From Rubrivirga sp. SAORIC476 (GTDB lineage Bacteria > Bacteroidota > Rhodothermia > Rhodothermales > Rubricoccaceae): a stretch of DNA of 64,000 bases. Below the pieces are notes generated by a model. It did not search any database. It was not told the DNA's origin and saw nothing but the letters and a program-made list of their open reading frames with translations. Of this stretch, positions 1 to 64,000 are shown one piece after another (the first letter of the stretch is position 1; each line of letters opens with the position of its first letter). The DNA lies in the NCBI RefSeq assembly GCF_002283555.1, contig NZ_MVOI01000003.1, forward strand, positions 146,536-210,535, read 5' to 3'. The translations under genes and the position numbers were made by a program.

Positions 1-1231
1 CCGCGACCGGCTCCGCGACCGGCTCCGCGACGGCCGAGTTCCCCACCGCAGGCGGCTCGGCCTCGCGCTCGACCTGGGCCTCCCGCCGGGCTTGCGCGCG
101 GCGTTCGCGCTCCTCGCGCTGCGCGTGGTTCTCGGACAGCGAATACCGAAGCAACGCCGCCACCCCGCCCACCCCGGCCAGCGCCTCAAAAGGGTCGGCG
201 AAGTCCACCTCTGCGCCCGTGCGCGTGGCCTGTTCCGTGATCGCCTCCACCAGGTCGACCCGGAAGACGTCGGACGAGCCGCAGTGCTGGCACGTCTCCG
301 GCGTGCCGTGGACGACGCGCTCGCACGCGCGGCACTTGGTCCCGTCGATCTCCACCTCGCGGTCCACCAGGATCGCCTCGGCGCGCGCCTGCTGGACCGC
401 TTCGAGCACCGAGGTCGCCCCGAATGCGGCGAGTCCGGGCCCCATCCCCTGCTCCCGGATCGCGAGCCACAGCGCCTGCTCGGCCTCCCGCTCGCCCTGC
501 TCGGCGAGGTCCGCCGCCACGCCCAGCGCTTCGGCGTCGGACGCGTTCCCGTCGACCGAGCGCGAGCCGACCAGCTTGTCCTTCAGATCCTGCCGGAGCG
601 CCTCCGCCAGAGCACGCGCAGGTTCCTCGGAGCCCACCACCACCAGTCGGGCGAAGGGCCGCTCGGCGTCGAGCGTGGCGAGGTCGGCGGCCAGTTCTGT
701 GGCGTAGGTCTCCAACTGCTTGTCCCGGCGCCGGGCGTAGCGCTTCTGACTCCAGCCGCCCTTCTTGACGCGGTTCTTGATGTCGCCCCGGACGCGCCCC
801 TCTTCGTCCACCTCATCTGCGGAGACGAGGTAGATGCGGGCCTTCGTGTTGTCGAGGACGACCGCCGCGTAGGTCTCGTGCTCGTCCAGAAGTTCGGCGG
901 CCGGGCGGAGGTAGGGCGCATCCCCCATCCACAGCGTCGTGCCGACCGGCTCCGGAAGCGCATACGCACGTCGCAGGTCGGCGGCCCAGGATGCGAAGAC
1001 GGCCAGCGCTCCCTCCGTCGGCGCGTGGGTCTCCACCATCTCCCGGGCCATCGTGAGGCTCTCCTCGAAGTGCTCCAGTTCGGCCGGCTGGTCGGACAGC
1101 AGGGCGCGGACCCGCGTGGCCCGTGCGTCGATCACAGACGGGTCGTCGCCCGCGTCGAGGTAGATCGTCAGGAAGGCCCGCTCGGGACCGTCGAGGTCGG
1201 CCAGGGAGCGGAGGGCGGCGGCGTCGAGCAT
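1..1231 (-). CDS. Bacterial eRF1-like (baeRF/Vms1-type) ribosome-rescue protein, 3' end cut by window edge
   Basis: About 410 residues are visible on the minus strand from an ATG at 1231 and the frame is still open at base 1, so the C-terminus is missing. The diagnostic motif GGWSQKRYARRR lies near residues 158-169; it resembles the loop of the Vms1/ANKZF1 and bacterial archaeo-eukaryotic release factor (baeRF) families that carries the catalytic Gln, here Gln162. Upstream is the typical strand VVLDNTKARIYLV. A CxxC...CxxC pair (CRAC, CQHC) near residues 293-315 looks like a zinc ribbon, followed by a charged Arg/Glu/Ala tail with a short direct repeat at 1-35. Family knowledge suggests cleavage of peptidyl-tRNA on stalled or split ribosomes in the cytoplasm. 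It lies downstream of rpsA but is separated from it by a terminator. The family call is firm; the substrate is inferred. Confidence 0.8.
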   Translation of the reverse strand, partial: MLDAAALRSLADLDGPERAFLTIYLDAGDDPSVIDARATRVRALLSDQPAELEHFEESLTMAREMVETHAPTEGALAVFASWAADLRRAYALPEPVGTTLWMGDAPYLRPAAELLDEHETYAAVVLDNTKARIYLVSADEVDEEGRVRGDIKNRVKKGGWSQKRYARRRDKQLETYATELAADLATLDAERPFARLVVVGSEEPARALAEALRQDLKDKLVGSRSVDGNASDAEALGVAADLAEQGEREAEQALWLAIREQGMGPGLAAFGATSVLEAVQQARAEAILVDREVEIDGTKCRACERVVHGTPETCQHCGSSDVFRVDLVEAITEQATRTGAEVDFADPFEALAGVGGVAALLRYSLSENHAQREERERRAQARREAQVEREAEPPAVGNSAVAEPVAEPVA

Positions 1232-1320
1232 CAGCGTAGGGAGAGAGGTCCGCTCGAACGGGACAGCCGCCCTGCGGCTCCCGCAACCTCTCGCCCCAGG
1301 TCTCCCCCCAGGCGCACACA

Positions 1321-1356
1321 GAAAAGGGCGGCGGCCTCCGAAGAGACCGCCGCCCT
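1321..1356 (-). terminator. Rho-independent terminator of rpsA
   Basis: A perfect 9-bp stem, GGGCGGCGG at 1326-1334 with CCGCCGCCC at 1347-1355, lies 25 bases past the rpsA stop. On the minus strand the stem is followed by CTTTTCT. Confidence 0.75.
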
Positions 1357-1380
1357 GATCGTCAGTCCGAGGCGGGACGA

Positions 1381-3867
1381 TTACTCGTCCTCGTCCTCGT
1401 ACTCGTCGCCTTCGCCGTCGAGGTCCTCGTAGGCGTCCGCCACGACCTCACCGGCCGGGACCGAGAGCACGTCCGGCACCTTGACATCGTCGGTCGAGTC
1501 CACGGTGGGACCCTCCACGTCGACGGGCGTCGTGACGTTCTCCTCGGCCTTGGAGGCCTGGTTGGCCTCTGCGGCCGCCATCTGCTGGCGGAGCGCGGCG
1601 AGGCCGGACAGCTCACCGAGCGTGGCCGGGCCAGACTGGTTCGAGCCGTAGGACTCGACCTGCTTGCGCTCCTCGCGCTCCGCGTTCCGCTTCTCGCGGA
1701 ACTCGGCGTCGCGCTCGGCGCGCTCCTCGGCGCGGACCTTGGCCGTCTCCGACATCACCAGCTCGCGGTCCTCGCGGTCCATCCGGATGACCTGCAGCTT
1801 CAGCTCGTCGCCGATCTGGTACGCGTCGGCCGGCCGGCCGGAGCGCAGCAGGTGCGACGCGGGCACGAACGCCTCGACATCCATCGCGAGGTCGACCACG
1901 ACGCCGCCGTCGTTGATCTCGGCGACGGTGCCGTCGGCCTCCGCGCCCTCGTAGTACACCTCGGAGACCTTCTGCCACGGGTCGGTCGAGACCTGCTTGT
2001 GGCCGAGGCTGATCCGACGCTGCGCGATGTCGATGTCGATCACGATCACGTCGAGCTCCATGCCCTTCTTGACCACCTCGGACGGGTGCTTCACGCGCCG
2101 CGTCCAGGACAGGTCGGAGACGTGCACGAGGCCGTCGATGCCCTGCTCGATCTCGACGAAGGCGCCGAAGGTCGTGATGTTGCGAACCTTGCCACGGGTG
2201 ACCGTGCCGACCGGGAACCGGTCGAGCAGGCCCTCCCACGGGTCGGGCTCGAGCTGCTTCATGCCGAGGCTGATCTTCTTGGTGTCCTCGTCGACCTTGA
2301 GCACCTTGACCTGGACGGTCTGGCCGAGCTGCACCTTCTGGGTGGGGTGCTTGACGTGCTCCGTCCAGGACATCTCCGAGATGTGGACCAAGCCCTCGAT
2401 GCCGGGCTCGATCTCGACGAACGCGCCGTAGTCGGTGATCGAGACCACGCGGCCCTCGATTTGCATGCCCTCCACGATGCGCTCCGCGAGGTTCTCCCAC
2501 GGGTGCTCCTGGAGCTGCTTGTAGCCGAGCGAGATCCGCTGGCGCTCCTTGTCGTAGTCGAGCACGACCACGTTGAGCTTCATGTCGAGCTCCAGCACCT
2601 CGCTCGGGTGGCCCACCCGGCCCCACGAGATGTCGGTGATGTGGAGCAGGCCGTCGACGCCGCCGAGATCGACGAAGGCGCCGAAGTTGACGATGTTCTT
2701 GACCTGGCCCTCGAGCACCTGGCCCACCTCGAGCGAGTCGAGGATGTGCTTGCGCTGCTCCTGGAGGTCCTTCTCGATGAGCGCCTTGTGGGAGATCACG
2801 ACGTTGCCGTTGCCGGGGTTCGTCTTGACCACCTTGAACTCCATCGTCTTGCCGATGTAGACGTCGAAGTCGCGCACGGGGCGCACGTCGACCTGCGAGC
2901 CGGGGAGGAAGGCCTCCGAGCCGAGCAGGTTGACGATCATGCCGCCCTTGATGCGCTTGACGATCTCGCCCTCGATGACGGCGCCGGACTCCAGCGCGCC
3001 CTCGAAGATGTTCCACCGCAGCTTGTGGGTGGCCATCGTGTAGCTCAGCGTGAGCTGGCCGCGGCGGTCCTCCAGGCGCTCGACGTACACGTCGACCTGG
3101 TCTCCGACCTCGGGCACCTCACCGAACTCGTTCTTGGCGACGACGCCGTCGGACTTGAAGCCGATGTCGACGACGACCTCCTTGTCGGTCAGGCCGACGA
3201 CGGTGCCGGTCACGATCTGGTCCGCCTCGACGGCCGAGAGGGACCCGCTGTAGAGGTCCGTCATCTCGTCCGGGGCCGCGCCCTGGTCCATGACCTGCGA
3301 CGAGGCGCCGATGCCGGAGACGCCGGCGTTCTTGGCGTCGACCTCGTTGAGTTCCTCGATCGAGATCGTCCGGCCGAGGTTCTTGCCGGTGTAGCCGAGG
3401 CTCGCGGCGGAGTCCGCACCGTCGCCCGAGGGGGCGTCGTTGGACTGGACGGCATCGGCCACGGCGCCGACCGCGGCCGTTGCCGTCTCGGCGACGGCGT
3501 GCGTCGCCTCGGACACGGTCTCCGCGACCGTCTCCGCGATGTTCGATGCAGTCTCAGAGACGGCCTCTGCGGCACCCGACACGGCGCCGGTGACCGTCTC
3601 GATGACGCCCTTCGGAGCCTCGGTTTCCGTCATTCCGTCCGGCGGGGGGCCGTCTTCGCTGCCACCGTCGCCCTCAGAGGGCGTCTCGGTCTCAGGCTCC
3701 TCCTCAGAGGAGACGGGCTCGACCGGGGTGGAGTCGGACGGGGCGTCCGGCTCTGCGGGCGCAGCCGTGTCAGCGGTGGTCTCCTCCGTGGCGGGCGCCT
3801 CGGACTCGACGGCGGTCGTGGTGTCGCCCTCCTCGGGCGTCTCGGGGGTAAGCTGGGTATCAGCCAT
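1381..3867 (-). CDS. rpsA: 30S ribosomal protein S1 with long N-terminal extension
   Basis: An 828-residue S1 protein, which unfolds and docks mRNA on the 30S subunit. Six S1 OB-fold repeats start near residue 215; repeats 3 to 5 show the classic pattern of GAFVDL/GAFVEI followed by GLLHITDISW, GLVHISEMSW and GLVHVSDLSW, and the first and last repeats are more diverged. Before them is an unusual stretch of about 210 residues: an acidic, Pro/Thr/Glu-rich part (residues 1-85), then an Ala/Val/Thr/Glu heptad- or 11-mer-like segment (about 86-142). The C-terminal tail is acidic. The ATG at 3867 is preferred over one at 3903 because the shorter form begins MADTQ, with no sensible coding before it. 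The gene runs in the same direction as cmk, 147 bases downstream of it, the usual cmk-rpsA order. Confidence 0.95.
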   Translation of the reverse strand: MADTQLTPETPEEGDTTTAVESEAPATEETTADTAAPAEPDAPSDSTPVEPVSSEEEPETETPSEGDGGSEDGPPPDGMTETEAPKGVIETVTGAVSGAAEAVSETASNIAETVAETVSEATHAVAETATAAVGAVADAVQSNDAPSGDGADSAASLGYTGKNLGRTISIEELNEVDAKNAGVSGIGASSQVMDQGAAPDEMTDLYSGSLSAVEADQIVTGTVVGLTDKEVVVDIGFKSDGVVAKNEFGEVPEVGDQVDVYVERLEDRRGQLTLSYTMATHKLRWNIFEGALESGAVIEGEIVKRIKGGMIVNLLGSEAFLPGSQVDVRPVRDFDVYIGKTMEFKVVKTNPGNGNVVISHKALIEKDLQEQRKHILDSLEVGQVLEGQVKNIVNFGAFVDLGGVDGLLHITDISWGRVGHPSEVLELDMKLNVVVLDYDKERQRISLGYKQLQEHPWENLAERIVEGMQIEGRVVSITDYGAFVEIEPGIEGLVHISEMSWTEHVKHPTQKVQLGQTVQVKVLKVDEDTKKISLGMKQLEPDPWEGLLDRFPVGTVTRGKVRNITTFGAFVEIEQGIDGLVHVSDLSWTRRVKHPSEVVKKGMELDVIVIDIDIAQRRISLGHKQVSTDPWQKVSEVYYEGAEADGTVAEINDGGVVVDLAMDVEAFVPASHLLRSGRPADAYQIGDELKLQVIRMDREDRELVMSETAKVRAEERAERDAEFREKRNAEREERKQVESYGSNQSGPATLGELSGLAALRQQMAAAEANQASKAEENVTTPVDVEGPTVDSTDDVKVPDVLSVPAGEVVADAYEDLDGEGDEYEDEDE

Positions 3868-4014
3868 AAGATGGTGTCGGTCGTCCGCCGCCCGGATGGG
3901 CAAGAGGCATGGCAGACGCCGCGGGGGTCAAACAGGAAGAAAGCGCGCCGTGCGGTGCCTCTGTCCGGCCAGGGCCGGGGCGCACGGAGCGACGGGTGCG
4001 TCGGGGTGACGCGG

Positions 4015-4716
4015 TCAGGGGGCCGAGGGCGCCCGAACGCGGCGGACCGCGTCGAGGACGTGCTCGACCTGCTGGTCGATGGTGAGCGCCGTCGTGTCGA
4101 GCGTGACGGCGTCGGGGGCCGCTCGAAGCGGGGCGAGGGCGCGGCTCTCGTCGCGCAGGTCGCGCGCCGCGAGCTCGGCCCGGACCGTGTCCAACGCCTC
4201 CGAGGCGTCGGCAGGTCCGCCGTCCGCGAGATCCACCAGTCGGCGGGACGCGCGAGCGTCGAGGTCGGCCACGAGAAAGAACTTGACCTCGGCGTCGGGG
4301 AAGACGACGGTGCCGATGTCGCGCCCCTCGACTACCACGCCGCTGTCGGCGTGTGCAGTCACATACTCGCGGGCGACGTGCCGCTGGAGAGCGACCATCG
4401 CCGCCCGCACGGGCGCGAGCGCGCTGACGCGCGAGGCGTCCGAGGACGCCTCTGGGGTGCGGATCCGGTCGGTCACGTCGTCGCCGTCGAGGGCGACGCG
4501 CGTTCCGTCGGAGCCGGGTTCGAGGCGGACATCGAGGCCGGGGACGAGGTCGGTCGCCGCCGCCTCGGTCACCGGGAGGCCCTTCTCGCGAAACGCGAGC
4601 CCGACGGCCCGGTACATGGCACCGGTGTCGAGGTAGAGCCACCCGAGCCGGTCGGCGACGCGCCGGGCCGTCGTGCTTTTCCCGGACCCCGCGGGTCCGT
4701 CAATCGCGACGATCAC
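4015..4716 (-). CDS. cmk: Cytidylate kinase
   Basis: A 233-residue enzyme that phosphorylates CMP and dCMP with ATP. The P-loop GPAGSGKST sits at residues 7-15, followed by LDTGAMYRA near residue 30, the acceptor-site signature of CMP kinases; VVEGRDIGTVVFP and ADLDARASRR in the middle are also family hallmarks. Length matches the family. The start is a GTG (MIVAIDG), and the near-perfect N-terminus leaves little room for another. It is followed by rpsA on the same strand, a widely conserved pair. Upstream on the minus strand is a TATACT-like sequence at about 4751-4756, which may be its promoter. Confidence 0.95.
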   Translation of the reverse strand: MIVAIDGPAGSGKSTTARRVADRLGWLYLDTGAMYRAVGLAFREKGLPVTEAAATDLVPGLDVRLEPGSDGTRVALDGDDVTDRIRTPEASSDASRVSALAPVRAAMVALQRHVAREYVTAHADSGVVVEGRDIGTVVFPDAEVKFFLVADLDARASRRLVDLADGGPADASEALDTVRAELAARDLRDESRALAPLRAAPDAVTLDTTALTIDQQVEHVLDAVRRVRAPSAP

Positions 4717-4857
4717 AGTGCATGCTCAGGGGAGCCCATGAGTATAGGACCCCACCCCACCGATTTCGGTGAGCGCGCTGTGAGGAAGCGGTGAGGCCGT
4801 TCGGTAAGGTAGGGCATGGAACACAGGGGGTTGAGCCTCCGCTCGATGCCCCACGTG

Positions 4858-7161
4858 CTACCGATTCGCCGTCAGTTCCATGCCCGCGAGGCTCTCGGCG
4901 ACGGTCTCGGTCAGGAGCGTGTACAGGTGACGGCGCGTGTTGCCCCCGTAGATGCCGTGGTTGCGACCCGGGTAGATCATCAGGTCGAACTGCTTGCCCT
5001 CGGCCTGGAGCGCGTCCACCATCGCCATCGTGTTCTGGACGTGGACGTTGTCGTCGGCGTCGCCGTGGACGATGAGCAGGTCCTGGTCGTCGGCGAGGTT
5101 GCCCGCGTAGGTCGTCGGACTGCCGAGGTCATAGCCGGCGGCGTTCTTCTGGGGCGTCGAGAGGTAGCGCTCCGTGTAGATGGTGTCGTACTGGCGCCAG
5201 CTCGTGACCGGAGCCACGGCGATGCCGAGGCGGAAGGTCTCAGGACCTTCGCCGTAGGTCATCGCGAGCAGCGACAGGTAGCCGCCGTAGCTCCAGCCCC
5301 AGATGCCCATCCGGTCGGCGTCGACGTAGTCCTGGGCGCCGAACCACTGCGCCGCGGCGATCTGGTCCTCGGCTTCGAGGATCCCGAGGCGGTTCTGGGT
5401 GAGCGTCTTGAAGGCCTTTCCGCGGCCGCCCGTGCCGCGGTTGTCGACGCCAGCGACGAGCACGCCGTAGGTCTCGGCGAGGTACTGGTGCCAGAGCCGC
5501 TCCTGCCCTGCCCAGCGGTCGTAGACCTCCTGGCTGCCGGGGCCGCCGTAGGTGTGGATGAGGAGCGGGTAGGCGCGCGTCGGGTCGAAGTCGCGGGGCG
5601 TGACGAGGTACGCATTGAGCGGCGTCCCGTCGGCCGCGGGGACGGTCATGAACTCGGGCGCCGGGAGATCATAGGCCGCCAGCCGGTCGATGAGTGCGGC
5701 GTTGTCCACCAGCACCGCCAGCTCTTCGCCGGTCGTTCGGTAGAGCGTCGTCGTGGGCGGCGTCGTGGCCGTCGAGTACGTGTCCACCATGTAGGCGAAG
5801 TCGCGACTCAGGTCGACGTTGTGCCAGCCCGCGCCGGTGGTCAGCTTGACCGGAGCGCCGCCCGCGAGCGGGACGCGGTAGAGGTGCCGCTCCATCGGGC
5901 TCTCGGCCGTCGTGGTGACGTACGCCATCCCGGCCGCCTCGTCGACGCCGTGGAAGTCGGTCACGTCCCATGCGCCCGTCGTCACCTGGCGAACGAAGTC
6001 GCCGTCGTTCTCATAGAGGTAGAGGTGGCCGTAGCCGTCGCGGTCGCTGCGCCAGACGAAGTGGTCGCCGTCGCCGAGGTAGGTGATGGTGCCGGTCGCG
6101 ACGTCCGAAAACCCGGTCTCGACCTCGATGTAGGAGTCGTTCTCCTCGGTCAGGATGGTGTCCACGTCGCCCGAGGCGGGGTCGCCGTAGAGGAGATCCA
6201 CGTGGTTCTGGTCGCGGTTGAGGCGCAGCATCCACACGTCGGCGGTGCCGTCTTCGAGGGCCGGCGTCCAGCCCATGCCGGCGATGTACTCGGTCTCGTC
6301 GCCTCCCTCGAACCACGTGTCGGTGTCGAAGAACGTCGTCTCGCCTGTCGCCACCTCGACCACACCGATCTGGATCTCGGCGTTCGTCTCGCCCGCCTTG
6401 GGGTAGCGGAAGCGCGTGCTCTCCGGGTAGAGCGTCGTGAAGTCGAGCATCTCGAAGTCGCGCGTGCCGGACTCGTCGAGCTGGAAGAACGCGATGTAGC
6501 GGCCGTCCGGGCTCCAGCGGAAGCCGTCGCGGAGGCCGAACTCCTCCTCATAGACCCAGTCGAAGGTGCCGTTGATGACGCCGCCCTCGGAGCCGTTGTC
6601 GGTCAGCGCCCGCTCAGTGCAGGTCGCGAGGTCCACCACGAACAGGTTGCGGTCGCGAACGAAGGCGACGTGCTCGGCGGCGGGATCGAACTTGGCGAAC
6701 ATCTGGAAGCCCTCTGAGCGGTCGGCGACCGGCGTGACGGTCCCGCTCTCGTTGTCGAGGACGTAGTAGTAGCCCTTCGTGTTGAGGCGCCAGACGCGCT
6801 CGGAGTCGGTGTAGAGGAGGGTTTTGGCGCCGTCCATCGAGGTGGCATAGTCCTCGATCTCGATCAGTCCCTCAGCGTCCGGCTTGACCAGCTGCGAGCC
6901 GTCGAGGATCGTCCGGCGGGTGTCGGTGGTGAGGTCCAGCTCCCGGAGGCTCGACGCACCCGATGCGTCGCCTTCGACGTAGAGCAGTCGCGCCCCGGTC
7001 TCCGCCCACCGGCCGCCCTGGAAGCTCTCGCCGTAGAACTCGGGGCTGGCGAAGAGGGTCTCGAGCGTCAACCGCTTCGGACTATCGGCAGGCTGGGCGA
7101 CCGCGGCGAGCGGCGCCAGCAGAAAGGCGAGAAGGGCGAGAGGCGAGAAGCGGAGGCGCAT
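4858..7161 (-). CDS. Secreted prolyl oligopeptidase family S9B (DPP-IV-like) peptidase
   Basis: A 767-residue exported serine peptidase. The chosen ATG at 7161 begins a clear signal peptide ending AAVAQ; an earlier in-frame start at 7239 would put a charged, improbable leader before it. An N-terminal beta-propeller region is followed by an alpha/beta hydrolase domain with GWSYGG at about residues 622-627 (Ser624), the Asp in HGDADDN near 703 and His in NHGIYG near 735. The YEEEFGLRDGF segment fits the double-Glu motif of DPP-IV that anchors the substrate amino terminus. It probably removes X-Pro dipeptides in the periplasm. It stands alone, with a promoter-like TACTTTG 40 bases upstream. Confidence 0.92.
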   Translation of the reverse strand: MRLRFSPLALLAFLLAPLAAVAQPADSPKRLTLETLFASPEFYGESFQGGRWAETGARLLYVEGDASGASSLRELDLTTDTRRTILDGSQLVKPDAEGLIEIEDYATSMDGAKTLLYTDSERVWRLNTKGYYYVLDNESGTVTPVADRSEGFQMFAKFDPAAEHVAFVRDRNLFVVDLATCTERALTDNGSEGGVINGTFDWVYEEEFGLRDGFRWSPDGRYIAFFQLDESGTRDFEMLDFTTLYPESTRFRYPKAGETNAEIQIGVVEVATGETTFFDTDTWFEGGDETEYIAGMGWTPALEDGTADVWMLRLNRDQNHVDLLYGDPASGDVDTILTEENDSYIEVETGFSDVATGTITYLGDGDHFVWRSDRDGYGHLYLYENDGDFVRQVTTGAWDVTDFHGVDEAAGMAYVTTTAESPMERHLYRVPLAGGAPVKLTTGAGWHNVDLSRDFAYMVDTYSTATTPPTTTLYRTTGEELAVLVDNAALIDRLAAYDLPAPEFMTVPAADGTPLNAYLVTPRDFDPTRAYPLLIHTYGGPGSQEVYDRWAGQERLWHQYLAETYGVLVAGVDNRGTGGRGKAFKTLTQNRLGILEAEDQIAAAQWFGAQDYVDADRMGIWGWSYGGYLSLLAMTYGEGPETFRLGIAVAPVTSWRQYDTIYTERYLSTPQKNAAGYDLGSPTTYAGNLADDQDLLIVHGDADDNVHVQNTMAMVDALQAEGKQFDLMIYPGRNHGIYGGNTRRHLYTLLTETVAESLAGMELTANR

Positions 7162-7200
7162 GGACAGAGCGGTGGGGTCAGGCCGAACGACGACGGAACG

Positions 7201-7210
7201 CGACAAAGTA
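7201..7210 (-). promoter_or_regulatory. -7 promoter element of the DPP-IV gene
   Basis: The minus strand reads TACTTTGTCG, about 40 bases before the ATG at 7161. It resembles the Bacteroidota -7 element TAnnTTTG. Confidence 0.45.
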
Positions 7211-7275
7211 CGCGGTGGGCGGGCTCGTTTCGTGCCCACTCCGCCGACCGTCGCAGCGACAGCGCGACCGGCCCG

Positions 7276-8754
7276 TCACCGCTCCGCCGACAGCGACAAC
7301 CGGAAGGTGGTCCCCTCCCCGACCTCGCTCTGCACGGCCAGCGCGCCCCCGTGCGCTTCGGCGACGGCCCGGGCGATGGCGAGCCCGAGGCCCGTGCCCG
7401 TGCCGCGCGTCCGCGGGCCGTCGCCGCGGTAGTAGCGCTCGAAGACGTGGGGCAACGCGTCCGCCGGGATGCCCTCGCCGGTGTCGGCGACCTCCACCAC
7501 GACGGCGTCGGCCGCGACGAGGGCCCCGAGGCGGACCGACCCGCCCGCCGCCGTGTGGCGCCGCGCGTTGTCGAGCAGGTTGGAGAGCGCGCGGACGAGG
7601 CGGGCGCCGTCGGCCAGGACGACGGGCAGCCCGGTCGGCACGTCGACCTCGAAGGTGATGCCCGCCGCAGCAAAGGCCCGGGCGTGCTGGCGGCCCACGT
7701 CGGCCACGAGTTCGCCGACCGGGACGGGATCGAGGCGGAGCGCCTGGTCGGGGCGATCGAGGACGGACAGCTCGAAGAGGTCGGCGACGAGCGTCGCCGC
7801 GCCCTCGGCCTGCCGCCGCGCCGCCGCGACGGCCTCTTCCACGTCCGCCGTACGGCCCTCGCCCGCGAAGCGCTCGGCCTCATCGAGCGTGACGCGCAGC
7901 GCCGCCAGCGGCGTCCGCAGGTCGTGGCCGACGTTGGCGACCAGCTCGCGGCGGAGCCGGTCGGTGTCGCGGAGCGACTGGATGGAGGCTTCCACCCGGG
8001 CGGCCATGTCATTGACCGCTCGCGCGAGGCGTCCCAGTTCGTCCGTCCCCGCCTCGGGGAGCCGGTCGGCGTAGTCGCCCTCCCCAAGACGCTCGACACG
8101 GCGCGTGACCTCGCGCACGGGCCGGAGCAGACGCGACGTGAACAGCGCCCCGAGCAGCAGCGCCAGCGCGACCGCCACGACGACCGTGATGCCGGTCGCC
8201 TGCCAGAACGTCCGCACGGTCCCGCTCCGCTCCTCGGCGACCGTCCCGGCGAGCGGGCGCACCAGCAGCGCCCCGGCCGGGAGCCCGTCGGGCGCCAGGA
8301 TCGGCGCGAGCCCCCAGCCCCCGCCCGGCGCGTTCAGGTCGACCTCCACGCGCCCTGCGTCGAGGGCGTCCAACGCGTCGACCGGCACATCGGGCAACGG
8401 CGCATCGCCGAAGGTCTCCACGGGCGCTCCGGCCTCGTCGAGGAGCGACAGAGGATCCGGGAAGCGCGTCCCGAGATCCGCCCGGAGCCTGTCTCCCAGT
8501 GCCACGTCGCCGAACGGGCCGATGTCCGCCCGCGCCTCGACCTCCTCGGCGACCGCGTCGAGGCGGAGGCGGAGCGTCCCTGCGAGCAGCTCCGCGCTCC
8601 GGTCCTGTGCGAAGACGCCGCTCAGCACGACGGCCAGCAAAGCCGTCGCGACCTGGGCGCCCACCAGCACCGCGGCCACCTTCCAGAAGGCGGAGGACGA
8701 CCGGCGCCCCTCGTCTGCCGACGGCCCCGACGCAGGCTCGGTGCCAGGCGTCAT
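7276..8754 (-). CDS. Membrane sensor histidine kinase
   Basis: A 492-residue kinase with two membrane segments (about residues 24-46 and one before the HAMP region, GITVVVAVALALLLGAL), a periplasmic sensing loop between them, and then HAMP, HisKA and HATPase_c domains. The phosphorylated His lies in ELVANVGHDLRTPLAAL; the N box is SNLLDNARRHT, and the G boxes ADTGEGIP and GTGLGLAIARA are intact. Its ATG overlaps the response-regulator stop by four bases (ATGA), so the two are translationally coupled and form a pair. The signal cannot be read from the sequence. The periplasmic domain, about 140 residues, has no motif I recognise. Confidence 0.93.
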   Translation of the reverse strand: MTPGTEPASGPSADEGRRSSSAFWKVAAVLVGAQVATALLAVVLSGVFAQDRSAELLAGTLRLRLDAVAEEVEARADIGPFGDVALGDRLRADLGTRFPDPLSLLDEAGAPVETFGDAPLPDVPVDALDALDAGRVEVDLNAPGGGWGLAPILAPDGLPAGALLVRPLAGTVAEERSGTVRTFWQATGITVVVAVALALLLGALFTSRLLRPVREVTRRVERLGEGDYADRLPEAGTDELGRLARAVNDMAARVEASIQSLRDTDRLRRELVANVGHDLRTPLAALRVTLDEAERFAGEGRTADVEEAVAAARRQAEGAATLVADLFELSVLDRPDQALRLDPVPVGELVADVGRQHARAFAAAGITFEVDVPTGLPVVLADGARLVRALSNLLDNARRHTAAGGSVRLGALVAADAVVVEVADTGEGIPADALPHVFERYYRGDGPRTRGTGTGLGLAIARAVAEAHGGALAVQSEVGEGTTFRLSLSAER

Positions 8755-9497
8755 CCGGGGTCGGCGCTGCGGAGCCCGTTCTCCTCGCCCGCGAACTTGT
8801 AGCCCACGCCCCAGACCGTGCGGATGAACGTCGGGTTGCCTGCGTCCGCCTCGATCTTGGCGCGGAGGCGCTGGACGTGGCTGTCGATGGTCCGGTCGTA
8901 GCCCTCGTACGAGATGTCCCAGATCTGCTGGAGCAGCTGGCTGCGCGTGAACGGACGGTCCGGGTGGCGCGCGAGAAACAGCAGCAGGTCGAACTCGCGG
9001 ACGGTCAGGTGGACCTCCTCGCCGTCCAGCGACACCTCCCGCCGCACCGGGTCGACGGTGAGCCCGCCCGCCACGATCGGCGCCTCGTCGTCGGCCGACG
9101 GGGCCGCCGCCATCTGCTCGCGGACGGTGCGCACGCGACGGAGGGCCGAGCGAATCCGGGCGACGACCTCCTGCAGGCTGAACGGCTTCGTGACGTAGTC
9201 GTCCGCCCCGACCTCCAGCCCGACCACCCGGTCGAGTTCGTCGGCGCGGGCGGTGAGCATGAGGATGTAGAGCAACGGGTGGTCGGCGCGAAGGCGGCGG
9301 CAGACCTCGATGCCGTCGAGGCCGGGCAGCATCACGTCCAGCACGACGAGGTCGGGGACGCTCTCGGCGACGGCGGCGAGCGCGTCGGGGCCGGTGGCGG
9401 CCATGGCGACCTCGTAGCCAGCCTCTGAGAGGCGGCGGGCGAGGGTTTGGCGGAGGTCGTCGTCGTCCTCGACGACGAGGATGGAGGCGGGAGACAT
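8751..9497 (-). CDS. OmpR-family response regulator
   Basis: A 248-residue transcription regulator. The receiver domain occupies residues 1-120: acidic pocket VVEDDDD, phospho-acceptor Asp in LVVLDVMLPGLDG, and the conserved Lys in DYVTKPF. The C-terminal winged helix shows VHLTVREFDLLLFLA and TVWGVGYKF. The ATG at 9497 is used because it starts immediately before the receiver; an ATG at 9515 would add six residues. It comes first in the operon, with the kinase translated from an overlapping start. A promoter-like TAGCTTGCGG lies 18-27 bases upstream. It probably acts on local or envelope genes; the divergent gene at 9640 is a candidate target. Confidence 0.94.
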   Translation of the reverse strand: MSPASILVVEDDDDLRQTLARRLSEAGYEVAMAATGPDALAAVAESVPDLVVLDVMLPGLDGIEVCRRLRADHPLLYILMLTARADELDRVVGLEVGADDYVTKPFSLQEVVARIRSALRRVRTVREQMAAAPSADDEAPIVAGGLTVDPVRREVSLDGEEVHLTVREFDLLLFLARHPDRPFTRSQLLQQIWDISYEGYDRTIDSHVQRLRAKIEADAGNPTFIRTVWGVGYKFAGEENGLRSADPG

Positions 9498-9514
9498 GGC
9501 GGATCGGAGGGGCA

Positions 9515-9524
9515 CCGCAAGCTA
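9515..9524 (-). promoter_or_regulatory. -7 promoter element of the two-component operon
   Basis: The minus strand reads TAGCTTGCGG, 18-27 bases before the response-regulator ATG. Near-identical decamers precede rpiA, prfA and the oxidase gene at 27528. Confidence 0.5.
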
Positions 9525-9639
9525 GGCGCGAGACACGCTCGCCCGGGCAGACTCGCACAGTCGGGACGGAGTCGCCACGGTTCTGTGACATGCATCCTGT
9601 AGGCGGTGCGTTCTTCAGACTCCGCCCCTCCCCCGTCCC

Positions 9640-10329
9640 GTGAGATCCGCTTCGCTCCTGCTCGTGCTCGCCTTCGCGTTGCCCGCTACCGCCCAGCCGT
9701 CGGCGGGCGCGGTGCTGGACGCGTGGCGCGACGGCTGGGCGCGCGCGTCCGTCGGCGTGCGCGCCGTGGACGCTCGCGAGCGCACCGAGTGGACGGTGGA
9801 CGGCCCGCGCGGGCGCACCATCGTCGAGAGCGAAGGCCAAGTCCGCTTCGACGACGGCCCGACCGAGCGCAACGTCGAGCGCACGCAGGTCAACGGGCGC
9901 ACCGTCGACCCGGCGCGCGGACGCGGGCAGGGCGGACGCTGGCAGCGCGCCTTCGGACCGGCCGGGCGCGAGGTCCACGCCCCCCCCGGCCTCCCCGACC
10001 AGTTCCTGTTCGACGCCCGCCCCCTCGGCATCGCGGCCGACCGTGCCGAGGGCGTGCTCGCGTGGCGCGTCGACCTCGACACGCGCACGGATCGCGCCGA
10101 AGCCTGGTTCACCCGCTCCGACTCGCCCCGGCTGCTGGCGGTCCGGGTCGAGGGACGCCGCCCCCGTGGCGGGCGCTTCGTGCGCGAGATCCGCTACGCC
10201 CGCGTCCGCGGGCTGGACGTGCCGTCCGAGTCGCGGACGACGTTCACCGTTCGGCAACGTCGCCGCCTGCGCGAGTACTTCGTGACCCTCACCGCCGTTG
10301 GTGCGTACTCCGGACACACGCTCCGCTAG
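9640..10329 (+). CDS. Secreted protein of unknown function
   Basis: A 229-residue product starting at a GTG (MRSASLLLVLAFALP) with a signal peptide ending ATAQP. The mature part has alternating short strands with the phrases RTEWTVDGPRGRT and DLDTRTDRAEAWF, a layout like the LolA or outer-membrane lipoprotein-carrier fold, but that is only an impression. I do not recognise the family. It is divergent from the two-component operon (142-base gap) and directly before the DUF1800 gene (nine bases between stop and start), so it is probably co-expressed with the DUF1800/DUF1501 pair. Base composition matches its neighbours. Confidence 0.8.
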   Translation: MRSASLLLVLAFALPATAQPSAGAVLDAWRDGWARASVGVRAVDARERTEWTVDGPRGRTIVESEGQVRFDDGPTERNVERTQVNGRTVDPARGRGQGGRWQRAFGPAGREVHAPPGLPDQFLFDARPLGIAADRAEGVLAWRVDLDTRTDRAEAWFTRSDSPRLLAVRVEGRRPRGGRFVREIRYARVRGLDVPSESRTTFTVRQRRRLREYFVTLTAVGAYSGHTLR

Positions 10330-10338
10330 CCCCACCCC

Positions 10339-12093
10339 ATGCGCCGCGACGACCCCGCTCTCCCCTACGCCGAGGTCGGCCTCACCGACGAGGCCGCCGC
10401 CGCGCACGCGCTCAACCGGCTCGGCTATGGCCCCCGCCCCGGCGAGGCCGCCGCCGTGGCCGAGCGCGGTGTCGAGGACTGGATCGCCGAGCAGCTCGCC
10501 GCGCTCCGCCCCGACGCCGACCTCGACCGCCGCCTCGCCGGGTTCGACTACCTCGGCATGGACGCCGAGGCGGTCGCGACCACCTTCGTCCCCCCGAACT
10601 ACGCGCTCCAGATCGCGGTGGCGCGCGGCGACCTGCCGAGCGGCTTCACGCCCCGCGACGCCGAGATCCGCGACCGCCTCGACGCCTGGATGGCCCGCGA
10701 GGGCTTCCGTCACATCCGCGACCTGCGGAACGACGTGGTCCAGGCCAAGCTGATCCGCGCGGTGCACGCGCAGAGTCAGCTCCGCGAGGTGCTGACGGAC
10801 CTGTGGTACAACCACTTCAACGTCGACGCGCGCGGGCAGGCGATCTCCTTCGTCGCCTCGTACGAGCGCGACGCGATCCGCCCCCACGTCCTCGGGCGCT
10901 TCCGGGATCTGCTGGGAGCCACGGCCCGCCACCCGGCGATGCTCCAGTACCTCGACAACAGCAGGTCCCGAGCCCCCTCGGGCACAACGACCACCTTCGG
11001 CCGCGCGCCGGGGCAGGGCGGGCTGAACGAGAACTACGGCCGCGAGCTGCTCGAACTCCACACCCTCGGCGTCGACGGCGGGTACTCGCAGGCCGACGTG
11101 CTGGCGGCGGCGCGCGCCTTCACCGGGTGGACCGTCACGCCCGTCCGCGGTCGAGAGGACGCCATCGAGCGCCAGCTCCAGAACCTGGAGCGGCTGGAGC
11201 GCCGGGGCGAAACCGGGATCGTCCGCGAGGGCCTGTTCCTCTTCCGCCCCAACTGGCACGACGCCGAGCCGAAGACGCTCCTCGGGCAGACGCTGCCCGG
11301 CGGGCGCGGCATCGAGGACGGCGAGGACGTGCTCGACCTGTTGGCCGCCCACCCCGCCACCGCCCGCCACATCGCCCGCACGCTCGCGATCCGCTTCGTG
11401 GACGACAACCCGGCGGACGCGCTCGTCGACCGCCTGGCGGACGTGTACCGCCGTACCGACGGCAACCTCGGGGCGGTGATGGCCTCGCTCGTCCGAGACG
11501 AGGCGTTCTGGGCCTCGGCGACCTCGGGACCGGAAGGGGCGCCCTCGAAGGTCAAGACCCCCTTCGAGTACGTCGCCAGCGCAGCCCGTGCCACGGCAGC
11601 CCCGATCACCGAGATCCGCGGCATCGCGCGGGCGCTCCGCAACATGGGCGAGCCCGTCTTCCACGCCGAGCCGCCGACCGGCTTCCCGGACCACGCCGAG
11701 GCGTGGGTCAACGCGGGCCTGCTGCTGACGCGGATGAACCTCGGCCTGCGCCTCGCCTCGGGCCGCCTCCGCGGCGCCCAGCCCGACCTCGACGCCCTCA
11801 CCGGCGGACGCCAACCCGAGTCCGTCGACGCCGCACTCGACACCTACATCCGCACCCTGCTGCCCGGCCGCGACCCCGCGCCGACAGTCGAGCTGCTCCA
11901 GCCCATCGTCCGCGAGCCCGCCTTCGCCCGCCGGGTCGCCGAGGCGGCCGGGGAGGCCGAGGCCCGCACCCCGATGGCTCTCGACGACGACGGCGTCTTC
12001 GAGGCCGACGAGCCGGTGCCCTTCGACGCCGACGACACGGCGGCCTTCGTGGTCGGCGTCGTGCTCGGCTCGCCTTCCTTCCAGCGTCAGTAG
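10339..12093 (+). CDS. DUF1800 family protein
   Basis: A 584-residue protein of the DUF1800 family. The N-terminus carries the family signature AAAHALNRLGYGPRPGE near residues 17-33; further on are DLWYNHFNVD and ENYGRELLELHTLGVDGGY, with ARAFTGWTV after it, all typical of this family. Biochemical function is not established. DUF1800 genes are nearly always followed by a DUF1501 gene, as here (18-base gap), and the pair is thought to act outside the cytoplasm on an unknown substrate. No signal peptide is visible at the ATG used, so if exported it may travel with its Tat-signal partner; that is inference. Confidence 0.9.
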   Translation: MRRDDPALPYAEVGLTDEAAAAHALNRLGYGPRPGEAAAVAERGVEDWIAEQLAALRPDADLDRRLAGFDYLGMDAEAVATTFVPPNYALQIAVARGDLPSGFTPRDAEIRDRLDAWMAREGFRHIRDLRNDVVQAKLIRAVHAQSQLREVLTDLWYNHFNVDARGQAISFVASYERDAIRPHVLGRFRDLLGATARHPAMLQYLDNSRSRAPSGTTTTFGRAPGQGGLNENYGRELLELHTLGVDGGYSQADVLAAARAFTGWTVTPVRGREDAIERQLQNLERLERRGETGIVREGLFLFRPNWHDAEPKTLLGQTLPGGRGIEDGEDVLDLLAAHPATARHIARTLAIRFVDDNPADALVDRLADVYRRTDGNLGAVMASLVRDEAFWASATSGPEGAPSKVKTPFEYVASAARATAAPITEIRGIARALRNMGEPVFHAEPPTGFPDHAEAWVNAGLLLTRMNLGLRLASGRLRGAQPDLDALTGGRQPESVDAALDTYIRTLLPGRDPAPTVELLQPIVREPAFARRVAEAAGEAEARTPMALDDDGVFEADEPVPFDADDTAAFVVGVVLGSPSFQRQ

Positions 12094-12111
12094 CCCTCCG
12101 GGGTGCCCACC

Positions 12112-13356
12112 ATGACTCGTCGCGCATTTGTCTCCTCCAGCGGGCTCGCCCTCCTCGCCACCGGCGTCGGCGGCGTGCCCACGTTCCTGGCCAAGGCCGC
12201 GCAGGCCACGCCGAAAGGCCCGTTCCAGCGGCGCAAGGTGCTGGTCACCATCTTCCAGCGCGGTGCCATGGACGGCCTCGCGGCGGTCCAGCCGCTCTCG
12301 GACCCGCTCCTCTCCCGCCTCCGCCCGACGCTCGCCCTCGACCCGCGCCGGCAGTTGGTCGACCTCGACGGGCGCTACGGCCTCCACCCGTCGCTCTCGC
12401 CGCTGGCCCGCTACTTCACCGAGGGGCGCCTCGGCATCGTCCACGGCGCAGGCTCGCCGGTGGCGACGCGGTCGCACTTCGACGCGCAGGACTTCATGGA
12501 GACCGGCCAGCCGGGCGACAAGCGGGCCTCGACGGGCTGGCTGAACCGCGCCACCGGTCTCCTCGGCCACGAGCCCGAGACGCCGTTCCAGGCCGTCGCC
12601 CTGACGCCCGCGCTGCCGCTCTCGCTCCAGGGGCCCGTGCCGACGCTCGCCGTCTCCAACCTGGAGGAGTTCGGCGTCATCGGTCCCGGCGGGATGCGAG
12701 GTGGCGCAGCGGGCGCGAGCCTGGAGGCGCTCTACGCGCAGACGGCGGGTGACCTGCTCAGCAACACCGGCCGCGAGGGCCTGGACGCGGCGCGCCTGCT
12801 CGAGTCCGCCCGGCTGGATCGCTACACGCCCGAGAACGGCGCCACCTACCCGCGCTCCGACCTCGCCGAGAGCCTTCGCCAGATCGCCCAGCTCATCAAG
12901 GCGGACGTCGGCCTGGAGGTCGCCTTCGCGGAGGCGGGCGGCTGGGACACCCACGCGCGCCAGGGCGGCGAGACGGGCTCGTTCGCGCGGCGCGGCGAGG
13001 ACCTCGCCCAGTCCATCGCGGCGTTCTGGACCGACATCGAGCGCTTCCACGACGACGTGACGGTGCTCACGATGACCGAGTTCGGGCGGACGGTCGCCGA
13101 GAACGGCACCGGCGGCACCGACCACGGGCGCGCGTCGGCCATGTTCGTGCTCGGCAACGACGTGCGCGGCGGCGAGGTCCACGGCCAGCCGCTCGTCCTC
13201 GACCCGGACGCGCTGGAGGACGGCCGCGACCTCCCGGTCACGACCGACTTCCGGTCCATCTTCGCCAGCGTCGCGGGCGGCCACCTCGGCATCCCGACGG
13301 GCACGGAGCTCTTCCCCGGCTGGACGGGGCGGCCGCTGGACCTGATCCGAGGGTAG
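12112..13356 (+). CDS. DUF1501 family Tat-exported protein
   Basis: A 414-residue protein with a twin-arginine signal, TRRAFVSSSGLALLA, directly after the ATG at 12112; a GTG at 12103 would add three residues. The family, sulfatase/alkaline-phosphatase-like in fold, is shown by FQRGAMDGLAAVQP, LHPSLSPLARYFTEGRLG, GWDTH and the run TEFGRTVAENGTGGTDHG near residues 320-340, whose Asp/His residues resemble metal ligands. It is downstream of DUF1800 as usual. Export by Tat suggests it folds with a bound metal in the cytoplasm. Substrate unknown. Confidence 0.92.
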   Translation: MTRRAFVSSSGLALLATGVGGVPTFLAKAAQATPKGPFQRRKVLVTIFQRGAMDGLAAVQPLSDPLLSRLRPTLALDPRRQLVDLDGRYGLHPSLSPLARYFTEGRLGIVHGAGSPVATRSHFDAQDFMETGQPGDKRASTGWLNRATGLLGHEPETPFQAVALTPALPLSLQGPVPTLAVSNLEEFGVIGPGGMRGGAAGASLEALYAQTAGDLLSNTGREGLDAARLLESARLDRYTPENGATYPRSDLAESLRQIAQLIKADVGLEVAFAEAGGWDTHARQGGETGSFARRGEDLAQSIAAFWTDIERFHDDVTVLTMTEFGRTVAENGTGGTDHGRASAMFVLGNDVRGGEVHGQPLVLDPDALEDGRDLPVTTDFRSIFASVAGGHLGIPTGTELFPGWTGRPLDLIRG

Positions 13357-13378
13357 CGGCTCCGCGGGCCGCGCTGTG

Positions 13379-13400
13379 CCCGCCTCGGTGCCGAGGCGGG
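13379..13400. repeat. Palindromic repeat, copy 1
   Basis: Arms CCCGCCTCGG and CCGAGGCGGG match perfectly over ten bases around a two-base centre. It lies between the convergent ends of the DUF1501 gene and hisI, so it may also terminate transcription from both sides. Confidence 0.75.
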
Positions 13401-13411
13401 CGTGGCGGCCC

Positions 13412-13801
13412 CTACTTGTAGACCGAGCCGGCGTCGAACACCGGCGTGCCGACGGTCTCCAGCGCCCCGTCCTCGACACGGCGGTAGAAGCAGCTCCGGT
13501 GCCCCGTGTGGCAGGCCGCGTCGCCCACCTGCTCGATCCGGAACAGGATCGCGTCCCCGTCGCAGTCGATGAACGCCGACTTGACGTGCTGGACGTTGCC
13601 GCTGGTCTCGCCCTTCACCCAGACCTTCTGGCGCGAGCGGCTCCAGTACGTCATGATGCCCGTCTCGAGCGTCTGCGCGAGCGTCTCGCGGTTCATGTAG
13701 GCGAGCATCAGGACATCGCCGGTGGCGTCGTCCTGGGCGATGGCGGCGACGAGGCCGTCGGCGTTGAACGTGGCGGCGTCGAGGAGGGGCTGGAGATCCA
13801 T
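13412..13801 (-). CDS. hisI: Phosphoribosyl-AMP cyclohydrolase
   Basis: A 129-residue HisI, which opens the purine ring of phosphoribosyl-AMP in histidine biosynthesis. The family core is complete: [33 protein letters not shown], and the metal-binding region IDCDGDA with Cys residues in [12 protein letters not shown]. There is no HisE (phosphoribosyl-ATP pyrophosphatase) domain, so it is the single-domain form. The ATG at 13801 is chosen over 13834 because [21 protein letters not shown] is the usual beginning. No other his gene is in the window. Confidence 0.96.
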
Positions 13802-13932
13802 CGGAGGGAGGTATGAAGGGTGGAGTGGACGCAAGGTGACGCCCCGATGTCCCTTCTGGAATGGAAAACGCCGGGAAGTCGGGACCCAGCGGCCCGCGTG
13901 GAGTAGGCTCCCACCGTCGTCCCTCTCCGTCT

Positions 13933-14604
13933 ATGCGTCTGTTTCCTCTTCTCCTCGCGCTCCCCGTCCTGCTGCTCGCCTGCGAGCCCGACGCCTCGCC
14001 ATCGGAGGCCCCCGCCGAGGCGGAGGTGCCAGCGTTCCGCGGGGACCTGACGTCCGTCGACGATGGCGCGGAGACCGAGGGCTTCGCCAGTCTCCGCGAC
14101 TCGCTCCGGGCCGTCGTCGCCCGACGCGACACGGCGGCACTGCTGGCCCTCGTCGCCCCGGATGCGCGCCTGTCGTTCGGCGACACCCCCGGCGGACCGG
14201 ACGGCTTCCGAGCCCTCTGGTTCGAGGGTGCCCCCGATGAGCCGATCTGGGACCTCCTCCCCCGCCTTCTCGACGGTGGCAGCGTCGAGGAGGACGGCGC
14301 GGTGATCGTGCCCGCCATCGCGACGCTGTGGCCGGAGAGCCTCGACCCGTTCGCCAACGTCGCCATCCCCGGCGACGACGTGACGGCGTTCGATGCCCCC
14401 GACGGGACGCCGCTGGCGACGCTGAGCCGCACCACCCTGCCCACCTCGGGCCCGGCCACGGACGGCTGGCGCCCCGTGACGCTCCCCGACGGACGCGCGG
14501 CGGTCGTCCCCGAACCGGCCGTGCTGAGCCCCGTCGGCTACCGCGCCACGTTCTGGGACGACGGCGACGGCTGGCACCTGCGCTCCTTCCTCACGGGAGA
14601 CTAG
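13933..14604 (+). CDS. Lipoprotein with SH3-like C-terminal region
   Basis: A 223-residue product whose start at 13933 gives a lipoprotein signal (MRLFPLLLALPVLLLAC, lipobox LLAC). Residues about 45-120 are helical, with DSLRAVVARRDTAALLAL and SFGDTPGGPDGFRALW, as in proteins that link a calcineurin-like or YARHG region to an SH3 fold. Residues about 140-200 (VAIPGDDVTAFDAPDG...GWRPVTLPDGRAAVV) look like a bacterial SH3 domain. Function is unknown; an envelope role, possibly peptidoglycan binding, is inference. The next gene starts at the base after its stop, so the two are co-translated. Confidence 0.8.
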   Translation: MRLFPLLLALPVLLLACEPDASPSEAPAEAEVPAFRGDLTSVDDGAETEGFASLRDSLRAVVARRDTAALLALVAPDARLSFGDTPGGPDGFRALWFEGAPDEPIWDLLPRLLDGGSVEEDGAVIVPAIATLWPESLDPFANVAIPGDDVTAFDAPDGTPLATLSRTTLPTSGPATDGWRPVTLPDGRAAVVPEPAVLSPVGYRATFWDDGDGWHLRSFLTGD

Positions 14605-16287
14605 GTGGATCGCCTGTCAGGGAACCTCTCCCGCCCCGCGTCGATCCGCGACGGCGTGCGCCTCCTTCTCCCCCTGCTCCTACTCGGCCTCGGCGCCTGC
14701 GCCACGCCCGTCGCCCCCACCGGCGGCCCGGCCGACACGACGCCCCCGTCGCTCGTCTCGACCGATCCGGCGGACGGGTCGACCAACGTCACCGAGCGCA
14801 CGATCCGGCTGACGTTCTCGGAGCGCCTCGCCGCCACCGCCGCGAACGCCGTCACGGTGACGCCCGCCTCCGACACGCCGCCGGAGGTGCGTGTCCGCGG
14901 ACGCGAGGTAGACGTGACCCTGCCGTCGCTCCGCGACTCGACGACCTACGTCATCACCGTCGGTACGGCGCTGGCCGATCAGCGAAGCGTGGCCCTGCGC
15001 GCTCCCATCACGGTCGCCTTCGCGACGGGGGATGCCATCGACCGCGGACAGATCGTGGGACTCGTCCGCGAGCCCGAGCGGGGCGCCAGCGCAGGCGGCT
15101 TCGCTGTGTGGGCATATGCCCTCCCCGACACGCTCGCGCCTCCCGACCCGCGGACGGTCACGCCCGACTACCGCACGGAGACCGGCACCGACGGCGCGTT
15201 CCGCCTGGAATACCTGCGGCCGGGCCGCTACGCCGTCGCCGCGGTGCAGGACCGAAACCGCAACGGCCGGGCCGACGCGGGCGAGCGGTTCGCCGCCTCC
15301 CCGACGCCCTTCCTCGTCGCCTCAGCCGATTCGTCCGCCCCCCCGACGCCCGCGACGTTCTGGACGACGGTCCTCGACACGATCCCGCCCGTCGCCCAGC
15401 GCCTCCGCCCGATCTCCGACCGGCGACTGGCCCTCCGGTTTTCCGAGCCCGTCCAGCTCCGCGACGCGGCGGCCTTTTCCGACGCCATGGTCGTGACCGA
15501 CTCCACCTCGGGTGCGGAGCGAGCCGTCTCGTGGTACCAGCCTGCCGGGTCGGCCTTCGAGGTCGTCGCCGAGGCGGACGCGGCGCTGCCGGAAGCCCGG
15601 CTGGTCGTCACCTACACGCCGCCCGAGACTCCGGCCCTCGCCGACTCCGCAGGTCTCGGCCCCGAGGCCTTCCGCCTGAGCACCACGCCTCCGGCCCGCG
15701 CGGACACGGTCGCCGCGCGTGTCGATGCCTTCCTTCCCGTCTCCTCGGACTCGCTGACGAGCCTCCGCCCTGGCCAGCGCCCCGGCGTCCGGTTCACGTC
15801 GCCCCCCGGTGCCCGGCTCGACGGCGTCCGCCTCCTCGCCGGGGGCACGCCGCTACCGGTCGGCTTCGAGAGCACGGACGGCGTCACGTTTCGGCCCGAC
15901 TCCACGACCGCGCTGCCGGCGGCATTCACCCTGTCTGTCGAGGTCGGGCCCGACTCCGTCCGCACGCGGGGCTACCGGGTCCCGGACGCGCGCGACCTCG
16001 GCGCCATCCTGGGCCAGGTCACCGCAGACGCGCCCGTCATGGTCGAGGTCCGCCCCGAGAGTGGCGCCCCCCTCCTCGTGCGGGCCGACGCAGACGGCAG
16101 CTTCCTCGCCGACGGTCTCCTGCCCGGCCCCTACACGCTCCGCATCTGGGCCGACCGCGACGGCGACGCCCGGTGGACGGGCGGGCGCCTCGCCCCCTAC
16201 CGCGCCGCCGAGCCTCTCTACTTCTCGCCCCAGCCCGTGCAGGTCCGCGCACGCTGGGAGACAGAGATCGACCCGGTGACGCTATGA
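14605..16287 (+). CDS. Ig-like (Big_5/SbsA-type) domain lipoprotein
   Basis: A 560-residue protein beginning at a GTG one base after the preceding stop. A lipoprotein signal ends LGLGAC at about residue 32. Residues 45-135 match the SbsA Ig-like domain: TPPSLVSTDPADGSTNVTERTIRLTFSE is followed by a strand-rich unit ending TTYVITVGTAL. A later region (EYLRPGRYAVAAVQDRNRNGRAD, and DGLLPGPYTLRIWADRDGDARWTGG) is a carboxypeptidase-regulatory-like fold, present in two copies. Such proteins are widespread and uncharacterised in Bacteroidota, always surface or periplasmic. The stop overlaps the start of the NAD(P)HX repair gene by four bases. Confidence 0.85.
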   Translation: MDRLSGNLSRPASIRDGVRLLLPLLLLGLGACATPVAPTGGPADTTPPSLVSTDPADGSTNVTERTIRLTFSERLAATAANAVTVTPASDTPPEVRVRGREVDVTLPSLRDSTTYVITVGTALADQRSVALRAPITVAFATGDAIDRGQIVGLVREPERGASAGGFAVWAYALPDTLAPPDPRTVTPDYRTETGTDGAFRLEYLRPGRYAVAAVQDRNRNGRADAGERFAASPTPFLVASADSSAPPTPATFWTTVLDTIPPVAQRLRPISDRRLALRFSEPVQLRDAAAFSDAMVVTDSTSGAERAVSWYQPAGSAFEVVAEADAALPEARLVVTYTPPETPALADSAGLGPEAFRLSTTPPARADTVAARVDAFLPVSSDSLTSLRPGQRPGVRFTSPPGARLDGVRLLAGGTPLPVGFESTDGVTFRPDSTTALPAAFTLSVEVGPDSVRTRGYRVPDARDLGAILGQVTADAPVMVEVRPESGAPLLVRADADGSFLADGLLPGPYTLRIWADRDGDARWTGGRLAPYRAAEPLYFSPQPVQVRARWETEIDPVTL

Positions 16288-17825
16288 CCGAGCCCATCCT
16301 CGGTGCTGGTGGCATGAAGGCGGCGGACGCGGCCACCATCGAGACGTGGGGCGTCCCGGGGCGCGTGCTGATGGAGACCGCGGGCCGCGCGGCGGCCCGC
16401 GAGATCGCGGCCCGCTACCCGGTCGCCGACCGCGACCTCCAGGTGCTTGTGGGCACTGGCAACAACGGCGGCGATGGGCTCGTGGTGGCGCGCGTGCTGG
16501 CGGGCCACGGCGCCCTTGTCCGCGTGCTCGTTCTCCCCGGCGAGGGGACACCGGACCGCGCGGCGAACCTCGCGCTCCTCCGGCGTCTCGCCGACGCGAC
16601 GAGCGGAATCGAGGTCGTCCCTTTCGAAGACGTGCACCAGGCCGCCAACGCCCCGGCCGATCTGGTCGTGGACGCCCTGCTTGGCATCGGCATCACCGGC
16701 GACCTACGCAAGCCCACGCGGTCGCTGTGCGCCTGGATGAACCGGAGCGCCGTGTCGGTCGTCGCGCTCGATGTCCCCTCCGGCCTCGATGCCACGACGG
16801 GCCGCGCCGCACCCGACACTGTGGACGCCACCCTGACGGTCGCCTTCGGAGGGGTCAAGGCAGGCCTGCTGCTCGGCGACGGGCCGACGCACGCGGGCGA
16901 GGTCGTGACGGTGGAGATCGGCATCCCGGATGCGCTGCTGCGTGAGCACGCGACGGCGTTCCGTATCCCGCCGGGAGCCATCGGGCGGATGCTGCCGCGC
17001 CGCAGCGCAGACGCCCACAAGTACACCGCAGGGCAGGTGCTCGCCGTCGTCGGGAGCCGGGCGTTCAGCGGCGCCGCCGTGCTCTCGACCGCTGCCGCCT
17101 ACCGGGTCGGCGCCGGGGCCGTCGTGGCGACCGTCCCCACCTCGGCGGCGGCGGCGGTGGACCTGCGCAACGCCGAGGTCATGGTGGACGCCCAGCCGGA
17201 GACCGAGGCGGGCACCCTGGCGGCGTCCGCCCGCGACGCGATCCTGGCGCGGGCCGACCGTGCCGACGCCGTGCTCGTCGGGTGCGGGCTGGGGCGAGAT
17301 CCCGAGACGACAGATCTCGTCCGCTCTCTCGTCGCCACGGTGGCTGCGCCCCTCGTCCTCGACGCCGATGGGCTGTCGGCCTTCGCCGGAGATGCCGACC
17401 GACTCCGCCAGCGCACGCGGCCGCTCGTGCTGACGCCCCACCTGGGGGAACTGCGGCGCCTCGTCGGGGACGACACATTCGATCCGGAGGATCGCATCGA
17501 AACCTGCCGGAGGCTTGCGTCACAGTGGGATGCGACCCTCGTGCTCAAAGGGATGCCGAGCGTGATCGGCCTGCCCGACGGCCGCGTGCTCGTCGGCCCG
17601 CCGGGCGAACCGGCCCTCGCCACGGCCGGGACCGGCGACACGCTCGCGGGATCCATCGTCGGACTGCTCGCCCAGGGTCTCTCCCCGGCCGAAGCCGCGC
17701 TCTGCGCCCTCCACCTCGGGGCCACGGCCGCCCGCCTCTGGGCCGCCGACCACGGCGCGGCCGGGCTCGTCGCCTCCGACCTGATCGCTCGGCTTCCCGC
17801 CGCTGCCCACGCCCTCCGATCGTGA
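16284..17825 (+). CDS. nnr: Bifunctional NAD(P)H-hydrate epimerase / ADP-dependent dehydratase
   Basis: A 513-residue fusion that repairs hydrated NADH and NADPH. The N-terminal epimerase (about 1-210) shows METAGRAAAREI, GTGNNGGDGLVVARVL, and LDVPSGLDATTG. The C-terminal ribokinase-like dehydratase (about 225-505) shows HKYTAGQVLAVVGS, LTPHLGELRRLVG, LVLKGMPSVIG and the catalytic signature GTGDTLAGSIVGLLAQG. Length is normal for the bacterial fusion. It is coupled by ATGA to the upstream lipoprotein and by GTGA to the VanZ-like gene downstream, although neither has a known link to NAD repair. Confidence 0.95.
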   Translation: MTEPILGAGGMKAADAATIETWGVPGRVLMETAGRAAAREIAARYPVADRDLQVLVGTGNNGGDGLVVARVLAGHGALVRVLVLPGEGTPDRAANLALLRRLADATSGIEVVPFEDVHQAANAPADLVVDALLGIGITGDLRKPTRSLCAWMNRSAVSVVALDVPSGLDATTGRAAPDTVDATLTVAFGGVKAGLLLGDGPTHAGEVVTVEIGIPDALLREHATAFRIPPGAIGRMLPRRSADAHKYTAGQVLAVVGSRAFSGAAVLSTAAAYRVGAGAVVATVPTSAAAAVDLRNAEVMVDAQPETEAGTLAASARDAILARADRADAVLVGCGLGRDPETTDLVRSLVATVAAPLVLDADGLSAFAGDADRLRQRTRPLVLTPHLGELRRLVGDDTFDPEDRIETCRRLASQWDATLVLKGMPSVIGLPDGRVLVGPPGEPALATAGTGDTLAGSIVGLLAQGLSPAEAALCALHLGATAARLWAADHGAAGLVASDLIARLPAAAHALRS

Positions 17826-18169
17826 CCCGATTCCTCGCCGTCGCCTGGACGCTGGGCATCCTGCTGGCCTGCCTGATCCCCGGATCGCAGATCACCCCAC
17901 CTTCCTTCCTGCCGTTCTCCATCGACAAGTGGGTGCACCTGGTGATGTTCGTGGGGTTCGGGGCGCTCTGGACCACCGTCCGTCCCGACCGGGCGTGGAC
18001 CGTCTTCTGGGTGGGAGCGGCCTACGGGGTCGCCATCGAGATCCTGCAAGGCCTCCTTCCCATCGGGCGGTCGCCGGACATCCTGGACGCGCTGGCCGAC
18101 GGGGTCGGCCTCGGGCTGGGCATCGGACTGGCCGTGCTTCTGACGCGCAAGGTGTCGAGCAACGATTAA
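17822..18169 (+). CDS. VanZ-like small membrane protein
   Basis: A 115-residue protein starting at a GTG that overlaps the preceding stop (GTGA). Four hydrophobic segments are visible: FLAVAWTLGILLACLIP, WVHLVMFVGFGALW, WTVFWVGAAYGVAIEIL and GVGLGLGIGLAVLL. The pattern of DKWVHLVMF and AIEILQ...GRSPDILDALAD is that of VanZ-family proteins (the Asp/Asn in DxxxN-type motifs). VanZ itself affects teicoplanin resistance; most homologues are of unknown function. Not a sign of glycopeptide resistance on its own. Confidence 0.88.
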   Translation: MTRFLAVAWTLGILLACLIPGSQITPPSFLPFSIDKWVHLVMFVGFGALWTTVRPDRAWTVFWVGAAYGVAIEILQGLLPIGRSPDILDALADGVGLGLGIGLAVLLTRKVSSND

Positions 18170-18208
18170 GGACAGGGCGTGTCTGGATGGGACACGTTTC
18201 CCCTGTCC
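18170..18208 (+). terminator. Long nested hairpin between the VanZ-like gene and tonB-1
   Basis: GGACAGGG at 18170-18177 pairs with CCCTGTCC at 18201-18208, and inside it CGTGTC (18178-18183) pairs with GACACG (18191-18196). It starts right after the VanZ stop and ends one base before the next ATG, with no T run. It could be an attenuator or a translation-control hairpin rather than a true terminator. Confidence 0.5.
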
Positions 18209-18209
18209 C

Positions 18210-18923
18210 ATGTCCGTCCAGAAAACCCCGGAGGCCGATGTCCGGCGCCGCCGCCCGCTCTACGCCGAGGTGGGGATGATCGTCGCGCTGGTCGCCGTCA
18301 TCGCCGCGTTCACCGTCCCGACGCCCCCCGCCGAGCCAGCCTCGTTCGCCGAGGGCCCTGACGATGTGTTAGAGCCGCTGTTCGCGGACCCGACGATCCA
18401 GACCACGCCCCCGCCACCTCCACCTCCTGCCCCGCCGCCGCCCGTCGAGGTCGCCAACGACATCGAGGTGGAAGACCTCATTCGCGACCTCGACCTGTCG
18501 TCGGATGAGGTGCCGCAGATTTCAGCGACGCCCCCGGCGGATCCGCCCGTCATCGCGCCTCCGGTCGTCGCGGACCCGCCGCCCGTCCCCCCGACGCCGC
18601 CGGTGGTGGAGCCGGTCGAGGACCCCATTTTCACGGTGGTGGAGGTCAACCCGGAGCTCATCGGCGGCCTCGCCGGACTGCAGAGCCGGGTGATCTATCC
18701 CGAGATGGCGCAGCGCGTCGGCATCGAGGGTCAGGTCGTGGTCCAGTTCGTCGTCGACGAGCGTGGCAACGTCGTGGACCCGGTGGTGCTGCGCTCGCCC
18801 AGCGAGCTCCTCTCCGAGGCCGCGCTGACGGCCGTTCGCGAGAGTCAGTTCACGCCGGGCCAGCAGCGCGGTCGCCCCGTCAAGGTGCGATTCGCCGTCC
18901 CGGTGACGTTTCGCCTGCGCTGA
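18210..18923 (+). CDS. TonB-like energy transducer, copy 1
   Basis: A 237-residue TonB-family protein that couples the inner-membrane proton motive force to outer-membrane receptors. A short cytoplasmic N-terminus is followed by one membrane helix (about residues 22-38, VGMIVALVAVIAAFTV), a Pro-rich periplasmic linker with several runs of Pro, and the C-terminal TonB domain with YPEMAQRVGIEGQVVVQF and FTPGQQRGRPVKVRF. A second, related gene follows after 138 bases. The 3' third of the two genes is nearly identical at the DNA level. No ExbB or ExbD gene is nearby. Confidence 0.93.
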   Translation: MSVQKTPEADVRRRRPLYAEVGMIVALVAVIAAFTVPTPPAEPASFAEGPDDVLEPLFADPTIQTTPPPPPPPAPPPPVEVANDIEVEDLIRDLDLSSDEVPQISATPPADPPVIAPPVVADPPPVPPTPPVVEPVEDPIFTVVEVNPELIGGLAGLQSRVIYPEMAQRVGIEGQVVVQFVVDERGNVVDPVVLRSPSELLSEAALTAVRESQFTPGQQRGRPVKVRFAVPVTFRLR

Positions 18924-19014
18924 CGCCCGAGCAACTTCTGCGCGAGGCCTGTGTCTGTAGACCGGACGCTCGCCGATTTCCGCACAGGACTCGCGCCGAC
19001 GCCCCCGACGGGCC

Positions 19015-19022
19015 TACCTTCC
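19015..19022 (+). promoter_or_regulatory. -7 promoter element of tonB-2
   Basis: TACCTTCC lies 40 bases before the ATG at 19062 and fits the TAnnTT pattern seen before other genes here. It implies that tonB-2 can be transcribed on its own. Confidence 0.4.
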
Positions 19023-19061
19023 CCCCGAGGCCTGACCCGGCCGCCCTCTCTCCCTTCCGAC

Positions 19062-19778
19062 ATGGCCCTCTACAAGACGCCCAAAGCCGACCTCAAGCGG
19101 AAATACCCGCTCTTCCTGCAGTTGGGGCTGCTCGCCTCGCTCGCCCTCATGGTCGCCGCGTTCACCGTCCCGTACTCGGGCGGTAGCGAGGTGGTGGTGA
19201 TGGACGACGCGCAGGAGATCATTGAGCTCGAGGACATCGAGCAGACGCAGCAGATCCAGCCGCCTCCCCCTCCGCCGCCCGCGCCGCCTCCGCCGCAGGA
19301 GGTCCCGGACGACATCGAGATCGAGGAGGAGGTCATCGAGGAGATCGACCTCGACCTGACCGACACCCCGCCGCCGCCGCCGGCCCCGCCCGCCCCGCCG
19401 GCCGCTCCGCCGCCGCCGCCGGACGCCCCGCCGCCGCCCCCGCCGCCGCCGCCGCCGGAGCCCGAACCGACGGAGCCCGAGATCTTCGAGGTCGCGGAGG
19501 TCCAGCCGGAGCTCATCGGTGGCCTGCCCGGCCTGCAGAGCCGTGTCGAGTACCCCGAGTTCGCGCGTCGCGCGGGCATCGAGGGTCAGGTCGTGGTCCA
19601 GTTCGTCGTCGACGAGCGTGGCAACGTCGTGGACCCGGTGGTGCTGCGCTCGCCCAACGAGCTCCTCTCCGAGGCCGCGCTGACGGCCGTCCGCGAGAGC
19701 CGGTTCACGCCGGGCCAGCAGCGCGGTCGCCCCGTCAAGGTCCGCTTCGCCGTCCCGGTGACGTTCCGCCTGCGCTAG
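19062..19778 (+). CDS. TonB-like energy transducer, copy 2
   Basis: A 238-residue paralogue of the gene just upstream. The N-terminus (MALYKTPKADLKRKYPLFLQ) is typical of Bacteroidota TonB proteins and is followed by one membrane helix (about 24-40). The linker is rich in Pro and in Asp/Glu (long PPPP runs at about 19260-19300 and 19370-19460). The C-terminal domain holds the YPEFARRAGIEGQVVVQF motif. From about 19575 to the end, DNA identity with copy 1 is about 96% by hand count, including silent positions, while the first halves differ clearly. The ATG at 19062 is preferred over upstream starts that would precede the Lys-rich leader. A strong terminator follows. Confidence 0.95.
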   Translation: MALYKTPKADLKRKYPLFLQLGLLASLALMVAAFTVPYSGGSEVVVMDDAQEIIELEDIEQTQQIQPPPPPPPAPPPPQEVPDDIEIEEEVIEEIDLDLTDTPPPPPAPPAPPAAPPPPPDAPPPPPPPPPPEPEPTEPEIFEVAEVQPELIGGLPGLQSRVEYPEFARRAGIEGQVVVQFVVDERGNVVDPVVLRSPNELLSEAALTAVRESRFTPGQQRGRPVKVRFAVPVTFRLR

Positions 19779-19801
19779 ACCGAGTCTCGGTCCCCGCTTC
19801 C

Positions 19802-19840
19802 ACCGCCCCGCTGGTTCCGACCGGCGGGGCGGTTTTCGTT
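19802..19840 (+). terminator. Rho-independent terminator after the tonB pair
   Basis: ACCGCCCCGC (19802-19811) pairs with GCGGGGCGGT (19824-19833), followed by TTTTCGTT. It ends the 13.9-19.8 kb run and lies just before the ATG at 19848. Confidence 0.85.
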
Positions 19841-19847
19841 ATCTGCC

Positions 19848-20219
19848 ATGCCCATCGACCTGTCCGGGGCGCCCCCGCCTGCGTTCGAGAGCGCGTCCGA
19901 GTCGGACCTTCGGACGCTCAAAACGCTCACGCTCCGGCTTGCGGTGTCTGCCCAGGCATGGGCGCTGAAGCCTGCCGCGGTTGGCGGTGGCGGCCCGTCC
20001 TTCGAGGGGCTCACCCTCCGCGCGCTCACCGACGGGCTCGGCGAGGACGACCGCGCCGAGGTCCCCTACGCCTCGGAGACGACGCATTCCATCGCGCTCG
20101 CTCTGGAGGCCGAAGCGGCGGTGCCCACCGCCACCAGCAGCCGGTTTCGTCACACCGTCCGCGCCACCGTGTCGGGCGTCGGTCCGCGCGACATCGACCT
20201 GCGGGTGGTCTGGCGCTAG
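19848..20219 (+). CDS. Hypothetical protein, 123 residues
   Basis: An ATG-started frame with consistent G/C third positions. No signal peptide or membrane segment is seen. The product is rich in Ala, Thr and Gly with a strand-like second half (EGLTLRALTDGL, HSIALALEAEAAVP, RDIDLRVVWR). I do not recognise the family. It is convergent with rpiA and the two stop codons overlap within CTAG at 20216-20219. It starts immediately after the tonB terminator, so its promoter must lie within or before that hairpin, or it is expressed by read-through. Confidence 0.6.
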   Translation: MPIDLSGAPPPAFESASESDLRTLKTLTLRLAVSAQAWALKPAAVGGGGPSFEGLTLRALTDGLGEDDRAEVPYASETTHSIALALEAEAAVPTATSSRFRHTVRATVSGVGPRDIDLRVVWR

Positions 20220-20947
20220 CGCTCGCGCGGCTGCACAGTGTGGCGGACGCTCCCGTCGGGATCGCCGACCAGGACGTCGGTCGCCACGTTTACGAACAGG
20301 CCGTGGCCGAGCACGCCCGGAATGCCGTCGATGGCTGCGCCGAGCGCGCCGGGATCGCGGATGCCCTCAAACCGGGCATCGAGGATCCAGAGGCCCTGAT
20401 CGGTGACCACCGGCCCGTCTTTTCGCTGGCCCATGCGCAGGTCGGGCTCGGCGCCGAGCCCGCGAAGCGCGCGCGCGACGGCGGGCTCCGCGAACGGCAG
20501 CACCTCGACGGGGACGGGCATCGTGGTCCCGAGGCGGGCGACCTCCTTGGAGGTGTCCACCAGGACCACGAAGCGGGCGGCGAGGGCGGCCACCACCTTC
20601 TCGCGGACGTGCGCCGCGCCCCGCCCCTTGATGAGGTCGAGGTCCGGGCTCACCTCATCGGCACCGTCGAAGGCGAGGTCCAGGGGCGCCTGCGCCGTCG
20701 GGAGTGCGGCCATCCCCAGGTCGTCCAGCGTGATGAGCGGGACGCCGGACGCCCGCGCCAGCCGCTCAGCCGCAAATGAGGTCGGCACGCCGACGACACG
20801 CAGTCCCTCCGCCTCGATGCGGCGGCCGAGGGCCTCGATGGCGAACGCCGTCGTGGAGCCCGTCCCCAGGCCGAGACGCATGCCGTCTTCGACGAGAGCG
20901 GCGGCGGCGTGGCCGACCGCGCGTTTGGCATCTTCAGAAGTGGACAT
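20216..20947 (-). CDS. rpiA: Ribose-5-phosphate isomerase A
   Basis: A 243-residue enzyme interconverting ribose 5-phosphate and ribulose 5-phosphate in the pentose phosphate pathway. Motifs of the RpiA family are complete: GLGTGSTTAFAIEALG near residue 28, GVPTSFAAERLA, FDGADEVSPDLDLIKGRG with the catalytic Asp, and VDTSKEV with PVEVLPFA. The ATG at 20947 is used, since the four residues added by an ATG at 20959 are not conserved. A promoter-like TAGCTTGCGG lies 30-39 bases upstream. Its stop overlaps that of the convergent gene. Confidence 0.96.
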   Translation of the reverse strand: MSTSEDAKRAVGHAAAALVEDGMRLGLGTGSTTAFAIEALGRRIEAEGLRVVGVPTSFAAERLARASGVPLITLDDLGMAALPTAQAPLDLAFDGADEVSPDLDLIKGRGAAHVREKVVAALAARFVVLVDTSKEVARLGTTMPVPVEVLPFAEPAVARALRGLGAEPDLRMGQRKDGPVVTDQGLWILDARFEGIRDPGALGAAIDGIPGVLGHGLFVNVATDVLVGDPDGSVRHTVQPRER

Positions 20948-20976
20948 GGCGGAACGCACAGGATGAGGAGACGGAG

Positions 20977-20986
20977 CCGCAAGCTA
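20977..20986 (-). promoter_or_regulatory. -7 promoter element of rpiA
   Basis: The minus strand reads TAGCTTGCGG, 30-39 bases before the rpiA ATG; identical to the decamer before the response-regulator gene. Confidence 0.5.
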
Positions 20987-21030
20987 GCGGGTGCCGAGAC
21001 TCGAATCCTCTGTTCTCTGCCCGCTTTCTC

Positions 21031-22248
21031 CTACTCGTAGCGCAGCGCCTCGATGGGATGGAGCCGCGCCGCCTTGGTGGCCGGGTAGACACCGAACACG
21101 AGCGCCACGACGGTGACGCCCAGGACCGCGATGGTCGCCCAGCCCCACGGGAAGGCGGGCGCCGTCGTCATGAGCGCCGCCACCACGTTGCCCCCGAGGA
21201 CACCCATCAGGATGCCCGCCAGACCGCCAAGCTGGCACAGCACCACCGCCTCGACGAGGAACTGGAGCAGGATGTCGCGCCGGGTCGCACCGAGCGACTT
21301 GCGGACGCCGATCTCGCGCGTCCGCTCAGTCACGCTCACCAGCATGATGTTCATCACGCCGACGCCGGCCGCCAGCAGCGCGATCAGGCCGATGCCCGCG
21401 CCGCCGGTCGCGAGGGCGCTCGTGAACGCCTTGAGTCCGTCGGCCGCCTCGGCACTGGTGAACGTCTCGAAGTTGTCCTCGGCCTCGGGCGGGAGCCGAC
21501 GTACCGCCCGCAGCGCGCCGACGGCCTGGTCCTGGGTCGCCGCCAGCATCTCGGCGCTCGGCGCGCGGACGTCAATGGTCACGTCACGATCCTGCAATCC
21601 GAACACCGGAATCCCCCGCGTGATGGGCACGATCACGCGGTTGTTGGAGTCGCCCAGGTTGAGCCCGCCGCTCTTCTCCTCCAGCACGCCCACCACCGTG
21701 AAGCGCACCCCGTCGATGCGCACCTCACGGCCCAGCGGGTCCATGTCGCCGAACACCTCCTCGGCGACCGTCGAGCCCAGGACCGTCACGGAAGCCGCCG
21801 AGCGGACGTCGTCCTCGGACAGGAACCGTCCCTGGTCCATCTCCCAGCCGTTGTTTTGCGCGTAGCCCTGGTCGGTCGCCATCACGTTCACGTCGGGGTC
21901 CGTCGAGGCCTCGGTCGTCCGCACCTCGCGGCTGCCGCCCCACAGCGTCGAACTGACCGAGGCGGCCAGCGGCACGCGGTCCTGCAACGCCAGCGCCTGG
22001 TCGTAGGTCAGCTGCGGACGCCGCATCTCCTCCTCCGTCGCGGGCCGGTCGTCCGGGACGCGGTCGAACGAGATCGTCTGGGTGCCCATCGCCGCGAGCT
22101 GGCCCATGAGCGTCTGGTCGAGCACCTTGACCGCCGTCACCGACGCGATCACCGAGAACACGCCGATCGCCATGCCGACCAGCGTCAGCGCCGACCGGAG
22201 GCGGTTCGAGCGAAGCGCCTGGAGCGCCTGGAGGATGGTCTCGGTCAC
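21031..22248 (-). CDS. MacB/FtsX-type ABC transporter permease, copy 1
   Basis: A 405-residue membrane protein starting at a GTG. An N-terminal helix (about 22-45, LTLVGMAIGVFSVIASVTAV) is followed by a periplasmic MacB core domain and three C-terminal helices. The signature SVTERTREIGVRKSLGATRRDILLQF near residue 300 is the FtsX-domain loop; the end IEALRYE is typical of MacB and Lol-type permeases. Homologues export lipoproteins, peptides or antibiotics with an ATPase partner, but no ATPase gene is adjacent. It lies 66 bases downstream of a second permease of the same type. Confidence 0.92.
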   Translation of the reverse strand: MTETILQALQALRSNRLRSALTLVGMAIGVFSVIASVTAVKVLDQTLMGQLAAMGTQTISFDRVPDDRPATEEEMRRPQLTYDQALALQDRVPLAASVSSTLWGGSREVRTTEASTDPDVNVMATDQGYAQNNGWEMDQGRFLSEDDVRSAASVTVLGSTVAEEVFGDMDPLGREVRIDGVRFTVVGVLEEKSGGLNLGDSNNRVIVPITRGIPVFGLQDRDVTIDVRAPSAEMLAATQDQAVGALRAVRRLPPEAEDNFETFTSAEAADGLKAFTSALATGGAGIGLIALLAAGVGVMNIMLVSVTERTREIGVRKSLGATRRDILLQFLVEAVVLCQLGGLAGILMGVLGGNVVAALMTTAPAFPWGWATIAVLGVTVVALVFGVYPATKAARLHPIEALRYE

Positions 22249-22314
22249 GGGTTGAGGAGTCGGAGTTCAGAGGGTGGAATTCGGAACTGCGTGTCGCCGC
22301 CCCGAACGCCAGCC

Positions 22315-23541
22315 TCATTCGTAGCGGAGGGCCTCGATGGGTCGCGCCTTCGCCGCCTGCCACGCCGGGACGAGACCGAACGAGACGCCGACGACGGCGC
22401 AGATGCCGAAGGCGAGCAGGACGGTGCCGACCGACAACTCGGCGGTGAACACCTGATTGACGCCGAAGGCCACGAGCGCCGCCAGACCGACCCCGATCAC
22501 GCCCCCCACCAGGCAGATGGCGACCGCCTCGCAAAGGAACTGGAACAGGATGGCCCGGCGCGTCGCCCCGAGCGCCTTCCGGACCCCGATCTCGCGCGTC
22601 CGCTCCTTGACGCTCACGAACATGATGTTCATCACCCCGATGCCGCCGACGAGCAGCGACAGCGCGGTCAGGAACAGGCCGACGGCGTACGTCGCGATCC
22701 GCATCGTCTGGACGAGGTCGCGGAACTGGTCCTGGCTGTTGACTGAGAAGTCGTCGTCTTCCAGCGCGTCGAGGCCGCGCCAGAGGCGCGTCAGGCCCAC
22801 GAGTTCGTCGATTGCCTCCGCCTGGTCCACGTCCGGCTTCAGGCGCACCTTGATCGCGAGGTCCTCGGCGTTGCCGAACAGCCGCTTGTAGGTCTCGAAC
22901 GGCACGATGGCCCGGTTGTCGGCCGACGCCATGCCGAGGAATTTCCCTCGCTTGGTGAGCGTCCCGATCACTTCGAAGCGTTGCCCGCCGATGCGGACTT
23001 CCTTGCCGATGGGGTCCTCGGCCGGGAAGAGCGCCTCCACCACGTCGGCACCGAGCACGGTGACGGCCCGCGCGGCGCGGTCCTCACTGTCCGAGTAGAA
23101 GCGCCCGAGGTCGAGTTCGACGCCGCCCGTCTCCACGTAGTCTGCCGTCGAGGTCTCCACGCCGACCCCCGTGGCCTCCTCGCGTCCCCGCGTGACGGTC
23201 GCCCCGATGCCGGTCACAGCCGCGACTGCGAACGCCGTCTCAGATCGCTCGCGCAGGTACGGCGCCAGGTCCTCGGTCACCGGGGGGCGATTGCGGTACT
23301 TCCACCAGTCGCCGAGGATGATCCAGGGCGTCCGCTGCACGAACAGCGCGTCGTCGCCGATCATGGCCATCGAGCGGTCGAACTCCTTCTCGATGCCGTT
23401 GATGACGGTGAACATGGAGGTCACCGACACGATGCCGATGACGATGCCCAGCGTGGTCAGGAGCGCGCGCGCCTTCTGCTGCCACAGCGCCCGGCCCGCG
23501 ATGCGGACGCCTTCGGCGATCTCGGTTCGGAGGGCGGGCAC
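22315..23541 (-). CDS. MacB/FtsX-type ABC transporter permease, copy 2
   Basis: A 408-residue paralogue of the gene downstream, GTG start. Residues 20-50 (QQKARALLTTLGIVIGIVSV) form the first membrane helix; the periplasmic MacB domain has RTPWIILGDWWKYRNRPPVT; then SVKERTREIGVRKALGATRRAILFQF and three helices lead to IEALRYE. Both copies share the same ends, so the pair likely forms a heterodimer working with an ATPase encoded elsewhere. The intergenic gap between them is 66 bases. Substrate unknown. Confidence 0.92.
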   Translation of the reverse strand: MPALRTEIAEGVRIAGRALWQQKARALLTTLGIVIGIVSVTSMFTVINGIEKEFDRSMAMIGDDALFVQRTPWIILGDWWKYRNRPPVTEDLAPYLRERSETAFAVAAVTGIGATVTRGREEATGVGVETSTADYVETGGVELDLGRFYSDSEDRAARAVTVLGADVVEALFPAEDPIGKEVRIGGQRFEVIGTLTKRGKFLGMASADNRAIVPFETYKRLFGNAEDLAIKVRLKPDVDQAEAIDELVGLTRLWRGLDALEDDDFSVNSQDQFRDLVQTMRIATYAVGLFLTALSLLVGGIGVMNIMFVSVKERTREIGVRKALGATRRAILFQFLCEAVAICLVGGVIGVGLAALVAFGVNQVFTAELSVGTVLLAFGICAVVGVSFGLVPAWQAAKARPIEALRYE

Positions 23542-23634
23542 GGGTGTCGGGGGGTGGCGAGGCGGCTACGGGGCCGCGCAGTCGGGGTTGCGGAGTCTAC
23601 GGCGGGCGGGCGGGTCGCATTCCTCCACCGGGCC

Positions 23635-23663
23635 CCGAGGTGGGCTGCCTCCCCCCACCTCGG
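23635..23663. repeat. Variant palindromic repeat upstream of the DUF5989 gene
   Basis: CCGAGGTGGG (23635-23644) pairs perfectly with CCCACCTCGG (23654-23663) around a nine-base centre. The core is one base away from the CCGAGGCGGG arm of the intergenic repeats. It precedes the promoter-like TACCTTGC. Confidence 0.55.
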
Positions 23664-23671
23664 TACCTTGC
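23664..23671 (+). promoter_or_regulatory. -7 promoter element of the DUF5989 gene
   Basis: TACCTTGC 18 bases before the ATG at 23689, directly abutting the hairpin at 23635-23663. Confidence 0.4.
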
Positions 23672-23688
23672 CCGAAACCTCCGCGCCC

Positions 23689-23847
23689 ATGTCGAAGCTC
23701 AGCGTCCTCAGCCAGCTCTGGCAGTTCCTCCGCATCCGCAAGAAGTACTGGCTCCTGCCGATCGTGCTCGTGCTGGTGCTCCTCGGCGTCCTCGTGGTGT
23801 CGGTCTCCGGCAGCCCGCTCGCGCCATTCGTGTACGCGCTGTTCTAG
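23689..23847 (+). CDS. Small DUF5989 family membrane protein
   Basis: A 52-residue protein: MSKLSVLSQLWQFLRIRKKY, then one membrane helix (WLLPIVLVLVLLGVLVVSVS) and a short tail SPLAPFVYALF. This layout matches the DUF5989 family, small single-span proteins. Function is unknown; elsewhere, from memory, the gene is found beside carbamoyltransferase or SGNH genes. Here it is alone, divergent from the permease pair. It is one of the shortest well-supported genes in the window. A longer in-frame start upstream (22981) would run through the antisense of the permease and is rejected. Confidence 0.85.
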   Translation: MSKLSVLSQLWQFLRIRKKYWLLPIVLVLVLLGVLVVSVSGSPLAPFVYALF

Positions 23848-23890
23848 CCGGCGAGGGCGGGTCTCCTTCGAGGGCCGAGCCCGACACCGC

Positions 23891-23914
23891 CGGCCCCGGG
23901 ACAGACCGGGGCCG
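23891..23914. terminator. GC-rich hairpin between convergent genes
   Basis: CGGCCCCGG (23891-23899) pairs with CCGGGGCCG (23906-23914). There is no T run on either side; it may act as a weak bidirectional terminator for the DUF5989 gene and the acetyltransferase. Confidence 0.45.
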
Positions 23915-23923
23915 TCCTGCGGC

Positions 23924-24394
23924 TCAGAGGTCCCGCTCGAAGCGGATGCGGTAATCGCGGTAGGCGGCGTTGTAGCCCGCGGCGGTGACGGTGAAGCCCT
24001 CCGCCAGCCCGAGGACCGTCATGCCGGGATGCCGGTTCGGGAACGTGTCGAACGCGAGACGCGCGTACCCCATGCGCCGGGCCTCGGCCTCCATGCGAAC
24101 GAGCAACGCCTTCGCGACGCCCATCCGGCGCCACGCATCCAGTACCCCTCCCTTGGCGCTGTAGAACGTGGTCGCGCTCTCCCGGTAACCCACCTTGTAG
24201 CCGACCGCCTCATCGCCGACGAACGCCAGCAGCAGCAGCAGATCGTCGCGGTCGAGGCGGAAGATCACCCGGTCGTCGCCGAAGAGGATGCGGTTGAGGG
24301 CCTGGATCTCGCGGTAGCGGTCCAGCGAGACGCGCTCGATCCGCAGCCCCTCGGGGCCGGACGTTCGGGGAGTCGGGGGGGAGTCGACCTGCAT
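23924..24394 (-). CDS. GNAT family N-acetyltransferase
   Basis: About 156 residues. The GNAT acetyl-CoA site is seen in the region LDAWRRMGVAKALLVRMEAEAR (the R-x-x-G-V/I-A pyrophosphate loop) and the last strands are typical (YARLAFDTFPNRHPGMTVL). An upstream ATG at 24415 would add seven residues; the start is uncertain. The substrate cannot be told. It is on the same strand as the helicase upstream, 34 bases past its stop, so the two may be co-transcribed. Confidence 0.85.
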   Translation of the reverse strand: MQVDSPPTPRTSGPEGLRIERVSLDRYREIQALNRILFGDDRVIFRLDRDDLLLLLAFVGDEAVGYKVGYRESATTFYSAKGGVLDAWRRMGVAKALLVRMEAEARRMGYARLAFDTFPNRHPGMTVLGLAEGFTVTAAGYNAAYRDYRIRFERDL

Positions 24395-24428
24395 GTCCCC
24401 GGCACGGTAGGGCACACGGCGCCCCGGG

Positions 24429-26513
24429 TCAAGGGGCGCCGTCCGGTCCGGGCAGCGCGCGCGGGGCCGACGCGGGCAACACGGGCACCGAGGCGGGCGA
24501 GGTGGGCTCTTCGACGAGCGACCAGGGCTCGATCAGCGACTCGGGCAGGCCGGACAGGAAGCGGCTCGGCTCGGTCAGGAATTGGCCGGTACCGCGGCGG
24601 TACTGGACGAGCGGGTACGAGCAGTACAGCTCCGTCTCTGCCCGCGTCAGGGCTACGTAGAGCAACCGTCGCTCCTCGTCCTCCTCGTCACTCGACGCCA
24701 GCGCGTAGGCCGACGGCAGGACGCCATCCAGGGCGTGGATCAGGAAGACGGTGTCGAACTCCAGTCCCTTCGCCGAGTGGATGGTCGAGAGCACGAGCGG
24801 AGGCTCGTCCTTGAGCGCCGCGTCGGCGGGCTCCTGTGTCCAGTCGAGCGGGTCGAGGGCGAGCGACTCCAGCAGGGCGGTCCGCGAGCGGTGGCGGGCG
24901 GCGAGCGAGACGACGGCGTCGAGGTCGGCCTCCCGGCTCAGGTAGTCGTCGGCGTAGACGCGCTCGAAGACGGGGCGGTAGTAGGTCAGCAGTTGCTCGA
25001 CCTGCTGCTCGGGCGGCAGGGCGTCGTCGCGGAGAGGCGAGAGCGCGGCAACGAGGCGCCCGACCGACTCGGCCACGGCGGGCGACGGCACCACCTCGTC
25101 CACCGAGGTCTGGAGGGCGTGCACGGCACTCCCAGGCCCGCCCTCGGCAGCGGCGGAGATCCAGTCCAGCAACCGCGACGCCGTCGTCGGGCCGACGCCC
25201 TCGACCAGCCGTAGTGCGCGATTCCAGGCGACCGCGTCGGCCGGATTCTCGGCCACGCGGAGGTGGGCGACGATGTCCTTGACGTGGGCCGCCTCGGTGA
25301 GCTTGAGGCCGCCGAACTTGACGAACGGGATCTTGCGCCGGTTCAACTCCGCTTCAAGGGCATACGAGCACCAGCCGGAGCGAAACAGGACCGCCATTCG
25401 GTTGAGGGCTGTTCCCGCCTCGCGCTTGTCGAGGACGACCTGCGCCACGAAGCGCGCCTCCATGTCGTCGTCGGGCGCGGCGACGAGCGCGGGGAGGTCG
25501 CCGCCCTCGCGGTCCGTAAACAGCCGCTTGTCGTACTTCTCGACCGCCCCCTCCAGCACATGGTTGGCGAGGTCGAGGATGGGCTGGGTCGAGCGGTAGT
25601 TGTGCTCCAGCTTCAGCACGCGAGCCCCGTTGTAGCGCTTCGGCACGTCCAGGATGTGGCCCACGTCGGCGCCGCGGAAGCGGTAGATCGACTGGGCGTC
25701 GTCGCCGACCATGAGCACGTTGCCGTGCGTGGACTGGAACTGCTCGACCAGATCGGCCTGAAGCAGGTTGACATCCTGGTACTCGTCGACGAGCACGTGA
25801 CGGATGCGGGTCGACACCTCGCGCCGCACATCGGGGTTCTCGCGGAGCAGGTCGAGGGTGAGCGCCAGCAGGTCGTCGAAGTCCATGACGCCGGTGCGGC
25901 GCTTGGCCTCGGCGTAGGCGCGGCGCAGGCGCTCGATGGTGTCCAGGTGCTCGGCGTACTGCGGGTAGCTCTCGGCCAGCACCTCGTCGATCTCCAGGCC
26001 CCGGTTGGTGGCCGTCGAGAACATGGCCAGCAGCGTCCGCTTCTTGGGGAAGCGCTTGGGCAGCCGGTCGAGCCCGAGCCGGGTGCGGGCGAGGTCCACC
26101 ACGTCGGCGGCGTCGGCCTGGTCGAGGACGCCGAAACGGGACGGATAGCCGACGCGCTCGGCGTACCGGCGCAGCGTTTCGAGGCAGAACGCGTGGAAGG
26201 TGCCCCCGCGGACGCGCTCGCACCGGCCGTCGAGTAGCCCGGCGGCCCGCTGGAGCATCTGGCTGGCCGCGCGCCGCGTGAACGTCAGCAGGACGATCTG
26301 CTCGGGTGGGACGCCGGTCTCGACGAGGTAGGCGACGCGGTAGACGAGCGTCCGCGTCTTGCCGGTGCCCGCGCCCGCGACGACGAGGGTCGCGCCGTCG
26401 CCTGCGGTCGCGGCGGCGAATTGCTGAGGGTCGAGGTCGGCCGCGTAGTCGAGCGTGAGGCGCGCGTCGGCCAGGTCGGGCTCGCGGGGCTGGAGGACGA
26501 AGCGGCGGGCCAA
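24429..26513 (-). CDS. UvrD/PcrA-type superfamily 1 DNA helicase
   Basis: A 694-residue 3'-5' helicase. Walker A AGAGTGKT is at residues 46-53; the Walker B variant DEYQDVN appears near residue 240; motif III GDDAQSIYRFRGAD, motif IV LEHNYRSTQ, motif V TIHSAKGLEFDTVFL and motif VI YVALTRAE are all visible. The size is close to that of PcrA/UvrD but the C-terminus is short, so it may be a separate accessory helicase. Its last codons contain a copy of half of the palindromic repeat. Likely role in DNA repair or clearing protein from DNA. Confidence 0.93.
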   Translation of the reverse strand: MARRFVLQPREPDLADARLTLDYAADLDPQQFAAATAGDGATLVVAGAGTGKTRTLVYRVAYLVETGVPPEQIVLLTFTRRAASQMLQRAAGLLDGRCERVRGGTFHAFCLETLRRYAERVGYPSRFGVLDQADAADVVDLARTRLGLDRLPKRFPKKRTLLAMFSTATNRGLEIDEVLAESYPQYAEHLDTIERLRRAYAEAKRRTGVMDFDDLLALTLDLLRENPDVRREVSTRIRHVLVDEYQDVNLLQADLVEQFQSTHGNVLMVGDDAQSIYRFRGADVGHILDVPKRYNGARVLKLEHNYRSTQPILDLANHVLEGAVEKYDKRLFTDREGGDLPALVAAPDDDMEARFVAQVVLDKREAGTALNRMAVLFRSGWCSYALEAELNRRKIPFVKFGGLKLTEAAHVKDIVAHLRVAENPADAVAWNRALRLVEGVGPTTASRLLDWISAAAEGGPGSAVHALQTSVDEVVPSPAVAESVGRLVAALSPLRDDALPPEQQVEQLLTYYRPVFERVYADDYLSREADLDAVVSLAARHRSRTALLESLALDPLDWTQEPADAALKDEPPLVLSTIHSAKGLEFDTVFLIHALDGVLPSAYALASSDEEDEERRLLYVALTRAETELYCSYPLVQYRRGTGQFLTEPSRFLSGLPESLIEPWSLVEEPTSPASVPVLPASAPRALPGPDGAP
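24485..24505. repeat. Half copy of the palindromic repeat inside a coding region
   Basis: Twenty-one bases, matching exactly those at 60589-60609 (right arm of copy 5 plus flank), lie in the 3' end of the helicase gene. The codons there read through without disturbance (Ser-Pro-Ala-Ser-Val). Confidence 0.5.
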
Positions 26514-26604
26514 TTCAGAACGTGGGAGCGGAGTGTCAGTCTACGGCCGGGGGCTGCCGCCGTCGTGTCGGTCCGCCCCGGGGCCGAGGCGGAGGCCCGG
26601 AGCG

Positions 26605-27528
26605 TCAGACGAGCGCCGCCACCTCGTCGGCGCACCCCCACGACAGCGTCACGCCGGAGCCGCCGTGCCCGTAGTTGTGGACGACGCGGGTCTCCCCCAC
26701 CGTCTCCGCCTCCAGGCGCACTGTCGCCCGGCACGGCCGGATGCCGACCCGGTCGGCCAGCACGGGCGCGCCGGCCAGCTCCGGCATCAGGCCCACGCAG
26801 CGCTCGCGGAGCGTCGCCGCCGTGGCCGGGTCGACGGTCGCCTCGTCCACGTGCTCGTCGGCCGTTCCTCCGAGGACTACGTCGGTGACGCGGGGGATGA
26901 CGTACGTCGGGCCGGAGTCGTCGATCAAGAAGCGTGTCACGCCAGCAGCGCGGACGACCTGGATCTGGCCCCGCACGCCGTACACGTCGGGGTCCCGCGC
27001 GACCTCCCGCGCCGCCAGCCCGGTGCAGTTGACGACGGCGTCCGCCATGCCCGCCGTCTCGCCGAGGCTCGCGATTGACCGGCGCACCACCCGCCCCCCT
27101 GCCGCCTCGACACGGCGGCCGAGCCAGCCCAGGTACACCGACATGTCGATCACCGGAAGCCGCAGCGCGAAGCCGTCCGCGTAGCCCGCCGGGAGGGCGG
27201 ACGCGTCGGCCCGTCGGAAGCCCGGGACGGCGGACATCCACCAGGGATCTGGAACCGGCTCCCGGAAGATCTCCAGCCCGTCGCGGAGGATCACGCCGGT
27301 CTCTGGATCGTCGGCGAGGCGGACGAACTCGCGGAGGCTGGCCTCGCCCCACCTCAGCACGCGGTCCACCGGCGCGGCGCGGTACGGGTACCAGATCGCC
27401 GCCGCGACGGCGGAGACGGTCTCGACAGGCGGATCGCGGGTCCAGATCTCGACGGCGTGTCCGGCCTCCAGCAGCCGCAGGGCCGTGGACAACCCGGACA
27501 CCCCGGCGCCGATCACGAGGAGGGTCAT
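26605..27528 (-). CDS. D-amino-acid-oxidase-like FAD oxidoreductase
   Basis: A 307-residue flavoenzyme. The Rossmann FAD site is at the N-terminus (VIGAGVSGLSTALRLLEAGH), followed by VSAVAAAIWYPYRA, as in DAAO. The C-terminus shows GIRPCRATVRLE and the DAAO signature HNYGHGGSGVTLSWGCA near residues 283-299. Length is that of bacterial DAAO (EC 1.4.3.3), which deaminates D-amino acids with oxygen. It is preceded by a TAGGTTGCGG promoter-like element 18-27 bases upstream and is probably monocistronic. Specificity among D-amino acids is not readable here. Confidence 0.88.
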   Translation of the reverse strand: MTLLVIGAGVSGLSTALRLLEAGHAVEIWTRDPPVETVSAVAAAIWYPYRAAPVDRVLRWGEASLREFVRLADDPETGVILRDGLEIFREPVPDPWWMSAVPGFRRADASALPAGYADGFALRLPVIDMSVYLGWLGRRVEAAGGRVVRRSIASLGETAGMADAVVNCTGLAAREVARDPDVYGVRGQIQVVRAAGVTRFLIDDSGPTYVIPRVTDVVLGGTADEHVDEATVDPATAATLRERCVGLMPELAGAPVLADRVGIRPCRATVRLEAETVGETRVVHNYGHGGSGVTLSWGCADEVAALV

Positions 27529-27545
27529 GGTGCGGAGCGAACGAG

Positions 27546-27555
27546 CCGCAACCTA
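27546..27555 (-). promoter_or_regulatory. -7 promoter element of the D-amino-acid-oxidase-like gene
   Basis: The minus strand reads TAGGTTGCGG, 18-27 bases before the ATG at 27528. Confidence 0.45.
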
Positions 27556-27585
27556 CCGCGGAGCGGGGCGCGGGACCTCGCGACC

Positions 27586-27609
27586 GCCCGCCTCGGCGCC
27601 GAGGCGGGC
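27586..27609. repeat. Palindromic repeat, copy 2
   Basis: A perfect 24-base palindrome: GCCCGCCTCGGC joined to its reverse complement, centred between 27597 and 27598. It lies between the T9SS hydrolase terminator and the oxidase promoter. Confidence 0.75.
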
Positions 27610-27618
27610 CGACACAGA

Positions 27619-27652
27619 CCGGGGCCCGCTCCGGCATCGGAACGGGCCCCGG
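27619..27652 (-). terminator. Terminator hairpin after the T9SS hydrolase gene
   Basis: CCGGGGCCCG (27619-27628) pairs with CGGGCCCCGG (27643-27652), with an inner TCCG/CGGA stem. On the minus strand it lies 20 bases past the stop at 27673, but only TCTGTGT follows, so it may need Rho or act as an end-stabilising hairpin. Confidence 0.55.
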
Positions 27653-27672
27653 ACGGGCGGGTGCCGCGGTGG

Positions 27673-30624
27673 CTAGCGCGACAGCGTCATCGAGCGCGTG
27701 GCCCCGAAGGTGCCCGCCTGGATCCGCACGAGGTAGGTCCCCGAGGGCAGGCGGCCGCCGTCGAAGGTCGGCGTGTAGCGCCCGGCCTCGTGGCGTCCCT
27801 CGGCCAGCACCGCGACCTCTCGGCCGAGGACGTCGTACACCGCCAGGCGGACGTCGCTCGCCTTGGGAAGGTCGAACGTGACCTGCGCCATGGACGAGAA
27901 CGGGTTCGGGCGGGGAGCCGCGAGCGCGAACTCGGCCGGCACGGTCGCCGACGCCCGTGCCGCGCCGGCGCGCGGCGCGGCAGAGGTGCGGCCTGCGACC
28001 AACTCGTCATCATGGATCACACGTACAGAGCGGGTCTTGGTGGCCGTCTGGCCGGCCGCGTCGGTCGCGGTCACCCGGATCTGGACCTGCGGGGTCTTCC
28101 AGAAGGTGTCCGCGAAGTAGGAGTTCGTCCCCCCATCGTTCCAGACCCCGCAGGTGCCCGGATCGTCCGGCGCGAGCGACGATGCCTCTTCGCGGGGCGA
28201 TGCCTGGAGTTCCGTGCACATGTCGCCGGAGCATGGGGACGGCGGCGGAGGCGGCGACGTGCAGTTGTAGTAGTACGACCATGCGTACCCGTACGGCGCT
28301 GTCCCGTTGGTGACCGAGGCCGACCAGCTCGCCGGGACCCCCTTGTCGATGGAGGACGGCCCGGAGATGGAGACTGTCAGCGGCGGAGCGGTGCGGTCGG
28401 GGATCGGCAACGTCAGTTGCTGAAAGAAGAAGCTCCCGATGGTCGGGTCACTCGCCGCGATGTGCTCCTGGTTGCGCCCGTCGGTGCCCGCCGTTACGCC
28501 GGGCAGGTAGAACGCGTCGAACGGGGTCCGCGCGAGTCGCTGCGCGGGCGTGTCGTTGGAGATGTCGTGGAGGACGTTCTGTGTCAGGAAGAGCCCCTGC
28601 GTGAGTGACTGCCGGGACTGGCCGGAGGTCGCATAGTCGAGGGCGCTGACCGACGAGATGAAGTTGTGCCGTTCCGCGTACAGGTTGGTCTCGACGCCCG
28701 CGCCGAACGACCCGATTCGGATGTAGATGTCGTTGTCATCGAGCGCCCCCTGGGATCCGCGCCATCCACCGGGCGCTCCGTCGAAGGGCAGCACGTTCGT
28801 CGGGCTGAAGTACTCGTTCCGTTCCAGGACCCCCGAGCATCCGACCGGCCAGGGCGCGCACGACCGCGTCACGTTCTCTTCCACGCGGCCGGACGACTGG
28901 TTCGGAACGGCCCAGTGATTGATCTCGAGCGCGATCCCGACGCCGAACACCGTGGCACGGAAGGTCTGGTTGGCATACTGCTCGCCGGGATCGATCCGAT
29001 ACGCGGACGACGTGCTACCTCCCCCCTGCGCCTCGTACAGGGCGCTTCGGAACTGCCTGTCCCCAGTGCCGCTGCCGTTGACGATCGCCACCCGGCGGAC
29101 ATCGTCCGGGTAGTCGCCGAGCGCCCAGATCTCATCGTAGAGCGCGTTCCGGAGCGGGTCCGTCATGCCATGGTCACGGTTGACCATCAGCAGTTGCCGC
29201 GTGCCGGGGCGCCGCAGGTCTTCGCTGTAGTCGCCCGGCCCGCGGCCCGGGGCCCAGCTCACGACGCCCGGCACGTGGCCGATGTGGTACTGGAGCCCGA
29301 GGGGTACGTTGCCGCCCTGCTGAGCACCATCGAAGGACACGAACGCGTGCACGTTGTGATCGCGGCCCTCCGCCTCCATGCGGAGGAGCGAGTAGCGCGC
29401 CACGAGCCCCCCCATGCTGACGCCCACGACCGCCTGGATCGGGTTGCCGGTGCTGGCGATCTGACCGTTGAGCGTCTCGATCAGCTTGACGAGAGCGAGG
29501 CCGTTGCGCTGGATGAAGTCCTTCGAGTCGACCCAGTCGAGGACGACGATGTCGTAGCCCTGAGCGCGCAGGTTGTCCGCCAGGGACCCTCCGCCAGTGT
29601 TGCGGTCCAGGTACTGGTTGTAGATCTCACGCACGCCCCGATCCTCATCCACGTCGTAGCCGTCCACGACGATGATGGGCTTGCGAAGCTGCTGATCCGG
29701 GTTGGCGTAGTAGATCCCGTACCGGTAGCCCGCCGAGCGGCAGCCTTCGTAGTTGCCGGGTCCCGAGGTGGTGCCCGTTCCGCAGAACACCTCGCCGTCG
29801 TAGAGGTCACCGGATTCGAATCCGGGGGCCTCGCCCGAGAACGCCTGTGCGCTTGGAGGGGAAACGTCGATCGCAAACCGGGCCTTGACGGTCCGGGCTG
29901 TGCCCCGGTCGATGATGTCGGCTCGGATCACGACCTCGTGCGAGCTCTCGGAGCTGTAGGTGTAGGAGACGGGCGTGTCGAGCGCGATCGGCTGGAACGA
30001 GACCCCGCCCGTGAACTTGACCTCCATCGACACCAGCTGCATCTCGGGAGAGACGAACACGAGGTCCGAGGGGACGACGAACGACACGGCGAGCGGAAGC
30101 GGGCCTGCGGTCCCGGGAGCGCGAAGCGCGGAGCTCGCGACGAGGCGCTGCAGACCGAACGGGGTGGTCGTGTTGAGCATCTTGCCCTCGTAATCCACCG
30201 GTCGGAAGAAGCCCGCGTTGTCTACGTCCACGCGGTCGTCGTCGAAGGACTCGGGCTCGACGTAGTTGTAGTTCCAGAGCATCAGGCCGACCGGGATGTG
30301 TCCCGTCCCATCCCAGGTCGCCACGCGGCCCGCGACCGTTTCGATCGCCGGCAGGGGGCTCGTCGTGCTCTTCGAGCCACGGCTGAGCTGGTCATAGACG
30401 TTCCACCAATCGTTCCCGTTGAGCGCAGGCGCCTGATTGCGCCCGTCGAACGGAGCAGGGTCGACCGTCGAGGCGACGGCGTTCATGAGGAACCGTCCGG
30501 TGTTGGCCGGAGGGGTGTAGTTCAGGCGGGAGTAGACCCCGGCAACCTGAGACTGGAAGGCGTCCTGGGCCTGGACCGTCGCGAACGGTACCAGGGCGAG
30601 GAGCGCGAGGAGAAGAAGGCGCAT
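27673..30624 (-). CDS. Secreted lipase-like alpha/beta hydrolase with type IX secretion sorting domain
   Basis: A 983-residue exported protein. Signal peptide residues 1-19 end TVQAQ. The central hydrolase shows PIIVVDGYDVDED, a helix with DIVVLDWVDS, and the nucleophile elbow VVGVSMGGLVARYS near residue 402. Near 765-815 an Ig-like segment with a Pro/Cys-rich insertion appears, then at about 895-983 a C-terminal T9SS type A domain: PRPNPF...VTFDLP...DVLGREVAVL...GRLPSGTYLVRI. So the protein is sent to the surface by type IX secretion. Substrate and lipase activity are inferred from the GxSxGG motif. No chaperone or lipase foldase is adjacent. Confidence 0.88.
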   Translation of the reverse strand: MRLLLLALLALVPFATVQAQDAFQSQVAGVYSRLNYTPPANTGRFLMNAVASTVDPAPFDGRNQAPALNGNDWWNVYDQLSRGSKSTTSPLPAIETVAGRVATWDGTGHIPVGLMLWNYNYVEPESFDDDRVDVDNAGFFRPVDYEGKMLNTTTPFGLQRLVASSALRAPGTAGPLPLAVSFVVPSDLVFVSPEMQLVSMEVKFTGGVSFQPIALDTPVSYTYSSESSHEVVIRADIIDRGTARTVKARFAIDVSPPSAQAFSGEAPGFESGDLYDGEVFCGTGTTSGPGNYEGCRSAGYRYGIYYANPDQQLRKPIIVVDGYDVDEDRGVREIYNQYLDRNTGGGSLADNLRAQGYDIVVLDWVDSKDFIQRNGLALVKLIETLNGQIASTGNPIQAVVGVSMGGLVARYSLLRMEAEGRDHNVHAFVSFDGAQQGGNVPLGLQYHIGHVPGVVSWAPGRGPGDYSEDLRRPGTRQLLMVNRDHGMTDPLRNALYDEIWALGDYPDDVRRVAIVNGSGTGDRQFRSALYEAQGGGSTSSAYRIDPGEQYANQTFRATVFGVGIALEINHWAVPNQSSGRVEENVTRSCAPWPVGCSGVLERNEYFSPTNVLPFDGAPGGWRGSQGALDDNDIYIRIGSFGAGVETNLYAERHNFISSVSALDYATSGQSRQSLTQGLFLTQNVLHDISNDTPAQRLARTPFDAFYLPGVTAGTDGRNQEHIAASDPTIGSFFFQQLTLPIPDRTAPPLTVSISGPSSIDKGVPASWSASVTNGTAPYGYAWSYYYNCTSPPPPPSPCSGDMCTELQASPREEASSLAPDDPGTCGVWNDGGTNSYFADTFWKTPQVQIRVTATDAAGQTATKTRSVRVIHDDELVAGRTSAAPRAGAARASATVPAEFALAAPRPNPFSSMAQVTFDLPKASDVRLAVYDVLGREVAVLAEGRHEAGRYTPTFDGGRLPSGTYLVRIQAGTFGATRSMTLSR

Positions 30625-30917
30625 GTGACTGGGTGTTGGAGACAGGCCGGTCCTGCGCAGGGTGCGCGCCGGCCCAACAGGAGCGTCTCTCCACCGAACC
30701 CGGTGGCCTCCAGAGGAAGGGACCCGGGGCCCGGTGCGGACAGTCCTCAGGCTAGCGGGCCTCCACGTCTTGCCCCTGTGTTAGACCGGCGCAATCGGCC
30801 TCCCCTTCGTCCCGCACACAACGGGAGGTTCCGATAGACCGGCTTGGGACAGGAGCCCCGGCATCAGGCTCCACGCCGCAGGATCCCCGCCAGACGCCTG
30901 CATTCCCGCCTGCCGAC
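30625..30917. other. Intergenic gap between the T9SS hydrolase and prmC
   Basis: A 293-base gap upstream of the hydrolase ATG. No TAnnTTTG element was found. A small hairpin CCACCG/CGGTGG lies at 30691-30706. No gene is seen. Confidence 0.5.
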
Positions 30918-31778
30918 TCAGCCTCGCGCTCGCCGCCCGACTGCGATCCGGTCGCGCCGCGCCAGGTCCGGCAGCACGGCCACCTCCACCAGGCCCGCCT
31001 CGGTCCAGAGGCGGCCCACCTGCTGCCCGAGGTCGGCGTGGGTCTCGGCGACGAGCCAGCCGCCGGGACGGAGCAGGTGCTCGGCATGGCCCGCGAGGGC
31101 GCGGTAGAAGACGAGGGGGTCGGCATCGGGGACGAAGAGCGCCGTGCCGGGCTCGTGATCGCGGACCTCCCGCTGGAGGCCGGCCCGCTCGGCCTCGGGC
31201 ACGTAGGGCGGGTTCGAGATCAGCAGGTCGAAGGTGGGCGGCACGTCGAGGGCGAAGGCCGGGCGCAGCGCATCAGCCTCGACGAACGAGATGGCCAGCC
31301 CGAGGCGGTCGGCGTTGGCGGCGGCGACGGCCAGCGCACCGCTCGACACGTCGACGGCGAAGACCTGGGCGTCCGGCCGCTGGTGGGCGACGGCCAGCGC
31401 GACCGCGCCGCTGCCGGTTCCGACGTCCAGCACCCAGGGCGCCTCGCAGCCTTGCAGGCGCCGGAGCGCCTCCTCGACCACCTCCTCCGTCTCCGGGCGG
31501 GGGATCAGCACGTCCGGCGTGACGGTCAGGCGGAGGCCGTAGAAGTCGGCGTGGCCGAGGACGTACTGGACGGGCTCGCCGGTGGCGCGGCGCGCGACGT
31601 AGCGCTCCACGAGGGCCGCCTCGGCGGGCTCGACCACGACGTTGGGGCGAGCGTAGAGGCCCGCGCGGGTGGCGCCGGTCGCCTCCTCGACCATCCACTC
31701 GGCGTTGCGACGGGCGTCCTCGATGCCCGCTGCATCGAGCCGGGCGATGGCGTCGTCCAGGAGAGCGCGTCGGGTCAT
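30918..31778 (-). CDS. prmC: Release-factor glutamine N5-methyltransferase
   Basis: A 286-residue enzyme that methylates the Gln of the GGQ motif in release factors. The N-terminal helical domain carries LYARPNVVV; the PVQYVLGHADFYGLRL segment and IPRPETEEVVEEAL lead into the methyltransferase motif VLDVGTGSGAVALAVA near residues 113-128. The catalytic NPPY motif (LLISNPPYVPEAERAGLQREV) is present. The ATG at 31778 is chosen because the much longer open frame upstream (to 32879) is the antisense of the GDSL gene. Its usual partner prfA is in the window but 17 kb away. Confidence 0.95.
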   Translation of the reverse strand: MTRRALLDDAIARLDAAGIEDARRNAEWMVEEATGATRAGLYARPNVVVEPAEAALVERYVARRATGEPVQYVLGHADFYGLRLTVTPDVLIPRPETEEVVEEALRRLQGCEAPWVLDVGTGSGAVALAVAHQRPDAQVFAVDVSSGALAVAAANADRLGLAISFVEADALRPAFALDVPPTFDLLISNPPYVPEAERAGLQREVRDHEPGTALFVPDADPLVFYRALAGHAEHLLRPGGWLVAETHADLGQQVGRLWTEAGLVEVAVLPDLARRDRIAVGRRARG

Positions 31779-31826
31779 GGGGCGGAGGCGGGCGGGCCGT
31801 AGAATAGCGCTCCCCTCTTCGCCCCC

Positions 31827-32960
31827 GTGCCTGCCGACGCGACGCCCTGGTTTCTCCGCCACCCCCGGTGGACGCTCGCACTCGTGGCGCTGACCGGCAT
31901 CATGCTCGTGGTCGGGGTCCTCGTCGCGGCCGAGGCCGGGCTCCGGCGGGCCGACCGCAAGCCGCAGGCGGTCCCGCCGCCGGAGCGGGTGATGCGCTTC
32001 CGCGAGTCGCCGCTCGGCGCCGACCTCCTCCTCCGTCCCGAGGCGGCCATGCTCGCCGACGCGGACGGCCTGGAGGACGTGCCGGTCCGCTTCCAGACCG
32101 ACGGCGACGGCTTCATCCTCCCGGCGCGGCGCCACGCGTCGGCGGACCTCACGGTGCTCTTCCTGGGCGGCTCCACGACGGCGTGCCTGTTCGTGCCGGA
32201 CTCGCTCCGCTTCCACGCGCTCACGGCGACGCGGCTCGAAGCCCAGACCGGGCGCCGCGTGGACGCCCTCAACGCGGCGCGGACGGGTAACCACCTGCTC
32301 CACTCCCAGGCGCTCCTCCTCGGCAAGGGCGTTCCCCAGACCCCGGACGTGGTCGTGGTGATGCACGCCGTCAACGACCTCACGACGCTGCTCCGGGCGG
32401 GCGACTACTGGAACGACAACCCCAGCCGCGGCCTGCTGATCGACGACCCGTGCCAGACGCCGGGCTGCCACCTCCGGCTCGGCCTCCGCGGACTGGGCAG
32501 CGCCCTTTTCCCAGCCCTCGGCCGGCGTCTGCGGCCGCAGGCGGCGCGCGTGTCGGAGTTCGATGGCCCCGTCGTCGCCCCCGATACGGCGTTCGTGCAG
32601 GCCCGCTTCCGGAGTGCGCTGGTCGGCGTGGTCGAGAGCGCGCGGGCGTGGGGCATCACGCCGGTCCTGATGACGCAGGCGAACCGGTTCACGCCCGAGC
32701 CCCAGCCCACGCTCGCGTTCCCGCATGACGACCTCGGCCTGAGCTACGCTGCGTACCGGGCGCAGTACGTCGCCTTCAACGCCATCACGCGGTCCGTCGC
32801 CGCCGACCTCGGCGTGCCGGTGGTCGACCTCGACGCGATCGTCCCGCGCGACCGGGCGCACCTCTACGACTACGTCCACCTGACGGCCGCGGGCTCCCGC
32901 CTGGTGGCCGAGGCGTTGGCCGACACGCTCGCCACGCGGGCTCTTCCCCCCTCCCCATGA
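31827..32960 (+). CDS. GDSL/SGNH hydrolase with N-terminal membrane anchor
   Basis: A 377-residue protein with a GTG start. Residues about 15-37 (TLALVALTGIMLVVGVLVAAEAG) form a membrane anchor or signal. The SGNH blocks are present: LFLGGSTTACLFVP (Ser in GGST), VVVVMHAVNDLTTLL (VND) and VDLDAIVPRDRAHLYDYVHLTAAGSRLVAEAL (Asp/His block V). It should therefore act on ester or acetyl groups outside the cytoplasm. Its stop overlaps the SDR start by four bases, so they form an operon. It is divergent from prmC with 48 bases between. Confidence 0.88.
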   Translation: MPADATPWFLRHPRWTLALVALTGIMLVVGVLVAAEAGLRRADRKPQAVPPPERVMRFRESPLGADLLLRPEAAMLADADGLEDVPVRFQTDGDGFILPARRHASADLTVLFLGGSTTACLFVPDSLRFHALTATRLEAQTGRRVDALNAARTGNHLLHSQALLLGKGVPQTPDVVVVMHAVNDLTTLLRAGDYWNDNPSRGLLIDDPCQTPGCHLRLGLRGLGSALFPALGRRLRPQAARVSEFDGPVVAPDTAFVQARFRSALVGVVESARAWGITPVLMTQANRFTPEPQPTLAFPHDDLGLSYAAYRAQYVAFNAITRSVAADLGVPVVDLDAIVPRDRAHLYDYVHLTAAGSRLVAEALADTLATRALPPSP

Positions 32961-33742
32961 CCGACTTCTACCGCGAGCGCACGGCCCTCGTCACCGGCGC
33001 CTCGTCCGGCATCGGCGCCGACATGGCCCGCCAGCTCGGCGCGGCAGGCGCGCACGTAGTCCTCGTGGCGCGCTCCGAGGAGGCGCTCCGGTCGGTCGCC
33101 GACGAGATCGAGTCGGCGGGGGGCACCGCCACGGTTCTGGCGGCCGACCTCGAACCCGCCCCGGCCCCGGCCGCGCTGGTCGACCGGCTGGCCGAGGCGG
33201 GCCTGGAGGTGGACGTGCTGGTCAACAACGCGGGCTTCGGGATCCAGGGACCGTTCCTCACCGCGACGGCGGAGCAGGCCGAGGGCATGGTCGGCCTCAA
33301 CGTCGCTGCGCTGACCTCGCTGACGCGGCGGCTGCTGCCCGGCATGGTCGAGCGTCGGCGAGGGGGCGTCCTCACGGTGGCGAGCGTGGCCGCGTTCGTG
33401 CCCGCGCCACAGTTCGCGGTCTATGCCGCCACCAAGGCGTACGTGCTGTCGCTCACCGAGGCGCTCTGGGCCGAGTGCCGGGGGACGGGCGTGCACGTGT
33501 CCTGCCTCTGCCCCGGCCCGGTGCGGACTGCCTTCGCCGATCGCGCGGGCATGGCGGACGCGTTCTTCTCGGGCGCGATGGCATCGGCCGATGTCGCGCG
33601 TGCGGGCCTCGTGGCGCTGGCCGCCGACCGTCGCCGTGTGGTGCCGGGACTCGCCAACAAGCTCCAGACGGCCGCCGTCCGGTTCGTCCCCCCGGGGCCG
33701 CTGCTGGCGGCCACGGGCGCCATCATGAAGCGCGCCGGGTAG
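32957..33742 (+). CDS. Short-chain dehydrogenase/reductase
   Basis: A 261-residue classical SDR. The NADP(H)-binding motif TGASSGIG sits at residues 14-21, NNAGFGIQGPFL near 89, and the catalytic YAATKAYV near residue 153 with an upstream Ser in VASVAAF. Specificity is unknown. It is translationally coupled (ATGA) to the upstream GDSL hydrolase. The sequence resembles the branch of SDRs with a C-terminal hydrophobic segment, here RFVPPGPLLAATGAIMKRAG. Confidence 0.92.
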   Translation: MTDFYRERTALVTGASSGIGADMARQLGAAGAHVVLVARSEEALRSVADEIESAGGTATVLAADLEPAPAPAALVDRLAEAGLEVDVLVNNAGFGIQGPFLTATAEQAEGMVGLNVAALTSLTRRLLPGMVERRRGGVLTVASVAAFVPAPQFAVYAATKAYVLSLTEALWAECRGTGVHVSCLCPGPVRTAFADRAGMADAFFSGAMASADVARAGLVALAADRRRVVPGLANKLQTAAVRFVPPGPLLAATGAIMKRAG

Positions 33743-33768
33743 CGAGGGCGCGTGCTCCGTTCGGCCCG

Positions 33769-36078
33769 CTACGGCTCGACGCAGACTCGGTCGATGGGAG
33801 CCTCCTCCTTCGGTACGGACTCGACGTGGAGCGTCTGTGTCGGGAACGCGAAGGCGACCCCCATCTCGTCGGCCAGCGAGAGCAGCTCCAGCAGGAGGCG
33901 GTGGCGGGCGGCCTGCTCCTCCGCGAGCGTTTGCGCCGGGAGGAAGCAGACCACCTTCACGTCGATGGAGGAGGCCCCGAAGGCCCACACCCCGACGGTC
34001 GGCGGCGCTCCCTCCGCCGCGTGGCAGGCGGCCACCTCGGCGACCCGCTCCGCGAACGCATTCAGCACGTCCGGCGGCGTACCGTACTCGACGCCGAGCA
34101 GGAGGTCCACCCGGCGTCCCCGTTGCAGCCCGCGGTTGTCGACGGTCTCCTTGGCGAGGTGGGCGTTCGGGATCACGACCAGGGCGTCCTCGCGCGTGCG
34201 AAGCTGAGTGCTCCGCAGGCCGACGTGCTGGACGACCCCCGTCTGGTCGCCGACGCTCACCAGATCGCCCTTGCGAAACGGCCGGTCGGCCATGATGACG
34301 GCGCTCCCGAAGAAGTTGGCGATGGTGTCCTGCGCCGCGATCGCGAACGCGAGGCCACCGATGCCGATGCCCGCCAGCACCGACTGGTAGGGGAGCGCGA
34401 GGGCGTCGGAGATGAGCAGGATGGCGGTGACCACCGCCATGATCTTGGTCACCCCCGCAGTGAGCGAGACGAGGATGTCGTCCACCACGACCGGGTCGTC
34501 GTGCCGCGAGCGGCCCATGAGGCGCCCCGACACGACATCCACCAGCACGAACACCGCGCCGACGCCGCCCGCGATCAGGGCGACCAGCCCCACCGCGCGC
34601 AGCGGCGAAAACAGGCTCTGCGGCAGACCGAGGTGTGAGACGCCCCAGAGCAGGGTCCCCCCCACTACCACGAGGCGCACGGGCCAGCGGAACCGGGCCC
34701 GCGCCTGACGCGCCTCGTCCGCGCCGTCGGAGTCTGGACGCGGCGGGCCTGCGGCGAGACGGCCGAGGCCGAGCGCGAGCACGGGCGCGAGCCCCAGCAG
34801 CAGCGCGAGCGCCAGCCACTGCCACGTCTCCGCCAGCCCCGCGCGGCGGACGAGCGCGGGCGACACGTCCTCGACGCGGTCGCGGAGGCGGAAGAACGGG
34901 CTCCGCTCGCCCCCCTCGCGCGCCCCCTCGCTCAGCGGCATGTCGTCGATGGCCTCGTACAGGCCCCGCAGGCTCGCCAGGGTCTCGGGCGTGAACCGCC
35001 ACACCCGGTCTCCCGCCTCGGTTTCGCCGGGGGCGACCACGATCCGCCCGCGGGGGTGGACGAAGTGGACGTACGGCGCCTCGCTGCCCGGGTCGTCGGG
35101 GATCTGCTGCCACACCAGCGTCCCGACGCGCAGCAGGATCTGGCGCAGGAAGTCCGCGAGGAGCGGCGCTTCCTGGGCGCGGACGGCGGGGTCGACGCGC
35201 GACAGGTCCAGGGTGGCCTCGATCCGCTCGCGGCCTGCGGCCCCGTCGGCGAAGCCCTCCATGAACGTGCGGACCGTGGCTCGCGGCGAGTCGAGGCGGT
35301 GGTGCCGGTCGGGGACGGTCCCGATGAGACCCTTCGTGGCGAGCAGGGCGCGGAGCGTGGCCTCGTCGTCGCGGGCGGTGAGCAGGCGCGTCAGCGTCGA
35401 GTCCAGAGACGCGCGGGAGGGGACGACGATGCCCCAGCGCCCGCCGGTCGCGTGGAAGGCGACCGTGACCGTCTCCCCCGTGCCGAGTTGCTCCACCACC
35501 AGCGACGTGTCGGTGCCGACGAGGTCGGCGTGGGGCACGTCGTACAGGCGAATGAGGGTCCGGTCGAGGACCTGGAAGAGGGCGTTGGCGCGCTCGACGC
35601 GGTCCCACGGCGGCGGCGGCTCCGGGTCGAGCGCGAACGTCAGCGCGGGGAGAGCGGTCGCGAAGTGCTCCAGGCCGACCTCGCGGACACCGTTCATGCC
35701 GGTCAGGTAGGACTGCAATGCCTCACGCGGGTCCCCCACCGCCGCCTCGGCGACATCCGACGCCGCCGGAAGGCGCCCGCCGTTCCACCAGTCCCCGACG
35801 TCGTCGCGACCGAAGAACGTCTGAGCGTCGGGGGCGAGCGTGAACACGATGGTGCCGCCGTCGTCGGGCTCTGCCCAGGTGCCGGTCAGCGTCCGCCCCT
35901 CCACGGTGCCCTCGATGACGCCTTCGTACAGGTCGTACGTCCCGCGGACGCGGTCGCCCGTCTGGACGAGGTCGAGGACGGCACAGCCGTCGACCCAGCA
36001 ACTGTCCCAACGGCCGGTCCAATCGGCCTGAGCCGAGGCGGTCGCAGCGAGCAGGAGAGCGAGCAGGAGCGGACGCAT
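33769..36078 (-). CDS. Large MscS-family mechanosensitive channel-like protein
   Basis: A 769-residue protein with a signal peptide (MRPLLLALLLAATASAQA) and about 370 residues of periplasmic sequence with strand-rich start (DWTGRWDSCWVDGCAVLDLV). Membrane helices follow: LALALLLGLAPVLALGLGRL, VVGGTLLWGVSHLG, RAVGLVALIAGGVGAVFVL, ILVSLTAGVTKIMAVVTAIL. The MscS channel domain comes next: FGSAVIMADRPFRKGDLV, and GIGIGGLAFAIAAQDTIANF matches MscS helix TM3 and the beta domain. A MscK-like layout is likely, giving osmotic protection. Convergent with the SDR gene. Promoter-like TAGGTTCGCC is three bases upstream of the ATG. Confidence 0.9.
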   Translation of the reverse strand: MRPLLLALLLAATASAQADWTGRWDSCWVDGCAVLDLVQTGDRVRGTYDLYEGVIEGTVEGRTLTGTWAEPDDGGTIVFTLAPDAQTFFGRDDVGDWWNGGRLPAASDVAEAAVGDPREALQSYLTGMNGVREVGLEHFATALPALTFALDPEPPPPWDRVERANALFQVLDRTLIRLYDVPHADLVGTDTSLVVEQLGTGETVTVAFHATGGRWGIVVPSRASLDSTLTRLLTARDDEATLRALLATKGLIGTVPDRHHRLDSPRATVRTFMEGFADGAAGRERIEATLDLSRVDPAVRAQEAPLLADFLRQILLRVGTLVWQQIPDDPGSEAPYVHFVHPRGRIVVAPGETEAGDRVWRFTPETLASLRGLYEAIDDMPLSEGAREGGERSPFFRLRDRVEDVSPALVRRAGLAETWQWLALALLLGLAPVLALGLGRLAAGPPRPDSDGADEARQARARFRWPVRLVVVGGTLLWGVSHLGLPQSLFSPLRAVGLVALIAGGVGAVFVLVDVVSGRLMGRSRHDDPVVVDDILVSLTAGVTKIMAVVTAILLISDALALPYQSVLAGIGIGGLAFAIAAQDTIANFFGSAVIMADRPFRKGDLVSVGDQTGVVQHVGLRSTQLRTREDALVVIPNAHLAKETVDNRGLQRGRRVDLLLGVEYGTPPDVLNAFAERVAEVAACHAAEGAPPTVGVWAFGASSIDVKVVCFLPAQTLAEEQAARHRLLLELLSLADEMGVAFAFPTQTLHVESVPKEEAPIDRVCVEP

Positions 36079-36080
36079 CC

Positions 36081-36090
36081 GGCGAACCTA
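36081..36090 (-). promoter_or_regulatory. -7 promoter element of the MscS-like gene
   Basis: The minus strand reads TAGGTTCGCC, 3-12 bases before the ATG at 36078. This would leave a very short or absent leader. Confidence 0.4.
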
Positions 36091-36131
36091 GAGCGCGTCC
36101 GCGCGGCGTGCCTCCTCCCGCGGGACCATTT

Positions 36132-36413
36132 CTACCGGTCGATGCGGAAGCCACCCTCCCCTTCCGTCGGCCCCCGATCGCCCTGGACCGCCTCCACGTC
36201 GGCCGTCGGCGGGCCGCCCCAGAGGAGCCGCGTCAGCCGGTCGAGCGCGGCCCGGTCCCCCTCGGCCACGAGGCGGACCGAGCCGTCGGGCTCGTTGCGG
36301 ACCCAGCCGGCCAGCGCGAGGCGCCGCGCCCAGCGAGCCACGTAGCGCCGGAACCCGACGCCCTGGACGCGGCCAGTCACGACCGCCTCCAGGCGCTCGG
36401 TCGGCTCAGGCAC
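36132..36413 (-). CDS. acyP: Acylphosphatase
   Basis: A 93-residue enzyme hydrolysing acyl phosphates. The phosphate-binding loop TGRVQGVGFRRYVARWA (Arg in GRVQGVGFR) and the catalytic Asn in GWVRNEPDGSV are both present, followed by the usual EGDRAALDRLTRLLWGGPP. Its ATG lies eight bases inside the end of the phenylalanine hydroxylase gene, so the two are co-transcribed. A metabolic link between them is not known. Confidence 0.94.
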   Translation of the reverse strand: MPEPTERLEAVVTGRVQGVGFRRYVARWARRLALAGWVRNEPDGSVRLVAEGDRAALDRLTRLLWGGPPTADVEAVQGDRGPTEGEGGFRIDR

Positions 36414-37236
36414 CGTCAGGCAGGAGGCCGCGCGAGACCGCCCAGGCGCGGAACTCGGTCACGAGTTGCTCGAACGACTCGGCGACGAAGAGCACCGGCT
36501 GGAGGTGCCACACCTCGTAGTCCTGGTCGATCACCGCCTGGACAGAGAAGGGGCGCTGCTCGGCTTTCTCGAGCGCGTGGAGCACCTCGTCCTTGGACGA
36601 GTTGACGCCCGCCCCGAAGATCCGGATTTCCTCCGGGTCGCGGATCAGCCCGAACTCGACCGTGAACCAGTGGAGCCGTTCCAGGCTCTGCCGGTCGACG
36701 CCCTCGGCGCGAAGCGCGGCCTGCCCGAACAGCTGGTAGAAGTCGGCGAAGTCCGGCTCCGTCAGCATCGGCATGTGGCCGAAGATGTCGTGGAAGAGGT
36801 CCGGCGCAGGCGTGTAGTCCAACTCGTCCGATCCGCGGATGTAGTCCGTCGACGGGAAGCGGCGCTCGGAGAGGAGCGTGAAGAAGTCCCGCTCGTGGAG
36901 CAGGCCGGGGATGCGAGCCACGCGCCAGTCCGTCTCGCGCTCCAGCGTCGCCGAGAGGTCGGCGAGGGCGGGGATCCGGTCCGGCGTCATGCCGAGCGTG
37001 TCGACGCCGCGGAGGTAGGCGGCGCCCGCGCGGCCGGGCAGCATCGCCATCTGACGTTCGAACAGGAACCGCCAGTTGTCCTGGTCCTCCTGCGAGTAGT
37101 CGGGGTAGGCGATATCGGCGCCCGTGGGCGGGTCGCCGTCGAGGACCTGGGGAACGCAGCGGGGGTCCACCTCCGATCCATCGGAAGGGGCCTTTTCGTA
37201 GGCAGAGACGGGGGCGTCGGTCGTGGCGTCAGACAT
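36406..37236 (-). CDS. phhA: Phenylalanine 4-monooxygenase
   Basis: A 276-residue enzyme that hydroxylates phenylalanine to tyrosine using tetrahydropterin and iron. The iron ligands are His149 and His154 in DLFHDIFGHMP and Glu194 in HWFTVEFGLI. The aromatic-amino-acid hydroxylase core (RVARIPGLLHERDFFTLL, DELDYTPAPD) is complete, and there is no regulatory ACT domain, as in bacterial forms. The ATG at 37236 is selected; an upstream open frame to 37458 has no family similarity. TACTTTTCGG lies 25-34 bases upstream. Confidence 0.95.
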   Translation of the reverse strand: MSDATTDAPVSAYEKAPSDGSEVDPRCVPQVLDGDPPTGADIAYPDYSQEDQDNWRFLFERQMAMLPGRAGAAYLRGVDTLGMTPDRIPALADLSATLERETDWRVARIPGLLHERDFFTLLSERRFPSTDYIRGSDELDYTPAPDLFHDIFGHMPMLTEPDFADFYQLFGQAALRAEGVDRQSLERLHWFTVEFGLIRDPEEIRIFGAGVNSSKDEVLHALEKAEQRPFSVQAVIDQDYEVWHLQPVLFVAESFEQLVTEFRAWAVSRGLLPDGA

Positions 37237-37260
37237 AGAAGGAGGGGACTGGAAGGGCTT

Positions 37261-37270
37261 CCGAAAAGTA
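37261..37270 (-). promoter_or_regulatory. -7 promoter element of the phenylalanine hydroxylase operon
   Basis: The minus strand reads TACTTTTCGG, 25-34 bases before the ATG at 37236. Confidence 0.45.
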
Positions 37271-37346
37271 GGCAGGCGTGGGGCGTGGCCGGCAGCCCGG
37301 AAGGCTCCGGACGCCCGCTTTCGCCCAGATGTCACGAGGAGGCGCG

Positions 37347-37565
37347 CTACCGGTCGAGCGCGTCGTCGCGGACCTGCTTGCCGTCGTCGATGCGCTCGCG
37401 CGTGGCGAGGGCGACGGCCCCGCCCGCCACGGCTGCGACGACGAGGGCGACGATCCACCCCGTGTCGGTATCGAGCACGCGAGGGACGACGAGGCCCGTC
37501 ACGACGCCTGCGATCACGGCCGCAGCGAGGACGGTCACCCAGCGATAGTTGGTTCCGGAGGTCAT
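37347..37565 (-). CDS. Small two-helix membrane protein
   Basis: A 72-residue product: MTSGTNYRWVTVLAAAVIAG and GWIVALVVAAVAGGAVALAT mark two membrane segments with a charged C-terminus (RERIDDGKQVRDDALDR). I do not recognise the family. Its ATG overlaps the stop of the next small gene by four bases. Third gene of the nagZ operon. The start at 37565 gives a clean short protein; the longer frame to 37733 is antisense-like. Confidence 0.65.
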   Translation of the reverse strand: MTSGTNYRWVTVLAAAVIAGVVTGLVVPRVLDTDTGWIVALVVAAVAGGAVALATRERIDDGKQVRDDALDR

Positions 37566-37771
37566 GGGTCGGGGGGCGGGTTGGCGCGGGACGCGGCGCG
37601 GAGGACGAGGGCGAGCAGCAGCGTCGCCCCCAGCACCACCGCCGCGCGGATGGCAGCGAGGCTCGTCCACCCGAGACCCAGGCGGATCGCCTCCACCGTC
37701 CAGTACCCGTAGGCGGCGGCGGCGATCCCGCATCCGAACGCCAGCACGAGACGTTCGGTGGGCAGATTCAT
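37562..37771 (-). CDS. Small membrane protein, second gene of the nagZ operon
   Basis: A 69-residue product beginning MNLPTERLVLAFGCGIAAAAYG with two hydrophobic stretches (LVLAFGCGIAAAAYGYW and AAVVLGATLLLALVLRAA). It overlaps the nagZ stop by ATGA on one side and the third gene by ATGA on the other. No recognised family. Probably translated by coupling with nagZ. Confidence 0.65.
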   Translation of the reverse strand: MNLPTERLVLAFGCGIAAAAYGYWTVEAIRLGLGWTSLAAIRAAVVLGATLLLALVLRAASRANPPPDP

Positions 37772-39315
37772 GCGCCCCCTGCCAGCCGCTCGACGGCGGC
37801 CACCTGCGACGGGGCCACGTCGGAGTAAGTCACGAGGGCGGACGCACAGGCGTCGTAGCCGCGCAGGCCGCGGGCGTCGCCGAGCACGACGAGCGTGGTC
37901 GGGTGGGCCTCCATCAGGCGAAGCGCGAAGCGGTGCTCGCGGGCGGCGAGCCCGAACGTGTTCCACGCGGCGGGCCGGGCGATGGTGGCGAGCACGAGGT
38001 GGTCCGCCTCGGCGGCCAGCAGGCGGATCTCGTCGAACACGTCGTCCTGGTCCTCGTGGGTGGGCTCCAACTCGCGGTAGACGGCGCCGGGCAGGAGCCG
38101 GGCGACGGCCTCCCCCATCGGCATCGTGACGGGCTCGTTGGGGCGTGGCGCAGGCTTCATGAGCACCACGAGCGTGCCCGTGCCGTCTCCGAGGTCGGGC
38201 AGCGGGCCGCGGGCGACCTCGACGGCGTCGCGGGCGACGCGCTCGGCGAGCGCCTGGTGGGCAGGCGCGGCGATGGTCTCGGGCGGCAGCGGCGGCGTCC
38301 GGAACGCGTCCTCGCCGAAGCGGGCCTTCAGCGTGTCGCGGAGGGCGTCCACGCGGGCGAGCGCGGCGTCGATCAGGCCCTCGTCCAGGCGCTCCTCCCG
38401 GACCGCCGCGGCCAGCCCGGCGACCAGCGCCTCGGGATCGACCGCGTCCACGAACAGGTCCACGCCCGCCTCCAGGAGGTCCACCGCGAGGTCGGCCTCG
38501 GTGCGGCCGTCGACCTTGGCGCCTGCCATCTGGAGGCTGTCGGTCACGACGACCCCCTCGAAGCCCATCTCGTCGCGGAGCAGGCCGCGCAGGATCGCGG
38601 GCGACCGCGTCGCCGGGTGGTCGGGGTCGAGGGCCGGGTAGACGACGTGCGCCGTCATGACGAGGTCCACGCCCGCGTCGATGGCGGCGCGGAACGGCAC
38701 GAAGTCGGTGGCCTCCATGGTCGCCCGGTCGTCGTCGAGGACGGGCATCTCGGCGTGCGAGTCGCCGGTGGTGCCGCCGTGGCCGGGGAAGTGCTTCGCG
38801 GTCGCGAACTGGCCCGCGTCGTGGACGCCAGCGACGAACGCCGCGACGTGCTCGGCGGCGCGCGCCGGGTCGGCGGAGAAGGCGCGGGCGCCGATGATCG
38901 GGTTGGCCGGGTTGCGGTCCACGTCGGCCACGGGCGAGTAGGTCACGTGGACCCCGCAGGCCAGGGCCTCTTCGCTCGCCTGCCGCGCGAACGTGCGGAC
39001 GGTCTCGGCGTCGGCGGCCTCGCCGAAGGCCTCGGCGTGGGGGTAGACAGTCCCGCCGATGACCTGCTGGCCGAAGCCGCGCTCCATGTCCGTGGTGACG
39101 ATCAGCCCGCGCTCGGACTTTGCCTGCAGGCGCGACAGCGTGTCGCGCGTGTCGGGCCAGCGGCCGTTGAACAGGATCAGCCCGCCGATGGGCAGCCGGT
39201 CGAGCAGGTCCGCCACCTCGGCCTCCTGCTCGGAGGCGGTGACGGCGGGCGGCAGGTTGTTGCCGAGGCGGACGATGAGCAGCCCGGCGGCTTTGTCTTC
39301 GAGCGAGAGAGGCAC
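37768..39315 (-). CDS. nagZ: Beta-N-acetylhexosaminidase, glycoside hydrolase family 3
   Basis: A 515-residue GH3 enzyme with a GTG start. It shows GLIVTTDMERGFGQQV, the NagZ motif AKHFPGHGGTTGDSH near residues 172-186 (catalytic His/Asp loop), TAHVVYPALD and the nucleophile Asp in VVTDSLQMAGA. NagZ removes GlcNAc from muropeptides in cell-wall recycling. The C-terminal extension of about 150 residues, beyond typical NagZ, resembles the GH3 C-terminal domain. No signal peptide is seen, which fits a cytoplasmic recycling role. Two small membrane protein genes follow. Confidence 0.88.
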   Translation of the reverse strand: MPLSLEDKAAGLLIVRLGNNLPPAVTASEQEAEVADLLDRLPIGGLILFNGRWPDTRDTLSRLQAKSERGLIVTTDMERGFGQQVIGGTVYPHAEAFGEAADAETVRTFARQASEEALACGVHVTYSPVADVDRNPANPIIGARAFSADPARAAEHVAAFVAGVHDAGQFATAKHFPGHGGTTGDSHAEMPVLDDDRATMEATDFVPFRAAIDAGVDLVMTAHVVYPALDPDHPATRSPAILRGLLRDEMGFEGVVVTDSLQMAGAKVDGRTEADLAVDLLEAGVDLFVDAVDPEALVAGLAAAVREERLDEGLIDAALARVDALRDTLKARFGEDAFRTPPLPPETIAAPAHQALAERVARDAVEVARGPLPDLGDGTGTLVVLMKPAPRPNEPVTMPMGEAVARLLPGAVYRELEPTHEDQDDVFDEIRLLAAEADHLVLATIARPAAWNTFGLAAREHRFALRLMEAHPTTLVVLGDARGLRGYDACASALVTYSDVAPSQVAAVERLAGGA

Positions 39316-39530
39316 AGTCTGGAGGAAGGTGGGGGGTGGGATGCTACGGCAGGTCGGGGGGGGCGATCCCCGAGATGGGACGCGGCCGGTATGGTGGGCT
39401 CCTCCGCCCCGAGCGCCGAGATGCGCTCTCCCGGCGACGGAACGCTCTCCGCGACGCGGCCCCGCCCTCCTCCCAAAAGCGGGATCTTGCCCCGACCGCC
39501 CGGGTCCACCCGTCTCCCTCCCCCGCCGCT

Positions 39531-40823
39531 GTGGCCAGTCGCTTTACCCTGTTCAACGACCCCGTCCACGGGTTCGTCTCGGTCCCGAAGGGGCTGGTGC
39601 TGTCGCTGGTCGAGACGCCCGAGGTGCAGCGGCTGCGGCGGATCCGACAACTGGGGCTCGGCTTCCTCGTGTTCCCCGGCGCCGTCCACACCCGGTTCGA
39701 GCACGGGATCGGCGCGATGGCGCTGATGGGCGAGGCGCTCGACACGCTGCGCGAGAAGGGGACGGTGATGGACACCGATGAGATCGACGGGGCCCTCGCC
39801 GCGGCACTGCTCCACGACGTGGGCCACGGGCCGTTCTCGCACACGCTGGAGCATCAACTGCTCGGCACAGGGCCGTCCGGTCGCCCGTTCCACCACGAGC
39901 GGATGAGCCGCGCGCTGATCGCCCGCCTCGACCGGCGCACGGGCGGGCGGCTGGCCTGCGCGCTGGCCATCTTCGACGGGACCTACGACCGGCCGTTCTT
40001 CCACAGCCTGGTGGCGAGCCAGCTCGACATGGACCGGCTGGACTACCTCCGGCGCGACTCGTTCTACACGGGCGTCGCCGAGGGCGTGGTGGGGGTGGAC
40101 CGCGTTATCAAGACGATGCAGGTGTACGACGGGCGGATCGTGATCGAGGCGAAGGGCGCGTACGCGGTCGAGAACGTGCTCTTGAGCCGACGGCTGATGT
40201 ACTGGCAGGTGTACCTCCACAAGACGGTGCTCGCGGCCGACCACGTCCTCCGGGCGGCGTTCGCGCGGGCCCGCGACCGCTGGGGCACTGACCCGGCGCT
40301 CGGACACACGGCTCCCAGCCTCGCCTTCTTCCTGGCCGACCGTGCCACGGCCGACGACCTCGACGCCCCCGGCTCGCCTGCCCACGAGGCGCTGCTGGAT
40401 GCCTACACGGCCCTCGACGACGCGGACGTGCTGGCCAGCCTCAAGCGCTGGACGGCGTCCTCGGACCGCGTCCTGGCCGATCTCGCGCGCCGCTTTCTCG
40501 ACCGCGACCTCGTCCGCACGACGGCCCTCGACGCGCCTGCCGAGGCGGGGCAGGTGGCCGACTGGATGGCCCGCACGGCCGACTGGCTCGTGGCCGAGGG
40601 GCTGTCCTCGCGCGACGACGCCCGGCGCGATGCGGCGCTCTACGTCTCCACCGGAGTCGCCCGGCTGACGCCCTACAACGCGTCCGGCGACGCGATCCGG
40701 CTCCTCGAACGGGACGGCTCGATCCGCGAGCTGAGCCAGGCGGCGGACGCGCCGACGGCGGGGGCGCTGGAGGCCCGACGGGAGCGCGCCTACGTCTGCC
40801 TCCCCAAGGCCATCGCCCCATGA
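39531..40823 (+). CDS. HD-domain phosphohydrolase
   Basis: A 430-residue protein with a GTG start (MASRFTLFNDPVHGFV) that matches the YdhJ/SAMHD1-like HD family: HTRFEHGIGAMALM, ALLHDVGHGPFSHTLE (HD pair), later SLVASQLDMDRLDYL with metal-binding Asp, and RRDSFYTGV. Such proteins are dNTPase-like or phosphohydrolases of unknown substrate. It begins beside the divergent nagZ gene and its stop overlaps the downstream HDAC-like gene by ATGA. It ends with a C-terminal tail PTAGALEARRERAYVCLPKA. Confidence 0.9.
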   Translation: MASRFTLFNDPVHGFVSVPKGLVLSLVETPEVQRLRRIRQLGLGFLVFPGAVHTRFEHGIGAMALMGEALDTLREKGTVMDTDEIDGALAAALLHDVGHGPFSHTLEHQLLGTGPSGRPFHHERMSRALIARLDRRTGGRLACALAIFDGTYDRPFFHSLVASQLDMDRLDYLRRDSFYTGVAEGVVGVDRVIKTMQVYDGRIVIEAKGAYAVENVLLSRRLMYWQVYLHKTVLAADHVLRAAFARARDRWGTDPALGHTAPSLAFFLADRATADDLDAPGSPAHEALLDAYTALDDADVLASLKRWTASSDRVLADLARRFLDRDLVRTTALDAPAEAGQVADWMARTADWLVAEGLSSRDDARRDAALYVSTGVARLTPYNASGDAIRLLERDGSIRELSQAADAPTAGALEARRERAYVCLPKAIAP

Positions 40824-41845
40824 CCGCCCTCACCGTCCTCGCCGACGACGCCCGCCACGCCCAGCCGGGCCACCCGGACCGCCCCGCACGGATGGCGGCC
40901 ATCCGGAACGCGCTCGACGCGGACCCGGTGCTGGCGGCCCTCCCCCGTCTCCGCGGCCTGCCCGCGAGCCGCGAGGCGCTGGAGCGGGTCCACGACCCGG
41001 CCTACCTCGACCTGCTGGAAGCCTTCTGCGAACGCGGCGGCGGAGACCTCGACGTGGACACGTACGCGACCCCCGGCTCCCTGGCGGTCGTGCGCGAGGG
41101 CTGCGGCAACCTGCTGGCGCTGGTGGATGCGGTGTGCGGGGGCGACGTGGCGAACGGGTTCGCGCTGGCACGTCCGCCGGGACACCATGCGCGGCCGATG
41201 GCGGCGATGGGGTTCTGCCTGCTCGCCAACGTGGCCGTGGCGGCCCGCTACGCGCAGGCGGTGCACGGAGCCGAGCGGGTGCTGATCGTAGACCTGGACG
41301 TGCACCACGGCAACGGCACGCAAGAGGCGTTCTACGAGGACCCGTCGGTGCTCTTCGTGTCGTCGCACCAGGGGGACATCTATCCCGGGACCGGTCACCT
41401 CGCGGAGACGGGCGCCGGGGCGGGGGCGGGGACCACCGTGAACCTGCCGGTCCCGGCCGGGACCGGCGACGAGTTGGCGGACCTGTACCGGGCGGTCCTC
41501 CCCCCGCTCGCGGCCCGCTTCCGGCCAGACCTCGTGCTGCTCTCGTTCGGCGCCGACGCGCACCGTCTCGACCCGCTGGCGGGCCTCGACCTGAGCGTCG
41601 CCGGGCTGGCGGACGCGGTGGGGGTGATCCAGGAGGTGGCGGACACGCACTGCGGGGGGCGCTTGGTAGCGACGCTGGAGGGCGGCTACCACGCCGAGGT
41701 GCTGGCGACCTGCGTGGCGGCGGTGGCGCGGCGCCTGGCGGACCCGATGGCAGAGATCGCGGACCCCTTCGGGCCGACGGCGCGGCGAACACGGGACCTG
41801 GGCACGCTCACGGAGGCGATCCGGGGGCGGCACAGGCTGGGGTGA
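40820..41845 (+). CDS. HDAC-like deacetylase (class II histone-deacetylase/acetoin-utilisation family)
   Basis: A 341-residue zinc-dependent deacetylase. The signature RPPGHHARPMAAMGFCLLAN near residues 116-135 carries the two active-site His residues; VDLDVHHGNGTQEAF holds the zinc ligands Asp and His; LLSFGADAHRLDPLAG has the third Asp-like position and LATCVAAV follows GGYH (LEGGYHAEVL). Bacterial members act on small acetylated amides or polyamines. Coupled to the HD gene. Substrate unknown. Confidence 0.92.
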   Translation: MTALTVLADDARHAQPGHPDRPARMAAIRNALDADPVLAALPRLRGLPASREALERVHDPAYLDLLEAFCERGGGDLDVDTYATPGSLAVVREGCGNLLALVDAVCGGDVANGFALARPPGHHARPMAAMGFCLLANVAVAARYAQAVHGAERVLIVDLDVHHGNGTQEAFYEDPSVLFVSSHQGDIYPGTGHLAETGAGAGAGTTVNLPVPAGTGDELADLYRAVLPPLAARFRPDLVLLSFGADAHRLDPLAGLDLSVAGLADAVGVIQEVADTHCGGRLVATLEGGYHAEVLATCVAAVARRLADPMAEIADPFGPTARRTRDLGTLTEAIRGRHRLG

Positions 41846-41952
41846 GGAGGGCGTCCCTCCCGTCCCCCATCGCTGCGCTCTCGAACGCTCCGGACCACCC
41901 CATCGGGGTATACCGCGAGACGCCCCGACCCGGCACCGTGCCCCCGAACGCT

Positions 41953-41974
41953 CCCGCCTCGGCACCGAGATGGG
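41953..41974. repeat. Palindromic repeat, copy 3 (degenerate)
   Basis: CCCGCCTCGG, CA, CCGAGATGGG: the right arm has two mismatches to the left. It lies between the convergent HDAC-like and CAP-domain genes, as copies 1 and 2 lie in gaps. Confidence 0.6.
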
Positions 41975-42017
41975 CCGGGTCGCCGGTCTCCAGACGTCGC
42001 CTCCGGACCCAAGCGTG

Positions 42018-42512
42018 CTACCGTGGGACGCCGAAGACCTGCGTCCAGTAGCCGTCCACCTCGGCGGCGCCGATCTCCTGGAAGCCCGGGTCCATCAGGT
42101 GGAGGCAGTGCCCCTCGCTCTCCACCCAGTCGCCCACCACCTCCGCCACCGACTGCTGCCGCGCCGCGATGTTCTCCCCGATCACCCGCCAGTCGTAGCC
42201 CGCCCGCCGGACCCGCTCGCCCGTGCCCAGCCCGTCGCTGCCCCGGTGGTCGAAGTGGCCGTGCTCGGCCATGTCCCGCGAGTGGCGCTCCGCGGCCGCC
42301 TCCAGGCGGCTGTCCCAGATCAGCGGCGCCGCCGGGGCCATGCGCCGGTCCCCGCAGGTAGCGCCTTCCGCCCGAACCGCGTTGACCGCCGTCAGCATCT
42401 CGTCCCACGCCTGCACGCCCGCCTCGGGCTCCGGCGGGAGGTCCAGCCCGACCGTATCACAGGCGCTCAGGCCGACGAGGAAGACGAGCAGGGCAGACAG
42501 GCGGAGCGGCAT
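42018..42512 (-). CDS. CAP-domain (SCP/PR1-like) lipoprotein
   Basis: A 164-residue lipoprotein (lipobox GLSAC at about residue 18). The CAP fold is clear: LTAVNAVRAEGATCG, RLEAAAERHSRDMAEHGHFDHRG with the CAP cavity His, NIAARQQSVAEVVGDWVESEGHCLHLMDP and the end GYWTQVFG. Function of bacterial CAP lipoproteins is not known, but exported CAP domains are common. Stands alone, convergent with the HDAC-like gene across a degenerate repeat. Confidence 0.92.
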   Translation of the reverse strand: MPLRLSALLVFLVGLSACDTVGLDLPPEPEAGVQAWDEMLTAVNAVRAEGATCGDRRMAPAAPLIWDSRLEAAAERHSRDMAEHGHFDHRGSDGLGTGERVRRAGYDWRVIGENIAARQQSVAEVVGDWVESEGHCLHLMDPGFQEIGAAEVDGYWTQVFGVPR

Positions 42513-42915
42513 CGGAGGACGGGCGGGTCCCGGAACCTCCGTCAGGTCGTCTCACTTCCGGAAACCCTCCCGCCGAAGGGAACGCGAGCGTCCCCCCCGC
42601 CCGGCCTGTACGGTCTCAGACCGCGCGACTCTCTCCGGAGTGCCGGAAGCACGCCCTGGGGCGCAAACGGACCGCCCCGCGCCTCTGCGTTCCCTCCACC
42701 GCGCTGCCCGACTGGAAGATGCGATCCCCCGTCGCGCCCGAGAGGGGCAGGCTGAGCACCCGCCGAGACGAGCGCTCAGGCGGGCGAGTCGGGGTCGGCA
42801 GGCCACCGGCTGCACCGCTCTGGGGGAAACCCTGTCCCGGCGCGACCGGCGCAGGTACGGGTTAAGGCACGCACTCCGTGACCGATAGCACAAGGTGTCC
42901 CCTCCTTTGTCTTCC
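42513..42915. other. 403-base gap before the FIST gene
   Basis: Upstream of the CAP gene on one side and the FIST gene on the other. A stem CTGAGC (42752-42757)/GCTCAG (42774-42779) is visible. The region is GC-rich without a codon pattern. It probably holds two divergent promoters, but no TAnnTTTG match near either start was strong. Confidence 0.5.
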
Positions 42916-44058
42916 ATGACCACCCGCGTCACGAGCGGCCTCGACCCCTCCACGGTGCTCGCCGAGGTCGACCGCCTCCGGGCAGCCGGCGACCGGCCGA
43001 CGCTCGCGCTCGCCTTCTGTGGCCCCGACCAGGACCTGGACGTGCTCCGGGCCGCGCTCGTCTCGCGGGGGATGGCGGTCGTCGGCGCCAGCACGGCCGG
43101 GGAGATCGCCGACGCCTCGCTCACCGAAGACGGCATCGCCCTCCTCCTGCTCGACGCGCCCGAGGATGCCTTTTCGGTCTGGTCCGACCGCCGCGCCGAG
43201 GGCGAGACCTCGGCGACCGTCGCCGAGCGCCTCGGCCGGTTCGCCGCCGATCGCTACGCCGACCCCGTCGTGATCACCTTCGGGTCGGGCCTCACCACCG
43301 ATGGCGAGGCGGTCGTGAACGGCGTGCAGGCGGGCGCCGGGCGGCCGGTGACCCTGTTCGGGGGACTCGCCGGGGACAACCTCCGCATGGTCGAGACCCG
43401 CGTCGCGTCCTCCTCGGACGTGCTCACCGACGGCTTGGTCGGCCTCGTGCTGGACGGCGCCCGGATCGAGACCCAGGGCCTCGCCACGAGTGGCTGGCAG
43501 CCGGTCGGCGTCGAGAAGACCGTCACCCGGTCGGAGGGCAACGTCGTGTTCGAGCTTGACGGCGAGTCGGTGCTGGACGTGTACGGCGACACCTTCGGCA
43601 TCGAGGGGCTCCGGGACCCCGAAGCGAGCATCGTCATGGACATCGGCGTCCAGTTCCCGCTCAGCATTCGCCGCGACGACGGCACGTCGGTCATCCGCGC
43701 GCCGCTGTTCCCCGCCCCAGGGACCGGCGGGCTGGTGTTCGCCGGGGGTGTGCCCGAGGGCGGCCGGGTCCGGTTCTGCGTCCCTCCCTCCCTCGACATC
43801 GTCGAGCGGGTGGTGGCGCAGGCGTCGGCCCTCCGCGACCGCACCCCGGCACCCGACGCCGTCCTGCTGGTCGCCTGCAAGGCCCGGCACACGGCGCTCG
43901 GCCCCATCGCCGAGGACGAGGTGGAGGCTCTCTACCGCCTGTGGGGCGCGCCGCTGGTGGGCTACTTCTCGTACGGCGAGATCGGGGCGCAGCACGGCGG
44001 CGCGTGCGACTTCCACAACGAGACCTGTTCGATCCTCACCCTCCGCGAGCGGGTATGA
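42916..44058 (+). CDS. FIST-domain sensory protein
   Basis: A 380-residue soluble protein with FIST_N and FIST_C domains. [39 protein letters not shown]; then [13 protein letters not shown] and [47 protein letters not shown] and [26 protein letters not shown] proteins are ligand-sensing modules, thought to bind amino acids or small molecules, that act upstream of histidine kinases. The ATG at 42916 is taken in place of 42895. It is coupled to the kinase by ATGA, so it is almost certainly its sensor partner. Confidence 0.92.
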
Positions 44059-45467
44059 GTCTCTCCGACCCCGACCTCGCCGCGCTGGCGGCGCTCGTCC
44101 AGTCGCGCATCGCGGACCCGGCCACGCGCGACGAGATGATGGTGTCGCTTCGCCGCGCCGACCGCGCGACGGCCCGCCGCGACTACCGGGTGGAGCACCT
44201 CACGCGTGAGTCGCACGCTCTGAACCACCTCCTGACGCGCGTCTCGAAGGATTTCGAGGCCCGCACCGAGCAGCTGGAGGAGGCCCGCGAGGCGGCTGAG
44301 GCGGCCACGCGCGCCAAGTCGGAGTTCCTGGCCACCATGAGCCACGAGATCCGGACGCCCATGAACGGCGTAATCGGCATGACGGGGCTGCTCCTGGACA
44401 CCCGCCTCGACGACGAGCAGCGCGAGATGGTCCGCACCATCCAGACCAGCGGGGACGCGCTCATCACGCTCATCAACGACATCCTGGACTTCTCCAAGAT
44501 CGAGGCCGGGATGCTCACGCTCGAATCCTGTCCGTACGAGGTGCGCCCGGCCATCTACGACGCCCTCGCCCCGTGCACAGTGCTGGCATCCGAGAAGGGG
44601 CTCCTGCTGACCTCCGAGGTGGACCCGGCCGTCCCGGCGAGCGTGATCGGCGACGTGACCCGTCTGCGGCAGGTCATCCTGAACCTGCTCTCGAACGCGA
44701 TCAAGTTCACCGCCGCGGGCTCCGTGCGCCTCCGCATCGAGGCGGAGGGGCCGTCGCGGCTGCGGCTGACGGTCCGCGACACGGGCATCGGCATCGCGCC
44801 GGAGAAGCGCGAGGCCATCTTCCAGTCGTTCTCCCAGGCCGACGCGTCCACGACGCGCACCTACGGCGGGACCGGGCTGGGCCTCTCCATCTGCCGCCGC
44901 CTCGTCGAGATGATGGGGGGCACGCTGTGGGTCGAGAGCGAGGTCGGAGCGGGATCGGTGTTCGGCTTCTCCTTCGACGCCCCGCAGGCGCCCACCCCGG
45001 CGACCGCGGCCTGGATCGCGCGCTCGCGACCGGCCATGACGGCAGCCCCCGGCCACAACAGCCCGGGCGACGCGCTCCGCATCCTCATCGCCGAGGACCA
45101 CCCCGTCAACCAGCGCGTCACGTCTCGCATCCTGGCGAGCCTCGGGCATGGCGCCGACATCGCCCAGGACGGCGCCGAGGCCGTCGAGGCAGTCCACCGG
45201 TCCATCCGGGATGGGGCGCCCTACGACGTGGTGCTGATGGACATCCACATGCCGCGCATGGACGGCTACGAGGCGACCCGCACGCTCCGGGCGACGGTCG
45301 AGGCCGGGGCACAGCCGTACGTGATCGCCGTTACGGCCAACGCGCAGCACGGCGAACGCGACCGGTGCCTCGCCGCGGGCTGCGACGACTTCCTCACCAA
45401 GCCGACCCGCCGCGCCGACCTTTCGGGGGCGCTGGCGAAGGGGCAGCGCCTCCGGTCGTCCGCCTGA
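44055..45467 (+). CDS. Cytosolic hybrid histidine kinase with receiver domain
   Basis: A 470-residue kinase lacking membrane segments. Residues about 40-85 are a coiled coil ([20 protein letters not shown]), followed by HisKA with [18 protein letters not shown] (phospho-His), the N box [11 protein letters not shown] boxes [11 protein letters not shown] and [12 protein letters not shown], then a receiver domain from about 342: [12 protein letters not shown], Asp in [13 protein letters not shown], and the conserved Lys in DDFLTKPTR. No output or Hpt domain is present, so it must signal through a separate Hpt. Its partner FIST protein is coupled to it. Confidence 0.94.
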
Positions 45468-45473
45468 CCGGTC

Positions 45474-46400
45474 TCAGCGGCCAGCGACCAGGTCGACGTG
45501 GCGGCGGTCCAGTTCCCGCACCGCCTCGGTGATCGTGTCGACGTTGTGGGCGAACACGACCGGGTCGATTCGCGCCGCGTCGTCGGTGGGCGCGTGGTAG
45601 TCGGCGTGGTCCTCGACGCCGAAGTAGACGAACGGCACGCCCTGGCGGTGGAAGACGGCATGGTCGGAGGCGCCGGTCCAGTTGTCGGCCCCGGTGCCCT
45701 CGTCATGGCCGTACCGGAGGTCCAGGCCCGCGCCCTGGAGCAAGCGGCCGAGGTGCGGGTAGTGCGCCGTCCCGGCGGCCCAGAGAGGCCCGCGCGACAC
45801 CATGTCGAGGTTGACGACCGCCAGCACGGCGCCCAGCGGAACCGGCGGTGTGTCGGCGAAGGCCTGCGCGCCCACGAGCCCCTGCTCCTCGGCGTCGAAG
45901 GCAGCCAGGATGACGGTGTGCGCGGGGGGGACCTCTCGGAGTTGCTCGGCCAGCGCGAACAGCGCTGCCACGCCGGAGGCGTTGTCGTCGGCCCCGTTGT
46001 AGACCTGCCCTGCGCGGACGCCGAGGTGGTCGTAGTGGGCGGTGACGAGGAGCACCTGCTGCGGAAACACGGTCCCCTCGACCCGCCCGGCGAGGTTGAC
46101 GCCGTCCCCTCCCTGGGGCAACGCGACGGTCTGGCGGAAGCGGCCGTCGAAGGCGCCCGTCAGCCCGCTTTCTCGGAAGCGGCGCTCCACGAAGTCGGCC
46201 GCGCGGTAGCCGCCGGGCGTCCCGGCACCCCGCCCTTCGAAGGCGTCGCCCGCGAGCATCGACACGTCGGCGATGAGTTGGGGCGCGGCCTGCGGCACGG
46301 GCGCCACGGGGACCGGTGCCTCCACGGGCGGCACGCTGGCCGTTCGGCAGGCGGTGAGGCCGAGCGTCAGCCCCAGGATCAGAAGAAGCGGGCGGCGCAC
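45474..46400 (-). CDS. M28 family zinc peptidase lipoprotein
   Basis: A 308-residue secreted peptidase with lipobox LTAC at about residue 18 (start GTG). The dizinc site is fully visible: VTAHYDHLG (His, Asp), YNGADDNASGVAALFA (Asp), AFDAEEQGLVGAQAF (Glu-Glu), VVNLDMVS (Asp) and HADYHAPTDD (His). It is likely an aminopeptidase or carboxypeptidase in the periplasm. Its start overlaps the stop of the DsbD-alpha-like gene by one base, both being downstream of the ribosomal genes. Confidence 0.93.
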   Translation of the reverse strand: MRRPLLLILGLTLGLTACRTASVPPVEAPVPVAPVPQAAPQLIADVSMLAGDAFEGRGAGTPGGYRAADFVERRFRESGLTGAFDGRFRQTVALPQGGDGVNLAGRVEGTVFPQQVLLVTAHYDHLGVRAGQVYNGADDNASGVAALFALAEQLREVPPAHTVILAAFDAEEQGLVGAQAFADTPPVPLGAVLAVVNLDMVSRGPLWAAGTAHYPHLGRLLQGAGLDLRYGHDEGTGADNWTGASDHAVFHRQGVPFVYFGVEDHADYHAPTDDAARIDPVVFAHNVDTITEAVRELDRRHVDLVAGR

Positions 46401-46861
46401 TACTCGACCACCAGGGGCACGCGGAAGGCCGTCTCGGTGGGCGGCAGGCAGATGCGGTCGTCGCAGACGGCGTAGCGGACCGAGCCCGACACCTCGCGGC
46501 TGCCCGCCTCGGCGCCCTCGCCGACGGCGAGCACCTGCACCACGCGGCCCGTCTCGGCGAAGTACGGGTAGGCCCTCTCGAAGGCTTCGTCGTAGCCCTC
46601 CACAGGCGTCGCCTGGACGAGGCGCGCGGCGCGGACGCGCGGCGGCAGCGGGTCCAGCGTGACGGTCAGCGGAATGCCGACGGGCGAGCCGAGCGCGTAG
46701 AGGCGCCAGCCGGGCCGGATGGTGGCGTCGAGCACCACGCGGGCCTCCCCGCCGGCCTGGGCGCGGTCGGCGCGGACGCGCCAGGAGACGATGTCGCTCG
46801 TCCGCTGCGCCGAGGCGGGCAGGGTGACGAGCAGGGCGAGCAGCAGGGCGATCCGGGTCAT
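46400..46861 (-). CDS. DsbD-alpha-like periplasmic domain protein
   Basis: A 153-residue exported protein (signal ending SAQRT) matching the N-terminal domain of DsbD: ARVVLDATIRPGWRLYA, and ALGSPVGIPLTVTLD, with the Cys pair in VRYAVCDDRICLPP, C-x4-C. The DsbD membrane and thioredoxin domains are missing, so it stands as a single-domain protein. It could receive or pass electrons in disulfide exchange, or be only a structural homologue. It is between rplI and the M28 peptidase gene in the same direction. Confidence 0.85.
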   Translation of the reverse strand: MTRIALLLALLVTLPASAQRTSDIVSWRVRADRAQAGGEARVVLDATIRPGWRLYALGSPVGIPLTVTLDPLPPRVRAARLVQATPVEGYDEAFERAYPYFAETGRVVQVLAVGEGAEAGSREVSGSVRYAVCDDRICLPPTETAFRVPLVVE

Positions 46862-46905
46862 GCGGCGACCAACGCAGGCGAAGGGGGGAAAGTGCCCGAA
46901 CGGAT

Positions 46906-46937
46906 GCGGGGCGCCGTCCCGAAGAACGACGCCCCGC
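46906..46937 (-). terminator. Hairpin after rplI
   Basis: GCGGGGCG (46906-46913) pairs with CGCCCCGC (46930-46937), 22 bases past the rplI stop at 46959 on the minus strand, with CTTTCC some bases after. It may separate the ribosomal genes from the DsbD-alpha-like gene. Confidence 0.45.
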
Positions 46938-46958
46938 CGATCGGTCGAGGGAGGTCGG

Positions 46959-47414
46959 CTATACCGACTCCTCCTCGGCGACGACCTTGATCGTGATCTC
47001 GGACGTGATCTCGGGGTGGATCCGGACCGTGGCGGGGTATTCCCCGACGGTCTTGATGTCCTCCGCGAGCGAGACCTTCCGACGGTCGATGTCGTAGCCG
47101 AGCGCGGTCAGTTCGTCGGTGATCTGCTGCGTCGTGACGGTGCCGAAGAGGCGGCCCTCCTCGCCGGTGCGGACCGGGATCAGGATCTCGGTGCCGTTGA
47201 GGCGGGCAGCCAGCTTCTCGGCGTTGCCGCGGGCGGCTTCGATCTTGTGCGCCGCCTGGCGGCGCTCCTCGGCGTAGCGCTTGATGGTCGACTTCGTGGC
47301 GACGACGGCCATCTGGCGCGGGATGAGGTAGTTCTGCCCGTAGCCGGGCTTCACCTCGACGAGGTCGCCCTTGATGCCGAGCGTGTCGTGGTCCTCCGTG
47401 AGAATGACTTTCAT
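46959..47414 (-). CDS. rplI: 50S ribosomal protein L9
   Basis: A 151-residue L9 that binds 23S rRNA domain V. N-terminal RNA-binding domain is clear: LTEDHDTLGIKGDLVEVKPG and GYGQNYLIPRQMAV; the linker helix runs to about residue 75; the C-terminal domain has GRLFGTVTTQQITDEL and IDRRKVSLAEDIKTVGEY. Length is standard. Third gene of rpsF-rpsR-rplI, the usual order in Bacteria, with no ssb gene between rpsF and rpsR. It follows rpsR by 81 bases. Confidence 0.97.
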   Translation of the reverse strand: MKVILTEDHDTLGIKGDLVEVKPGYGQNYLIPRQMAVVATKSTIKRYAEERRQAAHKIEAARGNAEKLAARLNGTEILIPVRTGEEGRLFGTVTTQQITDELTALGYDIDRRKVSLAEDIKTVGEYPATVRIHPEITSEITIKVVAEEESV

Positions 47415-47495
47415 GGGTTTCGGAGCTATGAGCCCTGAGCGGTGGGGCGTGAGGAGGGCGCGGATCGCCCACGCCCCACGCCGGACGCCTCAGAG

Positions 47496-47978
47496 CTACT
47501 TGACGTTGTCGGCGGCGAACGGGAGGAGCGCGACCTGCCGGGCCCGCTTGATGGCGGTCGTCAGCTGGCGCTGGAACTTGGCCGAGACGCCGGTCATGCG
47601 GCGCGGCAGCATCTTGCCCTGCTCGTTGACGAAGCGCTTGAGCGTCTCGACGTCCTTGTAATCGATGTACTCGACGCCGGCCGTCTTGAAGGGGCACTTC
47701 ATCGTGGTGCCGGCCGCGCCGGGCGCCGCGATGCGCTGGAGGTCCTCCGGGTTGGAGGCGGCGATCAGGCGGCGGGCGACCTCGGGCGAGACGGCGCGGG
47801 GCGCGGGCTCCGAGCCGATCTGCTCGGCGGCCTGCTCGACGGCCGTCGGCGCGTCGGAGGAGGTCGGGACGGCGGCGCTCTCGAGCGCGGCGCCGACGTT
47901 GGTCTCTTCGATCTTCGTCACCTCGACGCCGTCGCCGGGGGTGCCGGCGTCGCCGGCGGAGTTCTGGACTTCAGACAT
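47496..47978 (-). CDS. rpsR: 30S ribosomal protein S18 with long N-terminal extension
   Basis: A 160-residue S18, about twice the usual length. The core (residues 93-160) shows [14 protein letters not shown] and the RNA-binding motif [18 protein letters not shown] with LLPFA. The first 92 residues are a low-complexity stretch rich in Ala, Glu and Ser ([15 protein letters not shown]), not seen in ordinary S18. The longer start is preferred because its frame has normal codon use and begins only 18 bases after the rpsF stop; the internal Met93 would leave a 300-base gap. Confidence 0.93.
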
Positions 47979-47996
47979 GGTCAGATTGGATGTGCG

Positions 47997-48407
47997 CTAG
48001 GCGCGCTGGACGGGCGGCGCGATCTTGGGGAGCTCCTTGCCGGAGCGCGTGGCCTCGTAGTGCCGCTCCATCTTGGCGTCGTAGCGGAGCACGAGGTGGC
48101 GCATGATGTCGTCGTTGATGATCAGCGCGCGCTCGATCTTGGGCAGGCCCGTCACGACGGCGGTCGACATGCGGAAGTTGACCACGACGTAGTAGCCGTT
48201 GCGCTTCTTCTCGATCGGGTAGGCCAGGCGCTGGCTGCCGCGCTCTTCGACGTTCTCGACGGCAGCGCCGTTGTCGGAGAGGTACTGCGTCACGCGCTGG
48301 ACGATGTCCTTGGTCTGGTCCTCGTTGAGGACCGGGTTGATGATGTACATCAACTCGTAGAGGGGGTCGGTCGACCCGGAGGCCGCGGCCTCGGTGGCGT
48401 CTGCCAT
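47997..48407 (-). CDS. rpsF: 30S ribosomal protein S6
   Basis: A 136-residue S6 that pairs with S18 on the 30S platform. Signature LYELMYIINPVLNEDQTKDIV, and later RLAYPIEKKRNGYYVVVNF plus LIINDDIMRHLVLRYD. The ATG at 48407 (MADATEA) is used; a frame from 48491 has no family similarity. A short Ala/Thr-rich leader of about 14 residues precedes the core. Promoter-like TAGGTTCCG lies about 84-92 bases upstream, so the leader RNA is long enough for S6/S18 autoregulation, which is known in other bacteria but is not shown here. Confidence 0.96.
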   Translation of the reverse strand: MADATEAAASGSTDPLYELMYIINPVLNEDQTKDIVQRVTQYLSDNGAAVENVEERGSQRLAYPIEKKRNGYYVVVNFRMSTAVVTGLPKIERALIINDDIMRHLVLRYDAKMERHYEATRSGKELPKIAPPVQRA

Positions 48408-48490
48408 AAGTCCCTGTGGGAAACGATGAGTGTCGTATGCCCGCGACGCCCGGGATGTCTCCCCGGAGTCCGCCACGAGCAGGGCGAACA

Positions 48491-48499
48491 CGGAACCTA
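48491..48499 (-). promoter_or_regulatory. -7 promoter element of the rpsF operon
   Basis: The minus strand reads TAGGTTCCG, 84-92 bases before the rpsF ATG. Confidence 0.4.
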
Positions 48500-48601
48500 G
48501 CCCATCGCGCTCCCGAGGCGGGCGAAGCAGGGGCGAAGACGCCGCCGGGCTTCCGCGGCCTCTGGAGCCCCGCCGCGGGCGACGCCGCGGGGCAGACGCC
48601 C

Positions 48602-49684
48602 CTAGCCGTTCGCCGCCTCCTCCATGCGCGCCTCGCGGTCGGCCAGGGCGAGCGCCCGCACGATGGCGTCGAGGTCGCCATCGAGGACGTTCTGGAGCGC
48701 GTGGTTTTTGTCGTCGCCTTCGAGGCGGTGGTCGGTCACGCGGCCCTGGGGCCAGTTGTACGTCCGGATCTTGCCCGAGCGGTCGCCCGAGCCGACCATC
48801 TCCTTGCGCGCCGCCGCCCGCTCGTTATGGACGCGGTCCAGCTCCAGCTGGTAGAGCCGCGAGCGCAGCACACGGAAGGCCTTCTCCTTGTTCTTGATCT
48901 GGCTCTTCTCGTCCTGGATGCTCACCACCAGGCCCGTCGGCTCGTGCGTCAGGCGCACCGCCGAGTCGGTCGTGTTGACCGACTGCCCGCCCGGCCCGGA
49001 CGACCGGTACACGTCGATGCGGACGTCCTGGGCGCGGATCTCGACGTCCACCTCCTCCGCCTCGGGCAGCACGGCGACCGTGGCGGCCGACGTGTGGATG
49101 CGGCCCTGGCTCTCGGTGGCGGGCACGCGCTGGACGCGGTGGACGCCCGACTCATACTTCATCCGCCCGAACACGTCCTTGCCCTTGAGCGCGAACGTGA
49201 TGTCGCGGAAGCCGCCCGCGGTGCCCTCGGAGGTGTCCATCACCTCCACCTTCCAGCCCTTGTCCGCGGCGACCTTCTGGTACATGTCGAACAGGTCGCC
49301 CGCGAACAGCGCCGCCTCGTCGCCCCCCGTCCCGGACCGAATCTCGACGATGGCGTCGCGCGCGTCCTCGGGGTCCTTCGGGACCAGTTCCTCTTCGAGT
49401 TCCTTCTCGGCCGCGGCGAGGCGCTCTTCGACCTCCTCCAGCTCCATCGCCGCCAGTTCGGCCATCTCGCCCTCCTCGGCCTCGACCATCTCGCGGAGCC
49501 CCTTGACCTCCTCGTCCAACTCGCGCCACAGCCGAGCGGCCTTGACGGCGGGCTCCAGGCCGGACATCTCGCGGCCGAGGGAGGCCAGCTGGGACGGGTC
49601 GCTGGCGACGTCCGGCTGGGACATCGCCGTCAGCACTTCCTGGTAGCGGGCGAGGAGCGCGTCGAGGGCGTCGGGGTTGATCAT
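48602..49684 (-). CDS. prfA: Peptide chain release factor 1
   Basis: A 360-residue RF1. The GGQ catalytic loop sits at residues 232-234 ([16 protein letters not shown]) and the codon-reading tripeptide is the PAT in [18 protein letters not shown], so it reads UAA and UAG. The domain order is normal: a helical first domain to about 110, then [16 protein letters not shown]. The ATG at 49684 begins [16 protein letters not shown], standard for the family; the longer open frame (to 49954) is rejected. TAGCTTCCGG lies 20-29 bases upstream. GC-rich inverted sequence at 48574-48598 beyond the stop may end the transcript. Confidence 0.97.
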
Positions 49685-49703
49685 TGGAGCGGGGCGCGGG
49701 GGG

Positions 49704-49713
49704 CCGGAAGCTA
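49704..49713 (-). promoter_or_regulatory. -7 promoter element of prfA
   Basis: The minus strand reads TAGCTTCCGG, 20-29 bases before the prfA ATG. Confidence 0.5.
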
Positions 49714-49781
49714 GCGTGCCTTCTGAACGCCCCTCCCCTGCCCCTCGGTCCTCGCCCCGATTTCCCCGATGGCCTCTGCGC

Positions 49782-50213
49782 TCACAGACTGTCGCGCTCC
49801 GGCCTCGCTTCCAACTGTGTCGTCGAGGTGCGTACCGCGACCAGGTCCAGTCCCGCATTTGCCGACCGGACCTCGTACAGGTCGGTGGCGCCGCGGTGAT
49901 GGACCCGGATCTCGGTCGGGAGGCCGGCCGGGAGCGCGACTGCCCACCTTCCACGCACCAGCGCGTCGCACGAGGCGCTGACCCGCGCGGCCCCCCGGAC
50001 GTAGACGTCCAGGGTGCTGGGACCCGACTGGCTGTCGACGTAGATCGGCACGCCGCAGAAGTCGTAGCTCTCGGTCGCGACCTGGAGCAGCCGCTCGTCT
50101 GTGAGCCCGACCAACATGGCGTCCTCGATCGGGACGAGATCGTCGGCGGAATCGCACCCCGCGAACGAGGTAACGAGCACGGCGGCCCACAAAAGGTGTC
50201 GGACTCGGGTCAT
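49782..50213 (-). CDS. Lipoprotein, tandem family copy A
   Basis: A 143-residue lipoprotein ([20 protein letters not shown], lipobox FAGC). The mature part has two Cys residues and a strand-like end with [12 protein letters not shown] and VRTSTTQ. It is paralogous to the next gene upstream: both start with GCDS, both have Cys-x-x-Pro-Ile in the middle, VALP followed by V-x-HRG-x-TD near the end. No known family. It overlaps copy B by ATGA. Probably an outer-membrane or periplasmic protein. Confidence 0.78.
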
Positions 50214-50650
50214 GGGAGGGAGCGCGGCCCTGGTCGGGTCACGGACGTGTGGACGGGCACGAGAACCGGCCCTTCGCCGCCGAACTCGACGGTGTACCGG
50301 TCCGTCTCGCCCCGGTGGCGCACGTCGACGGTCAGCGGCCCGCCGTACCGGGTCGAGGGGAGCGCGACGGTAAAAGAGGACGGGATCAGCGCCAGGCACG
50401 TGGGGCCGCGCGTGATCTCCAGCCCCTCGACCTCGACCGTCAGCACGTCGCTGGCGACGCGGGTCTCATACGCAATGGGCGTCGCGCAGCCCGGGATGCC
50501 CTCGGTGACGAAGCCGAGCACCGGCGGCGACGTCGGGGACTCCGCCACGAGGTCGACCACCAGCACGTCGTCGAGGGCGACGATGTCGGTACCGAGGCTG
50601 TCGCACCCGGCGAGAGAGAGGAGCACGAAGGCGAGCAGGACGCGGCGCAT
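50210..50650 (-). CDS. Lipoprotein, tandem family copy B
   Basis: A 146-residue lipoprotein (lipobox LAGC) with the same layout as copy A downstream: GCDSLGTDIVALDDVLVVDL, GIPGCATPIAY, CLALIPSSFTVALP and VRHRGETDRYTVEF, ending VPVHTSVTRPG. Two conserved Cys in the mature part may form a disulfide. Function unknown. A possible promoter element TAGCGTGCGG lies 18-27 bases upstream. A third, truncated member of the same family lies between this gene and glmS. Confidence 0.8.
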   Translation of the reverse strand: MRRVLLAFVLLSLAGCDSLGTDIVALDDVLVVDLVAESPTSPPVLGFVTEGIPGCATPIAYETRVASDVLTVEVEGLEITRGPTCLALIPSSFTVALPSTRYGGPLTVDVRHRGETDRYTVEFGGEGPVLVPVHTSVTRPGPRSLP

Positions 50651-50667
50651 GGCGAGGAAGTGGAGCG

Positions 50668-50677
50668 CCGCACGCTA
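50668..50677 (-). promoter_or_regulatory. -7 promoter element of the lipoprotein pair
   Basis: The minus strand reads TAGCGTGCGG, 18-27 bases before the ATG at 50650. Confidence 0.4.
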
Positions 50678-50840
50678 GGTCCGCGCCGGGGCGCCGTCAA
50701 ATGCAGAAGGATGTCCCCTCACGCCACAGACCGTCACGTTCACTCGGACCCCGCCTGCCGCGCGGCCTCTTCACCAGACACCGATCTCGCCGGAGGCCCC
50801 GCAGACGCGGCCAGCGGCTCTCGCTCGCCGACGAACCGAC

Positions 50841-50965
50841 CTACTCCACCGCCGGCCGGGTAGTCGAGATGCGGAGCGGCTGGAGGCTGTCGGTCGCGGT
50901 GAGGAAGTGCTGGTCGGTCTGGCCCTCCTGCGTGATCTCGAACGTGGCGCAAAGTCCGGCGTCGG
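50841..50965 (-). pseudogene. Truncated third copy of the tandem lipoprotein family
   Basis: Reading the minus strand from just after the glmS stop in a different frame gives about 40 sense codons ending in TAG at 50841, all but one of the last 36 having G or C in the third position. The peptide contains CATFEITQEGQTDQHFL and ends LRISTTRPAVE. This matches the ends of the two lipoproteins downstream (VRHRGETDRYTVEF...VHTSVTRPG and [12 protein letters not shown]...VRTSTTQ). No start codon, signal or N-terminal half is present, so it is a 5'-deleted remnant. Interpretation is mine; the similarity is short. Confidence 0.6.
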
Positions 50966-52804
50966 CTACTCGACCGTGACGCTCTTGGCGAGGTTGCGCG
51001 GCTGGTCCACGTTGCACCCCCGCATCACCGCGATGTGGTAGCTCAGCAGCTGCAGCGGCACCACCGTCAGCAGCGGCTCGAACGCGTCGAGCGTCTTCGG
51101 CACCTGGACCACGTACTCCGCCAGATCGCCCAGCCCGTCGTTGCCCGCGTCTGTGATCGCGATCACCGTCCCGCCGCGCGCCGCCACCTCCTCGATGTTC
51201 GACACCACCTTGTCGTAAGTCGCCTCCCGCGTGGCGATGAACACCACCGGCATGAACTGGTCGATCAGCGCGATCGGGCCGTGCTTCATCTCCGCGGCCG
51301 GGTAGCCCTCCGCGTGGATGTAGCTGATCTCCTTCAGCTTCAGCGCGCCCTCCAGCGCCACGGGGAAGTTCACGCCCCGCCCGAGGTAGAGGAAGTTGGA
51401 CGCGTAGCGGTAGTCACGCGCCATCCGCTGGATCAGGTCGTCGTCGTCGAGCACCGTCTGGATCTGGCCGGGGATCTTCGCGAGCGCCTCGGTGTGCTCC
51501 TGGAGCGCCTCGTCGGTGAGCGTGCCCCGCTCGTGGCCCAGCAGCAGCGCGATCTGCGCCAGCACCGCCACCTGCGCCGTGAACGCCTTCGTGCTCGCGA
51601 CACCGATCTCGGGACCCGCGTGCAGGTACACCCCCGCGTCGGTCTCCCGCGCGATCGTCGAGCCGACCGCGTTGACCAGCCCGATGGCCAGCACGCCCGC
51701 CGCCTGCGCCTGCCGCACCGCCGCGAGCGTGTCGGCCGTCTCGCCGGACTGCGAGATCACGATCACCACGTCGCGGTCGGGGTCCAGCACCGGGTTGCGG
51801 TACCGGAACTCGGAGGCGTACTCGACCTCCACGTTGAGCCGCGCCAGCCGCTCGATCAGGTACTCGCCCACCAGCCCGGCGTGCCACGACGTGCCGCAGG
51901 CGCAGATCACGATCCGCTCGGCGGCCGTCAGCTGCGGCAGCACGTCGTCGAGGCCGCCCAGCTTGATGCGGCCCTCGCCCGGCCGGACGCGCCCGCGCAT
52001 GGCGTTGGCCACCGACTCGGGCTGCTCCATGATCTCCTTGAGCATGAAGTGCTCGTAGCCGCCCTTGGCGATCTCCTCGAGGTCCCAGTCGAGCTGGTGG
52101 ACCTCCTTCGAGACCGGCGCGCCGTCGATCTCGAAGACCTCGTGGCCGTCGGCGCGCACGATGGCCATCTCGCCGTCGGAGAGGTAGACGACCTGCTTGG
52201 TGAACTCGATGAACGGGCTCGCGTCGGAGCCGATGAAGTGCTCGCCCTCGCCGACGCCGAGCAGCAGCGGGCTGCCGTTGCGGGCGACGACGAGCATGTC
52301 GGGCTCGTCGAGGCTCAGCGCCACGATGCCGTAGGCGCCCTCGACGCGGGTGAGCGCCTGGCGGACGGCCTCGGGGAAGTCGAGGTCGGCCTCCTTCTGG
52401 ACCTGCTCGATGAACTTGGCCAGCACCTCGGTGTCGGTGTCGCTCTCGAAGGTGTAGCCCTGCCCGACGAGCTGCTTCTTGATGGCAGCGTAGTTCTCGA
52501 TGATGCCGTTGTGGACGATCGCGAAGCGGCCGTCGCCGGAGGTGTGGGGGTGCGAGTTGAGGTCGCACGGCGCGCCGTGGGTCGCCCAGCGGGTGTGCCC
52601 CATGCCGACGGTGCCCTCGACGGGGCGGCCGTCGAGCAGCTTGGCGAGTTCGTCGACCTTGCCCTCCTTCTTGCGGACCTGGAGCGAGCCGTTCAGGATG
52701 GCGACGCCGGCGGAGTCATACCCGCGGTATTCGAGCCGCCGGAGGCCGCTGACGAGGAGGTCGCTGGCCTGACGAGGACCGATGTATCCGACGATGCCAC
52801 ACAT
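50966..52804 (-). CDS. glmS: Glutamine-fructose-6-phosphate aminotransferase
   Basis: A 612-residue enzyme making glucosamine-6-phosphate, the first step of cell-wall and LPS amino-sugar synthesis. The glutaminase N-terminus MCGIVGYIG has the nucleophile Cys2, with LRRLEYRGYDSAG and GMGHTRWATHG following. Two SIS domains follow, with CGTSWHAG, ISQSGETADTL and KAFTAQV, ending in DQPRNLAKSVTVE, the usual C-terminus. No glmS ribozyme-like element was recognised before it. The leader (52805-52932) is 128 bases long from the upstream stop of the DAHP synthase gene, so the two may be in one operon. Confidence 0.97.
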   Translation of the reverse strand: MCGIVGYIGPRQASDLLVSGLRRLEYRGYDSAGVAILNGSLQVRKKEGKVDELAKLLDGRPVEGTVGMGHTRWATHGAPCDLNSHPHTSGDGRFAIVHNGIIENYAAIKKQLVGQGYTFESDTDTEVLAKFIEQVQKEADLDFPEAVRQALTRVEGAYGIVALSLDEPDMLVVARNGSPLLLGVGEGEHFIGSDASPFIEFTKQVVYLSDGEMAIVRADGHEVFEIDGAPVSKEVHQLDWDLEEIAKGGYEHFMLKEIMEQPESVANAMRGRVRPGEGRIKLGGLDDVLPQLTAAERIVICACGTSWHAGLVGEYLIERLARLNVEVEYASEFRYRNPVLDPDRDVVIVISQSGETADTLAAVRQAQAAGVLAIGLVNAVGSTIARETDAGVYLHAGPEIGVASTKAFTAQVAVLAQIALLLGHERGTLTDEALQEHTEALAKIPGQIQTVLDDDDLIQRMARDYRYASNFLYLGRGVNFPVALEGALKLKEISYIHAEGYPAAEMKHGPIALIDQFMPVVFIATREATYDKVVSNIEEVAARGGTVIAITDAGNDGLGDLAEYVVQVPKTLDAFEPLLTVVPLQLLSYHIAVMRGCNVDQPRNLAKSVTVE

Positions 52805-52932
52805 AGACGAGGGGAGCTAAAAAAGGGGGGATGGCGCCGCGACCGGTGCCGACGGGCACGAGCACGGCAAGACCTACGCGCGAGGAGGGCGATTCGTGCC
52901 GGAGGCGCCACGAACGGCCGGGCCGCCGAAAG

Positions 52933-53982
52933 CTAGGCCAGCGCGGGCGCGGGCTCGCCGTCCGGGAGCGTCCGCCCGACCACCTCGGCGACGCGGCGGG
53001 CCTGGTCCATGAGGCCCGCGAAGGCGTCGAGGTAGAGCGACTGGGGACCGTCGGAGAGCGCCTCGGGCGGGTTGGGGTGCGCCTCGATCATCAGCCCGTC
53101 GGCCCCACAGGCGACGGCCGCGACGGCCATCGGCGCCACCTTGTCGCGGATGCCGACCCCGTGGCTGGGGTCGACGATGATGGGCAGGTGGCTGAGCTGC
53201 TTCACGACCGGCACCGCGCTCAGGTCGAGCGTGTTGCGCGTCGCCGTCTCGAACGTCCGGATACCGCGCTCGCAGAGGATCACGTCCGGGTTGCCCTCGG
53301 CGAGGATGTACTCGGCCGACATCAGCCACTCCTCGATGGTCGCGCTCATGCCGCGCTTGAGGAGCACCGGGATGCCCGACCGCCCGGCCTCTTTGAGGAG
53401 GGCGAAGTTCTGCATGTTGCGCGCCCCGATCTGGAGCACGTCGGTGTACCGCCCGACGACCTCCAGCTGGCTCTCGGTCATCACCTCGGTGACCACCTTG
53501 AGGCCGTGGCGGTCGGCCGCGCCGCGCATGATCTTCAGCCCCTCCTCCCCCAGCCCCTGGAACGAGTACGGGCTGGAGCGGGGCTTGAAGGCGCCGCCAC
53601 GCAGGATGCGGGCGCCCGCTGCCGCGACCGCCGCCGCCGAGGCCTCCATCTGGTCCTCGCTCTCGACGGAGCACGGCCCGGCCATCACCACCAGTTCCGC
53701 CCCGCCGACCGCGAGGCCGTCCACGGACACGACAGTGTCGGACGGGTGACCGGTGCGGGCGGCGAACGTGTACGGGCTCGTCACCCGGACCACGTCGCGA
53801 ACGTCCGGCAGCACCTTGATGTGGCGCACGTCGAAGTCGACCGGAACGCCGGTCGCGCCGAGCACGACGGGCTCGTCGCCGGTCCGGTGGACGCCGAAGC
53901 CGAACGCCTCCAGCGCTGCGACGAGGGCCTCGACGCGGTCGCCGGGGACGGTGGGGTCGGGGATGACGACGAGGCCGGGCAT
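52933..53982 (-). CDS. aroF: 3-deoxy-7-phosphoheptulonate synthase (type I-beta)
   Basis: A 349-residue enzyme starting the shikimate pathway from phosphoenolpyruvate and erythrose 4-phosphate. The N-terminal 70 residues form a ferredoxin-like regulatory domain (MPGLVVIPDPTVPGDRVEAL); the catalytic barrel has VVMAGPCSVES near 105, LRGGAFKPRSSPYSFQGLG, QIGARNMQNFALLKEAG, LLKRGMSATIEEWL, and IIVDPSHGVGIRDKV. This is the layout of Thermotoga-type enzymes whose N-terminal domain gives feedback inhibition; the ligand cannot be read. It is on the same strand as glmS. Confidence 0.95.
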   Translation of the reverse strand: MPGLVVIPDPTVPGDRVEALVAALEAFGFGVHRTGDEPVVLGATGVPVDFDVRHIKVLPDVRDVVRVTSPYTFAARTGHPSDTVVSVDGLAVGGAELVVMAGPCSVESEDQMEASAAAVAAAGARILRGGAFKPRSSPYSFQGLGEEGLKIMRGAADRHGLKVVTEVMTESQLEVVGRYTDVLQIGARNMQNFALLKEAGRSGIPVLLKRGMSATIEEWLMSAEYILAEGNPDVILCERGIRTFETATRNTLDLSAVPVVKQLSHLPIIVDPSHGVGIRDKVAPMAVAAVACGADGLMIEAHPNPPEALSDGPQSLYLDAFAGLMDQARRVAEVVGRTLPDGEPAPALA

Positions 53983-54102
53983 GGGCGCGGGGTTTCAGGG
54001 AGGACTGAAACGTACGGGACGCCATCCGTCCGGTTCGCGCTTCACGCCGAGTCCGCGCACCACGCCGTCCGTACGGTGAGGTCTGCGGACGCCACCTCGA
54101 TC

Positions 54103-54546
54103 CTACCGGAACGTGATCGAGACCGGCTCCGACTCTCCGTACGCGAAGTCGAGGAGGGTCGCCGATGAGAGCCGGATGGTGCCGCCGTCGATGGTGCCTC
54201 CACCGGTCAACCGGATGCCGGTGCCGTGTGCTCGCGCGACCTCCGTCCTCGTCGTCATGCCGGAGAGGGTGACGCTGGAGCCGGTCACCACCCCGGAGAC
54301 CTCGCCGAGCCCGACGTATTCGTCGGCGAGGCCGACAGGCCCGCGCACCACGCGGAGGCGTCCCTCGAACTCGCCCTCCGCATCGGGTTCGTCGAGGTCG
54401 AGGCGGATCTCGAAGTCGATGGAAATCCCGTCGGCGAAGGCGGCTGTGACATCGCCCTCGTAGGGACCGGCGAGCGCGGTGTCGCCGCCGCCGCTGTCGC
54501 AACCGACGGCGACGACAAGCAGGAGCGCGAGGACGAGACGAGGCAT
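54103..54546 (-). CDS. Lipoprotein of unknown function
   Basis: A 147-residue lipoprotein whose start at 54546 gives MPRLVLALLLVVAVGC with lipobox AVGC; an ATG at 54600 would put 18 odd residues in front. The mature protein is strand-rich and Gly-rich (AGPYEGDVTAAFADGIS, FEGRLRVVRGPV, TGGGTIDGGTIRLSS), probably a small beta-barrel like a lipocalin-type fold. No family recognised. It lies downstream of lptB on the same strand, with a 94-base gap. Confidence 0.72.
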   Translation of the reverse strand: MPRLVLALLLVVAVGCDSGGGDTALAGPYEGDVTAAFADGISIDFEIRLDLDEPDAEGEFEGRLRVVRGPVGLADEYVGLGEVSGVVTGSSVTLSGMTTRTEVARAHGTGIRLTGGGTIDGGTIRLSSATLLDFAYGESEPVSITFR

Positions 54547-54640
54547 GGGAGTCGGGAGGATGTACTCGACCCAACGAGATCGCGGGCCCGACCGGCTCAC
54601 GAAGCCTCGGCCTCTTCTCCGTCCTGTCGGCGACCTCGGG

Positions 54641-55330
54641 TCAGCCCTGGTAGCGGTCCAGGGTAAAGCTCTCCCCGAGGTAGCGCCGCCGGACCTCTTC
54701 GTTGGCCGCCAGCTCCTCCGCCGTGCCCTCCATAAAGATCTTCCCGTCGTAGAGCAGGTACGCGCGGTCGGTGATCGCCAGCGTCTCGTGGACGTTGTGG
54801 TCGGTGATGAGGACCCCGATCCCGCGCTCGCGGAGCTGGGCCACGATCCGCATGATGTCTTCCACAGCGATCGGGTCGACGCCGGCGAACGGCTCGTCGA
54901 GGAGGATGAAGCCGGGGCGCGTGGCGAGCGCGCGGGCGATCTCGGTCCGCCGCCGCTCGCCGCCGGAGAGCTGGTGCCCCTTCGACCGGCGGACCGTCTC
55001 CAGCCCGAACTCGCCGATCAGCTCCTCGACACGCGCCTCCTTCTCGTCGCGCGGCATCTTTTGGAAGTCGAGCACCGCGCGCAGGTTGTCCTCGACGGTC
55101 ATCGCGCCGAAGATGGACGCCTCCTGGGCGAGGTAGCCGATGCCGAGACGGGCGCGCCGGTACATCGGCGTCCGCGTGATGCGCGTCTCGTCGCCACCGG
55201 GCGTGTCGAGGTAGACGTTCCCGGCGTCCGGCCGGATCATGCCGACCACCATGTAGAAGGTCGTCGTCTTGCCCGCTCCGTTCGGCCCCAGCAGGCCGAC
55301 GCACGTGCCCTGCTCGACCGACAGCGACAC
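54641..55330 (-). CDS. lptB: Lipopolysaccharide export ABC transporter ATP-binding protein
   Basis: At least 229 residues. LptB drives lipopolysaccharide extraction from the inner membrane. Walker A is GPNGAGKTT, the signature [15 protein letters not shown], Walker [14 protein letters not shown], and the His switch [11 protein letters not shown] are all present. The first ATG/GTG in frame is the GTG at 55330, but the coding frame clearly continues upstream to about 55420: it encodes [20 protein letters not shown], the normal beginning of LptB. No ATG/GTG/TTG starts that longer frame; only a CTG at 55420, or an ATG at 55440 that is out of frame. The true start is unresolved, so the shorter call is conservative. 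It follows the OstA gene. Confidence 0.93.
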
Positions 55331-55461
55331 GCCGTCGACGACGGTGCGGCGACGGTAGCGCTTGACGAGGCCCTCGGCGCGGAGGGTCTTCGGCTCGGGA
55401 GTGGGGAGGGCGGGGTTCAGGGTTCGGTGGGGTCAGGCATCGCCAGGAAGATCGCCCCGGG

Positions 55462-55481
55462 CCGCCTCGGCGCCGAGGTGG
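55462..55481. repeat. Palindromic repeat, copy 4
   Basis: CCGCCTCGGC and GCCGAGGTGG meet with one mismatch between arms. It sits between the OstA and lptB genes, just before the disputed lptB start. Confidence 0.6.
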
Positions 55482-55487
55482 GCGGGG

Positions 55488-57218
55488 TCAGCCATCGGAC
55501 GAGGGAGGGGCGTCGTCGGAGATGGGCTCGTCGTCGGGGAGGGGCTCTGTGTCGTCGGATGAGAGCGCCTCCTCGGCGCCCGGTACCTGCGGCCGGTCAT
55601 CCTCTGCTCCCGGTCTGCCGGCTGCGTCTCGCTCCAGCCAGCCGACCTCCCAGCCGTCGCCGAGGACCGCCTCGCGGGTCGGCGCGTCCGGGTCGTAGGC
55701 GAAGCCCGGCAGGCGCGGGTCGTCCGGGACGACGCTGGGGCCGTAGGTCGTGCCTTCGATGCCGCGGTAGCCCGAGAGCTCCCGCAACTCGCCGTCGGCG
55801 AAGCGGAACGAGAGCGTGTCGGCCGAGAGCTCCTCGGCACCCGCGAGCAGCCCCTCTGGAGTCGCGCGGTAGTAGACCACCTGGGCGTTCGGCCCGACGC
55901 CCAGCGAGCGCAGTTCGTCGGCATCGAAGCGGCCCACCATGCGGACCCCCGCGATCTGCTGGAGGCGGCCGAGTGTCGAGTCGAGGCGCGCTGCGAAGGC
56001 CCGGCCGAGGACGAGGAGTGAGTCGACGGCGCCGCCGCGGATGGTCGTGAAGAGGCTGTCGCCGGTCAGCTGCGAGCCGTCGGCCCAGACGGAAGGGCGG
56101 CTCGCGCCGAACAGACCCAGCCGGTCGAGCGGCTCGGCGAGCGAGTCGGCGGCGGGGGTGCGGACGAAGCGCGCGGAGTCGGCGACGGCCGCGAGCCGCC
56201 GTTCCCAGAGCCGCATCCCGCCCGCCAGCACGACCACGGTGGAGGTGTCCGCCCCGACGGCGAGTCGGGAGGCGTCGATGCGGGGCGCCCGTGCGAGCGT
56301 GGAGTCGACACGCCCGGTCGAGTCGCGCGACAGGACGAGCAGGAGCGGGTCGCGGTCGGGCTCGCCGCGCGCCGACGCCGTCTCCTCCTGGCCGTCGAAC
56401 AGGAGCGTCTCGCCGAAGAGGAGCGTCCGCCGGGACGAATCCGGGGACGCTTCGGGAGCGCGCTCGGCGCGGCGATCGTCGCCGAGGCGGTCGAGCACCA
56501 CGCGACCGTAGGCGCGGGCCCGCTCGGTCCGCCGGAAGTAGACCACCGAGTCGGCGTCGAGGGCCGCATCGGGACGCCGCAGGCGAACGTCCCCGGAGAA
56601 GTCGGCCCGGCGCACGTCGGCGTCGTAGGTCCCGCGCGCGGCCGTGAGCGTGCCGGACGAGTCCTCCAGCGCGACCGGCCCCGAGAACTCGGCGACGCGC
56701 CGGGCGGACGAATACGTGCCCTCGGGCGAGGTCAGGACGGCGCCACGGTGCAGAATGCGCCCGCCGCCGGAGAACGCTGCGATCTCGGCGCGGCTGTCGT
56801 AGGTCGCGGTGGGCGCGAACAGCACCGACTCGCCATCGCCGAGGCGGACGGCCCCGGTGGCCACGGCGACCTTGGCGTTCGAGTCGTACGTCACCGCGTC
56901 CGCCGTGAGCGTGTCCTGCCCGGAGAGAATCCGGACGGCGCCGTCCAGCACCACCTCGCCGCGGCTCTCGTAGTAGAAGGCCCGCCGCGAGCGCAGCAGC
57001 GTCGTGTCCTGACGGAGCCGCACGTTTCCCTCCAGCCGCCGCACGACGCCCGCCGTGTCCGAGGTCACCTCCACGTAGTCGGCGTTGAGGATCTCGACGA
57101 GCCGCGTCTGGGCCGTGGAGGGCTGCGGGATGAAGAGGCAGAACGGGATGAGCAGAGCGAGGGCTCGCAGCCACCACCCCCCTCCCGAGTCCCGTGCCCC
57201 GCGTGCTTCCCTGATCAT
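55488..57218 (-). CDS. OstA/LptA-like periplasmic protein
   Basis: A 576-residue exported protein of the OstA family, which forms the periplasmic bridge for lipopolysaccharide transport. The signal peptide occupies about residues 1-36 (WWLRALALLIPFCLFIP, then STAQ). Repeated OstA strands follow: VVRRLEGNVRLRQDTTLL, RGEVVLDGAVRI, SNAKVAVATGAVRLGDG, and others to about residue 250. The last 300 residues contain a long acidic, Pro/Ser-rich tail (EALSSDDTEPLPDDEP). This is far longer than LptA (about 180), and closer in size to the OstA proteins of Bacteroidota. Overlaps lptC by ATGA. Confidence 0.87.
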   Translation of the reverse strand: MIREARGARDSGGGWWLRALALLIPFCLFIPQPSTAQTRLVEILNADYVEVTSDTAGVVRRLEGNVRLRQDTTLLRSRRAFYYESRGEVVLDGAVRILSGQDTLTADAVTYDSNAKVAVATGAVRLGDGESVLFAPTATYDSRAEIAAFSGGGRILHRGAVLTSPEGTYSSARRVAEFSGPVALEDSSGTLTAARGTYDADVRRADFSGDVRLRRPDAALDADSVVYFRRTERARAYGRVVLDRLGDDRRAERAPEASPDSSRRTLLFGETLLFDGQEETASARGEPDRDPLLLVLSRDSTGRVDSTLARAPRIDASRLAVGADTSTVVVLAGGMRLWERRLAAVADSARFVRTPAADSLAEPLDRLGLFGASRPSVWADGSQLTGDSLFTTIRGGAVDSLLVLGRAFAARLDSTLGRLQQIAGVRMVGRFDADELRSLGVGPNAQVVYYRATPEGLLAGAEELSADTLSFRFADGELRELSGYRGIEGTTYGPSVVPDDPRLPGFAYDPDAPTREAVLGDGWEVGWLERDAAGRPGAEDDRPQVPGAEEALSSDDTEPLPDDEPISDDAPPSSDG

Positions 57219-58057
57219 TCGCTCACCTCGATTTCGCCGGTCGCGTTGCGGAACGAGTAGCGCGACAGGTCGGCCGTGGCTGAGAGCCCCACACCGCGGA
57301 CGCGCTCGCCGGGGCCGTCGAACGAGAACGCGCCCGGTGCTGAGAACCGGCCGGCCGACTCGCTCCAGATCACACGCTCGGCGACCAACGTCCGCCCACC
57401 CGACGAGACCACGCGCACGCCGCCGACGGCCTCGTACCGCCCGCTCCCCCCACTGACGGTCCGCGCACGGACGGTCGCCTGGGCACGGCCCGACAGCTCC
57501 ACCTCGGCGCCTCCCGACGCCGTGAACGCCCCGCCCTCCCGGATCGTCACGCGGGGCGCCCGGACGCGTGCGCCGCCGCCCCCGAGCACCTCGGCCCGCA
57601 CGCCGCCCGAGGCAGTCACGTTCGTGCCCTCGACTGTGAGGCGCGCGGCATCGATCACCGCCCCGTCGGCACCGGAGACGGTGGCCCTCGCCTGGCCTTC
57701 CGCTTCGACGCGGGCCCCATTGTCGAACAGCCGGACCTCTCGCGCGCGGACCGCCCCCCGGGCTGCCCCTTCCGCGTCGAACAGTCGGATCGAGACGGGC
57801 GTGGCCGCGGTGTCGCCCGGTGCCGGGCCGAGGTACACGTACGCCGTGTCGCGGTCGTAGCGGGCGAGGTACGGCGCGTCGATCTCCAGCTGAGACCGGC
57901 CGTCGGCACTGGTGCGGAGGCTCGCGTTCCAGCTCTCGCTGTCGGGCAGATCCTCGACCGACACGCCGGGCGGCAGGCCCTCCACGGCTCGCCGCGTGCA
58001 GCCCCCCACGACGAGCGCGACGGCGAGGAGGACGAGCGGGAGCGGGGAGCGGCGCAC
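57215..58057 (-). CDS. lptC: LPS export system protein LptC
   Basis: A 280-residue lipoprotein-like protein (GTG start, lipobox VVGGC). LptC links the inner-membrane LptBFG complex with LptA. It shows LEIDAPYLARYDRDTAYVYL, RLFDAEGAARGAVRAREVRLFDNGARVEAEG and a long series of beta strands (SGGGTRV-type repeats: VTASGGVRAEVLGGGGARVR). The common LptC pattern matches, but the protein is longer than usual (about 190). Coupled by ATGA to the OstA gene. TAGCTTCT lies at 58064-58071, about 7-14 bases before the start. Confidence 0.85.
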   Translation of the reverse strand: MRRSPLPLVLLAVALVVGGCTRRAVEGLPPGVSVEDLPDSESWNASLRTSADGRSQLEIDAPYLARYDRDTAYVYLGPAPGDTAATPVSIRLFDAEGAARGAVRAREVRLFDNGARVEAEGQARATVSGADGAVIDAARLTVEGTNVTASGGVRAEVLGGGGARVRAPRVTIREGGAFTASGGAEVELSGRAQATVRARTVSGGSGRYEAVGGVRVVSSGGRTLVAERVIWSESAGRFSAPGAFSFDGPGERVRGVGLSATADLSRYSFRNATGEIEVSE

Positions 58058-58061
58058 AGGG

Positions 58062-58071
58062 AGAGAAGCTA
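58062..58071 (-). promoter_or_regulatory. -7 promoter element of the lptC operon
   Basis: The minus strand reads TAGCTTCTCT, with its TA 13 bases before the GTG start at 58057. This would leave little or no leader RNA. Confidence 0.35.
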
Positions 58072-58351
58072 GCGAGGCCGCCAGCCGGGACCGGTGAGAA
58101 GACAGAGAGAGGCGCGAGAGGCAAACGTCGGCGTGCGAGCGGGACGAGTCGCGGGGCCACCCGCCTTCCGCGCCTGCCCCGGTGACCGGCTCGGGGTTCG
58201 AAACGCCCGGCCGGATTACGGAAGGAGCCCCCGCACAAGCCTCTCAGCAGGGCAGATCAGGGCAGCGGGGCGGCCGAGAACGCCCAGAGCGTTTGATTTC
58301 GCATCGTGTCGCGTCCGCGTGACGCCTCGGCGGACAGGGAAAGCCCGGTGG

Positions 58352-58357
58352 TATGAT
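58352..58357 (+). promoter_or_regulatory. Possible -10 element of the STAS gene
   Basis: TATGAT 73 bases before the STAS ATG at 58430, with GGACA about 16 bases upstream. Low confidence; such a sequence is unlike the TAnnTT pattern seen elsewhere here. Confidence 0.3.
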
Positions 58358-58429
58358 ATCTGTCGCAGGGACAGGGGCCGCCGCCATTCCGGCCCCCTGC
58401 GATCCCCACCCGCCCCCTCGGGCGCCCTC

Positions 58430-58816
58430 ATGAGCTTCACTTTCCAGAAAGCCTCCCCCACCGCGGCTGTCGTCCGCATCGGCAAGGCCCTCGACTTCCG
58501 CAACGCCGCCGAGTTCAAGGCGTCGTGCCAGGAGCACGCCCGGCAGGGCGTCCGCTACTACGTGCTCGACTTCTCGGGCACGGGCATCCTCGACTCGACC
58601 GGCCTCGGGGTGATCTTCTCACTGTACCGCCAGCTGACGCCCGCCGGCGGGCAGGTCGTGTTCGCCTCGGTGAGCCGCCCCGTGCAGGTCGTCGTCCAGC
58701 TGACGCGCACCTACAAGGTGTTCCGCCAGTTCCCGACCGTCGAGGCGGCCCTCCAGGCCCACAGCGCGCCCTCGGCGCCCGCCCAGATCACGCAGCGCCC
58801 GACGGGCACCGCGTAA
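58430..58816 (+). CDS. STAS-domain anti-sigma factor antagonist (RsbV-like)
   Basis: A 128-residue STAS protein. The conserved phosphorylation region is DFSGTGILDSTGLGVIFSLYR near residues 45-65, with the Ser of DST as the expected target of the kinase; FRNAAEFKASCQEHARQGV precedes it. In partner switching it binds and sequesters the anti-sigma kinase when not phosphorylated. It is the first of three genes: STAS, anti-sigma kinase, receiver-phosphatase. No sigma factor gene is in the window. Confidence 0.92.
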   Translation: MSFTFQKASPTAAVVRIGKALDFRNAAEFKASCQEHARQGVRYYVLDFSGTGILDSTGLGVIFSLYRQLTPAGGQVVFASVSRPVQVVVQLTRTYKVFRQFPTVEAALQAHSAPSAPAQITQRPTGTA

Positions 58817-58852
58817 CGACCGCCCGGCCCCCTCTCCCCGGACGACGGCACC

Positions 58853-59407
58853 ATGCCGACCACCGCCTTCACCGATCTCGACCGCGCTGTAGACCGGCTC
58901 CATGCCGTCTGCGACGGATGGACCGACGAGGGTCCGATCGCGCACGTGCTCGGGGCAGACGGGATGCACGTCCTTCGCCTGACGCTCCACGAGTGGGTGG
59001 CGAACCTGGTGCAGCACGCGAGCTTCGCCGCCGAGGCGGAGATCCTGCTGACGATCGACGTGCAGGAGGGCGCCGTCCACTGCATCGTCGAGGACACGTC
59101 CGCGGGGTTCGACTTCGCGGCGCAGATCGAGTCCCAGCGCACCTTGCTGGATGCGCCCGGCCCCTCCGAGCGCGGACGCGGCCTGCTGATGCTCGTCTCC
59201 TGTGCCGAGGACCTGGAGTTCCGCGCCGCCGAACCGGGCGTCCGCCAGCGGCTCGCGTTCTCCATGCGCGACCCTGCCGGTGGAGACCTCGCGGCTCTGT
59301 TCCGCCCGGCCGACCTCGAGACCGACCCCTCCTTTCTCCGTTCCATGGGGGACGGCCTCCTCTCTGACGTTCCAGCGTCGACGGCCACGCCTCCCCCGAA
59401 CCGATGA
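58853..59407 (+). CDS. Anti-sigma regulatory kinase (RsbW/SpoIIAB-like ATPase)
   Basis: A 184-residue protein with a HATPase_c fold. The N box is LRLTLHEWVANLVQHASF near residues 42-60, and ATP-lid features appear in IVEDTSAGFDF and GPSERGRGLLMLVSCAEDLEF. It lacks HisKA and receiver parts, so it acts as a Ser kinase or anti-sigma binder. It overlaps the receiver-phosphatase gene by ATGA, so the module works as RsbU/RsbV/RsbW analogues. Its target sigma factor is not visible. Confidence 0.9.
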   Translation: MPTTAFTDLDRAVDRLHAVCDGWTDEGPIAHVLGADGMHVLRLTLHEWVANLVQHASFAAEAEILLTIDVQEGAVHCIVEDTSAGFDFAAQIESQRTLLDAPGPSERGRGLLMLVSCAEDLEFRAAEPGVRQRLAFSMRDPAGGDLAALFRPADLETDPSFLRSMGDGLLSDVPASTATPPPNR

Positions 59408-60540
59408 GTGCCCGCCCCCACGTCCTCATCGTCGAGGACAACAAGACGCTCCGGCGCCTGCTCGAGTACCGCCTCGGGAAGGTCTACGACGTGTCCGTCG
59501 CGGAGAACGGCGAGCGCGCCCTCGAGGCCGTCGAGGCGCGGACGCCCGACCTCGTGGTGTCGGACATCATGATGCCGGTGATGGACGGCTTCGCCCTGCT
59601 GGCCGCTCTCCGCAGCGACCCGGCGACCCAGGCGGTGCCGTTCATCTTCCTGACCGCAAAGTCTGACGACCTGAGCCGCCAGAAGGGCCTCAAGAAGGGC
59701 GTCGACGACTACCTCACGAAGCCGTTCGACGTCGACCGCCTCATCACGCGGGTCGGGCAGATCGTGCAGCGGAGCCAGATCTACCAGAACAAGCTCAACG
59801 CCAAGATCGGGCGCGACTTCTCGGACCGCCTCCTGCCCAAGGACATGCCGGACGAGCCGGGCTACCGGACCGTCTTCTTCTCCCGTCCCAAGGAGGACGG
59901 CGGCGGCGACCTCTTCGACTGGACGCGCGCGCAGGACGGCTCGTACCTGTTCACCGTCGGCGACATCATGGGCAAGGGGCTCCAGGCCAAGTTCTACGCC
60001 TTCAGCTTCCTGTCGTACATCCGCAGCACGGTCCACGCCATGCTGCGCGAGACGCTCAGCCCGGCCAAGCTGATGAGCCGCGTCAACGAGATGCTGATCA
60101 ACGACGCGGTGCTGGAGGAGACGTTCGCGTCCCTGCTCATCATGCGGTGGGAGCCGGCCACGAACCGCGTCGTCTACGCCAACGCGGGCCACTGCCGCCC
60201 GATCCTGGTCACGCCCGACGGCCCCGGCCTGCTCGAATACTCGGACCTGATCCTGGGCCTCGACCCCAGCACCACCTACGAGGACCGGCAGCTCATCCTG
60301 CCGCCCGACAGCGCCCTGCTCTGCTACACCGACGGCCTCAACGAGCAGCTCACGAAGACGGGCGCCATGTTCGGCGAGGCGGGCGTGGCGATGGGCGCCC
60401 AGGCCGCGCTCACGACGCAGCAGCCGGTCCACACGCTGCTGTCGTGGCTGCTGAGCCGCAGCCAGGACCCCCAGTTCGGCGACGACGTGCTGGTGTTCTG
60501 GCTCCAGCGAATGGGCCTCGGCGGCGACGGACAGGCGTAA
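59404..60540 (+). CDS. Receiver domain-PP2C (SpoIIE-type) phosphatase, RsbU-like
   Basis: A 378-residue fusion. Residues 1-120 form a receiver domain (VLIVEDNKTLRRLL, phospho-Asp in LVVSDIMMPVMDGF, Lys in DDYLTKPFD). A helical linker follows to about residue 160. Residues about 165-370 are a SpoIIE phosphatase: SRPKEDGGGDLFDWTR, VGDIMGKGLQAKFYAF, ANAGHCRPILVTPDG and CYTDGLNEQ. Phosphorylation of the receiver should switch dephosphorylation of the STAS protein. The upstream kinase is not nearby; the FIST-linked kinase at 44-45 kb is a candidate but there is no evidence. Confidence 0.93.
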   Translation: MSARPHVLIVEDNKTLRRLLEYRLGKVYDVSVAENGERALEAVEARTPDLVVSDIMMPVMDGFALLAALRSDPATQAVPFIFLTAKSDDLSRQKGLKKGVDDYLTKPFDVDRLITRVGQIVQRSQIYQNKLNAKIGRDFSDRLLPKDMPDEPGYRTVFFSRPKEDGGGDLFDWTRAQDGSYLFTVGDIMGKGLQAKFYAFSFLSYIRSTVHAMLRETLSPAKLMSRVNEMLINDAVLEETFASLLIMRWEPATNRVVYANAGHCRPILVTPDGPGLLEYSDLILGLDPSTTYEDRQLILPPDSALLCYTDGLNEQLTKTGAMFGEAGVAMGAQAALTTQQPVHTLLSWLLSRSQDPQFGDDVLVFWLQRMGLGGDGQA

Positions 60541-60579
60541 GCCCGCAGGCGACAGAATGCCCCCTGACCGGGACTCTCA

Positions 60580-60601
60580 CCCGCCTCGGCACCGAGGCGG
60601 G
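60580..60601. repeat. Palindromic repeat, copy 5
   Basis: Arms CCCGCCTCGG and CCGAGGCGGG match perfectly around CA. It lies 40 bases after the RsbU-like gene and before the VOC lipoprotein. Its right arm and flank, 60589-60609, recur at 24485-24505. Confidence 0.7.
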
Positions 60602-60637
60602 CGAGGTGGTAGACTCGGGGACGCTCCTCCCGTTTTC

Positions 60638-61096
60638 GTGCTCCGCTTCCTTCCGCTCGCCGCCCTTCTGACCCTCGGCGCTTGCCAGTCGACAGCCCCC
60701 ATGCAGGCGGCTCCAGCCCCACCGGTTGGGCTGGACCACGCCGCGCTGCACGTCGCCGACCTCGGCGAGAGCGTGGCCTTCTACGAGCAGGTGTTCGGAC
60801 TGGAGGAGATCCCCGCGCCGGGCGACCCGACGGTGATCCGCTGGCTCGGCCTCGGGCCTGCACAGCTCCACCTGATCCACTACGATGGGGATGTGCCGCC
60901 GACCACGAAGGCCGTTCACTTCGCCCTCCGCGTGGCCGACTTCGACGCGCTGGTGGCGCGCGTCGCCGACCTCGGCGTGCCGTACTCCGACTGGCCGGGG
61001 GCTCCGGCGACGGTCAGCGTCCGCGGCGACGGCATCCGCCAGATCTACGTCCAGGACCCCGACGGGTACTGGATCGAGGTCAACAACGTCCGGTAG
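60638..61096 (+). CDS. VOC-fold (glyoxalase-like) lipoprotein
   Basis: A 152-residue protein that starts at a GTG at 60638 (MLRFLPLAALLTLGACQ) and carries a lipobox LGAC at about residue 16. The rest is a single VOC module: LDHAALHVADLGESVAFYEQVFGLEE, PTVIRWLGLGPAQLHLI, HFALRVADFDALVARV and VQDPDGYWIEVNN. His, Glu and other metal-ligand positions of glyoxalase-type proteins are present. VOC proteins are normally cytosolic, so a membrane-anchored form is unusual. An upstream ATG at 60557 is rejected because it runs across the palindromic repeat and has an unlikely leader. Confidence 0.82.
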   Translation: MLRFLPLAALLTLGACQSTAPMQAAPAPPVGLDHAALHVADLGESVAFYEQVFGLEEIPAPGDPTVIRWLGLGPAQLHLIHYDGDVPPTTKAVHFALRVADFDALVARVADLGVPYSDWPGAPATVSVRGDGIRQIYVQDPDGYWIEVNNVR

Positions 61097-61100
61097 GCCC

Positions 61101-61955
61101 ATGCGCAGCCTCCTTCTGCTCGCCGGGCTGGCACTCAGCGCGTGCGCCTCCGCCCCGCCGCCCGCCCCGACCGTGCCGGTCCGCGTGATGAGCTTCAACA
61201 TCCGGGTCGACGTGGCGTCGGACGGCGAGAACGCATGGCCGAACCGCGTCGACGCTGTGGCCGCGACGATCCGAGAGGCGGACGTGGTGGGCGTTCAGGA
61301 GGCGACCCCCGCCATGCTGGCGACGCTCGACGGCGAGCTCCCCGCCTACACCCGCTACGGCGTCGGCCGCGACGCCGACGGCGGAGGCGAGCAGGGCGCG
61401 ATCCTCTACCGCACCGACCGGTTCGACCGCATCGACGGCGGCACCTTCTGGCTCTCGCCGACGCCAGGCGTCGCGGGCAGCCAGGGCTGGGACGCCGCCC
61501 TTCCCCGCATCGCGACGTGGGCTCGCCTCCGCGACCGGCAAAGCGGGCGCTCGTTCGTGATCGTGAACACGCACTTCGACCACATGGGCGAGACGGCTCG
61601 GCGCGAGAGCGCACGGCTGGTCGTCGCCCGCGCGCAGGGACTCGCCGACGGTGCCCCGCTGGCGGTCATCGGCGACCTGAACGCCGACGACGACTCCGAG
61701 GTGGCCCGCACGTTCGGCGCTGCGCTCCGCGATACGCGTCTCGTGGCCGAGACTCCCGCGGCGGGCGGTCACGCAACCTGGAACGCCTTCGGGACCGCCA
61801 CCGACGACCGGCGCATCGACTACGTGTTCGTGTCCGAGGGCGTCCGCGTGCTGGAGGCCGCGACGCTGGACCGCACCATCGGCGACGTGCTCGGGACGGA
61901 GAACCCGCGCCTACCCTCCGACCACCACGCCGTCACGGCGACGCTCGCGCTCTAG
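61101..61955 (+). CDS. Endonuclease/exonuclease/phosphatase-family lipoprotein
   Basis: A 284-residue lipoprotein (lipobox ALSAC at about 14) of the EEP fold. Motifs: VMSFNIRVDVASDGENAWPNR, VGVQEATPAMLATL (Glu metal ligand), VNTHFDHMGETARRES, IGDLNADDDSEVA (Asp-Asn), RRIDYVFV and SDHHAVTATL (catalytic Asp-His). Exported EEP proteins of this branch are phosphodiesterases or sphingomyelinase-like enzymes; the substrate is unknown. It follows the VOC gene by four bases. Confidence 0.9.
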   Translation: MRSLLLLAGLALSACASAPPPAPTVPVRVMSFNIRVDVASDGENAWPNRVDAVAATIREADVVGVQEATPAMLATLDGELPAYTRYGVGRDADGGGEQGAILYRTDRFDRIDGGTFWLSPTPGVAGSQGWDAALPRIATWARLRDRQSGRSFVIVNTHFDHMGETARRESARLVVARAQGLADGAPLAVIGDLNADDDSEVARTFGAALRDTRLVAETPAAGGHATWNAFGTATDDRRIDYVFVSEGVRVLEAATLDRTIGDVLGTENPRLPSDHHAVTATLAL

Positions 61956-62053
61956 GGGCGCCATGAGGAGGGAGGCGCCCCGTCGCAGCATCCCGGCAAC
62001 GAGCGCGAACCCATGGTCGCGGGAGGGGTAGGCCCCTCCCCTTCCGCATCGAC

Positions 62054-62833
62054 ATGCTCCGCCTCGGTCTTCTCCTCGCCCTGCTGGTCACCGGCTGCGC
62101 GTCGGCGCCCGACGCAGTCTCCCCGAGCCCGCCGACGACGTACCCGACCGGGGCCGATGTCGAGCCAGGCCAGATCAAGTTGGTCCCGCTCCGCCCCGGA
62201 GTCTGGGCACACGTCTCGACGTTTCGCTTCGAAGACGGCACCGTCTACCCTTCCAACGGCCTGGTGGTGCGGGACGGCGACAGCGTGTACCTCGTCGACA
62301 CGGCATGGGGCGAGGAGGCGACGGTCGCGCTCCTGGCGGCCATCGACGCCGAGATCGGGCTGCCGGTCCGAGGCGTGGTCTCGACGCACTTCCATGACGA
62401 CCGGGTCGAAGGCGCCGACGTGTTCCGCTCACGCGGCATCCCGGTCTTTGCGTCGTCGATGACCCGTCGGCTCGCCGCCGAGGAGGGCAACGCGGTCCCC
62501 TCGGATTCGCTGGCCGGGCTGACCGTCCCCGGAGCGAATGTCCGGCTGGGCCCGCTGGATGTGTTCTACGCGGGTCCGGGCCACACGCGGGACAACCTCG
62601 TCGTGTACGTCCCCGAGGCGGGCATCCTGGCGGGAGGGTGTGCCGTCCACGAGGCCAGCCGGACGCATGCCGGCAACGTGGCGGACGCCGACCTCGATGC
62701 CTGGCCGGTGTCGCTGCGCCGGGTCCGCGACCGCTACCCCGAGGCGGACCTCGTGGTGCCGGGCCACGGGCCGCCCGGAGGTCGCGAGTTGCTGGATCAC
62801 TCGATCGAGGTGGTCGAGGCCGCGGGCGACTAG
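62054..62833 (+). CDS. Subclass B1 metallo-beta-lactamase, VIM-like lipoprotein
   Basis: A 259-residue exported enzyme with a lipobox VTGC at residue 15. All six zinc ligands of B1 enzymes are present: His112, His114 and Asp116 in STHFHDDRVEG, His177 in GPGHTRDNLVVY, Cys196 in LAGGCAVHEAS and His238 in VVPGHGPPGG. Stretches such as YPSNGLVVRDGD, VDTAWG and RTHAGNVADADLDAWP are close to VIM enzymes as I recall them. It should open the beta-lactam ring of penicillins and carbapenems if expressed. Codon use matches its neighbours; no integron, cassette site or transposon flanks it, so it looks resident. The third of three consecutive lipoprotein enzymes. Confidence 0.92.
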   Translation: MLRLGLLLALLVTGCASAPDAVSPSPPTTYPTGADVEPGQIKLVPLRPGVWAHVSTFRFEDGTVYPSNGLVVRDGDSVYLVDTAWGEEATVALLAAIDAEIGLPVRGVVSTHFHDDRVEGADVFRSRGIPVFASSMTRRLAAEEGNAVPSDSLAGLTVPGANVRLGPLDVFYAGPGHTRDNLVVYVPEAGILAGGCAVHEASRTHAGNVADADLDAWPVSLRRVRDRYPEADLVVPGHGPPGGRELLDHSIEVVEAAGD

Positions 62834-62893
62834 GGCAGCGCAACAACTTTGCGAGGGGCGGTTCGTAGGAGTCTCACATCGCCCCTTCCTCCC

Positions 62894-63211
62894 ATGACCC
62901 GCGTCTTCAGTCATCCCGACCCCTCGATCACGCATCTGGTCCTGAACCGCCTTCAGCAAGAAGGCATCGACGGGGTGATCCGCGGGCTGGCGGTCGGGCG
63001 CGGCATGGGCGAGATTCCGCCGATCGCGGCGTGGTCGGAGGTCTGGGTCGCAGGCGACCCCACAGCCGAGGCGGTCCAGACCGTCATCTCGGAGGTGACC
63101 TCCGCCTCTCCCCCGGACGCGGACTGGACGTGCGCCTGTGGCGAGACCATGGAGGGCCAGTTCGCGACCTGCTGGGCCTGCGGCGCGGAGGCCCCGATGG
63201 TTCCCTCCTAG
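62894..63211 (+). CDS. DUF2007-like protein with C-terminal zinc ribbon
   Basis: A 105-residue cytosolic protein. The N-terminal part (VFSHPDPSITHLVLNRLQQEGIDGVI, AWSEVWVAGD) matches DUF2007, a small ferredoxin-like fold similar to PII-type proteins. The end has C-x-C...C-x2-C (DWTCACGETMEGQ and ATCWACGAEA), a zinc-ribbon-like motif that DUF2007 proteins often carry. Function unknown. The ATG at 62894 is used; an earlier start (62849) would be out of family. Its stop and the next GTG are two bases apart. Confidence 0.82.
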   Translation: MTRVFSHPDPSITHLVLNRLQQEGIDGVIRGLAVGRGMGEIPPIAAWSEVWVAGDPTAEAVQTVISEVTSASPPDADWTCACGETMEGQFATCWACGAEAPMVPS

Positions 63212-63212
63212 C

Positions 63213-63803
63213 GTGCGCGAGTACGACCAGATCGCCGACTGGTACACGATCGCTCGGAATCCCGAAGTCGGCATCCCCGACCTGGAGTCGTTCGCGCGCC
63301 ATCTGCCGCCCGGCGCGAAGGTGCTCGACATCGGCTGCGGCGACGGCGTCCCGGTCTCACAGTTCCTGGTCCGGGCGGGCGCCGAGGTCGTCGGGCTGGA
63401 CAGTTCCCCGGAGATGGTCGCGCGCTTCCGAGCCGCCCTTCCCTCTGTCCCCGTCCGATGCGAGCGGGTCCAGGCCGCGTCGTTCGAGGCCGCGTCGTTC
63501 GACGGGGTCGCGGCGTGGGGCGTCCTGTTCCACCTGTCGGCGCCCGACCAGCGTGCTGTGATCGAGTCGATGGCCGAGTGGCTGAAGCCCGGCGGGCGGG
63601 TCCTCTTCACGTCCGGCGCGGAGGCCGGGGGGACAGAGAGCGAGATGGACGGGGTGACCTTCCACTACGTCTCGCTCGGCGCCGAGCAATACCGCGCGGC
63701 GCTCGACCGGGCCGGGCTGGTGCTGGAGTCCGACCGTCCCGACGCATGGGACAACCACGTCTACGTGGCCCGGAAGCCGGTCGCCGACGCCAGCGCCCTG
63801 TAG
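63213..63803 (+). CDS. Class I SAM-dependent methyltransferase
   Basis: A 196-residue enzyme with a GTG start two bases after the DUF2007 stop. SAM motif I is VLDIGCGDGVPVSQFLV near residues 33-49 with the acidic residue in VVGLDSSPEMV; motif IV/V AAWGVLFHLS and LKPGGRVLFTSG follow, and the C-terminus HVYVARKP fits the UbiE-like or phosphoethanolamine-type group. Substrate unknown. It is probably translationally linked with the upstream gene. Confidence 0.9.
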   Translation: MREYDQIADWYTIARNPEVGIPDLESFARHLPPGAKVLDIGCGDGVPVSQFLVRAGAEVVGLDSSPEMVARFRAALPSVPVRCERVQAASFEAASFDGVAAWGVLFHLSAPDQRAVIESMAEWLKPGGRVLFTSGAEAGGTESEMDGVTFHYVSLGAEQYRAALDRAGLVLESDRPDAWDNHVYVARKPVADASAL

Positions 63804-63823
63804 AGATCCATCCACCCCGCGGC

Positions 63824-64000
63824 CTACGTCGTCCCGCGAATCAGATCCGGCGCCAGCAGGCCATACATCGCCGTGTCCTTCCACTCGTCGAAGAACGTGA
63901 ACCAGCGGTCGCGGAGGCGCCCCTCGAACACGAACCCCAGCCCGGTGAGCAGGCGGATCGAGGCCGCGTTGTCCGGGTCGACGTCCGCCTCGACGCGGTG
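63824..64000 (-). CDS. GNAT acetyltransferase (RimJ/RimL type), 5' part beyond the window
   Basis: The last 58 residues of a GNAT protein read in frame to the window edge: VEADVDPDNAASIRLLTGLGF, FEGRLRDRWF, and DTAMYGLLAPDLI before the stop. This is the C-terminal acetyl-CoA and product-site region of RimJ/RimL-like enzymes (N-x-A-S-x-x-L-L...GF). The gene is cut by the right edge, so start and specificity are unknown. It is convergent with the methyltransferase, about 20 bases apart. Confidence 0.8.
   Translation of the reverse strand, partial: HRVEADVDPDNAASIRLLTGLGFVFEGRLRDRWFTFFDEWKDTAMYGLLAPDLIRGTT

Follow-up and report, generated by a model that had tools for sequence, protein, structure and literature searches.

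The window (the whole stretch of Rubrivirga sp. SAORIC476 DNA that was analysed, 64,000 nt) carries an open and intact reading frame for a metallo-beta-lactamase (MBL), which runs from an ATG start to a TAG stop and encodes 259 aa (Table 1). It is preceded by the genes for a response regulator with a SpoIIE phosphatase, a glyoxalase-fold lipoprotein and an endonuclease/exonuclease/phosphatase-family lipoprotein, in that order, and followed by those for a DUF2007-like protein and a methyltransferase. Beyond the methyltransferase lie what we take to be an acetyltransferase-like gene and then a long gene presumably encoding a glutaminyl-tRNA synthetase. The two lipoprotein genes and the MBL gene are referred to below as the trio.

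Table 1. Features of the MBL locus, with positions counted from the first nucleotide of the window.
Feature	Positions	Strand	Basis
Response regulator with SpoIIE phosphatase; left flank, conserved in the genus	59404..60540	+	Pfam search, synteny
Glyoxalase-fold lipoprotein; first gene of the trio, true start perhaps further in	60557..61096	+	Pfam PF00903; synteny
Endonuclease/exonuclease/phosphatase-family lipoprotein; second gene of the trio	61101..61955	+	Pfam PF03372; synteny
Subclass B1 metallo-beta-lactamase gene, VIM-like, predicted lipoprotein, 259 aa	62054..62833	+	Family profile, PDB sequence matches, tree, predicted fold
Signal peptide MLRLGLLLALLVTGC with lipobox VTGC, predicted lipid anchor Cys15	62054..62098	+	Sequence; lipobox pattern and comparison
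HFHDD zinc-binding motif: H112, H114, D116 (BBL H116, H118, D120)	62387..62401	+	Alignments
Zinc ligand H177 (BBL H196)	62582..62584	+	Alignments
Zinc ligand C196 (BBL C221)	62639..62641	+	Alignments
Zinc ligand H238 (BBL H263)	62765..62767	+	Alignments
DUF2007-like protein (under the Pfam cutoff); right flank, conserved in the genus	62894..63211	+	Pfam search, synteny

The MBL protein begins with a lipoprotein signal (MLRLGLLLALLVTGC), including the lipobox, and continues into a complete metallo-beta-lactamase domain. All six B1 zinc ligands reported in the initial annotation are present, and none of them varies in three alignments, with 7, 11 and 21 relatives; the 'spacing of 259 residues' given along with them is the length of the protein, not a distance between ligands. 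The four phrases that had been read as a VIM signature fared unevenly. That is, HFHDDRV, YPSNGL and GNVADADL are identical to the corresponding stretches of VIM-1, whereas the VVPGHG of the Rubrivirga protein aligns with VIPGHG in VIM. Furthermore, HFHDDRV occurs in every member of the 13-member VIM-like clade described below and is therefore not a marker of VIM itself.

Family models place the protein in subclass B1 but not in the VIM family proper: it scores 238 bits with the NCBIfam subclass B1 model NF033088 (cutoff 200) and 309.8 bits with the blaVIM model NF012100 (cutoff 500). Behind the VIM and general B1 models, the highest-scoring NCBIfam families were PYX, COR and MYX; their scores of 177-209 bits are far under the respective cutoffs (450-520 bits). 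The top PDB sequence matches are VIM enzymes, at E-values down to 5e-88 and far above chance. The description of the gene as a chromosomal VIM-like B1 enzyme was borne out. The AlphaFold model of the protein has a mean pLDDT of 94, and practically every one of the top 50 structures in the fold comparison is a VIM enzyme, in most cases with an rmsd of 0.7-1.0 Å; the TM scores of 0.94-0.99 against VIM structures (by target length) assign it the MBL fold, as a prediction. The residues aligned with Tyr67, Trp87, Asp119, Arg121, His224, Arg228 and Asn233 of the VIM pocket (positions in BBL numbering) are all retained in comparison with VIM-1 and VIM-2, and the His224/Arg228 pair is what we take to be a VIM-4 feature.

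Among plasmid-borne enzymes it matched VIM-4, VIM-1 and VIM-2, with 58.1%, 57.7% and 57.3% identity, respectively, over 227 aa, against just 36% for NDM-5. The Rubrivirga MBL resembles the VIM family (VIM-1, VIM-2, VIM-4, VIM-7) in its B1 ligands, predicted fold, pocket residues and three motifs, but differs from it by the level of identity, the lipobox, one added residue preceding the YPSNG strand, a chromosomal location where no cassette was detected, a score below the blaVIM cutoff and a separate branch in the tree. The NDM family is likewise of subclass B1 and made up of predicted lipoproteins; however, it is only about 35% identical and falls outside the VIM-like clade.

A scan for relatives in the genomes of 84,980 species gave 77 loci. 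VIM-like genes were found in Rubrivirga, Lysobacter sp. GX 14042 (L017), Parahaliea aestuarii (L024), Bowmanella denitrificans (L022), a Methylophaga metagenome-assembled genome (MAG; L023), an unclassified proteobacterium and the Rhodothermota MAGs OFTM130 (L019) and UWMA-0293 (L020). The records of the last two say Bacteroidota only, and their contigs match genomes G045 and G007 from the window's order and family. Pseudomonas defluvii carries VIM-2, and Paenalcaligenes suwonensis a VIM-1 variant. The latter gene (strain 191B, L028:5974-6807, on a 327-kb contig) is 98% identical to VIM-1 and has an unusual 'GGCAVLALSRT' stretch past the zinc cysteine. In Bowmanella (L022:1880-5365) and Parahaliea (L024:9753-12605), a gene for an amidohydrolase with a PD40 propeller lies a few kilobases from the MBL gene, through either shared context or chance. 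AMM-1 of Alteromonas mangrovi was considered as a near relative and rejected, as the paper describing it groups AMM-1 with IMP-1 and VMB-1 (PMC12238668).

In a tree of 34 B1 enzymes, 13 rows including the Rubrivirga MBL form a VIM-like clade with support of 100/98 (99/98 in a smaller tree that agrees with it). Inside this clade the Rubrivirga MBL and those of two genus mates make up one branch (100/98), and VIM-1, VIM-2, the Paenalcaligenes variant and the Parahaliea and Bowmanella enzymes another (100/99). An exclusive clade of Rubrivirga and VIM was rejected by the AU test twice (p 0.0055, and p 0.00027 with the smaller tree), as was a grouping of VIM with the two Rhodothermota MAG genes to the exclusion of Parahaliea and Bowmanella (p 0.0016); the p values of the AU tests are somewhat optimistic because the groups were chosen with the first tree already known. 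The Parahaliea, Bowmanella, Lysobacter, Methylophaga, OFTM130 and UWMA-0293 genes, all within the 13-row clade, are 52-62% identical to the Rubrivirga MBL. Identity to VIM-1 is 64-71% for chromosomal genes elsewhere, compared with 57-58% for Rubrivirga: 71% for UWMA-0293 (the best, although a partial gene at a contig end), 69% for Parahaliea and 65% for Bowmanella. The two Rhodothermota MAG genes are also nearer to VIM than the Rubrivirga MBL is. Some of the environmental relatives are also predicted lipoproteins, the lipobox being common to the Rubrivirga, Lysobacter, OFTM130 and DTSAM18 members and absent in VIM, Methylophaga, Parahaliea and Bowmanella, of which the last two group with VIM. 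A search for closer relatives of VIM across the order to which Parahaliea belongs (391 genomes) recovered nothing but Parahaliea and a single match at 48%, and no relative of the MBL was found in the viral contigs searched. Judged by sequence identity, none of the chromosomal genes found is near enough to VIM to be its direct source.

We also examined whether the MBL gene is an integron cassette. A covariance model built on ten attC copies from a genus mate had no match at E < 0.2 in the whole 64-kb window; as a control, it gave a match immediately downstream of VIM-2, at the place of the cassette attC (25 bits, E 0.0004), but it missed the attC of VIM-1 and is therefore not fully sensitive. 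A scan for the attC-core pattern likewise found nothing at the MBL, though this is a weak test, a stricter version of which missed the VIM-1 and VIM-2 controls. No attC was detected by the same covariance model at the Parahaliea, Bowmanella and Lysobacter loci. The cassette arrangement of the VIM family was not seen for the MBL with this model, which finds the attC of VIM-2 but misses that of VIM-1. The genome itself is a different matter. It encodes an IntI integrase scoring 429 bits against a family cutoff of 265, which none of 14 control genomes passes, on a contig other than that of the MBL, and it has at least 42 attC sites, many of them in a single run on contig C11. Of the attC sites listed, those on the MBL's own contig are near 267 and 858 kb, and the MBL itself is at 209 kb. 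The claim of a setting with no integron or attC site thus holds for the locus, where none was detected, but not for the genome, and the MBL is not a detected cassette of its host's chromosomal integron.

Genomes of the Rubrivirga group have large chromosomal integrons; they encode an IntI over the cutoff and contain attC arrays whose sites are about 150 nt long. There are 38 attC sites in the genus mate G003 and 10-27 in other members of the family; places include G003:C1 at 213-224 kb and 3003-3024 kb (part in L131), G000:C4:260-1219 and G000:C11:1-14646, among others. A literature search on integrons in Rhodothermota found no paper.

The initial annotation had proposed that the gene may belong to the environmental lineage from which VIM-type enzymes came, with an alignment and tree as the check. 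In the wide sense this stands, since the gene falls inside a clade that contains VIM. In the close sense, that is, with the Rubrivirga MBL itself on the line of descent that gave rise to the mobilised VIM genes, it has next to no chance of being right, given the genes sampled. The 57-58% identity over 227 aa, the same fold, the shared motifs, the VIM-4-like His224/Arg228 pair and a host that owns an integron system would all fit such a descent, but the gene lies outside the branch in which the Parahaliea and Bowmanella genes group with VIM, the AU tests reject the exclusive pairing, other genes are closer to VIM-1, and the lipobox and the added residue are not found in VIM. A broader scenario, which is highly speculative and to which we give very little credence, would have the VIM-like clade be an environmental, largely marine lineage that moved between Rhodothermota and Gammaproteobacteria, with VIM descending from a lipid-anchored form whose anchor was later lost; a Rubricoccaceae-type genome could then have first made a VIM-like cassette, because carriers of the gene there also have large chromosomal integrons.

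Conservation of the locus within the genus is partial. The trio and both flanks are kept in G003, and the trio and its right-hand neighbours in G001 (Rubrivirga sp. SW42617_bin_3), where the contig stops at that point; the methyltransferase is located elsewhere in both. In G002, by contrast, the SpoIIE gene directly adjoins the DUF2007-like gene, which is followed by the acetyltransferase, and the whole trio is absent from the site, a pattern that fits both a gain after the split of G002 and a loss in G002. Matches to the MBL were found in 11 of 60 relatives from the order at E 1e-10 and in 6 of 395 genomes of the phylum at E 1e-40. Because of this rarity and the absence of the trio in G002, the MBL may not be old in the lineage. 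The gene nevertheless has a host-like composition, as had been claimed from its codon use: its GC content is 0.718 (window, 0.719) and its codon score ranks 13 of 40, VIM-1 being far lower on the same codon table. Within the genus, dN/dS is 0.19-0.29, which indicates purifying selection.

At the level of the clade, the tree mixes rows from Rhodothermota with rows from Pseudomonadota and implies at least four changes of phylum, and a single clade of the three Rubrivirga genes with those of OFTM130 and UWMA-0293 was rejected by the AU test (p 0.0098). The two MAG rows come from short contigs (6 and 44 kb), for which mis-binning is possible; the Rubrivirga MBL, the G003 copy and L006 are on large contigs of 2.2, 4.7 and 4.0 Mb. 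This suggests, from the sequences compared, repeated movement of VIM-like genes between phyla. The trio could have been gained by horizontal transfer in an ancestor of part of the genus and have acquired a host-like composition later, a history to which we give about even chances. It would account for the same flanks without the trio in G002, for the patchy spread in the order and phylum, and for the interleaving of phyla; yet loss in G002 gives the same local pattern, the composition is that of the host, and the borders of the trio lack clear repeats, the only matches there being short and imperfect, as expected in high-GC coding sequence. Such a transfer would explain the arrival of the gene and does not conflict with its product being a B1 enzyme.

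As to what that product does, an intact gene, the zinc ligands, the predicted fold, the clade, synteny and purifying selection were all computed directly, and we are confident in reading the MBL as a functional resident B1 enzyme that hydrolyses periplasmic beta-lactams and that represents a separate early branch of the VIM-like clade rather than the source of VIM. The protein would be exported and lipidated by way of its lipoprotein signal, and its lipid would probably anchor it on the periplasmic side of the outer membrane. Two zinc ions would be bound, one in a His3 site and one in an Asp-Cys-His site, for the hydrolysis of beta-lactams that reach the periplasm, presumably with a protective role for the host. 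MBL-fold enzymes are often promiscuous. This, together with a host without known antibiotic selection and neighbours that are neither cell-wall nor resistance genes, could mean that the main job of the enzyme is another hydrolysis, e.g. of a lactam or ester from the cell wall or the environment, and that it is VIM-like in form only. We regard this as unlikely, as the B1 ligands and VIM pocket residues are all retained under purifying selection, and most predicted B1 genes tested in E. coli were active (PMC5637372). Activity of the MBL on beta-lactams is a prediction from sequence and model, and carbapenems would very probably be among the substrates.

VIM is a major hospital carbapenemase. Its source was described as unknown in 2018 (PMC5895761), and a review of the origins of mobile resistance genes lists confirmed sources only in Proteobacteria and no gene cassette with a confirmed origin (PMC7782503). 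In the main survey of B1 enzymes, the identified hosts of chromosomal genes in VIM-containing groups were all Proteobacteria (PMC5637372). Our literature search found no description of a metallo-beta-lactamase in Rubrivirga, although one may exist. The Rubrivirga MBL is an environmental B1 enzyme in the wide clade of VIM, and is neither a VIM nor the source of VIM. Together with its relatives, it extends the host range of VIM-like enzymes to Rhodothermota, contrary to the published Proteobacteria-only view, and it points away from Rubrivirga, towards the relatives of Parahaliea and Bowmanella, in the search for the source of VIM.
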